Shown here: one piece after another, positions 1 through 64,000 of the stretch
Numbering within the stretch: position 1 is the first letter of the stretch
Layout: the number at the start of each line of letters is the position of its first letter
Origin: Sistotremastrum niveocremeum HHB9708
Taxonomy: Eukaryota; Basidiomycota; Agaricomycetes; Sistotremastrales; Sistotremastraceae
NCBI GenBank assembly: GCA_001630475.1
Contig: KV419402.1
Location: 909,491 to 973,490, forward strand
Reading direction: 5' to 3'
Length of the DNA stretch: 64,000 nt
Translations under genes and position numbers: made by a program
The notes under the pieces: generated by a model
Seen by the model: only the letters and a program-made list of their open reading frames with translations
The model's database searches: none
What the model was told of the DNA's origin: nothing

Positions 1-128
1 TTAGTAGTGCCTCGGCGGGGCGTGGTAGTCTTGCATCTGCTGCGTTTGTGCCGCAGATCAATGGCAGTGTTGGAAGTCTTTTCTATCAGCCTGTCGGCGA
101 TGTCTCGGTCGTCGAAATAGCTATCTGA
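1..128 (+). CDS. 3' end of an unrecognised gene (partial)
   Basis: Reading from base 3, a frame stays open for 41 codons and stops with TGA at 126-128. The composition is Ser/Gly/Val-rich and looks coding (it ends ...GDVSVVEIAI). The 5' part lies outside the window. No domain can be recognised in so short a tail, so no function is proposed. It could also be a chance open frame. Confidence 0.35.
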   Translation, partial: SSASAGRGSLASAAFVPQINGSVGSLFYQPVGDVSVVEIAI

Positions 129-388
129 ACCTCTTGTCGCTTGCCTTGGTCTGGAATAAAATGTCACGAATTCGAATAAAGTGCCTCACAGTTTGCTTCG
201 AACAATAGCGCCAGACAGTGGACTCTGGACGATCTATGCTGGGGATATTGTGAACTCGTGTTACTTTATTCCCCAGTTTTCGAAGGGAGGAAATGTTCAG
301 AAAATATTGATAATGCCCATTTTCACAGGGAATCCTCAGGAAATAAAGACCGAACTCATTAGACGAGATGTAATCAGATTCTCAGTAA

Positions 389-622
389 TATCTCGCGGAA
401 TTTCTGTGTCAGGCCCGCCGTGTCAGCGTCCTAGCCAGCATCGGCGCAGAGCGCTCGGCCCGGCTGCTTCTGCTTCTCAGTGCCCTCTTCGAGCTATAGG
501 GCGCCGGGCGTGAGATGCTGATGCCTTGTGTTTCCCCTGATTTGCGACGCCTCGTAGAGTTTCGAGAAAATCGATGGCAAGCAAGACTTTTGGAGGTCGA
601 AGCAGAGATCAAACACTGTATG
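389..622 (+). pseudogene. Coding-like frame interrupted by a stop (possible relic or uncalled exons)
   Basis: One frame is open from 389 to 496 and, after a single TAG at 497-499, again from 500 to a TGA at 623-625. Both halves have strongly coding-like, Arg/Leu/Glu-rich composition (for example SARLLLLLSALFEL, then LRRLVEFRENRWQARLLE). Having both halves in the same frame suggests either a gene fragment with one nonsense mutation or exons whose introns I cannot place. No family was recognised. The segment lies directly upstream of the NACHT-WD40 gene but does not join its frame through any splice site I can defend. Confidence 0.3.
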
Positions 623-764
623 TGATGTGCGCTCGTCGACGTGCTAGTGACCGAATTCGAGCTAATCAAACCTATAACAGTAAGGCTGGTGATCTACATA
701 AACATGTTGGTTATGATGCAAGCATGCTCAGAATATCGGGTAGACAAATTTTATCTATCACTAG

Positions 765-3700
765 ATTGAGGAGGAATTGAAACGCCATCTTGAAGATGTC
801 AAGGGGCAAGGCATGCCGAAGTCAAATATTCTGGCTCGATCACAACGTTTCTACGTGGTCTTCAAGCACAATGACCAGTCTAAGCAAACAGATATCTCGA
901 AGAAGGGAATCAACCCCAGCTGGTCTGGGGACATCTCCTTGTGAGTCCGTCTCGCACTTCTGATGCGCAAACTATTGTTGAATCTCTGGAAGTCTGTCAG
1001 GACCCAGTAATCTTGGAGTAATTGTCTATGCTCGACATTCGGTTGGAAAAGACGAGTTGGTTGGGAGTGCGGAGGAGAGTATTGAGTCGATATGTGGCCG
1101 AAGAGACGAACATGGTGACTATTTTCGACTAGCAATTCAGGCCTCTGGTGCTAAATTATCCTAGGGACTGTCATCGTCTCACTCAGTCGCCCAGACCTTA
1201 CTTCAAGCGGTCCAAAACGACCAATTGTATCATTCCGATTGACGGTTGAAGACAATATTGCCGATCTTGATGACACGAAGAAATATGTGGCACAATCAGT
1301 CACGCGAATAATACCCTCACAGCATACCTCTGCCGCTGAGGACGCTCTCGCTCAAGGATCGACGGTGGAATCGAATGTCAAGCCGATAGCAAACGTCATC
1401 ACGCCTCTGCTCTCTAAAGTTGATACTTTCGTGAAGATGGTTGATTCCATCGCTGAGGTAGGCTGTTCAGATCCACGTACCTCGTGAGTATGTTGAAATG
1501 CGGCTAGCTACACCCGTATGCGAAAGTGGCCTGGGGCGTTGTTTCGTCGGTATACAAGGTGAGTATTGGGACAGGAGGACCCTACTCTAGTACGCTAACA
1601 AGCGGCTTAGATCTTCCAAGCCCAAAAGCAACGCGACGCGAACATTGCTCTGCTGTTCGAAACCATGGACGATACATACAACTTCATTCTCGAGTCCCGC
1701 GACGTTTTCCAGGTCAAGTCACATATCACTATAGCCGCTCGTTTAGTCCAGCAGACATCTGAGTGTGGCTATTTCATCATGCATTATGCCAAAGACGTGA
1801 AATTTTGTGAGTGAACTAATGGTTGATGTAGCGGATTTGCTCACGGTCTCAGGGCATAGGACAGCGAATAACCTCTTCGGAGGGGTGGATGATCAAATCA
1901 CCGCCTTCCAAAGTTCTTTCATCACCCTGCGGGCCGCTCTTCAGGAACGAGCAACAATAAACACTGAGATAATGATCATACAGACTGTGACCCTGCTGCA
2001 GGACTTCGGTAAATACCCCCGTCGCAATACGTATGTCTATCGTACTGATACGCACTCAGGTGATGACGTCAACTTGAATGACATGAACTACGCTGGAGAT
2101 GCGGGCTTTCTCCCTGAGAAAGGATGTCTACCTGGTACAAGAACCGCGGTCATAGACCGAATATCTGAGTGGGTTACGAGCCCTAACCCTTCACCGGGCG
2201 CGTCTCTCCTATGGCTGAAGGGTTTCGCCGGTTCGGGCAAATCGGCGATCGCTCATACCTCTGCGCACCTTTTCTCCCCCAGCAGACGTCTAGGCTCCTC
2301 GTTCATATTCGATGCATCCAGAACATCTGAAAGACGCGCCGAAGTAGTGTTTCGGACTATATCTCGCGATTTGGCCGGAGTCAATCGACAATGGAAGACC
2401 TGCCTGACCAAAATCATCCGAGAGAATCCAGATTTACGTCATACATCCTCTGTTCGCCGGCAATTCGAACAATTATTGCTTGCTCCAGCGCTTCAATTGG
2501 AATTTATTGGGCCTATCCTCATTGTCATAGATGCGCTGGATGAATGCGGGGGTGCGCTAGAAGCAAAGCGAGAACTTCTCGCTATTCTTGCCACGCGCAT
2601 CTCCGAGCTTCCCTCGAATTTCCGGATATTATTGACATCGAGACCGGAGAGGGACATCGAGGAAGCCCTGTCGGGTAAAAGCCACATTACGGTGGTCAAT
2701 ATGCAGGAGTTGGACGAGACCGCCGCTGACAATGACTTGACCACGTACTATAAGACACGTCTGGGGCACTTGACGGACATAGAAGATGTCTGGCCCGATC
2801 AGAGCTGGATCCCCATTCTCGTCCGTCGATCGGAGCGGCTATTCCAGTGGGCCTTTACGGCTTGCGAATTTGTACTCTACGCTCCAGGCAGAGAACCATC
2901 GGAGAGCTTGGAGATGCTAGTCTCTTCGTCTCGGCTGGACGGCATAGACAACCTGTACAGCGGAATCCTCCACAATATTTTCGGCTTCACCGAAGAGGAT
3001 CAACGGTTGTCGAGGTTCCGTTCTGTCCTGGGCCGGGTCCTGACAGTCCGTGAACCGCTCACTGTCTCAGCACTGAGCAAACTGCATGGCGAACACGAAG
3101 GAGCAGGAGCAGTCAAATCCATAGTCAGGTTCATGGGATCACTTCTCAGCGGTGTCTCCGATGAAGAAAGTCCGGTTCAGACGCTCCACACTTCCTTCCG
3201 TGATTATTTGAAAGATAGCAGGAGAAGTAAGCTTTACCACATCAGTGAATCTGCTTCCGAAGTCGAGCTCGCACACTCAGCTATCCGCATCATGAACGCG
3301 GAACTAGTCTTCAACATCTGTGATTTTCCGAGTTCTGAACTCGCTAATAGTGATGTCGAAAACTTGGATGACCTTATTCGACGCCGAATTTCCTTAGCTT
3401 TATTATACTCGATTCGCTTCTGGTCAGGTCATCTTTCGGCATCTGGCTTCAGCGAATCATTGGCAAAACTTCTCCATACTTTCATCCACGGGCGATTTCT
3501 TTTCTGGCTCGAAGCTTTGAGCCTCATTAAACAGATAGATACTGCGTCAGCGGCTGTCCGTATCATGGCTGGGTGGGCATCGGTGAGCTCGACTTCATGC
3601 TCACAGATTGTCAATAGTCATTCTTATACCACGTAGGATTGCGATGCGGACATTAGGCTGTTTGGCCACGACGCAGCCAAGTTCATCGCTGTGTTTGGAG

Positions 3701-5943
3701 GTGCAATAGCTCACAGCGCACCTCACGTTTACATATCCGCCCTTCCGTTCTCTCCCAGAAAGAGTCTTGTGGCAAAATATTACTCTGAGCAATACCCACG
3801 AACGTTGGTTGTAGAGACAGGACGGCAGCCGGCCTGGACATCGCTGGAGAAATCCATCAGCTCCGGAACCGAAAAAATCCGGGGTGTTGCGTTGTCAAGA
3901 GACGGAAAGAAAATCGCATCAGGAACACTGGGTGGTACGATACAATTCTGGAATTCTGAAACGACTGAGGCCATTGGGCCGGCATGGAGGGTTTTCGAGG
4001 GTAGCTCAGACCCGGATGAATGGGCGCTTATCGACCGACTGGCTTTCTCACCAGACGATATGCGCATAGCGTTCACTTATTGCCACAACAACACCTCTAT
4101 CTACCTTAAAGAAGTGCAGACAGGTCGAACGATCTGGGAATCATCGGGCCAACATACTGACCAAGTGCGGAATGTGGGCTTTGCGCTTGGAGGGATTCAC
4201 GTTCTCTCAGTGACATCCGATGAAGTAGGAAGTTGGGACGGGGAAACAGGAAAGGAGCGGCATCCGATAATGAAGCTGACCGAGCGTCGCGGTCACGGCT
4301 CTGAGATCTCTCCGGATGGTAGATATATTGCGTCGTTGCTCGAAGATGGAGCAGTTCTTCTGTGGGAAGACGTGGATGATAAATGGAATCTCAAGTGGGA
4401 GTTTCAGGGCCATACTGAATGGATCCTCTCTGCCGCTTTCTCTCTGGATTGTGTGCGGCTTGTAACCGCTGGAGGAGACCATACAATACGGATCTGGGAT
4501 ATCGTTACTGGGCAAGGTCTCGGCACACACCTTGAGACAACCGACGATTCGATATATTCCCTTTCTTTTTCTCGGGACATGTCTCGTGTCGTATCAGGTG
4601 GAGTCGACGGAATTATTCGAATCTGGGATGTAGACACACGAGCTGAACTGGGCACTCTCAAAGGAGGGCACACGTCCCTCGTTGATCATGTGTGGTTCTC
4701 CCATGATCAACACCATGTTATCTCGATGAACCACGTCGATGGTGTCATCTGCATCTGGGATGCTTCTTTTGATGTGCAACTCGAGAGACTGCCATTGGAA
4801 CAACGTGATCGATATGCGCCTAGGGTCGCACTTTCCAAGGACGGCAAACACATCTATTCTACCGCTTCTCGCAGAGAGAACGTCCTCCAGATCTGGGATA
4901 TATCCACTGGACAACTCTCAAGACCGTCAATGGAGAATCTTCCTGTTGAGCCCTCAAGTATCTCCGTATCCAAGAATGACAAACTCCTCATCTCGGGTTT
5001 CTATCATGATTTTCAAGGAATTCACGTTGTCGATGCCGCCACCGAGCACATCAGCGATTCCCTCACTTCCGTAGATGAGAGAATCATTTTCTCTGTCATA
5101 TCGGACGATGGTCAGTTCTTTGCCACTGCCTCCGCCGACCGGGTCATCTGCATGTGGAATATACAGCCTAACGAGGCTGCCAATAACGTGCTCCGAGCAA
5201 CCGCCAACGATTCAAACTACTCAATTTCGTCTATAGCGATATCACCTGATAACACATATGTCGCTGTTGGGTATGGGTCAGGGCTGGTCTATGTGTGGGC
5301 CGTCGAGTCTGATGTTGTGGGCAACGGATCTGTGCTGGAGAATTGTCATAGCACTTCCGTATCAGACGTCATGTTCATCAACGAAGGGGATCGACTGGCA
5401 GTTTCTGGATATAGCACCGTTCGCTTTTGGAACACAAAAACTCGACTGTCGATAGGCGAGCCGTGGCAAGTAGACGACGACGACTCAGTCCGCATTGGAT
5501 TCTCGTCAGATAGTAAGCTCATGATCACCGGTGCTGAAAAAACCATTCGAGTGTGGGGGGTCGATACTCGACAACTCTTATATGAACCTTTGGACGGACA
5601 TTCCGATTGGGTCCAGTCTGTTCATTTTGCTCTCAACGACACAAAAATCGTATCATCATCTTCAGATGGAACCATCCGGATATGGGCGTTGGATTTGAAT
5701 GAGTCGGATACCCTGGAGGCAAGTGGAAAGAACGCAGAGCTGAGGAGGAAGTATCTCTTGAACGTCGATGCATGGGTTTCTTCTGGAAATGGGAGTGACC
5801 TCCTATTCTGGGTTCCTCCTTTCAATAGGGACAGGCTACTATGGGGAAGATGCCAGACCATTATCGGAGATGAACCCACAAGGCTTAATCTTGATTACTT
5901 TGAGCATGGCGAGAGTTGGACTAGATGTCGGCTTCCTCGGTGA
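765..5943 (+). CDS. C2-NACHT-WD40 repeat protein (fungal NLR-like)
   Basis: This is a large intron-split gene of the fungal STAND/NLR class. Exons from about 765 to 1135 encode a C2-like segment (FYVVFKHN, NPSWSGDISL). Exons from 1160 to 2008 give the helical linker seen before NACHT in basidiomycete proteins (HPYAKVAW, then a Trp codon split across an intron near 1806). The NACHT domain follows, with Walker A FAGSGKSAI at about 2226-2252 and Walker B LIVIDALDE at about 2518-2544. An intron at 3583-3636 leads into a second long exon (3637-5943) with about 11-12 degenerate WD40 units, many ending in IRIWD or a variant. Other placed introns are at 2009-2059 and near 1565-1613. After splicing the frame is intact, so the gene looks functional. 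The first exon and start codon are unresolved: the frame opens at 765 behind a CTAG acceptor. Family members such as the HET-D/HET-E group act in non-self recognition. That role here is inference. Confidence 0.85.
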
Positions 5944-6164
5944 TGTCACGAAGCAATTTTTACGACACCGTCGATATGTATAGTTGGTCTATAATACCAT
6001 AGGTTTTCGGCAGGACAATAATCATTGACCTGAGTTCACTGACATAGTCGCAGTATCACTTACTTCCGAGTACAAAATTGACAACATTTGACTTCGTGAG
6101 GAAAGTATTTCTTTGTTTGTGCGTGTTTGGCATTCCTCCATGTTCTCAAATTTCAGCAACACAA

Positions 6165-8185
6165 ATGGAAAGTGACCGAGCGCAGCCTGGTCAATTCGAC
6201 GATGCACCCGAATCAAATGCTCTGGCTCAAGCACCGGATTTTGATCCGAGAGAAGGAGGCTCGTTCATCGATCATGAACTCCTGGAGTGGTCGGAACCTT
6301 CTGACGATGAGGACGAGGAAGTAGATGAAGAGCTGGAGGACTATGAAAACATTCAAGTAGACGACGAAGATTGGGAAGTAGCAGAACGAGGTCAGTCAAT
6401 TTCGTAACATGGTCGAATAAACTGATGATAAGAGAAGACTTTACGAAGCAGTATAATCGACTGCGTCAGCATGTAGCCGTTCGGACGGGAACACAATCTA
6501 CTAGCAATGGCCAATCAGTCGTGCCACTGCCTGCTATCAATCGTCCTTCTCATGCCTCAGGTTCACAATCACAATCGACACCTACTCCCACTGCTAAATC
6601 GCAGAAAACCTCGTCGCAGCTAGAGGCTTTGTCGAAATACTCGTCTCGCTTGACAGACATATCGACTCCCTACTCTCTTGGCGTCAGTGTCAATCGGAAG
6701 GGTCCTTCGCAATCTGCGAATCAAAAGGACAAGTCAGATCGCGCCACGAACGAACAAGTACTCGATCCAAGGACGAGAATCATCCTCTACAAGATGATTG
6801 GAAGGGAACTCATTAGTCAGGTCAATGGCTGTGTTTCTACAGGAAAGGAGGTCGGTATCTTTGTCTCATCCAATCGTAGATTCATTAAATTGACCGGAAA
6901 CCTAGGCAAACGTCTATCACGCGCTGACTCCAACGAACCAGCACCTCGCTTTAAAGATCTACAAGACCTCGATCTTGATTTTCAAAGATCGTGATCGCTA
7001 TGTCACTGGCGAACATCGGTTCAGACGTGGATACTCGAAGAAGAATCCTCGGAAGATGGTTCGGCTCTGGGCTGAGAAAGAGATGCGCAACTTGAGAAGG
7101 CTACAAGCTACAGGAATTAATTGTCCTGAGCCGATCGAAGTGCGGGAGAATGTGCTTGTTATGGGATTCTTGGGTGACAGCGAAGGATGGTCCGTGTAGA
7201 TTCTGCTTCCTCCGCATTGCTTGTCTGATCGCATTACAGGGCTTCGCCTCGGTTAAAAGATGCCGACATCCCATCTTCAACATACGAACTCCTCTACATC
7301 TCTCTCCTCCAAATCGTCCGCTCGCTGTATCACCAGTGCAAACTCGTCCACGCTGATCTTTCCGAATACAACATCCTCTATCACAATTCCTCGCTCTACA
7401 TCATTGACGTCTCACAGAGTGTCGAACATGACCACCCAAATGCCTTCAACTTCCTGCGGAGTGATCTCAAGAATGTCGAAGAGTTCTTCGAGAGGAAGCC
7501 TGTTCGATGTGTGGGGTTGAGAAGGGCTTTCGAGTTTGTCACGGGCGAGCCGACAGAGGAAGAAAGCGCCGAGTCGAACGAAGCCCTGATTCGGAAATGG
7601 ATGGACGAACCTGCACCCGCCGAATCATCGACGGACGCCGACGGCGACAGTCACATGGACACTGAACCTCAGAAGGATAAGACCCAGGAAGACTCAGTGT
7701 TCCTGAACTCGTACATTCCGAGGACGCTGAATGAGGTCTACGATCCAGAGAGAGACGTCAACAAGCTGAAGGCAGGAAAGGGCGAGGAGTTGATATATAA
7801 AGGCACCATTGGTATCGTAACGGCGCCTGTTGATGTCAAGAACCCTGCGGATCCAAAAGAACCTAAAGCTGTTCGGTTCGCTGGAGAGGAGGACAGCAAG
7901 GATGGCTCAGAGGAAGAAAATGGAGAGGATGAAAGTGACGATGATACGGAAGAATCTGATGCGGAGGGCGAGAAATTCGAAAAGTCCACGCCACGAGGAC
8001 ATCGCCATGAAGATAAGGACGCTAAGAAGGTTCGTTTCTTTCCATTTCCTGTCCATCGTTCTGACGAATTGGGCGCGCAGGAGAGAAAGAAAGCTGTCAA
8101 GGAAGAAGCACGAGAGAAGAGGAAGCAGAAAATGCCCAAGGTGGAAAAGAAGAAGAAAATAAAGAATTCTCGAGGTAGAGGTTGA
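6165..8185 (+). CDS. RIO1: RIO-type serine kinase Rio1
   Basis: Five exons (6165-6390, 6435-6850, 6906-7189, 7240-8029, 8081-8185) give a 606-residue protein. Rio1 is an atypical kinase/ATPase acting in late cytoplasmic maturation of the 40S ribosomal subunit. An acidic N-terminus precedes the RIO domain. The nucleotide-binding loop [14 protein letters not shown] is assembled across the 6851-6905 intron. It is followed by [19 protein letters not shown], the catalytic loop [10 protein letters not shown] and the metal-binding [15 protein letters not shown]. The C-terminus is acidic, then Lys/Arg-rich, as in yeast Rio1. The last intron (8030-8080, 51 nt) is itself free of stops, so an unspliced message would add 17 residues. 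The gene starts about 220 bp downstream of the NACHT-WD40 gene in the same direction. Identification is secure; start chosen as the first ATG of the acidic frame. Confidence 0.93.
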
Positions 8186-9005
8186 CTTGCTTTACAGTGA
8201 AATACGTCGATACCTTATATCTGGCATCGCACTGTACTAGGACCTGTTCAACTTGAAAATTGGACACCGGTTCCTCAATCTAGACGCGCTGGCGGTAAAG
8301 TCCGATTGGGAACTTCTGTTGTCCTCCTGACGCCGGCCGTAGTGACTACTGTGCCTCTCTTGCCCTTACTTACTCTTTGTGGTGTGATGCTTGATGGTGT
8401 GATTTCTCTTGGAGTATGCCATACGTGGGACATAATTGCGTTCTCGAAAGAAATGCCAAACCTGGCTTGAACGGGCTCGGACGTCTTCCACCACTACTAC
8501 TCTGAAAAAGTCTCTGATGTGCTAATTGGGTTACCATGCAATGTCCAAACAAGACCTGGTTTCTGCAGGCGATCTCATTTGTTCCGATTCTCATGGTGTC
8601 TCTCCGAGAGATGGACCGACCGACATGTCCGCCCCTATCTTGAGTTCGGATATACTAAGTACTTCATTAATTTTGTGCAGCATGAATCTGAATTAGGTGA
8701 GCGGTTCTTGTCCTGGGCGCGGGTGAAATCATAGTGCGGACTCATTCCCTCTCGCAGATACGACAAGCATTAAGTCATGCCTGTTACTGGGTCACGGAGA
8801 TCAGATCTAGAAAGCCAAATGGTCCTGAATGCATCTCAGTTGGTTTAGGAACGATCTGAGTGAGCTCTCTCATGGCTGATAGGCTTTTGTTTATGCCTTG
8901 ATGAATCGAACTTGAAACAGTAAATCTTATACTAACAGCGGCCGACCGAACGCTAAAGACCTTTCTGAAATACCCCGACGACTGATCACTCCCTTCGAAC
9001 GAAGC
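8186..9005. other. Intergenic, no gene seen
   Basis: This stretch of about 820 bp follows RIO1. Only short open frames without coding character were found on either strand. It presumably holds the RIO1 3' untranslated region. Confidence 0.5.
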
Positions 9006-9530
9006 ATGCCATCAGCAAAGTCTTATCGGGGAAAACATTGGCCGGAAATATCCACTAGACGCCAATATTTTGATTCAACATCTCATTGTGTTCATTTGGG
9101 GAAGTTGTCATCTTGTCACTTCAACTCCTCGCCTCCGGTGGAGAGCACGACTACCGTCCTGAATACCTCAAGCGACCTCATGAAAGAACTAATCGCTGCT
9201 GTTAATGCTATTCAAGCTAGTTACCGAGACCAGGTTCCGCTCGAGTTCGAGGCTCACTTCGCCACTATGGCCCGTGAGCGAAGACGGGGACCTAGCAGTC
9301 TCGGCCTCGACCCCCGATATAGCCTCGTGAGTTCCTCAAAAGGCAATCATCGGAGCTGGAATTCGAAACCAACTGGAAATTCAAGCTCAGACAACTCCTA
9401 TTCTTGCCCTCAGCGCCACGCCCTCCCCAACAACGTTGTTGACAATCTTGTTAATGGATTTCTGAAGATCGAGAATCAACCCTCAAATTCTCTGACCCTG
9501 AATGTAGATCTCAGCCCCTATTTATGGTGA
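9006..9530 (+). CDS. Hypothetical open frame, 174 aa
   Basis: This uninterrupted 174-codon frame starts with ATG and ends in TGA. The middle (LIAAVNAIQASYRDQVPLEFEAHF) could form a helix. The rest is Ser/Asn-rich with no recognisable domain, signal peptide or membrane segment. There is no intron signature, unlike most genes here, and no family match comes to mind. It may be a small lineage-specific gene or a chance frame in an otherwise empty 2 kb interval. Confidence 0.25.
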   Translation: MPSAKSYRGKHWPEISTRRQYFDSTSHCVHLGKLSSCHFNSSPPVESTTTVLNTSSDLMKELIAAVNAIQASYRDQVPLEFEAHFATMARERRRGPSSLGLDPRYSLVSSSKGNHRSWNSKPTGNSSSDNSYSCPQRHALPNNVVDNLVNGFLKIENQPSNSLTLNVDLSPYLW

Positions 9531-9729
9531 GGTTTCGGTGCAAAATCCGGGCCAAGGACTGTACTCGTATCAGTGGCATCCGATTCCTGCGACGAGGAAG
9601 TCGACGTCTGTTTCAGAATCCAAAAGCGGGGTTAGATAATGCCTTGTATGGGATGCTGAGAGACTCCCATATCTTCGAACAAAGTTATAGCTGCAGGTAA
9701 TTAATTTCTTTTTCTGGTATAAGAATGCA

Positions 9730-9772
9730 CTACCGTGTCCTAATACAGTGTTATGTTCATAGGACACGGTAG
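9730..9772. repeat. Perfect 13-bp inverted repeat (hairpin)
   Basis: The arms ctaccgtgtccta (9730-9742) and taggacacggtag (9760-9772) are exact reverse complements separated by a 17-nt AT-rich loop. The structure lies in a gene-free interval upstream of the first fucosyltransferase-like gene. It could form a stem-loop in RNA or a cruciform in DNA. No promoter or ncRNA context is visible. Confidence 0.5.
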
Positions 9773-10190
9773 GACAAGGCGTGCCACTAATGGGCGCACA
9801 ATTTGCTCCCAGTCACTTCAAATTCCGGTTATGCAAGTGGTCGATTGCGAATCATGCTTTCCTTAAAGCAAGAAACCCTAGGATCTGCGCCTCGCGTTTC
9901 AAAGGAAGACTTGAAGATCCTCAAACCTTAAATGTTTGCGTACCTTAATGTCTGGGGATTTCGCATTATATCCTTCTCCAAGAATCTTAATTCATACTAG
10001 TTCTTCCTAAGACGAACCTAGTATTTCCCATTTCGATGATCCAGGACACAACAGACGGTTTTGATCACAATCCGGTGATGGATTCATCCGAAGATACCGG
10101 AATACACTGTGTTGCTTGCGAATCATTACGTTATTGTGTTGCAGAGCGCGTTTCATTCAGACCCAACACGTCGCCTTTGTCTCTCGCATT

Positions 10191-11797
10191 ATGCTCTCTA
10201 GTCGACCGACACTGTGGGCCATCTTAGCTGTCTTTTTTGCATCCACTCTTTCAACTCTCTGGTACATCTACGGCTCGAATGCCGCTCTTCCGCGCCCATT
10301 GGATCTCACGACGCAGTTGTGGTGCCCTGCTGTCGATAAGCCCTCTGTCGCCACCGAACAATCTTTCTTACCGGTGAAAAACGTACCCATCACTCCCAGA
10401 TTCCGAGATGCTTTACTACCTGACCATGGATATATAACTGCGTTCCCTCACGCTGGGTGGAGTAAGTTTATCGTTGAATGGCCTCCAGAAAACCTCTCAT
10501 CGCAACCATAGCTAATGATGTTATGGGCACCGCACATCTTATTTTATTGGCGCTCCTCACTCGACGAACGCCTATCATCCCTCCTTACCACCCATCTCAT
10601 CTCCCAAAAGCCTCCGGTCTAATTCGGTTTGGCGAAATCTTTGACGTCAAGAAACTCTCGGCCGGGATACATATCCCAGTCCTTGAGTGGGACGACGTAA
10701 AAAACATGACCGATGAGGAACGCAATAAAGATCCACGGACGCGAAACTACTGGGGAGGTGAAAAAGAAGAAGTGGGTTGTTGGGCGTTATGGCCCACTCA
10801 GGGAACAGCGACGCGTCACAGAGGCGTCTCTGCCGAGTCTGTCAATCTAGATGTTTCATGGACGCCGGTCCCTTTCGGACATCCTGTGAAGCCTCATATA
10901 ATCGACTGGAACCTTCATGCTCTTGCGGAGCTAGGCTTCCCGGAAGGCCGTCTGGACGGGATCAATAAAGCGCGTTCATTCAAGCAGAAGCTCCAGGATA
11001 TCTTCGACAAGCGTCCAGGCAACAAAGACAAAGCTCCTGAACTCATCCCGTTCCCCAACTCTGCGGGTCACCAGATAGATCCGGATGAGCAGCTTTTTTG
11101 CCTCGACTTCATATATTTTGTTGGTCTATACGAGGGCGGAAACGAATGGTGGAGAGAATCAGGAATGATATGGCACAGCGTCGCTCGCCATATGCACTGG
11201 GCTCCTCCCTTACGCTCCCTCGCTCACCAATTCCTCTCATTCATCCTGGACGTTCCCTACATCAGTTCGGATCCCATTCCTCCCTACATCGCCATCCACG
11301 TTCGAAGAAACGATTTTAAGAAAATCTGTCATTCGGTGGCTCAGGAAGAATGCATGGCACCTCTCAGTGCGTATGCCAAACGCGTCGCAGAAGTTCGCGA
11401 AGGACTTCGCGAAAAAGGCTTTGAAAATACGTCGGAAGAAGAATTGAAGGTGATCGTGCTATCCGACGAGCCACGCACCACGCCTCCGAACGACGCTTCT
11501 TATCCACCCGGATCCTCAGAGAAATTCTGGAAAGAGGTCGATGACTTGGGTTGGTTGTGGGTTGACCACGATACATGGGGAACGGTTGAGAAATACGGGA
11601 TGTGGTATACCGTCCTCTTGGAGGCCTGCATTCAAAGTCTAGGTATTGGATTTGTGGGAACTGATAAAAGTACCATGAGTAGCATCGCTATGAGGAGAAC
11701 GCAGGAATGGAGTGGCGGAGTGGGACTCTTGGTGAAATGGGGTACGCTGGATGCTGACGCTCACAAAATTAGATCAAATGTGCTTGAATACGATTGA
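10191..11797 (+). CDS. Type II membrane protein, O-fucosyltransferase-like (copy 1)
   Basis: Two exons (10191-10461 and 10512-11797) give 518 residues. An N-terminal hydrophobic anchor (LWAILAVFFASTLSTLWYIYG) directly after a short basic tail predicts a type II Golgi-style membrane protein. The lumenal part has two signatures of GDP-fucose O-fucosyltransferases: the nucleotide-binding HVRRNDF and a C-terminal FVGTDKSTMSS. The 50-nt intron splits an ACT codon within GW(T)NDVM. The paralogue at 18861-20439 has the same intron position and an exon 2 of identical length (1286 nt). The start is the ATG that places the anchor at the N-terminus; an earlier in-frame ATG at 10116 is less likely. The acceptor substrate is unknown. 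Assignment to the PF10250-type superfamily is from motifs only. Confidence 0.8.
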
Positions 11798-12198
11798 GAT
11801 TTATCGCTGACGGACTTTTTCACGCATTCCGTAAAACACTTCGAACAGACTCGAGTGCGTCGTTACATGTAAAATTGACTCGGACTTTGGTTAACGCAGC
11901 TTGACATACCCTCCGTACGTACTCATTCAGAGTTGATGGTTATCTTGTTTCGAACACAAGATAGGTAAATACTCGGACTGGGCATAACCAAAAAAGCGAG
12001 TTATTTGTCGGTCAAACCTGGAAGGCGCGGAGTTGCAAGAGAAATCCAGGAACGCAAACACAAGGCATCAATCGGGCCACCCGAAGTGAACGAGTAGCAT
12101 TAGTACTCTCCTCGAGAGCTCTAGATCGTACAGACCAACTGTTACTTTGCCTTCATCTAACCTAACAGAGAACCGGAGTCCATGCAAGTGCGCATGTT
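11798..12198. other. Convergent intergenic region
   Basis: About 400 bp separate the stop of the first fucosyltransferase-like gene (+) from the stop of the aldehyde dehydrogenase gene (-). It must contain both 3' ends. No open frame or repeat of note was seen. Confidence 0.5.
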
Positions 12199-14305
12199 TC
12201 AAGGGTTCAAGGATTTCAGGTGAACGCTCTTAGCCCTCGTCAACTGATCGTACCCGAACTTGCTCAAGCTGATGCCTCTCCCACTATCCTTGACACCAGT
12301 CCACGCTAGCGCCGGGTCAAGATAATCGCATCGATTCAGGAATACTGTCCCGAATTCGAGATTCTCCACTAGCGAATCAGGTGCTGATTTGGACCAGATG
12401 GATGCAGTGAGGCCGTATGGAGAATCGTTCATTAATTTGAGGGCTTCTTCATCTGAGGATACCTTTATGAAAAGTCAGCGCTCATATAAGAATATAAAAT
12501 ATGGGGCAATTACTTTTTGAATTCCGACGACTGGGCCGAAGGTTTCCTCCTAAGGGCATGATATTAACGATGTTTATCGCAGGAAATATTGACCACTTAC
12601 CGTCATGACCTCCATAGCTATATGAAAGCCATTTAGAAACGTGACAAGTTGCAGAATTAAACGAACGTACTATGATTTACATCCACCAGAACCTGAGGGG
12701 CAACGAACGCCGATCCTCTACACCGCGGTTTCAGCTTTTTCGAAGACGCCGGAGCACGGCCCGAGTTGAACTTACGGAGTTGCCTGAGGGAATTTATCCT
12801 CTGCAATCAACGGCTTTGCACCTTGTGAGACTAAGGATTGCAATTCAGAAGGAGCTTCGTCTTTTTCAAAAGGTTCACAATCTGACCTGCGTCCGCTACC
12901 TGCTTTCGAATACGATTTGCACTTGCAACACTGACGACGGGCCCGAGGTTGATCCCTTCAGTAGTAGGATCACCAAGCTTGTAATTCTGACATCGATCGA
13001 TCAGCCGAGCCAAGTCGCGATATGAGAAAGAAAGATTTCACCTGGACTTGTTGAGCATACTCTCGAACGAAGTCGTCATATAACGAATCGTGGACATATA
13101 TCCGCTGGAATAGTGTCAGTGAAGGCAGCGGGAGACCGCGATGCGGAACTGACCTCGACTGCACAACAGCTTTGACCGGCGTTGAAGAAGGCCCCTGAGG
13201 ACATCAGGCACTGGTGCGACAAGCTTGTGGGGCAGCCCACCATCTACTAGTTCCGCGACCGAGTATTGGAGGTCCGCGTCAGGTCGAACATATGCGGGGT
13301 CCTTTCCACCGAGCTTCACGTTTATTAGTTCCTCGATTGAATTGTGAAAGTTGAATATGTAGATACCTCAAGAGCGACACCTTTGATGGTCTTCGCTTGC
13401 GCTGCAGCACGCTCGACTGCTCTTCCACCAGCTACGCTTCCCGTAAAACTCACAAAGTTGACCAACGGATGTTGAACGGCGTATTGCGTAAGTTCGGGAG
13501 TGAGGTGAAGTGTGATGAGCAGGTCTTTGGGGAGACCAGCATTGTAAAAGGCTTGCGCGAAACGTTCGCCGGTGAGCTGAGAGTTCTTGTGTTATTTACT
13601 GAGTATAAGACACAGAAAATGACGCGTACGGGGGTCTGAGGCGAGGGCTTCAAGATGACCGCGTTGCCAGCGATCAAGGCGGGGAGAACAGAGTTGATTG
13701 AAGTGAGATACGGGAAGCTGCAAGTCGTATGTGAGCTGGAGATCCGATCAACACACAGAGATGGACATACTTCCAAGGTGCAATGATAAGCACGACACCC
13801 ACTGCCTCTCGTCTGATATATCGCCTAAATCCAGGCTTGTCGGTGTCGGTGAGGGGAACATCGGCCAGAGATGATTCAGCGATCGATATCATATATTTGG
13901 CTCTTTCGAGCGTCCCTCTAATTTCACCAGCATTCTGAGCTACTGGTCTTAAACGAAGTCAAGTGAGCCTTGCGCTAAGGCAGATAATCGATAATCGATA
14001 ATCGCACCTGCCCATCTGCAGCGTCAACTCCAACGGAATTTCGTTTTCCATTTTCTTGAATTCTTCCTGCATGGCCGACGAACCAGGATCAAAGAATATT
14101 TAACCCGATGTCAAGTCGAGCGCACCGTGAACCTTTCAGCGATCTTGATCCTATCTTTCAAGGCCACGTTCTTCCATTCCTTCTGAGCTTTAGCTGCGCG
14201 CTGGATAGCATCGGATACTTCGCTCTCTTTTGGATAATTCCGCTCAGTCAATGGCTTCTGCGAGTGCGGGGTGATTGTCGTTTGTACGACTGAGCTGAAG
14301 GACAT
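12199..14305 (-). CDS. NAD(P)-dependent aldehyde dehydrogenase
   Basis: This gene of about ten exons oxidises an aldehyde to the acid with NAD(P)+. Exon 1 (14126-14305) encodes the first 60 residues; later exons include 14008-14066, 13771-13947 and 13630-13717. Splicing restores every family landmark. The cofactor segment IIAPWNFPYL is formed over the 13718-13770 intron. It is followed by ILKPSPQTP and FTGSVAGG. The general-base region GVALELGGKDPAYV joins over another intron. The catalytic Cys lies in FFNAGQSCCAVE, carried on a very short exon near 13150-13200. The C-terminal part has EETFGPVVGI and the terminal GVKDSGRG. The frame is intact despite a GATAATC triplet repeat in an intron near 13984-14004. 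The exact substrate cannot be deduced; no targeting peptide is evident, so cytosolic location is inferred. Confidence 0.9.
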
Positions 14306-14556
14306 GGCTGAAGTTCGCGATAGTACAGGATCGATTCGGCCCGATGACCGTTACATTTCCGGCCAACTTTGGCATGGATCGCCGCATCAAACACTCATGG
14401 CAATCCAACAACAGTTTTGACACGAATTATAACACACATCAAGCTTTTATAACTAGTACGGTGCGTGTGGAACGTTCCATTTTAATTGACAAACACCGAT
14501 GACTCGGAATTACAGTTTTTCATTTGAACTTCTTCTCCTCCAGCAGGATAAACACA

Positions 14557-15294
14557 TTAGACGACGGACAGGACGTTGTCAGCTTTGGTCGAAGTGATCT
14601 GAGTGGGATCTTCTTCCACAGCAACGTGGGTCACGCGACCAGAGTCGGCCACGATGACGTAGCGCTGCGAGAGCGCGTCAGAACCGAAAGGCAAACCAAA
14701 AAGAGACGACGAACCTTCGCGCGAGGACCTCCGAGCAAGGGAGAGGCATCAAACACAAACCCTACTTTGGAGGTGAAGGCAGCAGTGTCGTCCGCGATGA
14801 AATGAACGGCTAATAACATTTCAGATCGTGACGAGGGGTCGAATTCAATTTACGCACGAGTTCCTTCAGAGCCAGCCAGCTTCTGCTTCCAAGCTCTGTT
14901 TTCATCTTAAGAAAGTGTCATCCGGGTGGAACTGCAGCGCCTACTTGGTAACAAATGCGTCGTTCACTGCAACGACATAGATCCCTGTGACACCCTTTGC
15001 AGCGAAATCGGTATACTTTTCAATGTATCCGGGAACTTGAGAGCTGCATGGAGGCGTGAATGCACCGGGAACGCCAACCTGATTACTGATAAATCAAGGG
15101 TAATCATATTAAAAACTATCGCATACGATGACAATCTTTCCCGGGATGTTGTGGATGGATATTTTCTCTTCGGGGTTATCCTCTTTCACAGGGACATCGG
15201 GAAGTGAATCTCCGACTTTGATGGGAGAGGCGGCGAGCAGGGACGCTGCTGCTGAGTGGGCAGAAGTTGCAAGGGAGTTGACGATGGAGGCCAT
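14557..15294 (-). CDS. Peroxiredoxin, type II / Prx5 family
   Basis: This thiol peroxidase reduces H2O2 and alkyl hydroperoxides. Exon 1 begins MASIVNSLATSAHSAAASLL and then enters the thioredoxin fold (IKVGDSLPDVPV). After an intron the peroxidatic Cys appears in GVPGAFTPPCSSQVPGY, the Prx5/AhpE signature. Further exons give IYVVAVNDAFV, VHFIADDTAAFTSKVGF, and RYVIVADSGRVTHVAVEED. The stop (TAA) is at 14557-14559. The Ala/Ser-rich, acid-poor N-terminus could be a weak mitochondrial presequence, or simply an extension. The promoter shows a perfect CRE and a TATA-like element (see 15336-15367). It lies 251 bp downstream of the aldehyde dehydrogenase start, on the same strand; both are aldehyde/peroxide detoxification enzymes. 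Confidence 0.92.
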
Positions 15295-15335
15295 GGGAGA
15301 AAGTAGGTGAGAAACCGAGGTGCATAGAAGGCGAT

Positions 15336-15367
15336 TTGCTTATATGTTTTGCTCGTACGTGACGTCA
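15336..15367 (-). promoter_or_regulatory. TATA-like box and CRE upstream of the peroxiredoxin gene
   Basis: On the minus strand, catataag lies about 45 bp before the peroxiredoxin ATG. The perfect palindrome TGACGTCA (15360-15367) lies about 66 bp before it. TGACGTCA is the consensus site of ATF/CREB bZIP factors, which control oxidative and osmotic stress genes in fungi. A function in stress induction of this gene is inference. Confidence 0.45.
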
Positions 15368-15527
15368 TCTAAATCGGGAGTTAATCGTCGGAGATAGCGG
15401 AAGCATTTGAGGTGACACGACATTGGGTTAGATACCGTCACCGTACATGTATAGTCATATACCAGTAACACACAGATTCGATGAACGCAGTAACAAAATA
15501 ATCTAGCAGAAGATCTTCAGAAGAGCT

Positions 15528-16638
15528 TCAGAATCCAAAACCCGTGCCCCCTCCAAGCCCTCCACCAAAACCGCCCCCCAAGCCTCCGTTAAGCAGATTA
15601 CCAGCTAGTTTCACAGCACCGCCAACAAGACTAGCTCTCCGTTGTTGAGCTTGGTAATTCTGCAGAATTTGCGCGGTCTGCGCTTGCGTCGCAGCTTGAC
15701 TCGCCTGATATTGCTGCATGAATGACGAAGTACCAAGGCCAGCAGCCCCGACACCTGCATATGCATTCGTTCTGCTCCGGATGATAACGTTGGTTATGAA
15801 AGTCGACCAGAATCGTTTGTATCCAAATACAAGGCCAGCGTCGGCGTACATGGGGAAGGAAGCGCGAGGCAAGGGCAGTGGGAACGGTTGTTGAGTTTGA
15901 GGGTCAACGAGTCCAAAGGTAGCCAAAACCTTGGTCCAATGCTGGAAATATAACATTTATACTAGGCGAATAAAGATAGAAAACAAACAAAACCTTGTGA
16001 GTGTCTTCTGGAGAGGCGCGGGCCTCGTAAACACAGAGATGTAAGAAGCCTCTTCTGTCCAGGACTGGAACCTGTTTACCACCAGTAGTCCCGATCTTAG
16101 ATCAAATAGTCAATATCAGCCACGAAGTGAGAGATAGTCGTTATAAACTTACGTCGACCATGACATAAGGAATTGAACCAAGATCATAAAAATTCTGCAG
16201 ATCTCCCAGGTCCACAGCCGCAATCTAAGCGAAAATTTAAGGCACTGTTCCTACGTCTTCGAAGCCGCCAGCGCTTACCTGATTCTCATTCAGAACCCCC
16301 AATCGTAACCACAGCCAAAGATATTTCGTAGGTTCGATATGTTGCGTGCCTCGGTGTTGATCGGCATTCTGGTCCATCAAGAAGAACAGAGAATCCACGA
16401 GTCGACAGAAGACTGGCGTGGGCCGGTTCTGGTAATCGAGCAAACTGGAAAAGAAATTTGACTCTCGATTTCATATCGCTCGACATCAGTCGTACTTTCC
16501 CCAGAAACTAGATCCGTCACTCCCATACTCAACGGGAGTATATCCGGTGTTCCCTGCCTGAGGAGCTGTCTTAGATGGACCTCCATTAGGACCATATCCT
16601 TGAAATCCTTGAGGACTAGGTCCTGGATAGTTGTTCAT
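15528..16638 (-). CDS. Unknown protein with Gly-rich C-terminal tail
   Basis: The start (16638) gives a Pro/Gly/Tyr-rich N-terminus (MNNYPGPSPQGFQGYGPNGG). Exon 1 (16496-16638) splices to 16444, forming FWGNLLDYQNRPTPVF, followed by a helical stretch with DQNADQH. Later exons read IAAVDLGDLQNFYDLGSIPYVMVD and VPVLDRRGFLHLCVYEA. The last exon ends in a Gln/Ala-rich helix (QASQAATQAQTAQILQ) and a (GGG/F)n tail. The central part recalls a fungus-specific domain found in many uncharacterised Agaricomycete proteins (DUF7514-like), but I cannot confirm that. No membrane segment was seen. A scaffold or adaptor with a disordered tail would fit; function unknown. Confidence 0.65.
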
Positions 16639-18860
16639 TGCGCGAGGGCTTATCGGGACAGCGTAGGTTCTTACAGGACGTGTCCTGGAGGTAAGGCAAC
16701 TCTTACTTCAGATATTGCAAGAACATAAGGCGCGTGACGACCGGCTGAATCCCGATATTGCGGATATAGCAGGTGACTCAGTTGTGTCCTGTTTGTTGGG
16801 ACGCTAAATTTGGCACCGACCTGACCAAAATTCCGATGCCTGCGCAATGTCCTGCCGAAGAGTTTGGTGCCGACAAGTTTTGGTACCGCGCGTCATTCAG
16901 CTGATCAGTACGATCAGTGTTCAGTTGATTGAACTCAGGTAAAACCTGTTCATATCTGAGGTATTTTAGCTCTTTTTTCTGATCGTACTTATTCAGTACT
17001 TACTAGGTGGTTGGTTCATCTACCGTTGATCTAAGTTCTTGGCTCAAAACGTTTTCGGTCAGTTATACTTACTTTATGTCTGAATTTTCATATCAGTTTC
17101 GCGTCCTGGACGTCGTCTTACAGTAGCGTGAGGAGAAACCTACATCTCAGCATTGATCAGGAGAAATACAATTTATACAAGTGACGCACCATCACACTCA
17201 GGTCCTAAATCGTTTTCGCAGATACAGTTGACAAGCAGCTCATCCTTGGTTGGATAGACTCCACTCAATCATGACTCAATCAAAGCTCAGCTATCGGCTT
17301 TCGAGATTGTTCACAACGCTTCGCAGTCTCGTAGTTCCCTCAATAAAGACCGGTCTACGAACCTCGAGAAGGTTTTTCGGGCCACTAAAATACTCAGAAT
17401 CTTATAATCTGCGGCCTTGACTATAGAGGAACGAGCAGATCCCGAGACGATAGCGGACATCGAAGAGTCATCCGAAGATCAGTACGCCTACAAATTAAGC
17501 GAACCGTCCCCTGGTGATGGAGTCTTGAAACGCGATGGTGGACTGAACCGTCAGAATATGTTAGAGCGTCCGGGTAGCCTGATCCAGGCAGTGAGCCAAC
17601 GTTGAGTTCTGCCACAAGAAGAATGCCATTGTAAGTAGCAAGCCGAGCTACGAGTCAAAATTAAGAGCAGCATACATGTGAGGCTGACAAAATCCAGCCT
17701 TTGAATCACTTCGAGATTGACTCGTTGCATATTGTAAACTTGGGGAGGGAAGGATAACGGTAGAGGCTGCGAGCCAGTGACAGAGGGTTTTCTGTCCTTT
17801 CAATTTGAGAAAAGAATTTTGTTCTCGGATATCACCAGGCTGAAACCAGCCATGGCTGCCGAGTAATCAACAAAACTCACAACGAACAAATTTCTGGCAG
17901 GGTGCACGAAGGGGAGAACATCACGTACATGTACGACGTTGTCATAATTACGTCCCTTGAGTCATAAGCTTGAAAAGATGGCCGATTCAACGATTTAACT
18001 TTTCTAAAGGCCTTGTGCTGAGACACAATCACATCCCTCCAACTGAGTTTTTCTAAGCAAATGAGCTTCCATGATCGAATCGGACATGCCTGATTTCTGC
18101 ATCAGTCAGCATTTTGGTTGGGATCAAGTTGGCAGCCTAGGGTCGGATATGTCAAACGGAATCGAATGTCTGGCGAAGTCCGAGCTCTATAGACTTGTGC
18201 CTGACGCCCTGATTACATAAAACAGAAGCACTCAGGAAAGCAATGAGATCGCCGTCCTAAATCTGCGGTCGTTTCTCACGCAAGTCAAATAGACTTCGTT
18301 CTGAGAGTTAGTTTCTGAAATGAAGGCTTCTTTTAGACGAGAGAGCTTAGTGCGTGGCGAAAACATTATGCATAAGCCAAATTGCCTGTATTTCGGAGTG
18401 ATGGATAGCTCAAGGGATGGCTTTACTATGGCTTTCGGGGTTTGGCATGATCAGGAATGGATTATCTAATTTGCCGACACTTACTTGATAACCGAATATT
18501 CCGGTGGATTGGCGCGAGAACTTGGCGCTGGGCCAGATCTGTCAGGAACACCCATTCCGGATCCCGATCCGAGACATCTCCGATACATCCGCTAGTGAAA
18601 CATCCTCAGACATTGTCTCGTACTGATCACGTATTTACATGTATTCTTAAACTTCGTGCACCGCTCGTAGAAATATCACAGCTTTTATTCCACCAGCTTA
18701 ATCCTGTCTCGACTTCCAAGTCTTGAGTCAGTACACTCTCACTGTATATTCAAACTCCGATCTCGTATCTCGGGATCATTACAGGATCCAGACCGAAAAA
18801 TTGGACTTGCCCTCGTTTTGGGTAACAACACTCTTTCATTCGTCTTTTCTTAGCACCACG
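16639..18860. other. 2.2 kb interval with no supported gene
   Basis: This is the interval between the minus-strand Gly-tail gene and the second fucosyltransferase-like gene. Frames of 60-90 codons occur (for example near 17417-17605 and 18457-18726) but show no domain, intron signature or codon character. The interval should contain two divergent promoters. No transposon ends were recognised. Confidence 0.5.
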
Positions 18861-20439
18861 ATGTATTACCGTCGTCCTCTTTTCTGGGTCTTGGTCATTG
18901 TCGTCTGCATTTTCACGCTCTCCACGCTCTCTCATCTCAATAATGGCCCCTCACCACTTTCTTTGACCTCGTGGAATTCGCAATCCAAAGCACCCGCGGC
19001 CTACCCCCTCCCGATCCGCCCTGGCCCTCCAACTACCCGTTTCAAGGATGCCTTACTTCCAGATCACAAGTACATTTTCACTTTTCCGAATGCTGGCTGG
19101 AGTACGTGGATTTCTCTTATCTAGAGCACACCTTACCTGACCTCCATCACCAGCTAACGATGTGATGAACGTCGCCACCCTCTTACTTCTCGGCATCCTC
19201 ACACGACGGACGCCTATTCTCTCCCCATTCCACCCCTCTCACATTGGCAAGGATGCCAGTCTTATCCCATTCTCCAAAATCTTCGACATCGAGCGACTCT
19301 CCGCTGAATTACACATGCCCCTAGTCGAATTCGAAGACATCAAGAACACCAGTGACTACCAGCATGACCTCGACCCTGTTACTCGGGGCTATTATGGTGG
19401 CGAAACGGAGTCAATGGGATGCTGGACATTGTGGCCGACTCAAGCGGCCAACGGGGCAGGGGCCAGGAGTCTCGCCCAGGATTCACTATCCCTCGATCTA
19501 TCGTTTACTCCCATCCCCTTTGGTCATGAGATCGAAAAGCCATACCTTCATTGGAACCTCCACTACCTCGCCGAGCTGGCCTTTCCTGCTGGCAGAAAGG
19601 ATGGCATCAAGCAGGCCCAATCCTTTAACGAAAACCTCGCCAAGATCATGTCGTCGAAGCCGAACAACAAAGACGCCATCCCTGAACCCAGAAAAATTCC
19701 CTTTCCTAACAAAAAAGGCGAACAGATCGATCCAGATGAGCAGGTCGCCTGCTTCGATTTCGTTTACTTCACTGGGATGTACAAGGGAGGGACTGAATGG
19801 TGGGACGAATCCTCTCCTATCTGGCATCTCGTCGGCCGTCATATGCATTGGGCTCCCCTCATCAAGTCCCTCGCTATCGAATACGTCTCGGATCGCCTTG
19901 GAATTCCCGCCAACAAGCGTGACGGGACAATGCCGCCTTTCATCGCTGTTCACGCGCGTCGCGCAGATTTTGCACGCGTCTGCCCACCACGACCGCGAGA
20001 GGAGTGTTTAGCCCCTCTTAGGGCTTATACGCGACGCGTTGAAGAGACGCGCCAGGCGCTCGCAGCGAAGGGCTTCCAAAATACCGGTCCGGAAGACCTG
20101 AAAGTCATCATGCTCTCCGACGAACCCAAGGTTACTCCTACCATGGAGACCGATCGACTGTTAGCGCCTCTATATGCGCCTGGATCGGCTGAAGCATGGT
20201 GGAAATCTGTTGCGGACCAGGGTTGGTTTTGGATCGACCACGAGGAACTGAACAGCGTTTCAAAGCACGGAAAATGGTATACCATGCTCATCGATGCTTG
20301 TATTCAGAGCGCGGGCATAGGCTTCGTCGGCACTGACAGATCGACCATGAGTTCAATCGCGCTGAGGAGGACAGAGGAATGGAACAATGGTGTTGGCTCT
20401 TTAGTAAGATGGGGAAGACCGGATTCAGATGCGCATTAA
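18861..20439 (+). CDS. Type II membrane protein, O-fucosyltransferase-like (copy 2)
   Basis: Two exons (18861-19101 and 19154-20439) give 508 residues. A hydrophobic anchor (LFWVLVIVVCIFTLSTLSHL) follows the first few residues, so the catalytic part is predicted lumenal. Shared motifs with copy 1 include RFKDALLPDH, GWTNDVM, ARRADF in the nucleotide site, DEPKVTP and FVGTDRSTMSSIALRR. The intron falls at the same codon as in copy 1 and also creates an ACT codon. Differences include loop insertions (NNKDAIPEPRKIPFPNKK) and an HARR instead of HVRR motif. The gene is a diverged paralogue rather than a recent copy. Function as a glycosyltransferase is inferred from motifs. Confidence 0.82.
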
Positions 20440-20849
20440 AATTCTTGATTGCATCGTCTTCATTAGAGTGTTACGGGATGCATGGGCTGTTGATCGGTCG
20501 CTTGACAAGTTTCTTCTCCTACGTATTACTAGTAGCAGTCGCATTTTTTCCCGAATTCTCTCAATTCCTGTTCTGTCGTCGTTTTCTTAGAGTCATATGT
20601 TATACTAATCACTAGCGCTTTCGATGTTCAATGGATGTTTTATATATAACCCACAATCGTAAGATCTTGGTGGAATTCTGGTCAGCAACGCGTATCCCAT
20701 AGTCTGCGTCTTGTTTTTTTCTCTTCAGCTGGAGCTTCCAGGTCTGCTGGTGTAATGCCGGAATATCAAAAGGGACAATAAATTCTAAACATCCCGAACG
20801 ACCATCTGTATGTGATCATCTATTATTACCGGTATACATGACTGGGAGA
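20440..20849. other. Convergent intergenic region
   Basis: These 410 bp hold the 3' ends of the second fucosyltransferase-like gene (+) and the permease gene (-). The region is AT-rich with TATATATAA-type sequence near 20641-20649, but nothing coding was seen. Confidence 0.5.
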
Positions 20850-23552
20850 TTACTGAGAATCCTTGTCGTTTTTCTCGGATTCTAATTTGGCAGCCACTTC
20901 AGGATCCATGACGTCAATACCCATCTCTTCAGCTGTGTGGATGTCAGTTGGAGACGACACCGTCTTAGGAGCAGTGAACATACCTGCGATCTGCTTAGTG
21001 GGCCCAGTGAACCACTTTCGAGCAGAAATCTAGGGAGAGCAGTTTTAGTGTCGCGATTCACAAGACTGATCAGCAGAATACGCACAGCCCAGAACCCTAA
21101 ACTATATGTCATGACAATTCCAAGGGCAACCTGGGTTACCGTGAGCAAGAAGTCACAAGTTGTTCAGTTTACCGTAAGCACATACCACTGTATAGTTGAA
21201 AGTTTGAGAATTAACAGGATTCTCTTCGGGAAGGATGAAAACGATAGATATGAAACAAATCCAAACAACAGCAGTGATGGAAACAGGGAGGGAAAAGATC
21301 CCAAGATCGAAGGGTCCTTTATTGAACCTCGCTCTTCCGATGAGGCGGAGGAAGATGGGAATGCCGTAAGAGATGTAAAGACCCATGGTAGCAATCGATG
21401 TAGCAGCCGAGAATGCAACGGCACTTCCCAAGGAAGGCAATCCGAGGATGAAACTCAAGGTAGCAGCCAACCAAACTGGATTATGAAACGGTGAGCAGCT
21501 GGGCGAATGGGAAGGCGGAATGGCTAACCTGTTCGCACCGGGGATTTTCTCTTTGAGTCAACTTTCTTCCAGAACCCTGAACCAGGAATCCCGCCATCAC
21601 GTGCCTGAAACCAGCTTAGATGCGTGAGAATGGATTGCCTTCCGAACGTACGAAAGACCACATCATGCGAGAGTTGGAAGTGATGGAAAACGTGCCACAG
21701 AAGTACATGCAAACGATAATCTGAACGCAGTGAGGATATTATAAAAGTGACAGACAATGACAGAATGCCCACAATGGTCAACAGAACAAGTGCCCCTTTG
21801 TGTCCAACGGTATCCAGGAAGATTTGCGCAACAGGCTCACCGGTTGCAGTCCCGATTGTAGCGTCGTAGTCTTGGATTGAAAACAGGAGGGCCAAAAGTA
21901 AAAACCAACCAAGAACCGCGGAGACGGAGATTCTGTGCGAGAGAGGTTAACCGTAAGTCAACGTACGGCCAATGTCACTCACGCCATAACGATACCAATA
22001 GCGGCAGACTTGGCTAATCAAGGTTGATTATGGTGCGAAGATGCAAGGAGAGTGGATACGTACCAGCGTTATGAGTTTCCTCACTCAGCTGAGCTTAGAG
22101 TTAATAATGATAAATATCGGAGAGCGTAAACCTCGCACATGAGCACTGGCGTCGAATCCTATTCGGACTGAGCTTAAGAAGTAACTTGGTTTAATAGCAC
22201 GTACCTGTCAACGTGTACTGGTGGTCTTTGTTAGGGATTTGCGGTGATGAACAGCGGCAAGATCTCCACTCACCTGGGACAGGAGAATTCCGATAATACA
22301 GACGTAGGCAGGACTGGCTCTCTCGCTCCAACCAGGTCCGTCCACCCCAGTGCCGTCCACAAATTTGGAGAATACATCGTGGCGAGACTGATGTGTCGGA
22401 GCAGCAGCGAGCACGGCAATGGCTATCGCGGTGGTCCCAATAGCATGCCACCAAATAGAAATGTTATTGAGATGCTTGAGCAAGCCCACTCCGAACGTGT
22501 TGATTAAAGCTTGGGAAATCAATACCCCCGCGTAGATGCCAATGATAGCTCGGGGCGTCGGCGTCCAGTCGGAACCCACAGCCGCGGCGGTTGCGATGAA
22601 AGTGGCACACGCGAAGCTAGATCCAATTATAAAATCTGCCGTTGTTCTGACAAAGTAGAGCGCTTACGATATACCAGTGGTGACTGCGACTTGCTGGAAT
22701 ATCATAAGTCAGGACACTGGTGTAGGAAAGAAACGAGTTCTCAACACACTCCGAGAAGATTGAACCTGGGACTTATGAGAAGGATATTCGGCATGAATAG
22801 AGAAGACATACCATCCGGTGAACCAAGAATTGAACGGCGCCCACTCCGGTGTCGAAACTTTATGTGCCCACCAATAAGGACCTATAAGGTTCGTGATTTA
22901 TATAGGCGATATGTGATATCCAGAAGCACAATACCTCCACCTATAAATATCGATTCGTCAGATATGACGATTGAGAGAAACAACGGAACGATCTCGTACT
23001 GGTCGGAATTGAAGAGCATAACTCTGAAATCTTGTTGAGCACTGGGGCACACCAACCAAATGGCATTGAATACACGCACCTGCCATGGCAAGCCCAACGA
23101 TCATGGTGAAGAACGCTAACATTCTCAGTTAGCTGCGCGGCAGTACGCCATACACTCGCAACTCACAGACAACCACCCAGCCCCATACCATCGCGGCAGG
23201 CCCTCCAGTATTCTAGGTAAGCAGTTACAGCGACCGTCGGGATAAGTATATGTGGCTCGTACCAAGCCGTACAAGAACAACGACGAGATCCCAGTAATCA
23301 CTACACGCCAAAAGCCTTAGTTGACACACAGAGCCTGAAATTCCGCTACTGCTCACCACTGATGATAGAAAAGCTCACACCGAAGTTCTATGTTTTCCTC
23401 AGCCACGCAGCCTTTCGTCGGGTTCAATAGCCTAACTGCAGACGAACCTGAACGATTGAGAAGTGTCGGCGAAGTTCCTGCTTGTAACCCAATCTTGCGA
23501 GCTCATCCTCATCGGCGTCGTGAAGCACTGGGACTACAGACTGGGCAGACAT
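20850..23552 (-). CDS. Amino-acid / GABA permease (APC superfamily)
   Basis: This gene is cut into about 15 exons, many very short. It encodes a plasma-membrane or vacuolar amino-acid transporter of the fungal UGA4/BAT type with about 12 membrane helices. The cytosolic N-terminus reads DADEDELARLGYKQEL, the usual motif of this family, and ends RHFSIVQ. The characteristic region EICSAQPTSGGPYWWAHKV precedes FNSWFTGWY. Next comes GFDASAHVSEET, the conserved segment between helices 5 and 6, and then FARDGGIPGS. Several hydrophobic helices lie in the 21153-21470 and 22208-22579 exons. The C-terminal tail is acidic (EEMGIDVMDPEVAAKLESEK). The start chosen gives the conserved N-terminus. Substrate (GABA, choline, or other amino acids) cannot be decided from sequence. 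Confidence 0.9.
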
Positions 23553-23965
23553 GGTCGTGAGAGAGAAGACGAAGAACTCCAGTCGAAATCAGGCATATCC
23601 ACAGTTATCGCTCGGGCGTTTGGTAGCCGGCGGTAAGGTACAGAGAGCGATAAGCGACTGTTTTCGCTTTATCATCCATATAGTGATATATCAGACCTAT
23701 TACAGATCATGAAACATTGGTTCAAAGACTAGGACTAGTATAGGTTACATGTCTTGTGAATCTCATTCGTCTAAATTACATCCGCCAACAACGAAGTTCG
23801 GAGGCAAAGGCCCACCTTCCTCCACATGTAACAGAAGCCGAAGCCGCGGAGCCAAGTCCAATAGCAGGCACACTCAAGATATTCATGCCCGTAGAATTCC
23901 GTCGATAAGGACGAGCGATATACGCCTGGGGAAATGAGGTACTAGATCGAGAACCTAGAAGTTCT
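23553..23965. other. Intergenic: permease promoter and phosphatase 3' end
   Basis: About 410 bp lie between two minus-strand genes. A small plus-strand frame (23749-23937) has no coding support. AT-rich sequence at 23679-23700 (catatagtgatatatcag) may serve as core promoter for the permease gene. Confidence 0.4.
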
Positions 23966-24836
23966 TTATGAGTCGCTGGACTGCGGGTTGATAGGGTGTA
24001 GTTTTCTCCATTGGTTGATGCCAGATTCGAAAACGTTCAGGGTGAGGCCGTTTTTGACGAGGGTAAATGTTACTCCTATATGCAAGAGGGTGTCAGAAAC
24101 ATCAAGGAGGGCAGACGGGATATTCGGACCGAGAGACTCTACTTCTCGGTTGCGAGGCTCGTCATCAAAGAATAACTGTTGAACCTCTCGCGTTAGAGAC
24201 TGCATACGAGAATAGAAGGAGGTGAACTCACCATTTCTTCATAGGGGATTTTCGTTGTGTGATGAAGGCTCTTGAAATGCTTCAGCTTGGAACCTATGGT
24301 CCATCAGGAAGAGTATAGTCATCTTCGCGGGAAAGATCGCGGACCTGGATATATTTCCTCATAGTGAAAGAATTTCTTTGCTGCAATTGGTTCCCCTACG
24401 TCATTTTCGAGAGGCGGTATCAAAAGTAATTCCAACGCGCGGCGAGCTCTGTGAGAGGTCATGGTAAAATTCTTTCTCAAGTCTAGATTGGCGATCGTAC
24501 AGTCCAGGAGCATGGGTACGAGATGCGAGTGCAAGTTTGACATTCGGAGTGCGCTGTAGACGTCGCAGAATACTGGGAACGTCTTGATACATTGCGATCT
24601 CTTCATCGTACCTCAGAGAAACGAAGCGGTATAGGTCAAGAGTTCGAGGGATTCCGAGTCAAAGTACCTATCCACAATACGGTTCAGTTCATCCCCATCT
24701 CTACGAAGAGGTCCAGTAACGTGGGTGTCGATCCATAGAGGCCAAAGCGTGTAACTTTTCCGCGCATGTAAATATTCAAGACAGGCTGAGATCTTCAGTT
24801 CACGCACTCTAGATCAAAGACAATCAACTGAGGCAT
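23966..24836 (-). CDS. Magnesium-dependent phosphatase MDP-1 (HAD family)
   Basis: This is a HAD-superfamily phosphatase of the MDP-1 type, which acts on phosphotyrosine-like substrates and protein-bound sugar phosphates. The first coding exon is only 29 nt (24808-24836, MPQLIVFDL plus two bases). It joins the second exon at 24754 to make motif I, DLDYTLWPLWIDTHV, with the nucleophilic Asp and the second Asp. Further exons carry motif II (LALASRTHAPGL) and the EEIYPG segment of the family. Motif IV follows as MLFFDDEPRNREVESLGVTF. The overall order matches MDP-1 throughout. The start agrees with the usual family start. Cytosolic location is inferred. Confidence 0.88.
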
Positions 24837-25315
24837 GCGACCTTCGAAAATTGAAGCAACCATCGTATGGATGTCGACGAGCACAGCGGAACGTGGAAAT
24901 CGGCCGCCGGATATTAGTGCAGTCTGACTGACTCTGATAGAGAGAGAACATCTGAACCCAGCGTCTGATGATAGTAGAAACTGTGAAATGGATGGTATAT
25001 ATGCATACGCTCCCGATATTAATGACAACACAAGGAAAATCAACCGCAACGAAAAACAATATCTTAGTAAAGAAATGCTACAGAAGGTGCAGCAGCTGGG
25101 CCGCACCAGGGTCTAAGATGCTCAGTGCATACGGCGTCAACTGGTATACGAAGAGAAGCATAAGACTAGAAAGCGGGTGTGAAGAAAGCAATCGAATAGG
25201 TGAGGATACGTGTAAGGGTCATCGCAGACGTGCAGACGTTATGCAGGACGAATTTCGTTAACTTCTTGCCTGGTCGGGCCAGCGCCAAGAATCCGTGATA
25301 AGTAGGGACGAAGGA
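24837..25315. other. Intergenic between MDP-1 and the KIN1-type kinase
   Basis: About 480 bp. The MDP-1 frame continues open upstream on the minus strand into a hydrophobic-looking stretch, but the family start lies at 24836, so I treat this stretch as 5' untranslated. No separate gene was seen. Confidence 0.4.
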
Positions 25316-28300
25316 TTATAATTTTAGTTCAGTAAGAACGCGGCGTGCCAGCATCTGGTATTGCCAACCATCGCCGCCGACACGTCGAAACTGGATCCCG
25401 TGTAAAGGTAGCAAAGGTACCTGTACGGATATGAGCTCGGTGTCAGATGCAAGAAGGTCGAACAACAGACCTTGACAACATTAACTTCGAACCGCACTCC
25501 TAAATTAGCTGCACCAGTCGCTTCAAACACGACGTCGTCTACCTCCCCTGTAATGGGTATCGGCGTCTTCGGGACGGCACTGGGGGGTGATGTGTGTGCA
25601 AAATCGCGGGGGATCGGCGGTAGATATTTGGCTTTGGATGGTGACTGAGGTCGACCGTCTTCGGTATCATTGTTGCCTACGTTCTCCGGATGTAAGATGG
25701 CATGTTGCGTCGTCGAGGAGACATTGAAGAAGGATGATGACCCGCTGCTAGGACTAGTGTGGAGCGTATTGCCACCTGCAGAAGGTCGACCTGACGCTTC
25801 TTTCTCTTTGTCCTGAGCGTCGCTCAGTGTTCCTTTCACAGATCCCTCGCGATCCTTGTCTTTTTCTCTACGCTTGCCAAAGGACAATTTCGAAGGCTTC
25901 TTCTTGACGCTTCGTTTGATGGTGCCGCTGATGCCCCCGGTGTCAGAAGATACTGAAGGTTCTAGGGGATGACCTCGCTGGGCATCATGGATAGAGCTTA
26001 TGTCGATCGAAGGGATGTGTATACACTCGTATCCTCCTTTGACGGCGCGGTATTGCACTTGCATGCGATCTAGTACCCGTCGAATATCCGCTTTCAGGAC
26101 ATTGGCGGGCTTAGTTGAAGTCGTAGCAACACTGTCACGTCCATGTCAAGCCCCAAAACGATTCGAATATCAGAAAGCGCACCTGAACAACCCTTTCAGA
26201 AAAACAGACTTCGTGTCTTTATCACTGTCCACAATTCCAACTCGATCGTCATCGTCCTCACGAGCTGTCATTGGCTCATCGTACCCAGTGTCTGGTTCAT
26301 CACCTTCTTCGTCCATTCTTCCGAAACCGGTTCCACTTTCGGTGTTGCCATATTCATCGGCAGCCGTCGACGGTCGTCCAGCAAGCTTCTTTCCTACTCG
26401 CATTGATCCTCCAAGGCTGCCGCGCCTTTCATGACGTTTGCCGTGCGGATCAAGGACCGTAGCGGCTCGTCGATGAACGTTGCCCAATGGTTGACTTTGA
26501 CTATGAGTCAATCCGCCTTTCAGTCTCTCTTTTTCCCGCTCTTCCTTTTCCTTCTCATCGATGGATATACGAGGGGAGATGGTCCCTCCAAACATACTCG
26601 CCCTCTTAGCATGACCATGTCCAGTGGCCGATCTGCGCATGTCGTGGTCGCCTCCACGTTCACCACGTAGCAAGCTACCAAACCGTCGAGCAAGCGTAGT
26701 CGTCGTAGAAGGAGCAGACTGAGGGGGAGGTGGTACATCAGGCAAAGCCCTTTCTTCCACTGGCGGTTGCTGGATGGTGATAGCCTGTGGTGGCTGGGAC
26801 TTCTCATTTTCCTCAGCTTTTGCAACTTCTTGCTTCTCCGAAAAACCGCCTACTTCTGGGCCTGCCGTTCTTGGGACAGGATCTGCCGCTGCTGCTTTCT
26901 TTTCTCTGCCAGCGAGGAACTCACCACCCCACAGTGGGCGATGTCCCATACTTTGACTCCGTCGATGAATGCTCTCCGGAGGAGGTTTCGGCAACTGGAC
27001 TTTGGCGGAATGAGGTACAGCAGGCAGGACTGGTCGAACTTCCACATCTCCCTCATCGCCCCGTTCACGAGCTCTGGGCTGGGACTGGGCGAAGGTAGAT
27101 TGGGCCGCATGTGGCGATGGAGTCGCCAAACCGTGACCGGTTTCATAAGACAAAGCCGAGTGATGTGAGGTCTCAGGAGGCGGGAGCTTTGGAAGGGGGA
27201 TACTGTAGTCGGCTCTTTGATGGATGCTCTGGTTTGTGGTTTGATGAGGAGGCGCGGAGTGTGGGGGTGAAATAGGAAGGTCAGAAGTTGCCTTCGCAGG
27301 AGGCGGCGTCGGTGGATGAGGCTTTTCGGAAGCTTGCTGCAGTTCACGGCTGAAGGAACCAGACCCATTTAGCTGGGTACTTGAAGTTCCCGGAGGAGGG
27401 TTTGCAGCTGGCCCGCTGCTGACATTGGTATCTTCTAGAGATAACTGAGAAGATGCAAAGTGTCCTGGACCATATACGCGTTCCCTTTCGCGTTTTTCTC
27501 TGACAAGAAAATAAATTGAGATCAAAGGATTGAAACCTCTTGTGGGATCGATGTAGTTATCTGTGGTCGAAGTTGAAGTCGAAAGTTGGCTTGTGGAAGG
27601 AGGGGACGAGCGCGACGGAGTTGAAGACTGCGATGGGGAAGCTGGAGGAGATGAGGGGAAGGGGAAGGGTAGAAGCTTGCGACGATAATAATCGAAACCT
27701 GAAAACCGTTTTGATTTCGATTTAGTGGGTGAAGTTGGAGTTGTCGGGGTCTCGGTGGTAGGAGTAGAGATGATACTTGAGGAGGAATTTAACCAAGATG
27801 CATTAGAAGTGCCGCTTCTTCTTCTTCTCTCCCATTCCATCACCGCCCGCTCATACGATTCACTTCTCAGCACATCAGTGAGCCGCTTCTCAATGTCTTC
27901 TGGTGTTCCGAATTCGAACCCAACCATGCCTTTGATGACGTCGGCTTCAAGATCGTCTGCCTTTAATGGCTCTCTCCACAACAGATGAGGGTCGGGAGGT
28001 GAGGAGAAACCACGCATCATCCATGGGTGATTGATGATCTCCGATAATGGGGCACGCGCAGCAGGTGTAGTCACCAACATGCGGGACAGAATGTGTTTGC
28101 ACTCTGCAGAGAGCCACACAGGGAATTCGACCAAGCCACGCTTTATCTTTGCGTGGAGCGCAGGCATGGACTGATCATCGAAAGGCACTTTGCCACATAC
28201 CAGGACATAAAGCACAACCCCGAAACTCCAGACATCGACTTCTGGTCCCGTGTAGACCTTGGCATTTAACAGTTCAGGGGCTGCAAAATAAAGGCTCCCG

Positions 28301-29279
28301 CAGAAGGTGGAGAGGTGGTGGACGGGATCGTATAGGTTCGACAGGCCGAAATCGATTATCTTGATATTGCCGGAATGTGATATGAGAATGTTTTCGATTT
28401 TCAGGTCACGATGGACGACAGAATTTCGATGGCAGTAATCGAGAGCGCTCGCAATCTGGCGAGCGAATTTTCGAGCAACACGTTCTCGAAGTCGGCCATG
28501 AGAAATGATGTAGTCCAGCATTTGACCGCCGTTGACATATTCGAAAACCATGTAATAGTGATGCTGATGCACGATAAGTTCGCGCATACCACAGATGTAT
28601 GGATGATGAAGAAGCATTGAGAGAGAAGCCTCGCGAATTGTCCGGATCTCTTTCGACGCATCTTTGTGTGCCTGTTTTTCGGCCTGTGCGGAATCCAGAT
28701 GGGCAGGAGGGGGTGACGCGCGAGGAAGGATTTTGACAGCAAGCTTAATGCGAGATTCCATTATTCAAGATACATTTGAAGAGAAACGGCGTGACATACC
28801 TTCTCGCCCGTGCCATTGTGGTGTGCAAGCTTGACTTTGCCCATGCTACCAGCTCCCAGCGTTTTGCTCAGCGTATAGTCACCTAATATCCTGTTTGGTG
28901 ATCTCTTTCGAGGCTCTGCCGACGAGGTGTGGACATCCAGTTGTCTCGCAGCCGTCTCTGCACTGACTGCCTCGGGAGGACGAAGAGTTTGCGGGGGTAA
29001 ACTTAAGGGCCTCGGTCTGCCACTTGCAGAAGTGGATGCTCGCGCAACTGGAGGTCCATTTGGACGTGGATTCACAGTATTCGTCACTGGAGGTTGAGTG
29101 CCATTGGGGTTCGGCTGAGCAGGCGGTTCTCTCTCGTACGTAGGCGCGGTTATTGGAAAGTCAAATTCATGACCAGAGGTAACGAGCCCTCCGTGGCTCG
29201 GAGAATATTCAGGATTAGTATCCTCTGGGAGACTTGGAAGTGGGTTTTGCGCCGCGAGCGACGTTGGATACGCCGCCAT
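25316..29279 (-). CDS. KIN1: Ser/Thr protein kinase, KIN1/KIN2 - PAR-1/MARK family, with KA1 domain
   Basis: Four exons (28800-29279, 26183-28743, 25471-26131, 25316-25420) sum to an in-frame 1268-residue protein. A Pro-rich N-terminus leads to the kinase domain: glycine loop [11 protein letters not shown], the Lys in LAVKIL (joined over an intron), catalytic loop [16 protein letters not shown], and APELL. A long, Ser/Pro-rich disordered linker follows, typical of Kin1/Kin2. The final exons form a KA1 membrane-binding domain ([20 protein letters not shown], then [16 protein letters not shown]). Yeast Kin1/Kin2 act at the plasma membrane in polarised exocytosis and ER stress signalling. The start at 29279 (MAAYPTSL) is preferred over an ATG at 29522, whose extra residues look non-coding. 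Confidence 0.93.
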
Positions 29280-30627
29280 CAGAGATGGTCTGCGCGTAAA
29301 GACGAGGAGCGGGGATCCAATGAACAATGATCCCCTTGGATCTTGGATTACATAAGGCACTGCGCTCTCATTGGCCCATCGGGATCTCGCGTCCCGGCGC
29401 TTATGGCGATCCAACGGCACGCATAGAGGAACTTTCCTTCTTGTTCTCTTGCATTTTCTCTCCCCACAAATCTTCGAGCAAACCATAGGGGTCTTGATTA
29501 ATGATGCGCGGCTTTTCAGCAAAGACTGTGAACATTGAGCATCCCATATTCGACCTCTCAGACTATAATAAACTCATTCTTGTATATATCGTCATTGATT
29601 CGTCAACAATAGTTCCTGAGAGTTAACATGAGTCAAGGTGTTGATACTGTGAAAGCTTGTTGAGGATTTCGGTATATGACAGTTCAGAATTTAATAAGGG
29701 ACGAGAGGGGATAATATATGGGTAATGATTAATACCTGACTGGAAATATTAGTTCTTTGGAAACCCGGACCCATCGAGATTCCCGCTACTCGCATTTCGT
29801 TAGAATGGGAGGAGTGCAAGAATCCGGGGTAATGTACATATTCTTAACATGCTTATATTCTGTAGAACAATTTGAGCGATCTGGTACGAAGCTTCCCGAC
29901 TCACTTGGAGGCGCCAACCCAGGCATACTGTTCAGAAGTAAGAGAAAGAGAGGCCTAGTCAGAACCACAGAATCAGAAGGTTTTATGACGCAGTTAACTC
30001 GTTATCAGATGCAGAGAGAAATATAGACGAAGATTCCAGACTTGCCAGTGGAGTCGGATTCGGATGTAAAACTCCAAGGTGAACCAACGGTATATTTGAT
30101 TTTTGATTTTGAGAGAGCCAAATTGTTAGACCGAGGTAGACTCTTAGCCAATCGGCGTGTCGGGTTCCCGACGCCATTACCGACGCCACGGTCATATGCG
30201 CTCAAAACCGTGACAAATACTTTGCTCTTGAAGGTCTTGAAATTCTTGTCAGATCTAATGCAGGTGGAAAGGCTCAGCTGAGATAAAAGGGTCTGTCGAT
30301 AATAAATATGAGCAGCGATTGCTACTTAACACAAGAAGTCATTCCCAAATCTCCAGGACCAATAAATGTGTTACTGCGGTCACTACCTCATTCCCCGCTC
30401 CAACTACACCCAAAGGACAACAAGTCACTCTGAAAGGACCTTGACAGATACCCAAACGCCTGTCAGTATAGAAAAGGCCTTTCATTGTGGAACGGTAAAC
30501 AAACAACTGTTCGACTAACGCCACGTGCGCGGGAGCAGCCGCAAATTCCGTTGGGCGCCAAACGAACCGGACTATCTTTGATGAGTCAGATGACTAGAAG
30601 ACATTGATCGTCGCCTTCCCCTCGCCC
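29280..30627. other. Divergent promoter region, kinase / RING gene
   Basis: 1.35 kb between the two divergent starts. AT-rich core-like sequence occurs near 29566-29592 on the kinase side. The RING side has a perfect E-box CACGTG at 30532-30537, 91 bp before the ATG. Small frames (for example 29757-30026) have no coding support. Confidence 0.5.
30532..30537. promoter_or_regulatory. E-box CACGTG upstream of the RING gene
   Basis: This perfect palindromic hexamer is the core site of bHLH factors (Cbf1/Pho4/SREBP type). It lies 91 bp before the chosen start. The hexamer is short enough to occur by chance, so function is only suggested. Confidence 0.25.
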
Positions 30628-32822
30628 ATGACAATGTCTGAACCAGAAGAAGTGCTGGAAAGAGTGTCTGACACAGAGCCAGAGAACTGCATTATATGCT
30701 TGCAGCCCATCACTGACAATGTCGTTTTACCGGCTTGTGGACATCGAGGATGTTGTTTCCAATGTATGCTCCTCTGGATTGCAACTTCGTCTACTGTTGC
30801 TTCAGGGCATGGAAAGTCTTTGAGAAGATGTCCACTCTGCAACACACCTATTGGCAACCATATCATACACGGCATTCGGGGTCAGTACGACTTCGAACGG
30901 CATTGGCTTGCCCCTCCCTCAAGTCCGACTGCTAGACCATCCACCTCGAACGAAAGACACGCCGATAATGCGTCTGGTAGAACAGGACAGATTGGACCAA
31001 GACGTGGGATAACAAGAGTCGATAGAAGGCAACAGGTGGTTGACGAGCTAGAGCGAGCAATAGAGAGAAGAAGACACATGTATAGGCACGGCATGTTTGT
31101 CAAGGTGCGCCTCAAATTCCCCCCATATAACAACAACGTATTGATGCCCAACAAGCATATCGCTTCCAACCGGCATACTCAATATAAGCCGACCCTCACG
31201 CCGTCGCGCTTTGCAGCATCCCCCGATCTTATAAGCAGGGCGACTAAATTCATCAGACGGGAATTGCGAGTTTGGAATGGCTTAGATGTAGAGGTCAGTT
31301 CATTAGTCTCCCTCTGTGATTGACAATAATCGCTCCAATAAGGGCACCTCCTATTTGACATGCGCGCACACAGTTTTTGACAAGATACCTGTTATCCATT
31401 CTGTGCTCCATCGATATACGAACCGATTCGGCCGTACGACTTATCTCGGAGTTTCTTGACGATGGAGCCTGGATTCCTAGTCCATGGGGAGAAGAGCCAG
31501 GAGCCAGTAGTTCATCGGGTATTGAACTTGGCAACCGAACTTATGCTGAGCATTTCGCCCATGGTGCGTCGATGGTCCTTCTGCGGAGTAATCGAGACTT
31601 CTGAAAGTGGAATAGAACTCTACGCTTATTTGCGTTCGCCGTGCATCGATATTGCGGAGTGGGACCGCTTGATACAAGTAAGTAGCACCCTCACCCTCTT
31701 TTCTCTGTTGTCTCACGCACTTTTTTCCGCTAGTATGACGAACCACAGCTTTATTTCTCCGAGTCCGGGAGTAACGCAGCGAGGCATGTTTCTCCACCTC
31801 GAGGAGCCCACAATGACGCTATTCGGACAGTGCCGAAGCGTTTGACTCCGGAGCGACGATCAGATAGACGCAGGTGTGGACACCAGCGATCAGTTGAGTG
31901 GGATGAGCGAATTAAGGTTACACGTGCTCCGCGAGAAGGGACTCCACCGTCCGCACCGGATCGAGATCTAGCTCACCGGGATCTATTGAATGCAGATACA
32001 TCGTCTAAGCCAGGGGTAGCCACGGACAGCAATCCGCCGGAACAGAGCGAACACTCTGGTTTTTCTGGGCCTCCAAAGAATTCATTCAGAATTGGCCAAG
32101 GATCAACGATACATCCAGTAACCATAGACACTATTGCTCCTTTGAGTCGTAAGTCTGCCTCATGTTGGAGTGACGAATTTTCGGACTAATTACATGAAGG
32201 TGCAGAAGGGACTCAATGGAGTGCATCGCTTCATTATGAACCCCCTTCTTCTGTCGATGCACAGGCCAAGGATCCTTCTCGCCAGGATCTTATAGACTTA
32301 GATGGCCGCGAAGAACTGAAGATAAGAGGTTATGCCTCGCGAAAATTCGCCGGAAACCCAGATGGCGTAGACTCATTAATGGGAACCGATCAATTGGACG
32401 GAAGTGTTTACGTCAAGCCGACACTCAATCGAAATACCCCACAGGCCATCATGGTGAAGACCAGGGCACGATTGGCTCTTTTGAAAGATGGAGTCTCTTT
32501 CATCGAAAGCTCCAATTCACCGAGCGATTTTCAGTCCGAAACAGAGAGCTCGACGCCACTGGAGGGCTCCACTAGCCTGCGTCAGGGCATTTCATTATTA
32601 TCGCCAGATCAGGGGACGATGGGGCGATTGCCGAATTCCATCGGGAGTCGGGTTGCTTCGTTTGACGATTCTCCGAAGTCGCAGATTTTAGACACTGGGA
32701 GTGGGAAAGAAGATATGACTTCATTTCCGGACCACGAACGAGAAAAGGCGCTTCGTCGGCGAGCTGTACTTCAGTCGAGGTTAATGAGGGAAAAGAGAGC
32801 CATTCAAAATCGCATGCCATAA
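30628..32822 (+). CDS. RING-finger E3 ubiquitin/SUMO ligase, TOPORS-like
   Basis: Five exons (30628-31293, 31374-31563, 31616-31677, 31734-32148, 32206-32822) give 649 residues. The N-terminal C3HC4 RING runs from CIICLQPITDN through PACGHRGCC to CPLCNTPI. A second conserved region follows, assembled over three introns: TKFIRRELRVWNGLDVEFLT, LLSILCSIDIR, then AEHFAHELYAYLRSP and EWDRLIQYDEP. RING plus this C-terminal module is the layout of TOPORS and related fungal proteins, which are nuclear ubiquitin/SUMO E3 ligases. The rest is disordered and ends in a basic helix (EKALRRRAVLQSRLMREKR). The acceptor at 31615 is set by homology, because other choices hit a stop. ATG 30628 is the first in frame. 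Confidence 0.82.
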
Positions 32823-33270
32823 TAAGGATGCACATTGTGTCGGTTCAAACTCGGACAATATAATTTGTTTACATTGCCTCGCGCTCGGTATATGCAGTCA
32901 GGAAACAGGATATATGGATGATATTTCTAGAAATGATTGCTACACGGGGTGATTTCTGGGGCTACAAAGATAGTACGAAGAGCAGATGATTCAGAACGAA
33001 AGATTGAACGCCATCGATACAGCAGGATGAGGATGATGCGAAACACAAAATGAATCAGAATGGGAAAAAGGGGTAAAGTAGAATGGTCCTCTAAGTCTAT
33101 GGACACTCGGGGGGATATGAGAAGGGCGGATAAAACGAAAGAAAAACGGTGGTTTAGAAAGGGTTTAATCAATACATTGAGAACAGATTGTTATGCCGAG
33201 AACGAGAAACTTGAGGGTATAGTGACAGTGTTGCTGATTTAATCTATTGGTTAGGCCTTATGAAGGGCCC
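32823..33270. other. Convergent intergenic region
   Basis: 450 bp hold the 3' ends of the RING gene (+) and the homeodomain gene (-). A plus-strand run rich in purines (33060-33180) is open but has no coding support. Confidence 0.5.
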
Positions 33271-34799
33271 TTACCGTCTATAGGAAGAGGGCGCAGGCGA
33301 ATCGGGACGGTCGCTATTATCATGGCGGCTGGAATAATTGTGAGGGCCCGGAGAGCCGGGTGAAGGCGATTGCGACTCGCGAACGGGATCGAAGCGACGG
33401 AGACGGCTTCCAGAAGAGGAAGTTCCGATTCCGGAGCCGACATTGTCTCCTCTCAAGGAACGGGTGGGAAGCGGCATGGTGTCGGAAGGCGCCCACTGAG
33501 GTTCTGGCTGAAGGGTAAATGGGGGAGGAAGGGTCGACATTGATGTGGACGACCTGGAACCCATCTGGGGCATTATGGGAGGTAGCTGATCGGACATGGG
33601 AGCGTCGGCGGATGAATGCTGTCTGCTATGATGAGCTCGAGATGGCGGCCTTCCGCCACTGCTACTGCCACCTTGGATCGGGGGCAAAAAGACCGAATCC
33701 TGCCTGGGTGGGAAAGGCGACATGGGTCTCCGGGTAAAGAGAGGCGGAGGATCATTGATACCCGGGGGATAATATGGCTGATGGGTTGTGCTCATCCCGA
33801 GGGGTTGACTGCCATAAGGCATATGACCAGCTCGTGAGGAAGTGGGGAATGCACCGTACTGTGGAGGCCCACTTGGGGCGGGCTCATTTTGCGACTCCGC
33901 TTGAGGGCGACGGGCCTTTTGCCTCTGATTCTAGATTGGAAATGGGGGTCAGATAGTATCACCGAGTTAGAATATTTTGCGACAAGCGAACCTGGAACCA
34001 GACCTAAGGAGAAATATGAGGAAGATTGAATTAAGCTTCTCAGAATGGAAGGCACAAACCTGCACTTTCCGAGCACTCATGCCGATCGATCTGCCGACTT
34101 CCTCTCGCATAGCTGTCGTGGGAAAGCGCGACTAAATAAATCTCAGATTCAGGAAAATATTCGGGTGCAGAATTTAAACGACGGTACCTGTGCGAGCAGA
34201 GCGTGCAAAACTGCAGCCTGGTGAGGAGTGGTCAAAGTACGAGTACGAGTACGATGGGTGGTCTCGGATTGGCCAGGAGAATGAGCCTGCATGGAGGCAT
34301 TGCCGGACGGAGGGGGCGACGAAGGAGGAGAGTCCGTATCATGCTCAGATTCGTCGGAACCAGACGAGCTTGCTGCGCGCACCATAGCTGAAGAAAGATC
34401 CCCTGAATCAACTCTCTTTGAGGATCTACCACGTCGTCGCTCACCCACACGGTGCCCGCCGGAGATATCTGGCATGTTAGGCTGTTGCTGAGGAAGAGAC
34501 GAGCTTGAGGAGGGGCCTGCTTGGGCTAGAACAGAAGAAATAGGTGGAGGACGGTGGCGAGAACGATGAGATGACGTCGAAGGGATGGGATAATTAGAGG
34601 GTCGGGGAGATAAAGGCCGGGATAGAGCCGGGTGGGTAGACGGAGAACGAGAGCGAGCGGATGGAGATGAATTCTCGTGTGGCGATTGGGGACGCTGAGG
34701 AGGGCTGCCAGACATGCAGCAAGAGACCAAGTGAGTGTGAGAAGGAAGGAACGAGAGGCGCAGAAGAGTGTTGTCTGGCTGTGGGGATTGAACAGGCAT
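33271..34799 (-). CDS. Homeodomain transcription factor
   Basis: Four phase-0 exons (34188-34799, 34060-34131, 33992-34003, 33271-33930) give 451 residues. The homeodomain begins at RTRTRTLTTPHQAAVLHALL and is joined over an intron to SRFPTTAMREEVGRSIGMSA. The 12-nt exon 33992-34003 encodes only Val-Trp-Phe-Gln. Together with the next exon it completes the recognition helix VWFQNQRQKARR, with the invariant Trp, Phe, Asn and Arg. The domain is the typical 60-residue type, not the TALE type with a three-residue loop insertion. The flanks are Ser/Pro-rich and disordered. A second start at 34715 (MSGSPPQ) is possible. No divergently transcribed partner homeodomain or MIP gene is nearby, so this is not an obvious mating-type locus. 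Targets unknown. Confidence 0.85.
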
Positions 34800-37700
34800 T
34801 TAAGTAGTTCCCGGCCAGAATTGAGTCGGAGCTGTGGCGTCAGAGATCTGGAGTGCCAGACAGAACAGGGGAGCCAGCAAGATTCGATTGACGAGACGAA
34901 ATTAGGGTGCAGCTCTCCAGGACGACACCAAATAATGACGACCAATCGCCCGTTGTGCCCAATCCAAGCGCGTCGGTCGCCACATTATAAAATATTCCGT
35001 TCTATTCAGAATCTTAGAAAATCTGTAATCGGATAGATCGTTCTAACCTTAGATCCAACCTTAACTCAACTAGTCCCGATACCACCTCCATCGCGTAGCC
35101 AGCGTATCCTGGCGGAGTCTGAATCCCTCTTGCTCTCCTGCCACCATGTCTCTGAGCAGCCTTGTGCATCCCAATTCGCTGCACACAATAGTCTGTTCTT
35201 GCTATCTCGTCTCGACGCTCGCCACAAGCGGATGCTCGTCTGCGGCCCCTGCTCCAGCGTCCTTGGCAACCAGACACAACGGATATCAAATTTCACGCCA
35301 AATGACCAACGTCCACGAACATGCTCTCTGGCTCGCTGTCGGCTCTCCCGCGTGTCATTAGTTACCCACGGTGCCACGACACACCATCCACTTGGTGACC
35401 ACCCCAGCGACCGCTCTCTCCGACGCTTGCTCCCTCTGGCCATCTTGTTCGCTCGCGTGGCTTTCTCCGCCCACCTCAACCCGTCTCCCTCTCTACCACG
35501 TTCTTTCCACGTGTTCTATCCCTTTTCGTCCGCGGACTGTTCGGACTCGCCTGCCACTGCCTGTCTTTCTTTGCCATACCCATAACAACCTCCCACCCCC
35601 CCGTCGCGTCGCGTGGCTTTCATTATTTTGGCTTATCTCGACTGTAGATAACCATGCGACGTTGATACCTATCCATTCCGATCCTTCCGAAAGCTTCGAA
35701 ACTTCCGTGACAATCAGGCAGCTCCATCCTCAGGAACCTCACTCGCGGAACTATTCCCATCGAGACAATGAGGACCTTTATTCATGCAATTGACGTATAC
35801 TTACTCAATTTGACGCTCCCATATTCCAAATACCTGCACTGCCGTCATCCCTATCTTTTATTTGGACCTATAGACACGTTGCAAATTGCTCGAAGAGGCG
35901 TTTTTTAGCATCCGCGCCGGATGTCACAGAAACTAGCGTCAATAAACGGTAGTAACAATTTGCGGCCTTTTTGTTCCTGAATAATGCTCAACTCTTGACT
36001 TCTAGAGCATATCAGATAACGGTCGTCGAAAGTGTTACATACTGCTATCCGAGTCTTTCATCTGTGGGGACCTTCGCTTACCAGACTGAATGGGCCCTCG
36101 TCACACTAGCCCTGTTTGATCACACGTTTGTCTGGGACAATTAAGAGTGCCCTGTGTGAAGCAGTAGCTACTCTCGTCTCGAGTCACATGTCGACAAGTC
36201 TGAGAAAACTCTCACTGTCAATCCCTGATCAGGTGCCCGTTTTAGGTCCGATCAGCGCGCTATGACGGAATAATGGCTACGGACGTCTGGGAGCTACCAT
36301 TCTGTCGGGTGCATCTGATTCTTTCTCCGTCTGTGAAAAGATCCGCTTGGAACGCTGATTCGAGCATGGTCGAGTACACGGAGGAAGAAACCTCAAGCCC
36401 ATCTCGTCATGACATCCCTTCTTCCAATATACGGCGCGTCCGGCTCTGGCGGAGTAGTTCCTGTTTCCAGAGCTGCCTTTCTGCATGCGATACCCCGGCA
36501 TGATATCCACATCCCCACCCACCTCCATCACTACACTGGTTTCCAACGTGGATAGAGATTGAACAAGATCCTTCTTCTCGGAAATCCGCAAGAGGATCAT
36601 CGTCTTGCGATCTGAAATGGATATGCTAAGCGTGGCTTCCACGTGGAATCGGCGAGAGCCGAGTGCCTTTGTCCCTGGGACCAGCAATTTCGGGTTGACT
36701 CGGGGTCGCAAGGACACCACGAATCCGACTCTGACTGTTTTGGTCACTGTCATTTCTCTTGCGTTGCTCTGGCTGTGGTCTGGATTATCCGAGACGTCGT
36801 TCGAACTTGATCCGGTTACGTATGTGTATCTGGTTCTCCAACCACCTGATTACTCCTGGCAGCGGCTTATACATGTAGAACTTCGAACTGGGGTTTGCTT
36901 TTGTTTCCTGTCTGCTCGTATCCCTGGGTCATCAAAGAACTTGGAAGGGGAGCTACCACATCTTTGGTGCACATGCTATGCATTGTATACAGTTCATCAA
37001 GTTTGCTCCCTGGTGTCCTGGACTTCTAGTTCGGCGCTTGATATTCTTCTTGAACAAAGCAAGGCAAGCTTGTCACAACAGCAAAAAAGGGGCCTTACGA
37101 CAACATTGAGAACTCCTTGCGAACTTCGAGATGCCAAGTAGCCCATATCATCTTCTATTCGGCCATACTCTGTGCGTCGAATTTACATATACCAGCATAG
37201 TGAGCTCCGTCCATAATACTGTACAGCCCGACTAACACTGTTTTATTCTCCTTCTCCGCCGATATATACTTGACAATTGACATTCTATTCTCCGCGCTTC
37301 GGTAGGGGTGATGTAGTAGACCAACTTCAACGACGCTATGGCCTCCCTCGGATGGCGTTGATACAAAGATTTACGTTTGCCTCTCACGTAAGAGAACGAG
37401 ATAGAGATGCAATCAATGTGCCAAATTCTTGTAGTTTGTCTTGTCAGCCAAGTACAAGTGAGGGGTCGCTAAAGGCCAGACAGGATGCTATTTCGCATAT
37501 ATATTCGATTGGTTGTGGAATGAAGAAAGCCGGCGCGGGCCAGGCGGCTACAAAGTGTCCGTAACGACGGTTGGCGACTCCTGAGCACGTTTTTATTATT
37601 TGCAAACGCCGACCGCCGGGCACAGCATCGGCCGACTTCCACCGCCGGGTTCGGCGCGGCCTCAGGAGGGACGAAAAACGTTCAGGGCTGACGTAGTTTC

Positions 37701-38024
37701 CAAGAAAGGACAAAGCAAATGGCGTCGTCGTTGAGCCAGAAATACAGGATGGGTGCTTCAACATTTTCTGGCTCATAACTTGACGAGTACGATGGATTAC
37801 ATAAAACGGGTAACCGGATATCAATGGTGGTAGGGCGCTTGCTATAGCCGGAAATAGAGTGCCCTATGGCCCTGTCTCCCACAACCTGTTCGACTTCTCT
37901 ACTCTTCTTTAGAGCCTGCTCGTCGTCTCTGACGCTCTCCTACCTTATATTACCTTCAAAATAGTAGCCATATATTCTCAAAAAATTCCGACGACACCTT
38001 TTCGTTCACTACAACGCGTTCAGA
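34800..38024. other. 3.2 kb interval without supported gene
   Basis: This is the divergent region between the homeodomain gene (-) and xylulokinase (+). Between about 35360 and 35640 the plus strand is strongly C/T-rich, as in fungal promoters and leaders. Frames at 35130-35585, 36277-36753 (-) and 36605-37141 (+) are open but overlap each other antisense and match no family I know. The last of these contains a possible membrane helix (LTVLVTVISLALLWLWSG). TATA-like sequence precedes xylulokinase near 37974. Confidence 0.45.
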
Positions 38025-40517
38025 ATGCTCAAGCCTTCGCAGTCATCGCTAAAACTCCCCGCTACTCATTTTCTCGGCCTCGAATTGGGTGTGGATCAGC
38101 TGCGAGCGGCGGTGGTAGACGATCATCTCGACCTGGTGGTTTCTGAGACTGTGGATTTTGATGCAGACTTCCCGGAATACCAGTCAGTCGTCTGTTGGCT
38201 CCTCATTATTTTGAACGAGTGATGCTGATTCCTTTTCTCTGCCTGCCAGAACGAAAGGAGGGTTGTTCACTGGCCAGGATGAGACGTATACAACCCCAGT
38301 GGATATGTGGGTCAAGGGCTTAGGTGAGTGCAGGGCCGAAAACGGGATCAAAATTTTTTCGATCACGCATTATTTGGGCTCAAATTCTTTTTATTCAATC
38401 TGAATATTTTTGCTTCCGTTCCCAGATCTACTACTCGACCGACTCCGCTCAAAAACTGACCTCAGCAAAATTCGTGCCATTGGAGGCTCAGCGCAAAACG
38501 CTTCAGTCTGGTGGACCTCGGAGTCGCTGAGTCAACTCGAGAACCTGAACCCCGCGAGGACACTACACGACCAACTTGGAACTCTTCGAACGTTTTCTGT
38601 ATTGAATACACCAGCTGTTGGGCCCGCATCCGCGCAGGACACGTCCTCTCATGCTCACGTGTTGGAAAACGCGCTCGGTGGACCAGAGGAGATGGCCTCT
38701 AGAGTCGGCGTATCCGCCCATCAGTCCCTTTTTGCAGTTCAGATCATGCAATGTCGCGAAAGGAACGGCGTAGCGCACCGAATCAGGACCGGCCGAATTT
38801 CAACAGCGGCGTCGTTTCTGTGCTCGCTTTTCATCAGAAAATGGGCCCCTATCAATGCGAGCCAGGCATGTGTCTCGGGCATGTGGAACCACGCAGCAAG
38901 TACTTGGGATGACGCCGCCTTAGGAGTTGTTGCTGGAGAGTATGACGATGTTAAAAGCTTGAGAGAGCATTTGGGAGCCGTGACAACGGATGTGGAAGCC
39001 GGAGTGATCTCTCCCTATTTTGTGGAAAGATATCGTTTTGACAAAGGTGTGTACTTGATTGCTTTTCTCCGAGTTTGGTGGAGACTGATGCGCATATACC
39101 TGTCAGGAACGACAATCATGACATTCACATCTGATTCAATTTCCACATATTTATCCTTTTGCCCGCAACCTACCGACGCTGTCCTTTCATTTGGTACAAC
39201 CGATCTTCTCATGACACCCACATCTTCATATATCCCCTCACGCGCGTATACCCTGATTACACATCCGGCACAACATCCTTCAGAAAAGCAAAGACGATAC
39301 GTCAGTATTGTAACAAGTAGGAATGCGGACGCGCCTAGAGGATTGGTCCGAGACATGTACACCAAGAGCTGGAGTGCATTCGATCGACTGGTAGCAGTCG
39401 TCCCACCTGGCGGATCGATAGGGTCAGTAAATTTTTTTAGTCTGCTGCCTGCTCTCCCTGACTCTTTTTTCATAGGCTTGACAACAAGCTCTTCAGTTTC
39501 TGGTTTCTGCAAAGCGAAAGTCCGCGGCTGTCTCATGTTCGAGGACTTTTTCGTTTTGAGACAGGGGTGAAAGTGAACGAGTTCCGAGACCTGCGAGCGA
39601 ACCCTCGTTGTCTCGTGGAATCGCAGCTGGTAGCATTCCGTGTGGCGTTCGCTCGGATGGTCGCAGTCGGCCTCTTCGCACCTACATTCTCATCGCCACC
39701 CGTATCCTCTTCCTCGTCTCGAATAACCAGAGACCTAGGCTTCGATCCATACGATTCTCGACATCTCCCAAGAAGAGTAATCGCAACAGGCTTCGCAGCC
39801 GAATTCCCGTCCATCATGAACACCTTATGTGAGGTATTCAACGCCACCGTATATGTACCGCATACGCAGATCACTTCTGGCGGCGGTATAGGTTTGGCCG
39901 ATGGAGAGAACGCCCCCAACAGTCCCAAACCTACAGGAGTCAGCAGAGCTGCCATAGGCGGTGCATATACCGCGTGGTGGTGGACAAGAACGAAGACAGG
40001 AGGAGCGAGTGATGGAGTAGGAACTCTCGAAGATGAAGTGAGGGGAGTCCTTGGAAGAAAAACAATCGGAAAGGGGTCTGCAGTCGGAGTGGGCTTAGGA
40101 GTTGGGATCGGAACACCGAATCCGTCCGGTGTTATCCAGCGTCCTAGGGGGTCATCTCTTGCAGTCCATATATTTAACGAGGCAGACGAGGACAGTCTAC
40201 ATGTCGACGACCATCTACGACGATACGTAGGATCTCCCGGAGGAGGTTCTAATTTCTCAACACCTTCACTTCTTGGTCCTGGCATATCGCCGTCGACTGC
40301 CTTCACCACTCCTGACGCTAATCTCGGGCCGTCGTCCTCACCGTCCTCTTCGAGCTCTCCCGCTGTCTTACCCCTATACAACGCCGAAGGAGAATATGAG
40401 ATAGACGGAGGCCTGGTAAAAATTGCTGAACCAGATGAGGATGCCTTTGCACAATACGCTGCGACCGTACCCGAGTGGGTGAGGCTCGAAAATATGATTG
40501 CTAGGGGAATAGTATGA
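38025..40517 (+). CDS. D-xylulokinase (FGGY carbohydrate kinase)
   Basis: This enzyme phosphorylates D-xylulose to xylulose 5-phosphate with ATP, feeding pentoses into the pentose phosphate pathway. Exon 1 (38025-38182) begins with FLGLELGVDQLRAAVV, the family's first ATP-binding strand. It is joined to TKGGLFTGQDETYTTPVDMWV. The second region reads IRAIGGSAQNASVWW, then FSVLNTPAVGPASAQDTSS, and CVSGMWNHAASTWDD. After introns the C-terminal ATPase half has VLSFGTTDLLMT and VIATGFAAEFPSI; the latter precedes SRAAIGGAYTAWW. Compared with yeast Xks1 it carries a long Gly/Ser/Pro-rich insertion after AWWWTRTK (about 39990-40370) and a shorter Ser-rich loop near 39700. Conserved residues flank both loops, so the enzyme is probably active. 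Confidence 0.9.
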
Positions 40518-40852
40518 GTTCCCACTTCGATATCATTTCCTCGCTATTTCTCGCTGTTTATTCGCCCATCCTTGCTTTCCACGGATTCTTTATGCATCGT
40601 CAAATCGCTGTCGTCGCTTTCCTGCATACGATGATTCTGACTCGTTTTCTTCCCATCTTGATTCACTCTGCGGTCTTTTCTTGATTTCATCCATGGTTCA
40701 GTTCGTCGTCGTTCATTCCTCCGTCTTTCCCTGGCGGGGACGTACATACTGTATTCTTGATCTTGTCTCTTTGTAACATATGCTCACTTTACGTGTTTGA
40801 CAACAGACGAAGAAATCTCCATGATGAGGACTGGTACTAAGCTCTACAACAT
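40518..40852. other. Convergent intergenic region
   Basis: 335 bp, with the 3' ends of xylulokinase (+) and the HVA1-type gene (-). Nothing else was seen. Confidence 0.5.
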
Positions 40853-41256
40853 TCATTCCTTTGCCTCCTTCACTTGATCCAATTCATGGGCCAGTTTGAC
40901 AACATCGTTCTGTCGCCTTACTGTGAGACACGACCATGAAGTTCTGGATGCATATAAAGACTCACCCCGCTGCGAGTGATCTTGATGGCTGGGTCGTCGG
41001 GCTTTGCATTGCGCGTGATGGTGTTGCCCTGAACAATATTGGCGGTTAGCGATGGAAGGCGAGCATACCGCGACGGACACCGACCTTGTTGCTCGTCACT
41101 TGCGCCTTGCCCTCCTCGACAATCTCGTCGATCTTTCCAGACGGATGCGACGTGCCCCATTTCCAGCTGTTCGCACAAGCATCAATATCTATGCAATGAA
41201 GAGTCAAAGCCTTTGACTCACGAGACATCTTGTCCTTCTTCGAGTTTATCGGCCAT
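40853..41256 (-). CDS. Small HVA1-type TUDOR-domain protein
   Basis: Four short exons give a protein of about 80 residues, too finely divided to show as one frame. Exon 1 (41222-41256) encodes MADKLEEGQDVS. The next gives WKWGTSHPSGKIDEIVEEGK and AQVTSNK. After an intron comes GNTITRNAKPDDPAIKITRSG, and the last exon is NDVVKLAHELDQVKEAKE. This order and length match the 'hypervirulence associated protein, TUDOR domain' family (HVA1 type), first named from Cryptococcus and widespread in fungi and bacteria. The family name does not imply virulence here. Biochemical role unknown; a small nucleic-acid or protein binder is plausible. Confidence 0.85.
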
Positions 41257-41675
41257 TTTCCGGACTGAGTGTTTCACGTTTTACAAGCTTGCGGGGATGG
41301 TGGTGGTTTGAAAGAAGAAGTAATGCATCTGAATCGCCCGACATCCAAAGTTGTTATAAAAGACATCGCACCGACCGAGACACTACGTCAGTGTCTCGGA
41401 GAAGATCTTTCTGTCAGATCTGATCTTGAAGAAGCCGATCGCGAGCCTGAGCCGCGTTTCTGGACTCCGAGTCGACTCGAACTGAACTCCGAGCAATTCA
41501 CTCAGGCTCTTATCAGTTCCCTCCGACGCGAGTCTCCTAATTAAATCGATATCGATATCGAATCGAGATCTATTACTATTAATTACTGCAGATCAGATCT
41601 ACCTGACTCAGAATATATCGTACAAGCTCTACTACGTATGCATATGGGGGTATCAGGCTATTTCTAGGCCTCAGC
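41257..41675. other. Intergenic region with palindromic run
   Basis: About 420 bp upstream of the HVA1-type gene, containing its promoter and the 3' end of MON2. A self-complementary ATCGATATCGAT run sits at 41545-41561. A small frame at 41269-41544 lacks coding support. Confidence 0.45.
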
Positions 41676-44600
41676 CTAAGCAATAAGACCCATCTCTTTC
41701 CCTATTTCTCGCAAACACTTGAACACGAGATCACGAGCATCCAGTTCTATCGCAACAGGCGATAATGCCGGTGTCGATGCGGACGATTCGGTATCTTCCT
41801 TGGGCGACGCTTTGGGATCATTGGGCTCGACTTCGGAAGAAGGCGGTGGAGGGAGCGATTTTGATGGACGACGAACGGGGAATACCCAGGCGCGAGGGGA
41901 AGCTTCTCCGTTGCCTATTATCTCGCAAAGGATAGGGTATAGATGGAAGAGGTGCGCTCGAGGTCCACGTTTCGTGAGATCTGCCAGCAGTTCCTCGTGC
42001 TTCGTTCCAGTATTCGGTTCTGAAATGATAATCAGAACACTTCTCGACACAGCTTGTAGGGATATGCGTACCTGGGAGTGCAGCGCAGTACTTTGATGGG
42101 TCATCGGAGTAAGAAGCCCAGAGCGATCCATCCCATAATCGCAAGTTCAACAGCTTATGTAATACATATAGCAATTCTTCCTGACGAGCACTACCAAGGA
42201 TATCAGTAGATGATCAAACCGAATACCGTTGAACATACCGGGGCAAAGGCATAGGTCCTCGAAGGGACTGATCAGCGACATATCTCGTCAACACGCTCTT
42301 ACAACGACTCATAAGCGCAGGAAGAGCTATCGCAGCAAGTCGTCTACGAGCTTTCTCATCGCCTTCAAAACCATCAGCGATCCCAATCATTCCACAAGTC
42401 AAATGGACGACATACCCTCCGTAGTCCGCGAACAAACAACGAACAAAAGATCAAAACACCAATACGAGAACCTCTCTCTCGGAATAGTAGGTACCCCAGC
42501 CGTAGTACCCAACCCATCTTCGAACTCATCAAAATCGTGAATCCGACTCGATCGTTGAAGGACGTCCGAAAGTTGAGTGATAAGATGCGAGGGTATACGT
42601 GCGTCTCCGATGTGAGGGATTATATCGTCTTCGAGGGAGGCGAGGAGTTGGACGTCGAAGTTCTCTTCTTGTTCTTGAACTTCTAGGGGGAAGGATTCTG
42701 CCACCGAGCTGATACGAAGGTCAGTTCTGAGTGACAAAATGGGTGATGAGGCGTACCAATCTGCTAACAATCCTCCTCTGAATCCGTCAATGAGTTGATG
42801 CCAGATAGCTTCAATCCGTTCGGCGGGTATATCTGTATGACCCAATGAGCACACGCTTCGACGCGGGGATGCACATCTACGTCATACCACTTGCTTCTTC
42901 ATGTAACTTGCCCACACAATCTTTGACGATCTTGAGGAAATTGACCGTAGCAGTCTTCCACAACGGCTCGTCATGTCCATGGACAGACGGTGCTGGACAA
43001 TCATACTTCAATTTGATAGGAATCGAATATGCCTTCATAACCCATCGCTTAGCCTTGTTTGGAAAGGAGGAAAGGGAGGACATACGGATAGAATCGCTTC
43101 AACAGTCCCATCAACATAAATCTCCCTCCTCCCCCTAAACCGATCATATATCTCCACAACCTTCGGCATCGCCTTCTTACACACAGCGATATACGATAAC
43201 CTCCTCGGCGCACTCTTCTTATTCGCGGACCCATTCTGATACTCGGACGGAATGTCGAATGCAGCTAAGAACGGAAGTGTGGCGTATTCTGCGAGATCGG
43301 ATAGGACGAGGGATATCGCTTTTGGTTGGGTTAGGTCTATTGATGATACGACTCTCAATACCGCTCCCTACAAATCGTTAAAATCATTCGTCGATCTTTC
43401 AGGAGAGGAGGCGTACCTGCACCGGCGTAACATTATCCACATCCGGTCTATAACTCCTCGAATTCGGATACGTCAAAACACTCTTCAAAATCCCCAACAA
43501 CCCTCCCAATCTCCCAACCTCCCATTCCTCCTCACGAACTGTCTTACTCAGCCCTCGGGAAGCCTCGATAACTTCGACGAGGACGAGGAGGGATTCTTGG
43601 CTTAGTGATTGGGATTGATGGAATGAGCTGAGTGAGGAGGGTGATTGGGGCGCTGTTGTTCGTCGGGAGATAACTGATCCCATCTCTTCTATGGATGCCC
43701 ATACTCGCTCTACAGCCCCTCCAACTCTTCCTTTCTCCACCCCTTCCCCCTCCTCGGAAGAAGAAGGATGTTTGGATGCTGCCTTCAGGGCTTTTTCGAG
43801 CGCTCGAAGAGCAGCAGTACTCACAGCACTCGAATCAAACATGAACGCATCCTGAACATGTCTAATCAGCGCATCCCACACCTTCTCGAAATCCTCCAAC
43901 TTCAGAATCTTCGAAACGATAAAAGACTCCAAAAGCGATCCAATAGAAGTGAAGGCAAGCGCTTTCGATTCGTCCCATTGATTCGTCTGTTCGATACCCA
44001 AAAGCGTCGCGGTGGCAGTAGGAGGGGGTGATTGATGGGTGGATTGTCGAACGGCAGTGGTGAGGACGTCCAAAAGCGGCAGAGTAACTTTCCAAAGACA
44101 TTCATCCCAAGTCCCAGTCGAAAGCGTCTCCCCATAAAGCAACAAACTCCTAAAAAGCGTCTGTATAGCCCCAACCCTCACCTCCGCTCTCCCATCCTCA
44201 CATAATCCCAAAAGCTCCATAAGAAGATCCATCCAAAGCTTCGAATATTCCGGTTCTTCAGCTAGAATCTTACGTTTAGATTGGATTGCGTCGGAGACTG
44301 TCCACAGGAGTGATGCGGCGGCTGTTAAGGCTATGTTTGTGTCGGATTGACGGCCGAAGGAGCCGAGGGTGGAGATGTAGAGACGGAGTTGGGAGGAGGT
44401 GAAGAGGTTTAGGTTGTCGGAGAGGAGAGTTACGGATTGGAAGGCTATACGGACGAGTGTGGCATTTCCCTTTTCAGATGCAGAGGTGGAAGGGAGAGAT
44501 AATGGAGGAGGCTTTGATTTCGGTGTCGGAGTGACGGGCGAAGTGGCAGAGGCAGCGGAGGTGGCGATGGTGGACGTAGATGGTGAATCTTCAAAAACGA

Positions 44601-47600
44601 GCGGAAGTGAACTCAACGAATCCGAAGAAAGCGACAACGCCTTCGTCGTCGATGAAGGTGGTTTACACACACTTCCCAAAACCTCGAATATAGTCTCCCA
44701 CCCAACTTGAAGCGTATGAACACTCGACTGAAGAATCTGCAAAAGCGTCTCCAACCCCATTTTCTGAATCTCCAACACCACTCCTCCCCCTCCCCCTCCC
44801 CCTCCTCCACTATTATGGGTATCACGAATAGACGAAATCTGCTGCGCCAAAACCTGAAACACTCTCCCCTGCACATCCCTCCCCACCCCTCCCGCCGCAC
44901 CACCACTACTCGCACTAGCACCCAAATTCCTAGGAACGACAACGAGAATATCATCCAGTGCGCGAGAAGCTTGAATCCTCAGATTCGGAGGAACGTAAGG
45001 AGCGCTGAGGACGGAGAGGAAGTGGGATGTTATGCTGTTCCATGCGATGGAGGGCGGGCGGTAGATGAGGCGGGGGATGTTGAGGAGGGATATGGTTGAG
45101 AGGGTTGTTAGGCCGAAGTCGCCGGAACGCTATCATCACGATGTCAGGTTTGGTAGCTATAAGAAAATGAAGAGAGACCTACGAGTGTTCGAGGAAGATG
45201 AATCCCACTCGCTCGCCTCCGATGACTTTTCTCACTCCCAGCCCTCGGACTCAACATCGGCGATCCCTCCTTCTCTTTCAAGCTCCCATCCTTCCCTCCA
45301 TCCCCATCCTTTTCTTCCTCCACAGACCCCGACTCAATAATGATAGAGGGTTGTGGTGGTGGCATCGGAACCGAACTCTGCATCCCAATCATCTCCAAAC
45401 TAAGCCTACAACAACTCTCCACAAAAGCTCTAAAAGCCTCATCGTCCAGATTCTTCGTAGACTCTATCAATCGACGGATTTGATCCAGGAGGGAGGTGGG
45501 ATCTGTGTCTTGTAGGATTGGATGGGTCTCCTCTGCCCCGCCGGGTCCTCCTGAGCCTGGGGTTCCCTGTCCTGGGCTTTGTGTCGAGCTCGAAGTGGGG
45601 AGAGTCGAGCTGACAGATCGAGTGCCTCCACTCCCCCCGCCGGCAGTGGAGGGGATAGAAGCGTGTCTCTTCCCCGCAGGATTGGAGGCAGAGGACTTCA
45701 AAGAAAGCACATAACTCGCATTCTGCACAATCTCCAAAACCCCAAACCACGCCTCTCCAAGACTCCCTCCCAAAAAAACAGCACATGAAATAAGCACCTT
45801 CAAACACGCCATATTCCTCTGCGACAATCCCGGACCCCCTCCCCCCCCTCCTGCGCCGGAGTTGTTGGAGCCCCCAGAGCCAGTGACGAATCCGAGGCCG
45901 AGGCCGTCCAACCCAGTTCGCGGGGTAGCAGGTTCTTGAGAGGAATATGGGGAGGAATAAGAATCGAGCGCTCCGACGACGCGTCCAGGGACACCTCCCT
46001 TCCCCAACACACCCAAAAATGCATCTCTAGCCACATCCAACCCCCCACCCAACGCTCCACTAACCATAATCAAATTCTGGAACGCGCTAAGAGTGTCGCC
46101 GAATAAAGGCGTGGAGAGGGATGTAGAGATGTAGAATGAGAGAGAGGCGAGGAGGGGAGGCCAGCCTTGCGAGAGCATTGCGTGGATCGTGAGGAGGGAT
46201 GTTGTTTGGGGAGATGGGGGGAGTTTGGATAGGTCTAGAGCTGGAGGGGCTCGGAGGGGGCCTGGGGAGGCGGAGAAGGGCCCCGGCGAAGACGGGGGGA
46301 GGGAAGACTGGGGGCCTTGGGGGCCTTGGGAAAGGGTTGGGTTGGAGGACGAGGGTCGGGTGCGGGAGAGAGTATTATAAACCGGCAACACATACCCCGC
46401 GAATCCATCCGAGAGGAGACATAAACACTGTAATCCCAATAAATAAATGTATGTTTCTGGAATAGGCGGAGCGTCTGATTTATCTAGTTGGTCGATACTA
46501 CCAAATCACACCAGTCAGTACCAACTTAGATTTCGGAGGAAGTCTCCCTCCCTACGGTCGGGGTCGGCGACGTACCATTGAAGTTTCATACTACTCCCCG
46601 CACTCAATCCAACCTCTTCCCCTCCCCCCATTCCCATGCCCGGAATACCAACCATCCCCCCCGCAGCGCTCGCTGCACTAGCGACAATTCTAGATCCTGC
46701 AATCGCCACGCCCGCTACGTCAATTCCGTACCCTCCTCCCCCGGGATTCAAATCGTTTGGGTGGGAGTTGTGGGAGGTGTGAGGAGGGTGAGGGTGGAGG
46801 AATGATGCAGGGACTATACCCTGCATCTGGCTTGATGTACCCAGGAGAGAAGGTTTTTCAGTTGAGAGACGGTTAAGAGCTGAGAGGAGGGATGTAAATA
46901 TTCCTTCGTGCGACTGCGACTGCGATCCTGGTGAAGTTTCTGAAGAGGAAGAAGACTGGGATTTTGGGGCGTCGTAGCGCGTGTAGATTTTGCGCATTAA
47001 TTCTGCGTCGGAACATAGACTATATCCTCGTCAGTACCAGTGACCAAACCTGAGCAAGGGGGACATACCCTCTCAAAATCTCAGTAGATATAACCCTCAC
47101 CCACAAAGGCCTCCCCTCCCCCCCACCCTCTCCTCTCCCATCCCCTCCTCCTCCACCCGTCGTCGAGCCCGGCGCAATAGTCCGAATAATCAACCCCAAA
47201 AAAACTTCCACCTCATTCTGAAATTCATCCGAGAACTGTTTTATTAAAAGGAAGACGACTCGTGTGGCGCGGAGGGTTAAGGGGAAGAGGGGTTTGGAGT
47301 GAAGGGTTTGGAGGAGGAATGGACAGAGGTGGTGGGATGTTAGGAGGAGTTGTTCGGGGTGCTACCGTCCATGTTAGCAAAGAAAAGGGCCTCCCTACGG
47401 TCGGGGGACGTACCTTGCGCATAACCTGATGATAATTCGTCAAAATACTCTCCACAAGCTCCAGCGCAAAAGTCTTCGGTATCCCATCCAACTTCAATAA
47501 TCGCGGTTTCTCAGAATTAGCCATAAGACATAAATCTTCAAATACGTGATATGCGTCTTGGGCTGCTTGAGGGAGGTGGATTGATGAGCCGTCTGGGAGT

Positions 47601-48302
47601 GTGATGGGGGATGAGAGAGAAGGAGGAGGGGGGGTGAGTTTGTCTTCTGAGAGGACTTGGTCGCCGACTATGAACATTACTAGTTGGCGGAGTGTTGCTG
47701 CTGCTGTGGATGATACGACTGCGATGCGTGATTCTTGGAGCTTGAAACAGACATATAGGGCCTACACACCGTCAATAATTGAATGAAAGGAGAAGGAGAA
47801 ACGCACCTCGCCGAGTAATTCACCATGGATCATTCGAAAGTTCGTTACAAGCCCCAGTATAGTCTGCAGGACCCTCAACTGAATATCCACCCCCTGATTC
47901 ATACACTCAATCATAGCCTCCACAATAACACTCGCAGCGCTCTGCGGAAGGACTCTCAACGTGATGAGTCTCTGAACGCTCGAAAGCGCTATAGCGACGA
48001 TTTTGGCATTTTTGGTGGAGAGGGATATGAAGAGCGGTTTGAGGATTTCGGATGAGTGGGGAGAGGTGAGGAGTGTGGATTGGGATGCGTCGGGGGTGGA
48101 ACGGATGATGGAGAGGGACTTTTCTGCGGCCTGAGGAGTGTCAGCGAGTCTTAGTTGGTGAGAGAGGGGGAGACGTACATCGCGGATTTCTGGGTGTTTG
48201 CGACGAGATTCGCTGGAGAGAGACTGTGCGAGTTAGAGAGAGAAGTACTAGTAACTAGCAACTTACCTGTAGTTCTGTGACGAGAAATGCGAGCGAACCC
48301 AT
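41676..48302 (-). CDS. MON2: MON2 homologue, Golgi/endosome trafficking protein
   Basis: A 6.6 kb gene with many introns encodes a large HEAT/armadillo protein related to the non-catalytic parts of the Sec7/BIG Arf exchange factors. In yeast, Mon2 with Dop1 works at the trans-Golgi network and endosomes. The start (48302) gives MGSLAFLVTELQ, joined to exons reading AAEKSLSIIRS, LKPLFISLSTKNAKIVAIAL and RVLPQSAASVIVEAM. These are the family N-terminus (DCB region). The next conserved block is DAYHVFEDLCLMANSEKP followed by LELVESILTNYHQVM, the HUS-like region. The later HEAT part includes ALTAAASLLWTVSDAI and AEVRVGAIQTLFRSL. It ends at 41676 with RDLVFKCLREIGKEMGLIA. Insertions include a nine-Gly run near 44780 and Ser/Pro-rich loops (45600-45900). 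Confidence 0.88.
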
Positions 48303-48841
48303 CGACTCAGTCCTTCCACTTCCGACCTCCGACACTCAACGACTAACACACGTGGCCTTTCTCCGATCGATCCGTCATCCTTTCTTTCAATCTCAAATAA
48401 ATCACTCCTCCTCCCGCAAGATATATTGGCTAATAAACACCTCCTACGCGGTCTTATACCGTCCATCCAATGTGCCAGCCTGTCGATGTACCACCACATC
48501 CAATTGGCTAACGAAATAACACTCCAAGACATCCGCTCATTAATAAATCCTTCATCATCATCGCGGCGACCCACATCCGACTCTATGCACCTCAAAGAGC
48601 CTACCCTTTCAGCTCATCAACTGAAGCTACGCATCAAAATGGCTGGAAGAAAGAATATTCGACTTGGACCTACCACCAAACCTCTCGTCTTCAAGCACCG
48701 ATACCACTATCGACATCGAGCTGATTTGCAGAGCGTACCGCCCACAAAGCCTCGAACCTAGGCTGCTACTCTGCCTTGTCGACGCATCGATATCGACACC
48801 TCAGAACCAACGTACAAATCGCGGATAAGACGTGCCTCTTC

Positions 48842-49393
48842 ATCTTCATGATCTCATTTCGGGAGCTGCACCTGGCTGGTTACGAAGAGGGGGTATCCTT
48901 TGATCCGGACATACCAGTACGGGTTCTCTCCTCGGACCCCGTCATCTCCGTCAACATAGACACCGTCGTAGCAAACTCTAACGCCTGTGAAATCTCAGAC
49001 CTGAAATGCGTCACTGCCTTCTCGGAGGCATTACCATCGACGTCCTCAAACTCAACAAACAACGCGCGAGATTCGGGTCTCTTTCCACATCGAAAGCCGG
49101 CGACCGAAAGCTTTCAAGGCTCAGACCACGACTCTCGAAATGAGAGTATTTCTCTGATGCAAGATTTCAAGCTACTTAGCCGCATTCTCGGAGCCGTCGA
49201 CGATCTCAGAACCGAAGTACCAGTCGCGGGTAAGACATCTCTCCATCATTACACGTCGAGCCTGCCGACTACGAAGACAGATACCCCCGACGTGGACCTA
49301 CCAATACCAATACCGTCCGCTCTCTTCCTCGCTCATCACCATCACCACCGACGCCGACATCGCCATCGACACCGGCATCGTAGCAGTTCGTAG
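48842..49393 (+). CDS. Doubtful frame with His/Arg-rich C-terminus
   Basis: An open frame running to 49393 begins MISFRELHLAGYEEGVSF and continues with fairly coding-like composition (VRVLSSDPVISVNIDTVV). It ends in a run of His and Arg from repeated cat/cgc codons. An upstream ATG in another frame (48639, MAGRKNIRLGP) might join through an intron, but no convincing pair of splice sites was found. No domain was recognised. It starts about 340 bp divergent to MON2, so it could also be promoter sequence with biased composition. Confidence 0.25.
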   Translation: MFMISFRELHLAGYEEGVSFDPDIPVRVLSSDPVISVNIDTVVANSNACEISDLKCVTAFSEALPSTSSNSTNNARDSGLFPHRKPATESFQGSDHDSRNESISLMQDFKLLSRILGAVDDLRTEVPVAGKTSLHHYTSSLPTTKTDTPDVDLPIPIPSALFLAHHHHHRRRHRHRHRHRSSS

Positions 49394-49620
49394 CACTCCC
49401 CATCTCCACGAAAGCTCACGAAAGCTCACACTACTTCCCTCCCTTTTCGCTCACTCCCTCCTCGCTCAATCTCAAGACATCAACGCTCTCTCAATTCCAT
49501 CTACAACTACTCCACTATTCCACGAAATCGAAACACATCCCTCTCCCTCCAATTCCACACGTCAAACGTCCCATCGCCCGCAATTCACAATACCAATACC
49601 CAGTACCCAGCGCTCACCGC

Positions 49621-49662
49621 AGATCGCAGACCGCAGACCGCAGACCGCAGACCGCAAGCCGC
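49621..49662. repeat. 7-bp tandem repeat, about six copies
   Basis: The unit agaccgc is repeated four times exactly, with a degenerate copy at each end (agatcgc and aagccgc). It lies in a gene-poor interval. A simple microsatellite-like expansion. Confidence 0.7.
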
Positions 49663-50313
49663 CGCTCTCACGAATCACGAATCATCCTCCATCCCCCATC
49701 CGACAAGACAAGACAGTACTTATCTTCAACTTCTCCCCGTCAATCCGTCATGAACCATAAAAATAAAAATGCACATGCAGATCTCTATACGGCATGACGA
49801 AAGGACGCACCTTCTCTTTGATTTCCGTCTCGATATCATCGTGGTATCGTGGCGTGCTGTACTGAGGAGAACTGTCGTCGGGATTCTCGGGGTCCTAGGT
49901 CTTCGATTCGAATTATAACAAAGGAGAGAGGGGAGGGAACATTCTGTCGTTCTCCCATGATCGGAGTAGGCCTGGCTGAGGCTTTTCGAACCGATCATGC
50001 AATGGACTACGGTGTTTCTTCGTCTCGGACTTTGAACAATTCAAGTCTTCAGATCTTGCGTTTTATTGGTAGTATCAGACGATGCAGTATAAGCCGCGCA
50101 GAACATGATAATATAAAAGACACAATACAAAGAAAGATACATCGCGAGAGAGATACATGACGAAATAACGCGAGAGACAAGATACAAAAAAAGATACATG
50201 GCACGATATAAACGAACACAAGAGATAGATAGACGCATAACGATAAAAGAAATAAATCAAGCAAAAATAAACCCGAATCCAAAGAGCCCTGCAAAAAGAG
50301 AAATAAGCCATAC

Positions 50314-52261
50314 TCACCTTCGTTCGACCCGAGGACCAATCCCCGGAATCCGAATCTTCTTCCCAAACACCCTAAACGACAATCGTCGAGGTCTTCGAGT
50401 GACGACCTCCACCGGCGCAGGCGCAAGCGCCTGGACGACCGGACGCCGTCTTCTCTCTGCACCCCTCGAATGTCGAATAGGATAGTCGGGTTCGTCGCTA
50501 TAGACGAATGTGGGGTCCGCCCTATGTCTTCGAACTTGCATCTGAGGCTGGCCTTGGAGACGAATATCGACCGCCGTGGCCGTTGAGGCTTGAGACGGCG
50601 ACCGCATACGTACACCGTGGTCGGGAACATACTAAAACATTATTAGCCGGGCAAAGGGATAGAATTAGAGGGAGACTTACTGCAGTTGAAGTGGGGGACG
50701 GCTGGGGACTCGGAACGTCGACGGCGCCTTCCAATCCGGGGGGCTAGAGGAACGTATCAGCGTCGCATTCAAAATTTAATGACGGCAAACATACGAAAAG
50801 TGGAGTATCCAGGGCTGCAATAGCTTCTTGAGGGGACTGTAATATATGATTCGAGTCAGTATCAGATAATGAACAAAAGAAAGAAAAACTTACCTCAGTC
50901 AAAGAATGAGTCTCTGGGCCCGGGCCCTCGGGGAAGAAAGCCCTTTCTTCAGTGGCGGAAGGCTAGGATATAATTGATCAGTAAATTGAAGACCTCAAAG
51001 GCCAATGACGTACCTGAATCGGAGAAACAGCCGCTGTCCCCTGTGCCACGGTTACGGATTCGTGTGTGCCGGTGGGCTAAAACGTCGCTCAGTATGGCAA
51101 ATATATAAAGATAAGAATTAGCTTACCGTTAGCAGAGCCAACGCCGCGGGCTCCATGTTCGCTGGGACAGAAACGTCTTCGTTGCTTTCTGGCTAGAGTA
51201 TATGTCAGAATAAGAAATTGATGTAATCAATGAACCGGCTTACTGTAATCGAAGAAAACACCACGGTTTCCTCAGGGAGTGTGACGCACTCGTTTGCGTC
51301 CTGCGGCTAATATGAGTTCAGTCTCAGAAATAAACAACAAAGAGAAAAGGCTTACCGAGATCGAAGAAATCGCCGCTGAAACGATAGGCGTTGGTCCCGA
51401 GCAAACATATTCCGAGAGATCGTGGTCTCCGTCGTAACGGAGAACTAAGGGGAGACGATACATCAGCATGAAGATCACCCGCTCACCTTGACGAATGCGT
51501 TCTGCACAGGAAATCTTCGAAGAGAAAGTTAGATGGCATAGATATTGAATTGAGAATGACTTACAGTGGTGGCCTCATCGCCATCAGATTCGGCATCGGT
51601 AGTCGAAGGGACGGGGGAGACAGCTCTCCAGCTCCCGAAATCGGAAAAGCTCGTATCTGAAACCTCGAGAACTTCAGTCGCTTCTTGGGGCGCGCTGGCG
51701 ACCACAGGAGTTGAGAACGAAGAGCAGGCTATCACCTCGCCATACTCTTCAGCCTCCTCCTCCTCGTCATCGTTCACCGCGTCCCGAGGGCGAATGCCCA
51801 CTCGTCGATGGGAACGAACTAATAAGGACTCACCTTGATCCTCTTCTACTGGGAGAAGAGGTTCGTGATCTTCCTGATAGCTCAAAGCTATGGAGTCACC
51901 ATCGTCGGAATCTTCTTCTGCTTCGTGGACTTCTTCGCCTGGAAGAGGCTCCCAGGCATCGACGCTGGAAACGACGGATTCACCGTCGCTCTGTCGTTCA
52001 AGTCAGCGAGGGAAAGAATGAGAAACAAGAGAGACTTACCGAGCGGCAACTGAAGTATTCTTCAGCATCGTCTTCGCCATCGACCACCTCCTCCTCGACC
52101 ACCTCCACCGCCACCGCCACCTCCGCCTCGGGGACTACCACCTCCATCGCCTCAGACACCTCCGCCACCGCGCAAGGCGTCTCCTTCACACTCCTCTCTC
52201 CCTTCCACACAGGAAGCCTCGCCCGTCCTAGTCCAATCGCCTGTAACGCACGCGGAAACAT
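50314..52261 (-). CDS. Unrecognised acidic protein encoded by a mini-exon array
   Basis: Eleven exons fit one continuous frame of 482 residues: 52040-52261, 51565-51990, 51487-51514, 51356-51444, 51244-51306, 51127-51192, 51014-51076, 50894-50962, 50795-50836, 50681-50743, 50314-50631. All introns are 42-57 nt, with GT...AG ends, except the 50 nt intron after exon 2. The N-terminal 216 residues are acidic (VEVVEEEVVDGEDDAEEYF; DDEEEEAEEYGEV). Exons 5-10 are all symmetric phase 0, 42-69 nt, and five of the six begin with Pro; each encodes a variable Thr/Val/Pro/Glu-rich segment (for example THESVTVAQGTAAVSPIQ). The last exon is basic (RGAERRRRPVVQAL, RRPRRLSFRVFGKKIRIPG). No signal peptide, membrane helix or known domain. 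Start could instead be at 52348. Function unknown. Confidence 0.7.
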
Positions 52262-55200
52262 TTCGCAAAAAGCAGTAAAGTCGCAATAAGCAGAGCTTAG
52301 CAGACAAGAACTCTCAAGAAGATGGGAGTTCAGTGAAGAGAGAGTCACATCATATCGTTGCGCAGAGCTGAGTTTGAGTCTGAGTTAGCTGAGCTGACTG
52401 CTGTCGAGACGAGACGAATCGAATGTCAAAACGCGTCGAAAGTGAATAAGCGCCGGTGTTGAAGGGCTGTCGATGTCGGACCCACATCGGCTATCGGAAG
52501 ATCACTAAGGGGCCAATGCTTCCGAGCTTCTGCCGAGCCGGGCATCCGGTTGCCGGTTGCCACCTCCGAAATGGCAAACCTGCGGAAGATAAGCTTTCAA
52601 AGCACAGGAAAGCCTGGTATTGAAACATGTCAGCTTAAAAGATTATCATTGTCATGTTTTGAGCTCGCCGGATTCCTCTCCTCATTTCTGTGACATGTTC
52701 GAGCAGTGTTCGAGCTCGACATCTGTCCCCCGGCCAGCGGAGTTCGAATATCAACTTCTCTGGGCTCTATTTTTACTTCCGAAGCACCTGGGCCCAGGCA
52801 CCCCTTTCAAGTTCTCACGACTAGACGCTCATGTTTGGGCGCCTTTTTCCTTATCGCACCATTCTTTTGCACGATAGCATTCATCCCGTCCTCACCATAA
52901 ACAAGATCGTTGCCAATGCAAACATGAAAAATGACTGATGCGTCAAGTGAAACCTTTCCCCCTTGTGCTTTTGTAGATTGTGAACCCGAAATACCAGACG
53001 CGTATGTCCAGTTTTAACTTAATAGTTTTGCATTATGATTTCTACCCCAGTGTGATTGTATCGTTGTGATGATTCATGATTCAGTATCCTTTTTCCATTC
53101 GCTTCATTTCACAGTATCGTATTATCGGTTCGACGTACATCTTCAATCGCGATTCAGTCCGAGAAACGCACGGTGAGGTCGGACCATTGTCGGTTCTTTC
53201 GTTGATCAGTTCTTCGGCCTTCCTCCAGACTGAAAGGACTTTATTAGCAGGTAAGAAAAGCTGAGCTATCCTGTAGCAAGACTTTCGCATCTGGGGACCC
53301 AAGCCGCATTTCACTGCGACTATGATACTGTCACGATCGACGCTATTCGACTCACAACGTCCTGTCCTGCTGAGCTACGGAGGCTTTGACCTCATGCACG
53401 TCCAAAGGTAAGAAAAGATATCTCTTCCTCGTCTCACGATGACCTGAAGACGTCAAGATAAGGAGGCTTTCACAGTTGGAAATTCTCCGGAGACGAGGGA
53501 TGTCTGCATAACACAACATTGACGGCGTCCTTTGGAGCTAAATCATGCACCAGGATACGATACCCCTCCGAATGGCTCGGCACCAAGGCGGTTTCGAATG
53601 TGTCCATGACTTCCTGTCAGTGTCTCCAATAAACGTCCGTCCCTCTTCCATTCGTCTCATCGGCATCAGAGCTTTCAGAAGCTGATACAGGATATTCGCA
53701 TATGATGGTCTCTAGAATTCGTCCCCGAGCATGAACTCCTTCATGGATTGGTGCGTCTCTCGACTGGATTATCGACCCTCTATGCATGGACACTGATGAC
53801 ACCGATGATGGAACGGAATGAATTTGGTTACTGGACCTGCCGAATCGCAGGCGGCGCATCCAAGGGTCGCATTCTCTTTCTCAAGGTATGATCTGTCAGA
53901 GACACTGGCTGTTCGCCTCACGTGGACATCATCCGTTCTGCTCGGCATTCATCCTGCTTCTCGTCTTGGTTTATCGACCTAGAAGCAAACATTCTTGACG
54001 CTAAACATTGACAGGACCGACTGACTTGCTCCTATATATACTTCTCATTGGCGACCACTACAAGATGTTGGACTACGGGGATGTACAACTTCTCACGACG
54101 GACTAGGCTAACTCGGCGTTCTTCCTACTTCTAGCCTTGAATCGAGCCATCGTTATAAGACAAAGTACCTCGACGTTTCGCCTCTCTACTCGCTTTGCCA
54201 TTTGTCTCCAGCACATGGTCATTGTATCGCGAACTAAGGGCTTGATGCTAGTATCCCCGGATAAATTCGGAATTCCAAACAGAAACAGTCTCGCAGGCAG
54301 AACATATTCTCCGACGATACCGAAACGCAATCTAATCTAATAAAGCACTTCTCTTCCCTCCTAAATCCGCAGTGGCGACTTCTTTTTGTGCGAGCCCTGA
54401 TCGATATCGAATGATCGACGTTGTTCCAAGCCACGGATCCGTGCAATATAGGAGACGTGAGAAGCCCAAAGGGCCCCGGAGCCTTGAGCTGCGATTTGAG
54501 TGGACGTCGAGGAAATGAGAAGAGGAAACGAATAGCAACGTTGGAAGCCGGGGGCGGGATGAGGTCGGATCCGTAGTTGATGCACTCCAACCAACGCAAT
54601 GTTGATAAGTGAGCCGAGTAGCGCAGCGCTAGTAGAATCCATCAAGAGAAATGGAAATGCGATAAATACTTATTCACCGTAGCGAAGCGGAGGTGAATTT
54701 AAGTGTCCGGTTTTTCTCTTACGTCATCACGGGGTTAGCGGCGGAAGGGGAGTGCTGGGGGGCTCTCGGATTGAAAGTTTTGTATCGGGGACTTCGAAGC
54801 TAATTGCTCCTCTGTTTCAACGTCATTCGCCGTAAAAATTGCACATTTGTGTCATATATGATCTAACCGTCTAGTCTATCGCTTTTCAGCTGCCCATCCG
54901 CAAAATTGAGCGAGCTGGATCAACGCTGCACCGACTTTTAGGCGCTTATTATCTGCGACGCGTGGCCGGAGTTATCGGCGATGTCATCCCTTTTACTGAA
55001 AGCATAAATTCGATTTAAATGCAAGTCTAGGTGTGAATTCTCGCCGTGGTTAAGACACTTAAATTCACCTCCCGGGCCCTTCGCAAGGTGGGTTAACGCA
55101 CCGCGTGCTACGATGTTAGTGGATGATGGGCGGAGTTTGAAGCAGTGACAGGCCTCGTGCTACTTGAATCGCAGACACTGACGGCCAGAGAGAGGCAAGG

Positions 55201-55292
55201 CAGGACCAAGCCTGCAGGTGAGTGGCAATATTAAGTCTTGTGTTTATGCTATAAGCGCTAATAGCTAATAGAGACGAAATCGAACCCGGAAT
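52262..55292. other. 3 kb interval without supported gene, containing a MITE-like element
   Basis: Divergent region between the mini-exon gene (-) and the Zn2Cys6 gene (+). Open frames of 60-120 codons (for example 54234-54599 on the minus strand) have no coding support. It contains the inverted-repeat element 54673-55092 described separately. Confidence 0.5.
54673..55092. mobile_element. MITE-like non-autonomous element with inverted termini
   Basis: A perfect 19-bp inverted repeat (ggaggtgaatttaagtgtc at 54689-54707, its complement at 55054-55072) is extended outward by a similar segment on both sides (cacc-gtagcgaag on the left; the complement of the right end reads cacc-ttgcgaag). The right arm has a 4-5 bp insertion with a gggcccggg palindrome. 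The trinucleotide TTA flanks both ends (54670-54672 and 55093-55095), which would fit a 3-bp target duplication as in PIF/Harbinger elements. The interior has no open frame. Class assignment is tentative. Confidence 0.5.
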
Positions 55293-58200
55293 ATGGACAT
55301 GGACTTCGCTCAGCAAACCCGGCCTCGTCCAATCGCCGGTCGCTCCTCCACCCTCGACTCGCAACATTCATACCCACGCACGCATCTTCACCGCTCCTTT
55401 ACCACCCAGCAGCAACAACCTCAGCAGATGTTCACGCCCGCGCTGTTCCATGGAGGAGATCCCCACGAACAAACAGGGCAAGGACTCGATTATGAGACGT
55501 TCCTGAATCTGCAGGAGCAGTTTGGTGTCGATTCCCTAAGAAGCAATTTGAATATTGCTGCTGCTCAGACGAGGAGTGAACATCCAAGTCATCCGTATCA
55601 TGAACCGGTCTATGTATTCGATGCAGGCGCATATGGTCAGGCTCAGGCTCAAGCACAGTGGCAAGATCCCCAGACATATGCACCTCAACAACCACAACCA
55701 TCGTATCATGCGCAACAATATCCATCGCCATTCACCAACTCTCAACACTCTGCATCCGTATCTCCTCCCATACACAACACAATGGGAGTGGAATACCAAC
55801 CATCCCCTCTTCCCATACATCCCGCGCTACAGCGTCCCCAACTATCACCAATTGTAACAGGTCCAGGGCCATCTCGTAACCACCTCGCTCCTCAACATGA
55901 AAGTCACCAATCTGACTCCCGTCGACCGTCTCGCAAACGGAAACGTACCCAGGCGCGTCAAAGTCGGAAGAGGAAAGGAGACGACAGTGGGGACGACCGC
56001 GATGGAGATAGTAACGGAAGTGATGCAGATGGGCGGGACGAGGAGGATGATGGGATTGGCAGGGGACCTGATGGACAACCTGTTCGATTGTGAGTTGCCT
56101 TTAATCTATTCTCTTGCTTTCTCGTTTCTTGGCGCCTGGGGGGAAATCGGTTTGGTTGACAGCCGGTTTGGTCGTCGATGCCAGGCCAGCCCATCACATC
56201 CTTGCCTCGTTGTTGAGCCTCATGTTTTGGATTGAATACTGATTGCGTGCGATTGTAGACCCGGGGCCTGCAAGCATTGTAGGAAGCTCAAGGTTCGTCC
56301 GGTCTTTCGTTCTCCGGAGTCAGACCCTGACGTCATGATCATGAATGGATAGATGAAATGCGAATTCGAAGACCCTTATGATGTGGTCTGTAAACGTTGC
56401 AAGACGAGTCGACACGAATGTATTGTGGAGGGTCGGAGACCGAGACCTCCTACAACGTACGTTCTCTTGGTTTGTGTCTTGTATTGTTTGGACTTATAGG
56501 GTATTAGGAAGAGGGAATTTTTGTTGGCTCAGATCCGACACAAGGATGCTATCATCGACTCCCTACTAAAACACGTACGTCTCCGATGCACAGTCGTAGA
56601 CCTGCAAAGACTGAGATCGTATCGTAGATCCACAGCCCCAACGACCACCCCATCCCAGCAGCCCATCTTTCCCTACACCCCTCCGACGATCCCTCAACAT
56701 TCACGAACCACCTCCCTCCTATCCCTCTCCAAGGAGGGACAACGGCCAGCACTGATCAACCCGATGCGGCTGTGCTCGAATGGTTAGAGAAAGCAAGAGA
56801 AGCAGAAGGGAAGTATATCAGTGACATGACCACTTCTGAAGAGGAAAGTGAGAGTTTCGATGAGAGCGACGAGGAGGTGGGAATTCGAGGGAGGTTGTGG
56901 AATAGAAAGGGACATGGAATTGGGGACTACGAGAACTTCCATAATGTTCCCGGAGAACCTTCGCCTATTGGTGAGTCTTCCTCTTCCGTATGGGGAAAAG
57001 ATGCTGACGGTGGTGAATAGGCCTGTTAGCACACCTTTCGATTGCAAGGACAAGATCCAAATCGCGCTCGCGGACTCGAACAACGAGATCTTCGTCCGTC
57101 TCTGCCGATCCTTCACGTACCAGCCACACAAATACACATGGAAGAACAGATACGCCGTCCACATCTGCACTTCACGCCGATGGAAGTGACTCAGGAGGCC
57201 CGGCTGATGGTAATGAAGATGATAACGTTGGGCTGGCGAATGATACTTATTTCTTCCCTGGTACGTCCCTTTCTCCGATTGAATGATAGGATGGGACTAA
57301 TGGGCTTTTGGGCAGGCCCTCAGAGTCAACTTAATCTGAGAGCTGCGTTGTTGGGCCAACGGCCGCCTGAGATTCTTGTGCATGGGATTGTCACGCCGGC
57401 GGATGTGGATCAATTATTCAAAATGTGCGTTACTTTTTCATCTTTTCTTCTTGGCGATGTAGTGTCCCTACTTCGACTTTCTTCGTTTCGCTGCTCGTTT
57501 GTTGGCTCGTCGACCGCATCCATTTACACCGTCTTTGCTCAACTCAAACTAACTATACGACTCATAGATTTTACGAAAAGATCAATGTACGCCCTGGTAT
57601 CTTTCACTATTTGAAGACGCGAGAAGCTTACTCCTTCACAGCCGTTCGTCTCTCTTCTAGATCCAGTCCTCCATACACCCGCAACAACATTCAATCGCTG
57701 TCCCTTCCTTTTCACGGTCATCTGTGCCGTCTCCTCACGCTTCTACACCTCCGCTCCTTCCTCCCCTCCCGCATCTAATCCTCCACTCCCGGCCACCTCT
57801 TCCTCCAACACCAACGTCACCGCTCGACAGACCGCTCGAAACAGAGCTGCAGCACAGATCAAACCCGAGCCCGCTCCTGTAGATCAATTCTCTGATAAAT
57901 CAAAGATATATCCCATCGCGATGTATTTCGCGAAGAGTGCTGCATCGAAGAATTTGATTGAGGGGTTGAAGAGTGTAGAGTTGAGTCAGGCGTATTTGTT
58001 GCTCAGTATCTATAGTATGCCTGCGAGGAGATGGGAGGAGGACCGGAGTTGGTTGTATCTTGGTATGTCTCTTCTTTTCCTTGGCCTTCCCTTCGTTCAC
58101 TTTCACTCCTTGGACTCTTACTTTTCGTCGCGTGCATTCTCGTGAATATCGCTAACCCTGGAATAGGCATTGCCATTCGAATAGCGACAGATCTGAACCT

Positions 58201-60015
58201 ATATCGACCGTCAAGCGCGAAGCCCGCTAACGAGACACAAGAGAGGGAACTCTTAAATCGTACTCGGACATGGCTCGTACGTACCTGCTCTCCTCATTCG
58301 GGATAATATCAGAAGTCTTACCCGGGATATAGATATGCTTCAACCTCGATCGATCGACATCTACGCAGTTTGGAAAGCCCTTCACTATCAAAGAAGACTT
58401 GTATGTCCCCCTGTCATGTCTCCTGTCATATCTGACTAGATGACTCTGCAGCATCGTCCGAGGCGCGAACAACTGGTATCGATCGAATCAGTACAATCAT
58501 CCTTATGATATCCATTTGTGTGCGTATTCGAGACTCTTGAGGATCGTCGCGAGATTCCATGGAGAGGTATATTCAAATCCGGATCATCCGACTGGATTGA
58601 ATAAGGTCACTTCATCCGCTAAATTCTCCTACTATATGCTGACGTCGGGGCAGCACATTGACCTCCATGGTATAGCCGCGAGGTACGAACAGGAGCTTAA
58701 CGAGTTCGAAGATCATACAGCCATCGCCTTCCGAGAGAGTTTCAACCCCTCAGATCTCGGCTCTGCGTTCCGATGCAAGTTACTCCCGTTCCTGGCCAAT
58801 TATTCGAGACTTGTAATGTTCTCCTTTGGATTCCAACGCGTATTTCAGATGGGGGAGCTGAAGGCCGGGGATATCTTCCTTCAGAGGGTGAGTGTATTCA
58901 AGTAGACAGAGTGATGTATATTGATTGGCTCGTGCTTGGGTTTTTAGTGTTTAAGCGCGGCAAGTAAAGTGTTGACAGTTATGATTGACACGTTGGCTCC
59001 GAGTGGTTATATGCGTTATTCCCCTGACGGTACAGCTGTTCTTCATTAATTTACGAACAAGTATCTGATCGCATTAATCAGGTCATTTCGTCTTCTCAGC
59101 CTTTGCCGCCGCTTTCCTCCTGAAGGTATGTCCCTTCTCTTTAGGGAGGTGGTGGTATTGATAGTTGAGCAGCTTCTCCGACCTGACTTCAACGAGATCA
59201 TCGATGACTCCGGCCGCAACGAGATCGTCCAGCTCGTTGAACGACTCATCGCCGCTATCGGCTCGCCCGAAATTGCCATCGACGAACGCCACACTCCCAA
59301 ACTCTACGCTCGTTTCCTCCAGGGACTTCTACACAAACAACTGAATCCTGACCCAGAGCCCGACTTCGATATAACCCCTATGAACGGAGGAGCTCTGCAG
59401 GCTAGTGGATCGCCGCTACCCATTATTGGCGAGATTCCTCCTGACGGTGAGGTGGAACCTGGAACACCGTCTATCTCCGTCGAGAGATCCCCGCCTCAGC
59501 CTACTCGTCCGCTATCAGGATCATACGAGGCTCACGACGGCCATTATCAAGTCGGAGGCCGTCTTTCACCCGTATACGACGAACGTCAATCAACCAGCGC
59601 CTCAAGCACCGTAAACGGGGGTCATGATCTGGACGACGGTACCGAACGCAGTATCGGAGGCGACATTATACATCCGCATGGAGTCCCGGATGAGGATCTG
59701 TTAGCTACGATGCAGATTCTTACGAATCCTGCGTTCTTCGATCATATGCTTATGCCTGGATTCGCTCCTGAGGAATGGCTTGGTGATCATCCTCCACCTG
59801 GCGATCATCATCAGGTTCATCCCGCTCTTCATCTCCCACCGCAGTCGATCCAGCATCAGTTGCAACCTCAGCAGCAGGGCGCGGGCGGGCTTGGATATCC
59901 CGGACAAGGCATGCAAGGATATCCCAATCAGTACCAGCAAATGAATTATACTAATCCCGGTCCTGTTCCTGGGTATCAGAACGGGTATACGACCAATTAT
60001 AACTACACTGGATAA
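55293..60015 (+). CDS. Zn2Cys6 fungal transcription factor with fungal_trans domain
   Basis: A gene of more than ten exons. A Gln-rich N-terminus (MDMDFAQQTRPRPIAGRSS...) ends in a basic/acidic region (SRKRKRTQARQSRKRKGDD). The zinc cluster is assembled from three exons between about 56260 and 56457: ACKHCRKLK, MKCEFEDPYDVVCKRC and KTSRHECIVEG, with the C-X2-C-X6-C...C-X2-C-X6-C spacing. A short helix follows (KREFLLAQIRHKDAIIDSLL). The fungal_trans region includes ILVHGIVTPADVDQLFKI, YPIAMYFAKSAASKN, QAYLLLSIYSMPARRWEEDRS and GIAIRIATDLNLYRP. The C-terminal exon (to 60015) is Pro/Gly/Gln-rich. It resembles basidiomycete regulators often named after the protease regulator PrtT, but the name is by similarity of the middle region only. 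Targets unknown. Confidence 0.87.
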
Positions 60016-60383
60016 TCTCTCTTTTCTTCTCTCTCCTCGTATCACTTCATTGCTTTCCCTCGCTTTCGTGCAGTTGATTTCACGCCCCTCTCACTAGCTA
60101 CATTCTTGGAAATAGGTTTTCGTTTTAGTCTTCGCTTCAGATATTTTGAGGATTGGTTGTAGGATTTTTTGAACTTGTATATTAGCATCATATTCCTGTG
60201 TACATATTAGTAGATCCAAATATATGGAGCGGTGTGGACTGGTCGAATAAAGCAGGTTTAATTCAAGACGGTCGGATCGGATGTCGGAAGTGAAAGTTGC
60301 AGCCAATACCTTCGAGTTCCCGCAACTCGTCCACGACGGATTGCAAGACGCTGTCCTGCTTATAGCGGGACATAGAGAGGAAG
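60016..60383. other. Intergenic between two plus-strand genes
   Basis: Holds the 3' untranslated region of the Zn2Cys6 gene and the promoter of the uS10m gene. An AATAAA sits at 60246-60251, a possible polyadenylation signal. No frame of interest. Confidence 0.4.
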
Positions 60384-61840
60384 ATGCTCAATAGGGTCGC
60401 TCGTTCGCGAATCTTGGTCGGTAAATTAGGACGGTTGAGTCGTGCAGCCAGTCAAGTCTCGTGCGTCTTTGAAAGCTTTACCGACTCTATTTTCTTGTCT
60501 ATTTACCATATAAATCATTTAGGCCGTCTACATCATCATCTATTCCTTCCACATCATCAGAGGAGACTGTCATTCTCCCACCACGAAGTTCTCTCCCCGC
60601 CACCTTCCTCGAGATAAAACATGGCCAGCCAGCCGCTCTTCTACACCTTCGATCATACCATCCCTCACTCCTAAACCTCTTCATCCACTTCGCAGCCCAC
60701 AGTGCGGAAGCATTAGGCATACCTCTTTCACGGCCCGTCTCATTACCCACTCAAAGGTCTCTCTGGACCGTCCCCCGCTCACCCTTCGTCCACAAAAAAT
60801 CACAAGAGAATTTCGAAAGAAAAACTCACAAACGTCTCTTGAAAGCCTGGGATACGAATCCTGGTGTGATCGACAAATGGATGCGATACCTGCAGAGACA
60901 TAGTCTTGCGGGTGTAGGGATGAGGGTTGTCAAGTGGGAGAGGGTACCGCTTGGGATTGGGAGGACGACTTTGGATGATGTGATGAAAGGAAGAGGTGGG
61001 GAGGATGGGAAGGCTTTGAAGGCTTTAACGCCGAGAGAGAGGATGATGGCTTTGAGTGCGAAGATTGTTGCGGAGGAGTCAAAGACTACCGGGAAGCCGA
61101 CGACTTCGGGAGCGAGAGGGCAGGCGAAGGGAGGCAGACAGAAGCCGAGGTCTCAGCAAAAAGGCCATGGTGCTCAGATTGCTGAGCAACGACCTCTTGT
61201 CGACTTTGTGACTCAGAGCGAGCCGGTCCTCTCGAGTCTTGTGCGGTCTGCTACGGAGGAGCAGATGAAGCCATCGCCCAAACGACCCGAGTTCTCTGTC
61301 TATGGGCAAATCCTGGATCAACTTGCCGGCGACGATATTCCTCCTACTCCATCCGCGAGCGACCTACCACCTCTCCTTGAAGCCTCTGCCGACGCTACTA
61401 CGAAAACTGCGACGCAGCCCGTCGACATTGAATCCCTCCCTGGTCGATCTGTCGGTGTCGAAGATTCGCCGGTGGTTTCAGAATTCGATGACTCCACGTC
61501 TTCTATTCCGTTCTCAGACGATGTTACCACTTCCTCTCAGGCATCCTTAACTCCTATGACGGCAGCCTCAATTCAAGAGGATGTTAGGAACGACTCTCAC
61601 ACCTCCGCATCTAGCGTGGAAGCGCCGAAGGAGAACGAGAATCCGGCTCTGAGCCATGCAGCGCCTTCAGATTCGGAAGCCGCTGCCTTCTCGAGCACGA
61701 GACAAACTTCGAGCTCGTCGACGGAGGACGTAGCTGAGTCGACGAAGGACACTTCACAGTCGGATATTGCATCGGCTGCTTGGGAGCTGTTGGTGCGACC
61801 GACGTCCAAACCTCGTGACGGCGGGGACAAAAAACCGTGA
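60384..61840 (+). CDS. Mitochondrial ribosomal protein uS10m with long C-terminal extension
   Basis: Two exons (60384-60460 and 60523-61840) give 464 residues. The N-terminus (MLNRVARSRILVGKLGRLSR) is basic, free of acidic residues and rich in Arg, Leu and Ser, a likely mitochondrial presequence. Residues about 78-172 are a complete uS10 core: FIHFAAHSAEALGIPLSRPV, TQRSLWTVPRSPFVHKKSQE, NFERKTHKRLLKAWD, then WMRYLQRHSLAGVGM. The frame continues for about 290 residues beyond the core. This tail has a Lys/Arg/Gln part and then acidic Ser/Thr-rich sequence, and ends DGGDKKP. Yeast Rsm10 and bacterial uS10 lack such a tail. The splice (phase 2, making a Ser codon) keeps the frame exactly. A fused open frame running on by accident is possible but the composition is protein-like throughout. 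Confidence 0.88.
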
Positions 61841-62243
61841 TCTACAGTCCAGTCCGGTGTTCTAATGAGTCCCTATCATTACCAATGAAGTCATCTAATC
61901 GTCCCGTCGATCGCCTGTGCATTGAGTTCTAATCACACTAGAGTGGTTGCATTGTTCACGCTATTGTAGTATTAGGCAGAACTAATCGAATTCTAATGCC
62001 ATTTTTATTACTGAAGAACAAGACGGCTTTCCAGGGCTCTGGGTATTGTCGTAAGACTGCGTGATGCGAGTGAGGTCAGCGATAACTTTAATTGTAGTGG
62101 TAAGACGGTGAGCTGGGGCACGTGTAAACTCCGCTCGCCTCCTTGTTCTCCTCCCTCACCATCGACCAGACGGGCTCAGCGTCGTCTCTGTAACAGCATA
62201 TATAGATCCCAAACACGATCCAGCAAGGCAGAAAACTAGTTTC
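61841..62243. promoter_or_regulatory. Promoter region with E-box and TATA of the terminal gene
   Basis: About 400 bp before the last gene. CACGTG lies at 62119-62124. A TATATA element lies at 62199-62204, about 40 bp before the ATG, followed by a short leader. The upstream part holds the uS10m 3' end. Confidence 0.45.
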
Positions 62244-64000
62244 ATGCCTTCAATGGCTGCTGGATTCCCTCCACAAAGCGGGGTGATCGCTGAATCGTCA
62301 TCCGAGTCCGGCTACTCTCATTGGCTTACTGCTTCTTATAATCTTCACCCTTCAAAGCTATCGGACTGGGTCCACATCTCCCCTTCCAAAGACGACGTTT
62401 TAATGGACTCAAATTCCAACACTCCTCATCACATCCATCCAACTCAGGGCGCTCTTCCAGATCCCGCACTGTCCCACGCTCCCCAGATTGCCCAACCGAA
62501 TTCACAATATGCAATCGACGTCCCATATCATAATGTCTCCCAGCAAAATTATCCTTATTTCAATTCCTTGGGCTACGTTCACTCGGGTCGTACCATTTAT
62601 TCCACCCATCTCAATACCCCTCTCCCCGACGCCATTGATAACCACCTTGCCACTTATAATGCCACCGTACCATCTCCTTTAGCATTTCCTGCCATCTCTT
62701 CGCATAACACCAGCCCTTCCGACGGCTCTAGCTCCCAGGATACTCCTAGAAACTTTCGTAATAAGCCAGAATTGTCGCCATTCGATACTTCGAAGCATCT
62801 CTCGCCGTACGGCGACGCCACTGACCTCTCCTCCATCCTCAAAAACTCGGAGCGAATTCGAATGAACGGAGACGACGACAGTCTCTCCTGTCTCAGGACG
62901 ACGTTCGATCCTGCGGATCCACATAACCCTTCGTTGTATCGACCACCGTCTCCAAAGCCCTCGCTCCATGCACTTCTTCCGAAGCTTTCCCAGCCCTTCT
63001 CATTCAGAACCACCGACTCATCGCCACTCAGTTCTGCACCCCCTTCTCGCCATTCGACACCTACTCCCGGACCTAATAAACGACGGCCACCATCCCGCTT
63101 TGAGCCTAGCGCTATCACTTTGAACCCAGAGTGGCGGCTAGGAAACGACGCGCGCGATATCCATCGATACGGCACTCGATCAAAATTGCCTTCGGCATTA
63201 GATCAAGAAGTATCGGTTCGAGAAATGGCCGATGACATGGCTCGTATTCGAGGCGGAGTCATTGTCGTTCAGGGGAAAGAGTTACCTATCACTATCTCGC
63301 GCGAGAGATCCGTGAAAGGTACGAAAGAGGGCCCCTTGAAAGCTCCGGTCGCGCAGACTAGCCGAAAAAGCTCTGAGAATCCTACGCCGCAGCCTCCGGA
63401 ACAGGCTGTGCCAGAGCCGCGCCGTAAATCTGTTCCTTTGCAGCGGCAGGAAACAACGATGAGCTCTCCTTCTTCGAAGGATCCCATTCCGACCCCAGAG
63501 ATACCGCAAAAACGAAAGCGGGCGACCAAACCCGCCAAAAAAGCGGGGCCTGCAGTTGTGGAGCTCCTCGACGAGGATGCACTGTATGACTCCGTGGAAT
63601 CGGATGACGACGACGACGTCGCTGATACTGACAACTACTCTCCCAATAAGAGACGCAAGTCCCAGCGAAACCGTCCTAGAATTTCTTCTAGTATGGCTAT
63701 GGTGAAGAAGCCCGTCGTCACTTCCTCCGAACCGTCGTCTTCTCGAACTCGTCCTTCTCGTTCTACAATCATTCCATCTTCTGTGCCTGAAAAAGAAATA
63801 ACGACAAAGACGAGAGGCTCTCGTCGCGCTCCCAACAGCTCAGCTCCTGTCTCCAAGGCGCCCGGCCAGACCTCTCTGCCTCCTGCCCCGTCCCTTGAAC
63901 TTTTGGGCGACGAGGCGGACGCAGAGGGGGAAACGGACGACGAGCTCGAATCGACAACTCTCATCGACCTGAACAACGCTTCAGAAGTCCGCATCTTTCC
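62244..64000 (+). CDS. Long disordered nuclear-type protein (partial, 3' end outside)
   Basis: From the ATG at 62244 a single frame is open to the window end without an intron, at least 585 codons. The N-terminus is Ser/His/Pro/Asn-rich (SSESGYSHWLTASYNLHPSK). The middle is low complexity with phosphorylation-type SP/TP sites. Two basic clusters look like nuclear localisation signals: KRKRATKPAKKAG and NKRRKSQRNR. They are separated by an acidic patch (ESDDDDDVADTD). One ordered-looking piece is VREMADDMARIRGGVIVVQG. The protein is probably a nuclear regulator whose folded domain lies downstream of the window, but no known family was recognised, so function is left open. Confidence 0.75.
   Translation, partial: MPSMAAGFPPQSGVIAESSSESGYSHWLTASYNLHPSKLSDWVHISPSKDDVLMDSNSNTPHHIHPTQGALPDPALSHAPQIAQPNSQYAIDVPYHNVSQQNYPYFNSLGYVHSGRTIYSTHLNTPLPDAIDNHLATYNATVPSPLAFPAISSHNTSPSDGSSSQDTPRNFRNKPELSPFDTSKHLSPYGDATDLSSILKNSERIRMNGDDDSLSCLRTTFDPADPHNPSLYRPPSPKPSLHALLPKLSQPFSFRTTDSSPLSSAPPSRHSTPTPGPNKRRPPSRFEPSAITLNPEWRLGNDARDIHRYGTRSKLPSALDQEVSVREMADDMARIRGGVIVVQGKELPITISRERSVKGTKEGPLKAPVAQTSRKSSENPTPQPPEQAVPEPRRKSVPLQRQETTMSSPSSKDPIPTPEIPQKRKRATKPAKKAGPAVVELLDEDALYDSVESDDDDDVADTDNYSPNKRRKSQRNRPRISSSMAMVKKPVVTSSEPSSSRTRPSRSTIIPSSVPEKEITTKTRGSRRAPNSSAPVSKAPGQTSLPPAPSLELLGDEADAEGETDDELESTTLIDLNNASEVRIF

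Follow-up and report, generated by a model that had tools for sequence, protein, structure and literature searches.

How does a fungal gene come to carry a run of small exons that all begin and end in the same phase, and what does such a run do to the protein? The 64-kb stretch of DNA analyzed here (hereafter the window) raises this question on its minus strand, where a gene read from 52261 to 50314 contains six consecutive mini-exons of 42-69 nt. Tandem duplication of an exon-intron unit is the probable origin of this array, whose product would be a constitutively spliced, probably disordered spacer between two conserved motifs. The corrected gene model has 10 exons, all 10 open in a single frame, and predicts 496 residues; its nine introns are all phase 0. 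The mini-exons (M1-M6) are exons 5-10 of an initial annotation, whose numbering, given in brackets below, is kept where units are compared. The features, all on the minus strand, are as follows.

52302-52349, minus strand: leader element, 48 nt, ending 40 nt before the ATG
52040-52261, minus strand: exon 1, 222 nt, with the start codon; its start MFPRALQAI resembles MSIPAAQAI and MSSTAAQAI of the paralogs
51565-51990, minus strand: exon 2, 426 nt, encoding an acidic segment in a frame that the paralogs support
51356-51514, minus strand: exon 3, 159 nt, with the conserved core LPLVLRYDGDHDLS; putative AAG acceptor
51307-51355, minus strand: intron preceding the array, 49 nt
51244-51306, minus strand: mini-exon M1 (exon 5), 63 nt
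51193-51243, minus strand: intron after M1, 51 nt
51127-51192, minus strand: mini-exon M2 (exon 6), 66 nt
51077-51126, minus strand: intron after M2, 50 nt
51014-51076, minus strand: mini-exon M3 (exon 7), 63 nt
50963-51013, minus strand: intron after M3, 51 nt
50894-50962, minus strand: mini-exon M4 (exon 8), 69 nt
50837-50893, minus strand: intron after M4, 57 nt, resembling 51355-51307 and open in frame if retained
50795-50836, minus strand: mini-exon M5 (exon 9), 42 nt
50744-50794, minus strand: intron after M5, 51 nt
50681-50743, minus strand: mini-exon M6 (exon 10), 63 nt
50632-50680, minus strand: intron following the array, 49 nt
50314-50631, minus strand: last exon, 318 nt including the stop, with the second conserved motif DPTFVYSDEPDY

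Is the array more than a chance arrangement of splice-like signals? The lengths first reported for the mini-exons (63, 66, 63, 69, 42, and 63 nt, phase 0 at both ends in all six) are exact, and the seven introns in and around them measure 49-57 nt as described (51, 50, 51, 57, and 51 nt between mini-exons, 49 nt on each flank), with splice sites and branch-like motifs of ordinary form. GC content is 0.50-0.68 in the mini-exons, against 0.28-0.41 in these introns. Five of the six mini-exons open with the CCN codon said to begin most of them, and the fifth begins with TCC. The period of about 113-120 bp claimed for the array holds for three of its five start-to-start intervals and fails for two (114, 116, 114, 126, and 93, with 112 to the last exon). 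A chain finder, which joined introns of the form GT(AAG/ACG/ATG/GAG)...YAG, 44-62 nt long and containing a branch-point-like motif, through open phase-0 exons of 30-100 nt, recovered the array as the longest chain in the window, with precisely its six mini-exons, and gave no chain link on the plus strand. Of 100 Markov sequences of 64 kb generated with matching local composition, 85 contained no link at all and the other 15 reached a chain of 1. Elsewhere in this genome, three further stretches (L015, L017, and L027) reach at most 1 link, so the array is unusual within the approximately 85 kb scanned. The mini-exon array is real and beyond chance.

The gene belongs to a small family, and its relatives bear on both its frame and its margins. 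Paralog A (C23:424442-426559, plus strand) and paralog B (C23:443504-441382, minus strand) lie approximately 15 kb apart in opposite orientation and are 85% alike over 2.9 kb, with dS 0.299, dN 0.075 and dN/dS 0.25; judged by these rates, the family codes for a protein under purifying selection. Twelve of the 14 codons of the core LPLVLRYDGDHDLS differ between the window gene and paralog A and no residue does, so that the frame of the core is under selection. The second motif, in the last exon, reads DSTFIYNDVPTDY or DPTFVYNDVPTDY in the paralogs and DPTFVYSDEPDY in the window, and is conserved in the same frame; a conserved motif thus stands on either side of the array, both in one frame. The paralogs also correct the model just upstream of 51444, where the stretch first singled out ends and a 42-nt intron (51486-51445) had been proposed. 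Since paralogs A and B read straight through this segment (ERAMYILKHNLPLVLRYDGDHDLSWYL in paralog A vs. ERVIFMLMYRLPLVLRYDGDHDLSEYV in the window), it is coding, and exon 3 merges the former exon 3, the supposed intron and the former exon 4.

Neither paralog carries the array: at its place each has one intron, of 54 nt in A and 53 nt in B. From the core-exon intron to the second motif there are 47 codons in each paralog, against 160 in the window gene, of which 122 are mini-exons. That the segment could change length without a frameshift, as the initial annotation proposed, follows directly from the symmetric exons, and the paralogs without an array show that its length has changed within the family. 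The phase-0 symmetry itself is a family trait and not a property of the array alone, because the modeled introns of the paralogs are all phase 0 as well (6 of 6 in A, 6 of 6 in B); 17 other predicted introns of the window divide into 6 of phase 0, 6 of phase 1 and 5 of phase 2. With symmetric phase, gain of a unit would be harmless.

Several observations on the family stand beside these. The N-terminal exons of the paralogs are strongly hydrophobic and have no counterpart in the window gene. In both, a stretch of 45 nt running from GTAGGC to CAG (C23:424937-424981 in A, C23:443006-442962 in B) is open in frame and contains CTAAC in A and CTGAT in B; it is possibly an intron that is either kept or removed. 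No Pfam family was found for the window protein or for paralog A (E up to 1), no PDB match for the window protein and no Rfam match at 50200-52600, and a search of IMG/VR with a 64-residue stretch of paralog A gave 16 pattern matches, none of them a relative. A weak genome match at C21:258782 (E 0.27) was rejected as a family member, its three forward frames looking like an unrelated gene; further weak matches fall on C11 (E 0.43) and C14 (E 3.15).

Did the units arise by copying? The initial annotation explained the array by a single exon-intron unit that was duplicated repeatedly and then diverged, a reading borne out strongly for the exons at the DNA level and only moderately for the introns. 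The tests against shuffles took the end of the former exon 4 as an additional, seventh unit; in them the exons resembled one another at the DNA level more than codon-shuffled versions did (P 0.001, z 3.8, 1000 shuffles), and more than versions with codons shuffled in blocks (P 0.0035). Measured against 25 control exon ends, the final 42 nt of each exon give a mean score of 14.2 vs. -8.6 and -7.2 (label permutation P 4e-5), and P is 0.0036 when up to 63 nt are aligned locally; with the controls limited to the 13 that have AT-rich introns, the 42-nt comparison is weaker, at P 0.0013. Units 5 and 7 share 79 of 103 aligned bases with 22 gap columns, and the resemblance is closest among exons 4-8, with exons 9 and 10 showing the least. 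Alignment of the units against shuffled sequence favors duplication in exon DNA and not in the mini-exon peptides, which across all pairs are not significantly more similar than shuffles (P 0.11); the peptide pair of exons 5 and 7 alone stands out (P 0.004, uncorrected).

The introns after exons 4 and 8 had been singled out as related, and they do agree at 41 of 48 aligned bases (10 gap columns). Array introns score 56.2 among themselves vs. 33.9 and 32.0 for controls (global P 0.0007, local P 0.0044), and P is 0.007 against 13 AT-rich controls. The paralogs complicate this signal. Intron 5 of paralog A, which lies elsewhere than at the place of the array, scores a mean of 59.4 with the array introns, against 56.2 among the array introns, and some of the resemblance between introns may hence reflect a common intron grammar; paralog introns 5 and 6 both score close to the array introns, and the paralog intron at the place of the array scores 52.1, not above 56.2.

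The controls for these comparisons, mostly predicted introns rather than RNA-proven ones, comprise 6 introns of paralog A, 2 of the window gene and 17 further predicted introns of the window. These 17 were drawn from 28 rows (30 less those of the array itself and the first intron of the window gene) by keeping listed rows with scores of at least 2.6, omitting a 69-nt row at 22273 and adding 47806-47762, which lies between two DCB matches. At this score the finder returns 18 rows in the window vs. 1 in the reversed sequence. Of two earlier finders, the first gave 13 introns and a looser one gave 17 rows vs. 13 in reversed sequence, where overlaps were left uncollapsed. Because the looser finder is near chance outside the array, a set of 18 controls that included 10 of its introns was weak, and was replaced by the 25.

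It could be argued that there was no duplication, and that six unrelated small exons in a fast-evolving disordered region look alike through composition and splice-site grammar. The peptide result, the paralog introns 5 and 6 with scores nearly matching those of the array, and the lower GC of the array introns (0.35 vs. 0.46 in controls) are what this account would predict. It fits poorly with the exon DNA, which exceeds both shuffles and other exon ends, with the bases shared by units 5 and 7 and with the even spacing of the units, and we consider it unlikely. Intron insertion offers a different route to the same layout, in which multiplying introner-like elements inserted themselves at equivalent sites of an exon that contained an internal coding repeat. 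Such elements occur in fungi, as the available text of one source describes (PMC4457414), and the array introns do resemble one another. However, 35-nt pieces of two of the seven array introns match the 34.7-Mb genome nowhere else when up to 3 mismatches are allowed, and the paralogs contain no long uncut exon, having 47 codons before the second motif where the window gene has 160; this route is very unlikely. Two more specific origins were considered and rejected. Paralog exon 7 is not convincing as the seed of the array, as the start of the paralogs' last exon matches no mini-exon significantly (P at least 0.185), and derivation of the introns from duplicated exon sequence is unconvincing at an exon-intron similarity of 1835 vs. 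1763 (sd 50) on shuffles. Sequence comparison thus leaves exon duplication well supported, and joint duplication of the introns with the exons fairly supported.

Under tandem unit duplication, a phase-0 exon of approximately 63 nt with an intron of approximately 50 nt would have been duplicated repeatedly within this small fungal gene family, at the site where the paralogs carry a single intron. We infer that the direction was gain of the array in the window gene and not loss in the paralogs. The units would have diverged afterward, one exon shrinking to 42 nt. All six mini-exons would most likely be included constitutively, giving a spacer of 122 residues whose composition (19 Pro, 15 Ala, 14 Glu, 14 Thr, and 12 Ser) suggests that it is probably disordered. 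Recombination between units is the presumed mechanism by which their number changes, and could add or remove approximately 21 residues without a frameshift. Length would then change over evolutionary time by recombination, with inclusion held constant.

The same symmetry could instead serve an isoform generator, in which mini-exons are skipped in varying combinations to yield proteins with different spacer lengths. Skipping of any subset of the six keeps the frame, and the intron at 50893-50837 stays open in frame when retained. There is a fungal precedent in the NACHT-ANK (nank) genes of Tuber melanosporum, whose many codon-sized mini-exons are alternatively spliced according to excerpts of two accounts (PMC9815663 and PMC4986451, citing Iotti et al. 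2012). Retention of any of the other six array introns would bring a stop or a frameshift, leaving only the 57-nt one open, and mini-exon skipping would need introns of approximately 160 nt. Short introns with ordinary signals suit intron definition, and all seven introns here, at 49-57 nt, are of that kind. Fungi skip exons comparatively seldom, and in all but one of the species studied intron retention is more frequent than skipping, as reported in the accessible part of PMC6142364. Constitutive inclusion is therefore what would be expected from introns whose size and signals match those that fungi splice out one at a time, from low fungal skipping and from retention that is mostly disruptive, and an isoform generator seems improbable. 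A further proposal joins both ideas in an exon-intron minisatellite, a family member with phase 0 only whose units of approximately 21 codons vary in number between strains and are also skipped in combination. We regard it as quite unlikely; if true, its novelty would be the coupling of splicing to unit copy number, mini-exon splicing being already precedented in Tuber.

Could the window copy be a pseudogene? The weak spot of the model is the junction of exons 2 and 3. Exon 3 most plausibly starts at 51514 after an AAG acceptor, the sole acceptor found that joins exon 2 to the conserved frame, placed 13 nt after CTAAC. AAG acceptors are rare in general, and reliance on AAG leaves room for a damaged gene. 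A decaying gene, in which exon structure no longer matters, would account for this acceptor with its out-of-frame CAG following nearby, and for the absence of the hydrophobic N-terminal part found in the paralogs. It is at odds with ten exons in one open frame, with a core in which 12 of 14 codons have changed and the residues have not, and with a leader that retains 45 of 48 bases, and it is highly improbable.

This leader is a conserved element in its own right. It lies at 52302-52349 of the window (minus strand), at 2861-2908 of L015 and at 5040-5087 of L027 (minus strand), ending 34-40 nt before the start codon. The window copy is identical to each paralog at 45 of 48 bases, and neighboring 12-nt blocks match paralog A at just 1-6 of 12. 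A 33-nt part of it (at most 3 mismatches) occurs only before these three genes and in the duplicate contig C76. Folding gave no strong structure (z -1.6 and -0.6). Positions 1-6000 of C76 are 100% identical to window 51690-57689, with the contig end inside exon 2 of the window gene; by its sequence this match is a duplicate or overlap in the assembly. The comparison covered the first 6,000 bases of C76 (60,784 bases). The adjoining gene (window 47225-48232, minus strand) encodes DCB and HUS domains of the Mon2/Sec7/BIG1 kind. DUF6535 is typical of mushroom-forming fungi, and the genome (34.7 Mb, 111 contigs) contains at least 151 matches to it, where one gene may match repeatedly; this count suggests a large family expansion.

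How does tandem unit duplication at this locus compare with systems already described? In animal tandem exon duplication, an exon and its flanking intron are copied head to tail in symmetric phase. The array shares the head-to-tail exon and intron and the symmetric phase, and differs in being fungal, with introns of approximately 50 nt and strongly diverged copies. NACHT-ANK genes are likewise a fungal family in which tiny symmetric exons follow one another in runs; as far as the excerpts describe them, these are exons of 3 bp by the dozen in NLR genes of an ascomycete, whereas the array consists of six exons of 42-69 nt in an unrelated protein. Schistosome micro-exon genes also string together short symmetric exons whose omission leaves the frame intact (PMC8293314); their exons, in the part of that account available, are mainly of at most 36 bp, make up most of the gene and are differentially spliced, while the array occupies one segment. 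At 42-69 nt the mini-exons are larger than micro-exons as sized in either system (at most 36 bp in schistosomes, codon-sized in the truffle). The bicycle genes of aphids, a family recognized by structure, have many small internal exons of one phase (PMC9168663), a likeness that rests on gene structure and not on sequence. As partially described there, they have approximately 17 exons on average, internal ones almost all of phase 2, and encode putative gall effectors, in contrast to six mini-exons in a gene that is phase 0 throughout. Another comparison is with the P450 genes of the basidiomycete Phanerochaete chrysosporium, in which microexons of 2-10 residues, for which alternative splicing was proposed, lie among introns of 45-55 bp (PMC1184071). 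Small exons among such introns are common to both; the P450 microexons are scattered and, in the text available, not described as tandem copies, unlike the tandem units of 42-69 nt here. Among the matches listed from the fungal literature, no tandemly duplicated exon-intron array is reported, which is weak evidence of absence.

What the array means for the family depends on its unit number. If that number is fixed and splicing is constitutive, this would be an ordinary, well-preserved exon duplication. If it varies between strains, exons and introns together would act as a coding minisatellite in a fungus, and the locus would provide a natural test of intron-defined splicing across runs of 42-69 nt exons. 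Such variation would also show the length of a spacer changing within a gene family while its two flanking motifs stay fixed.
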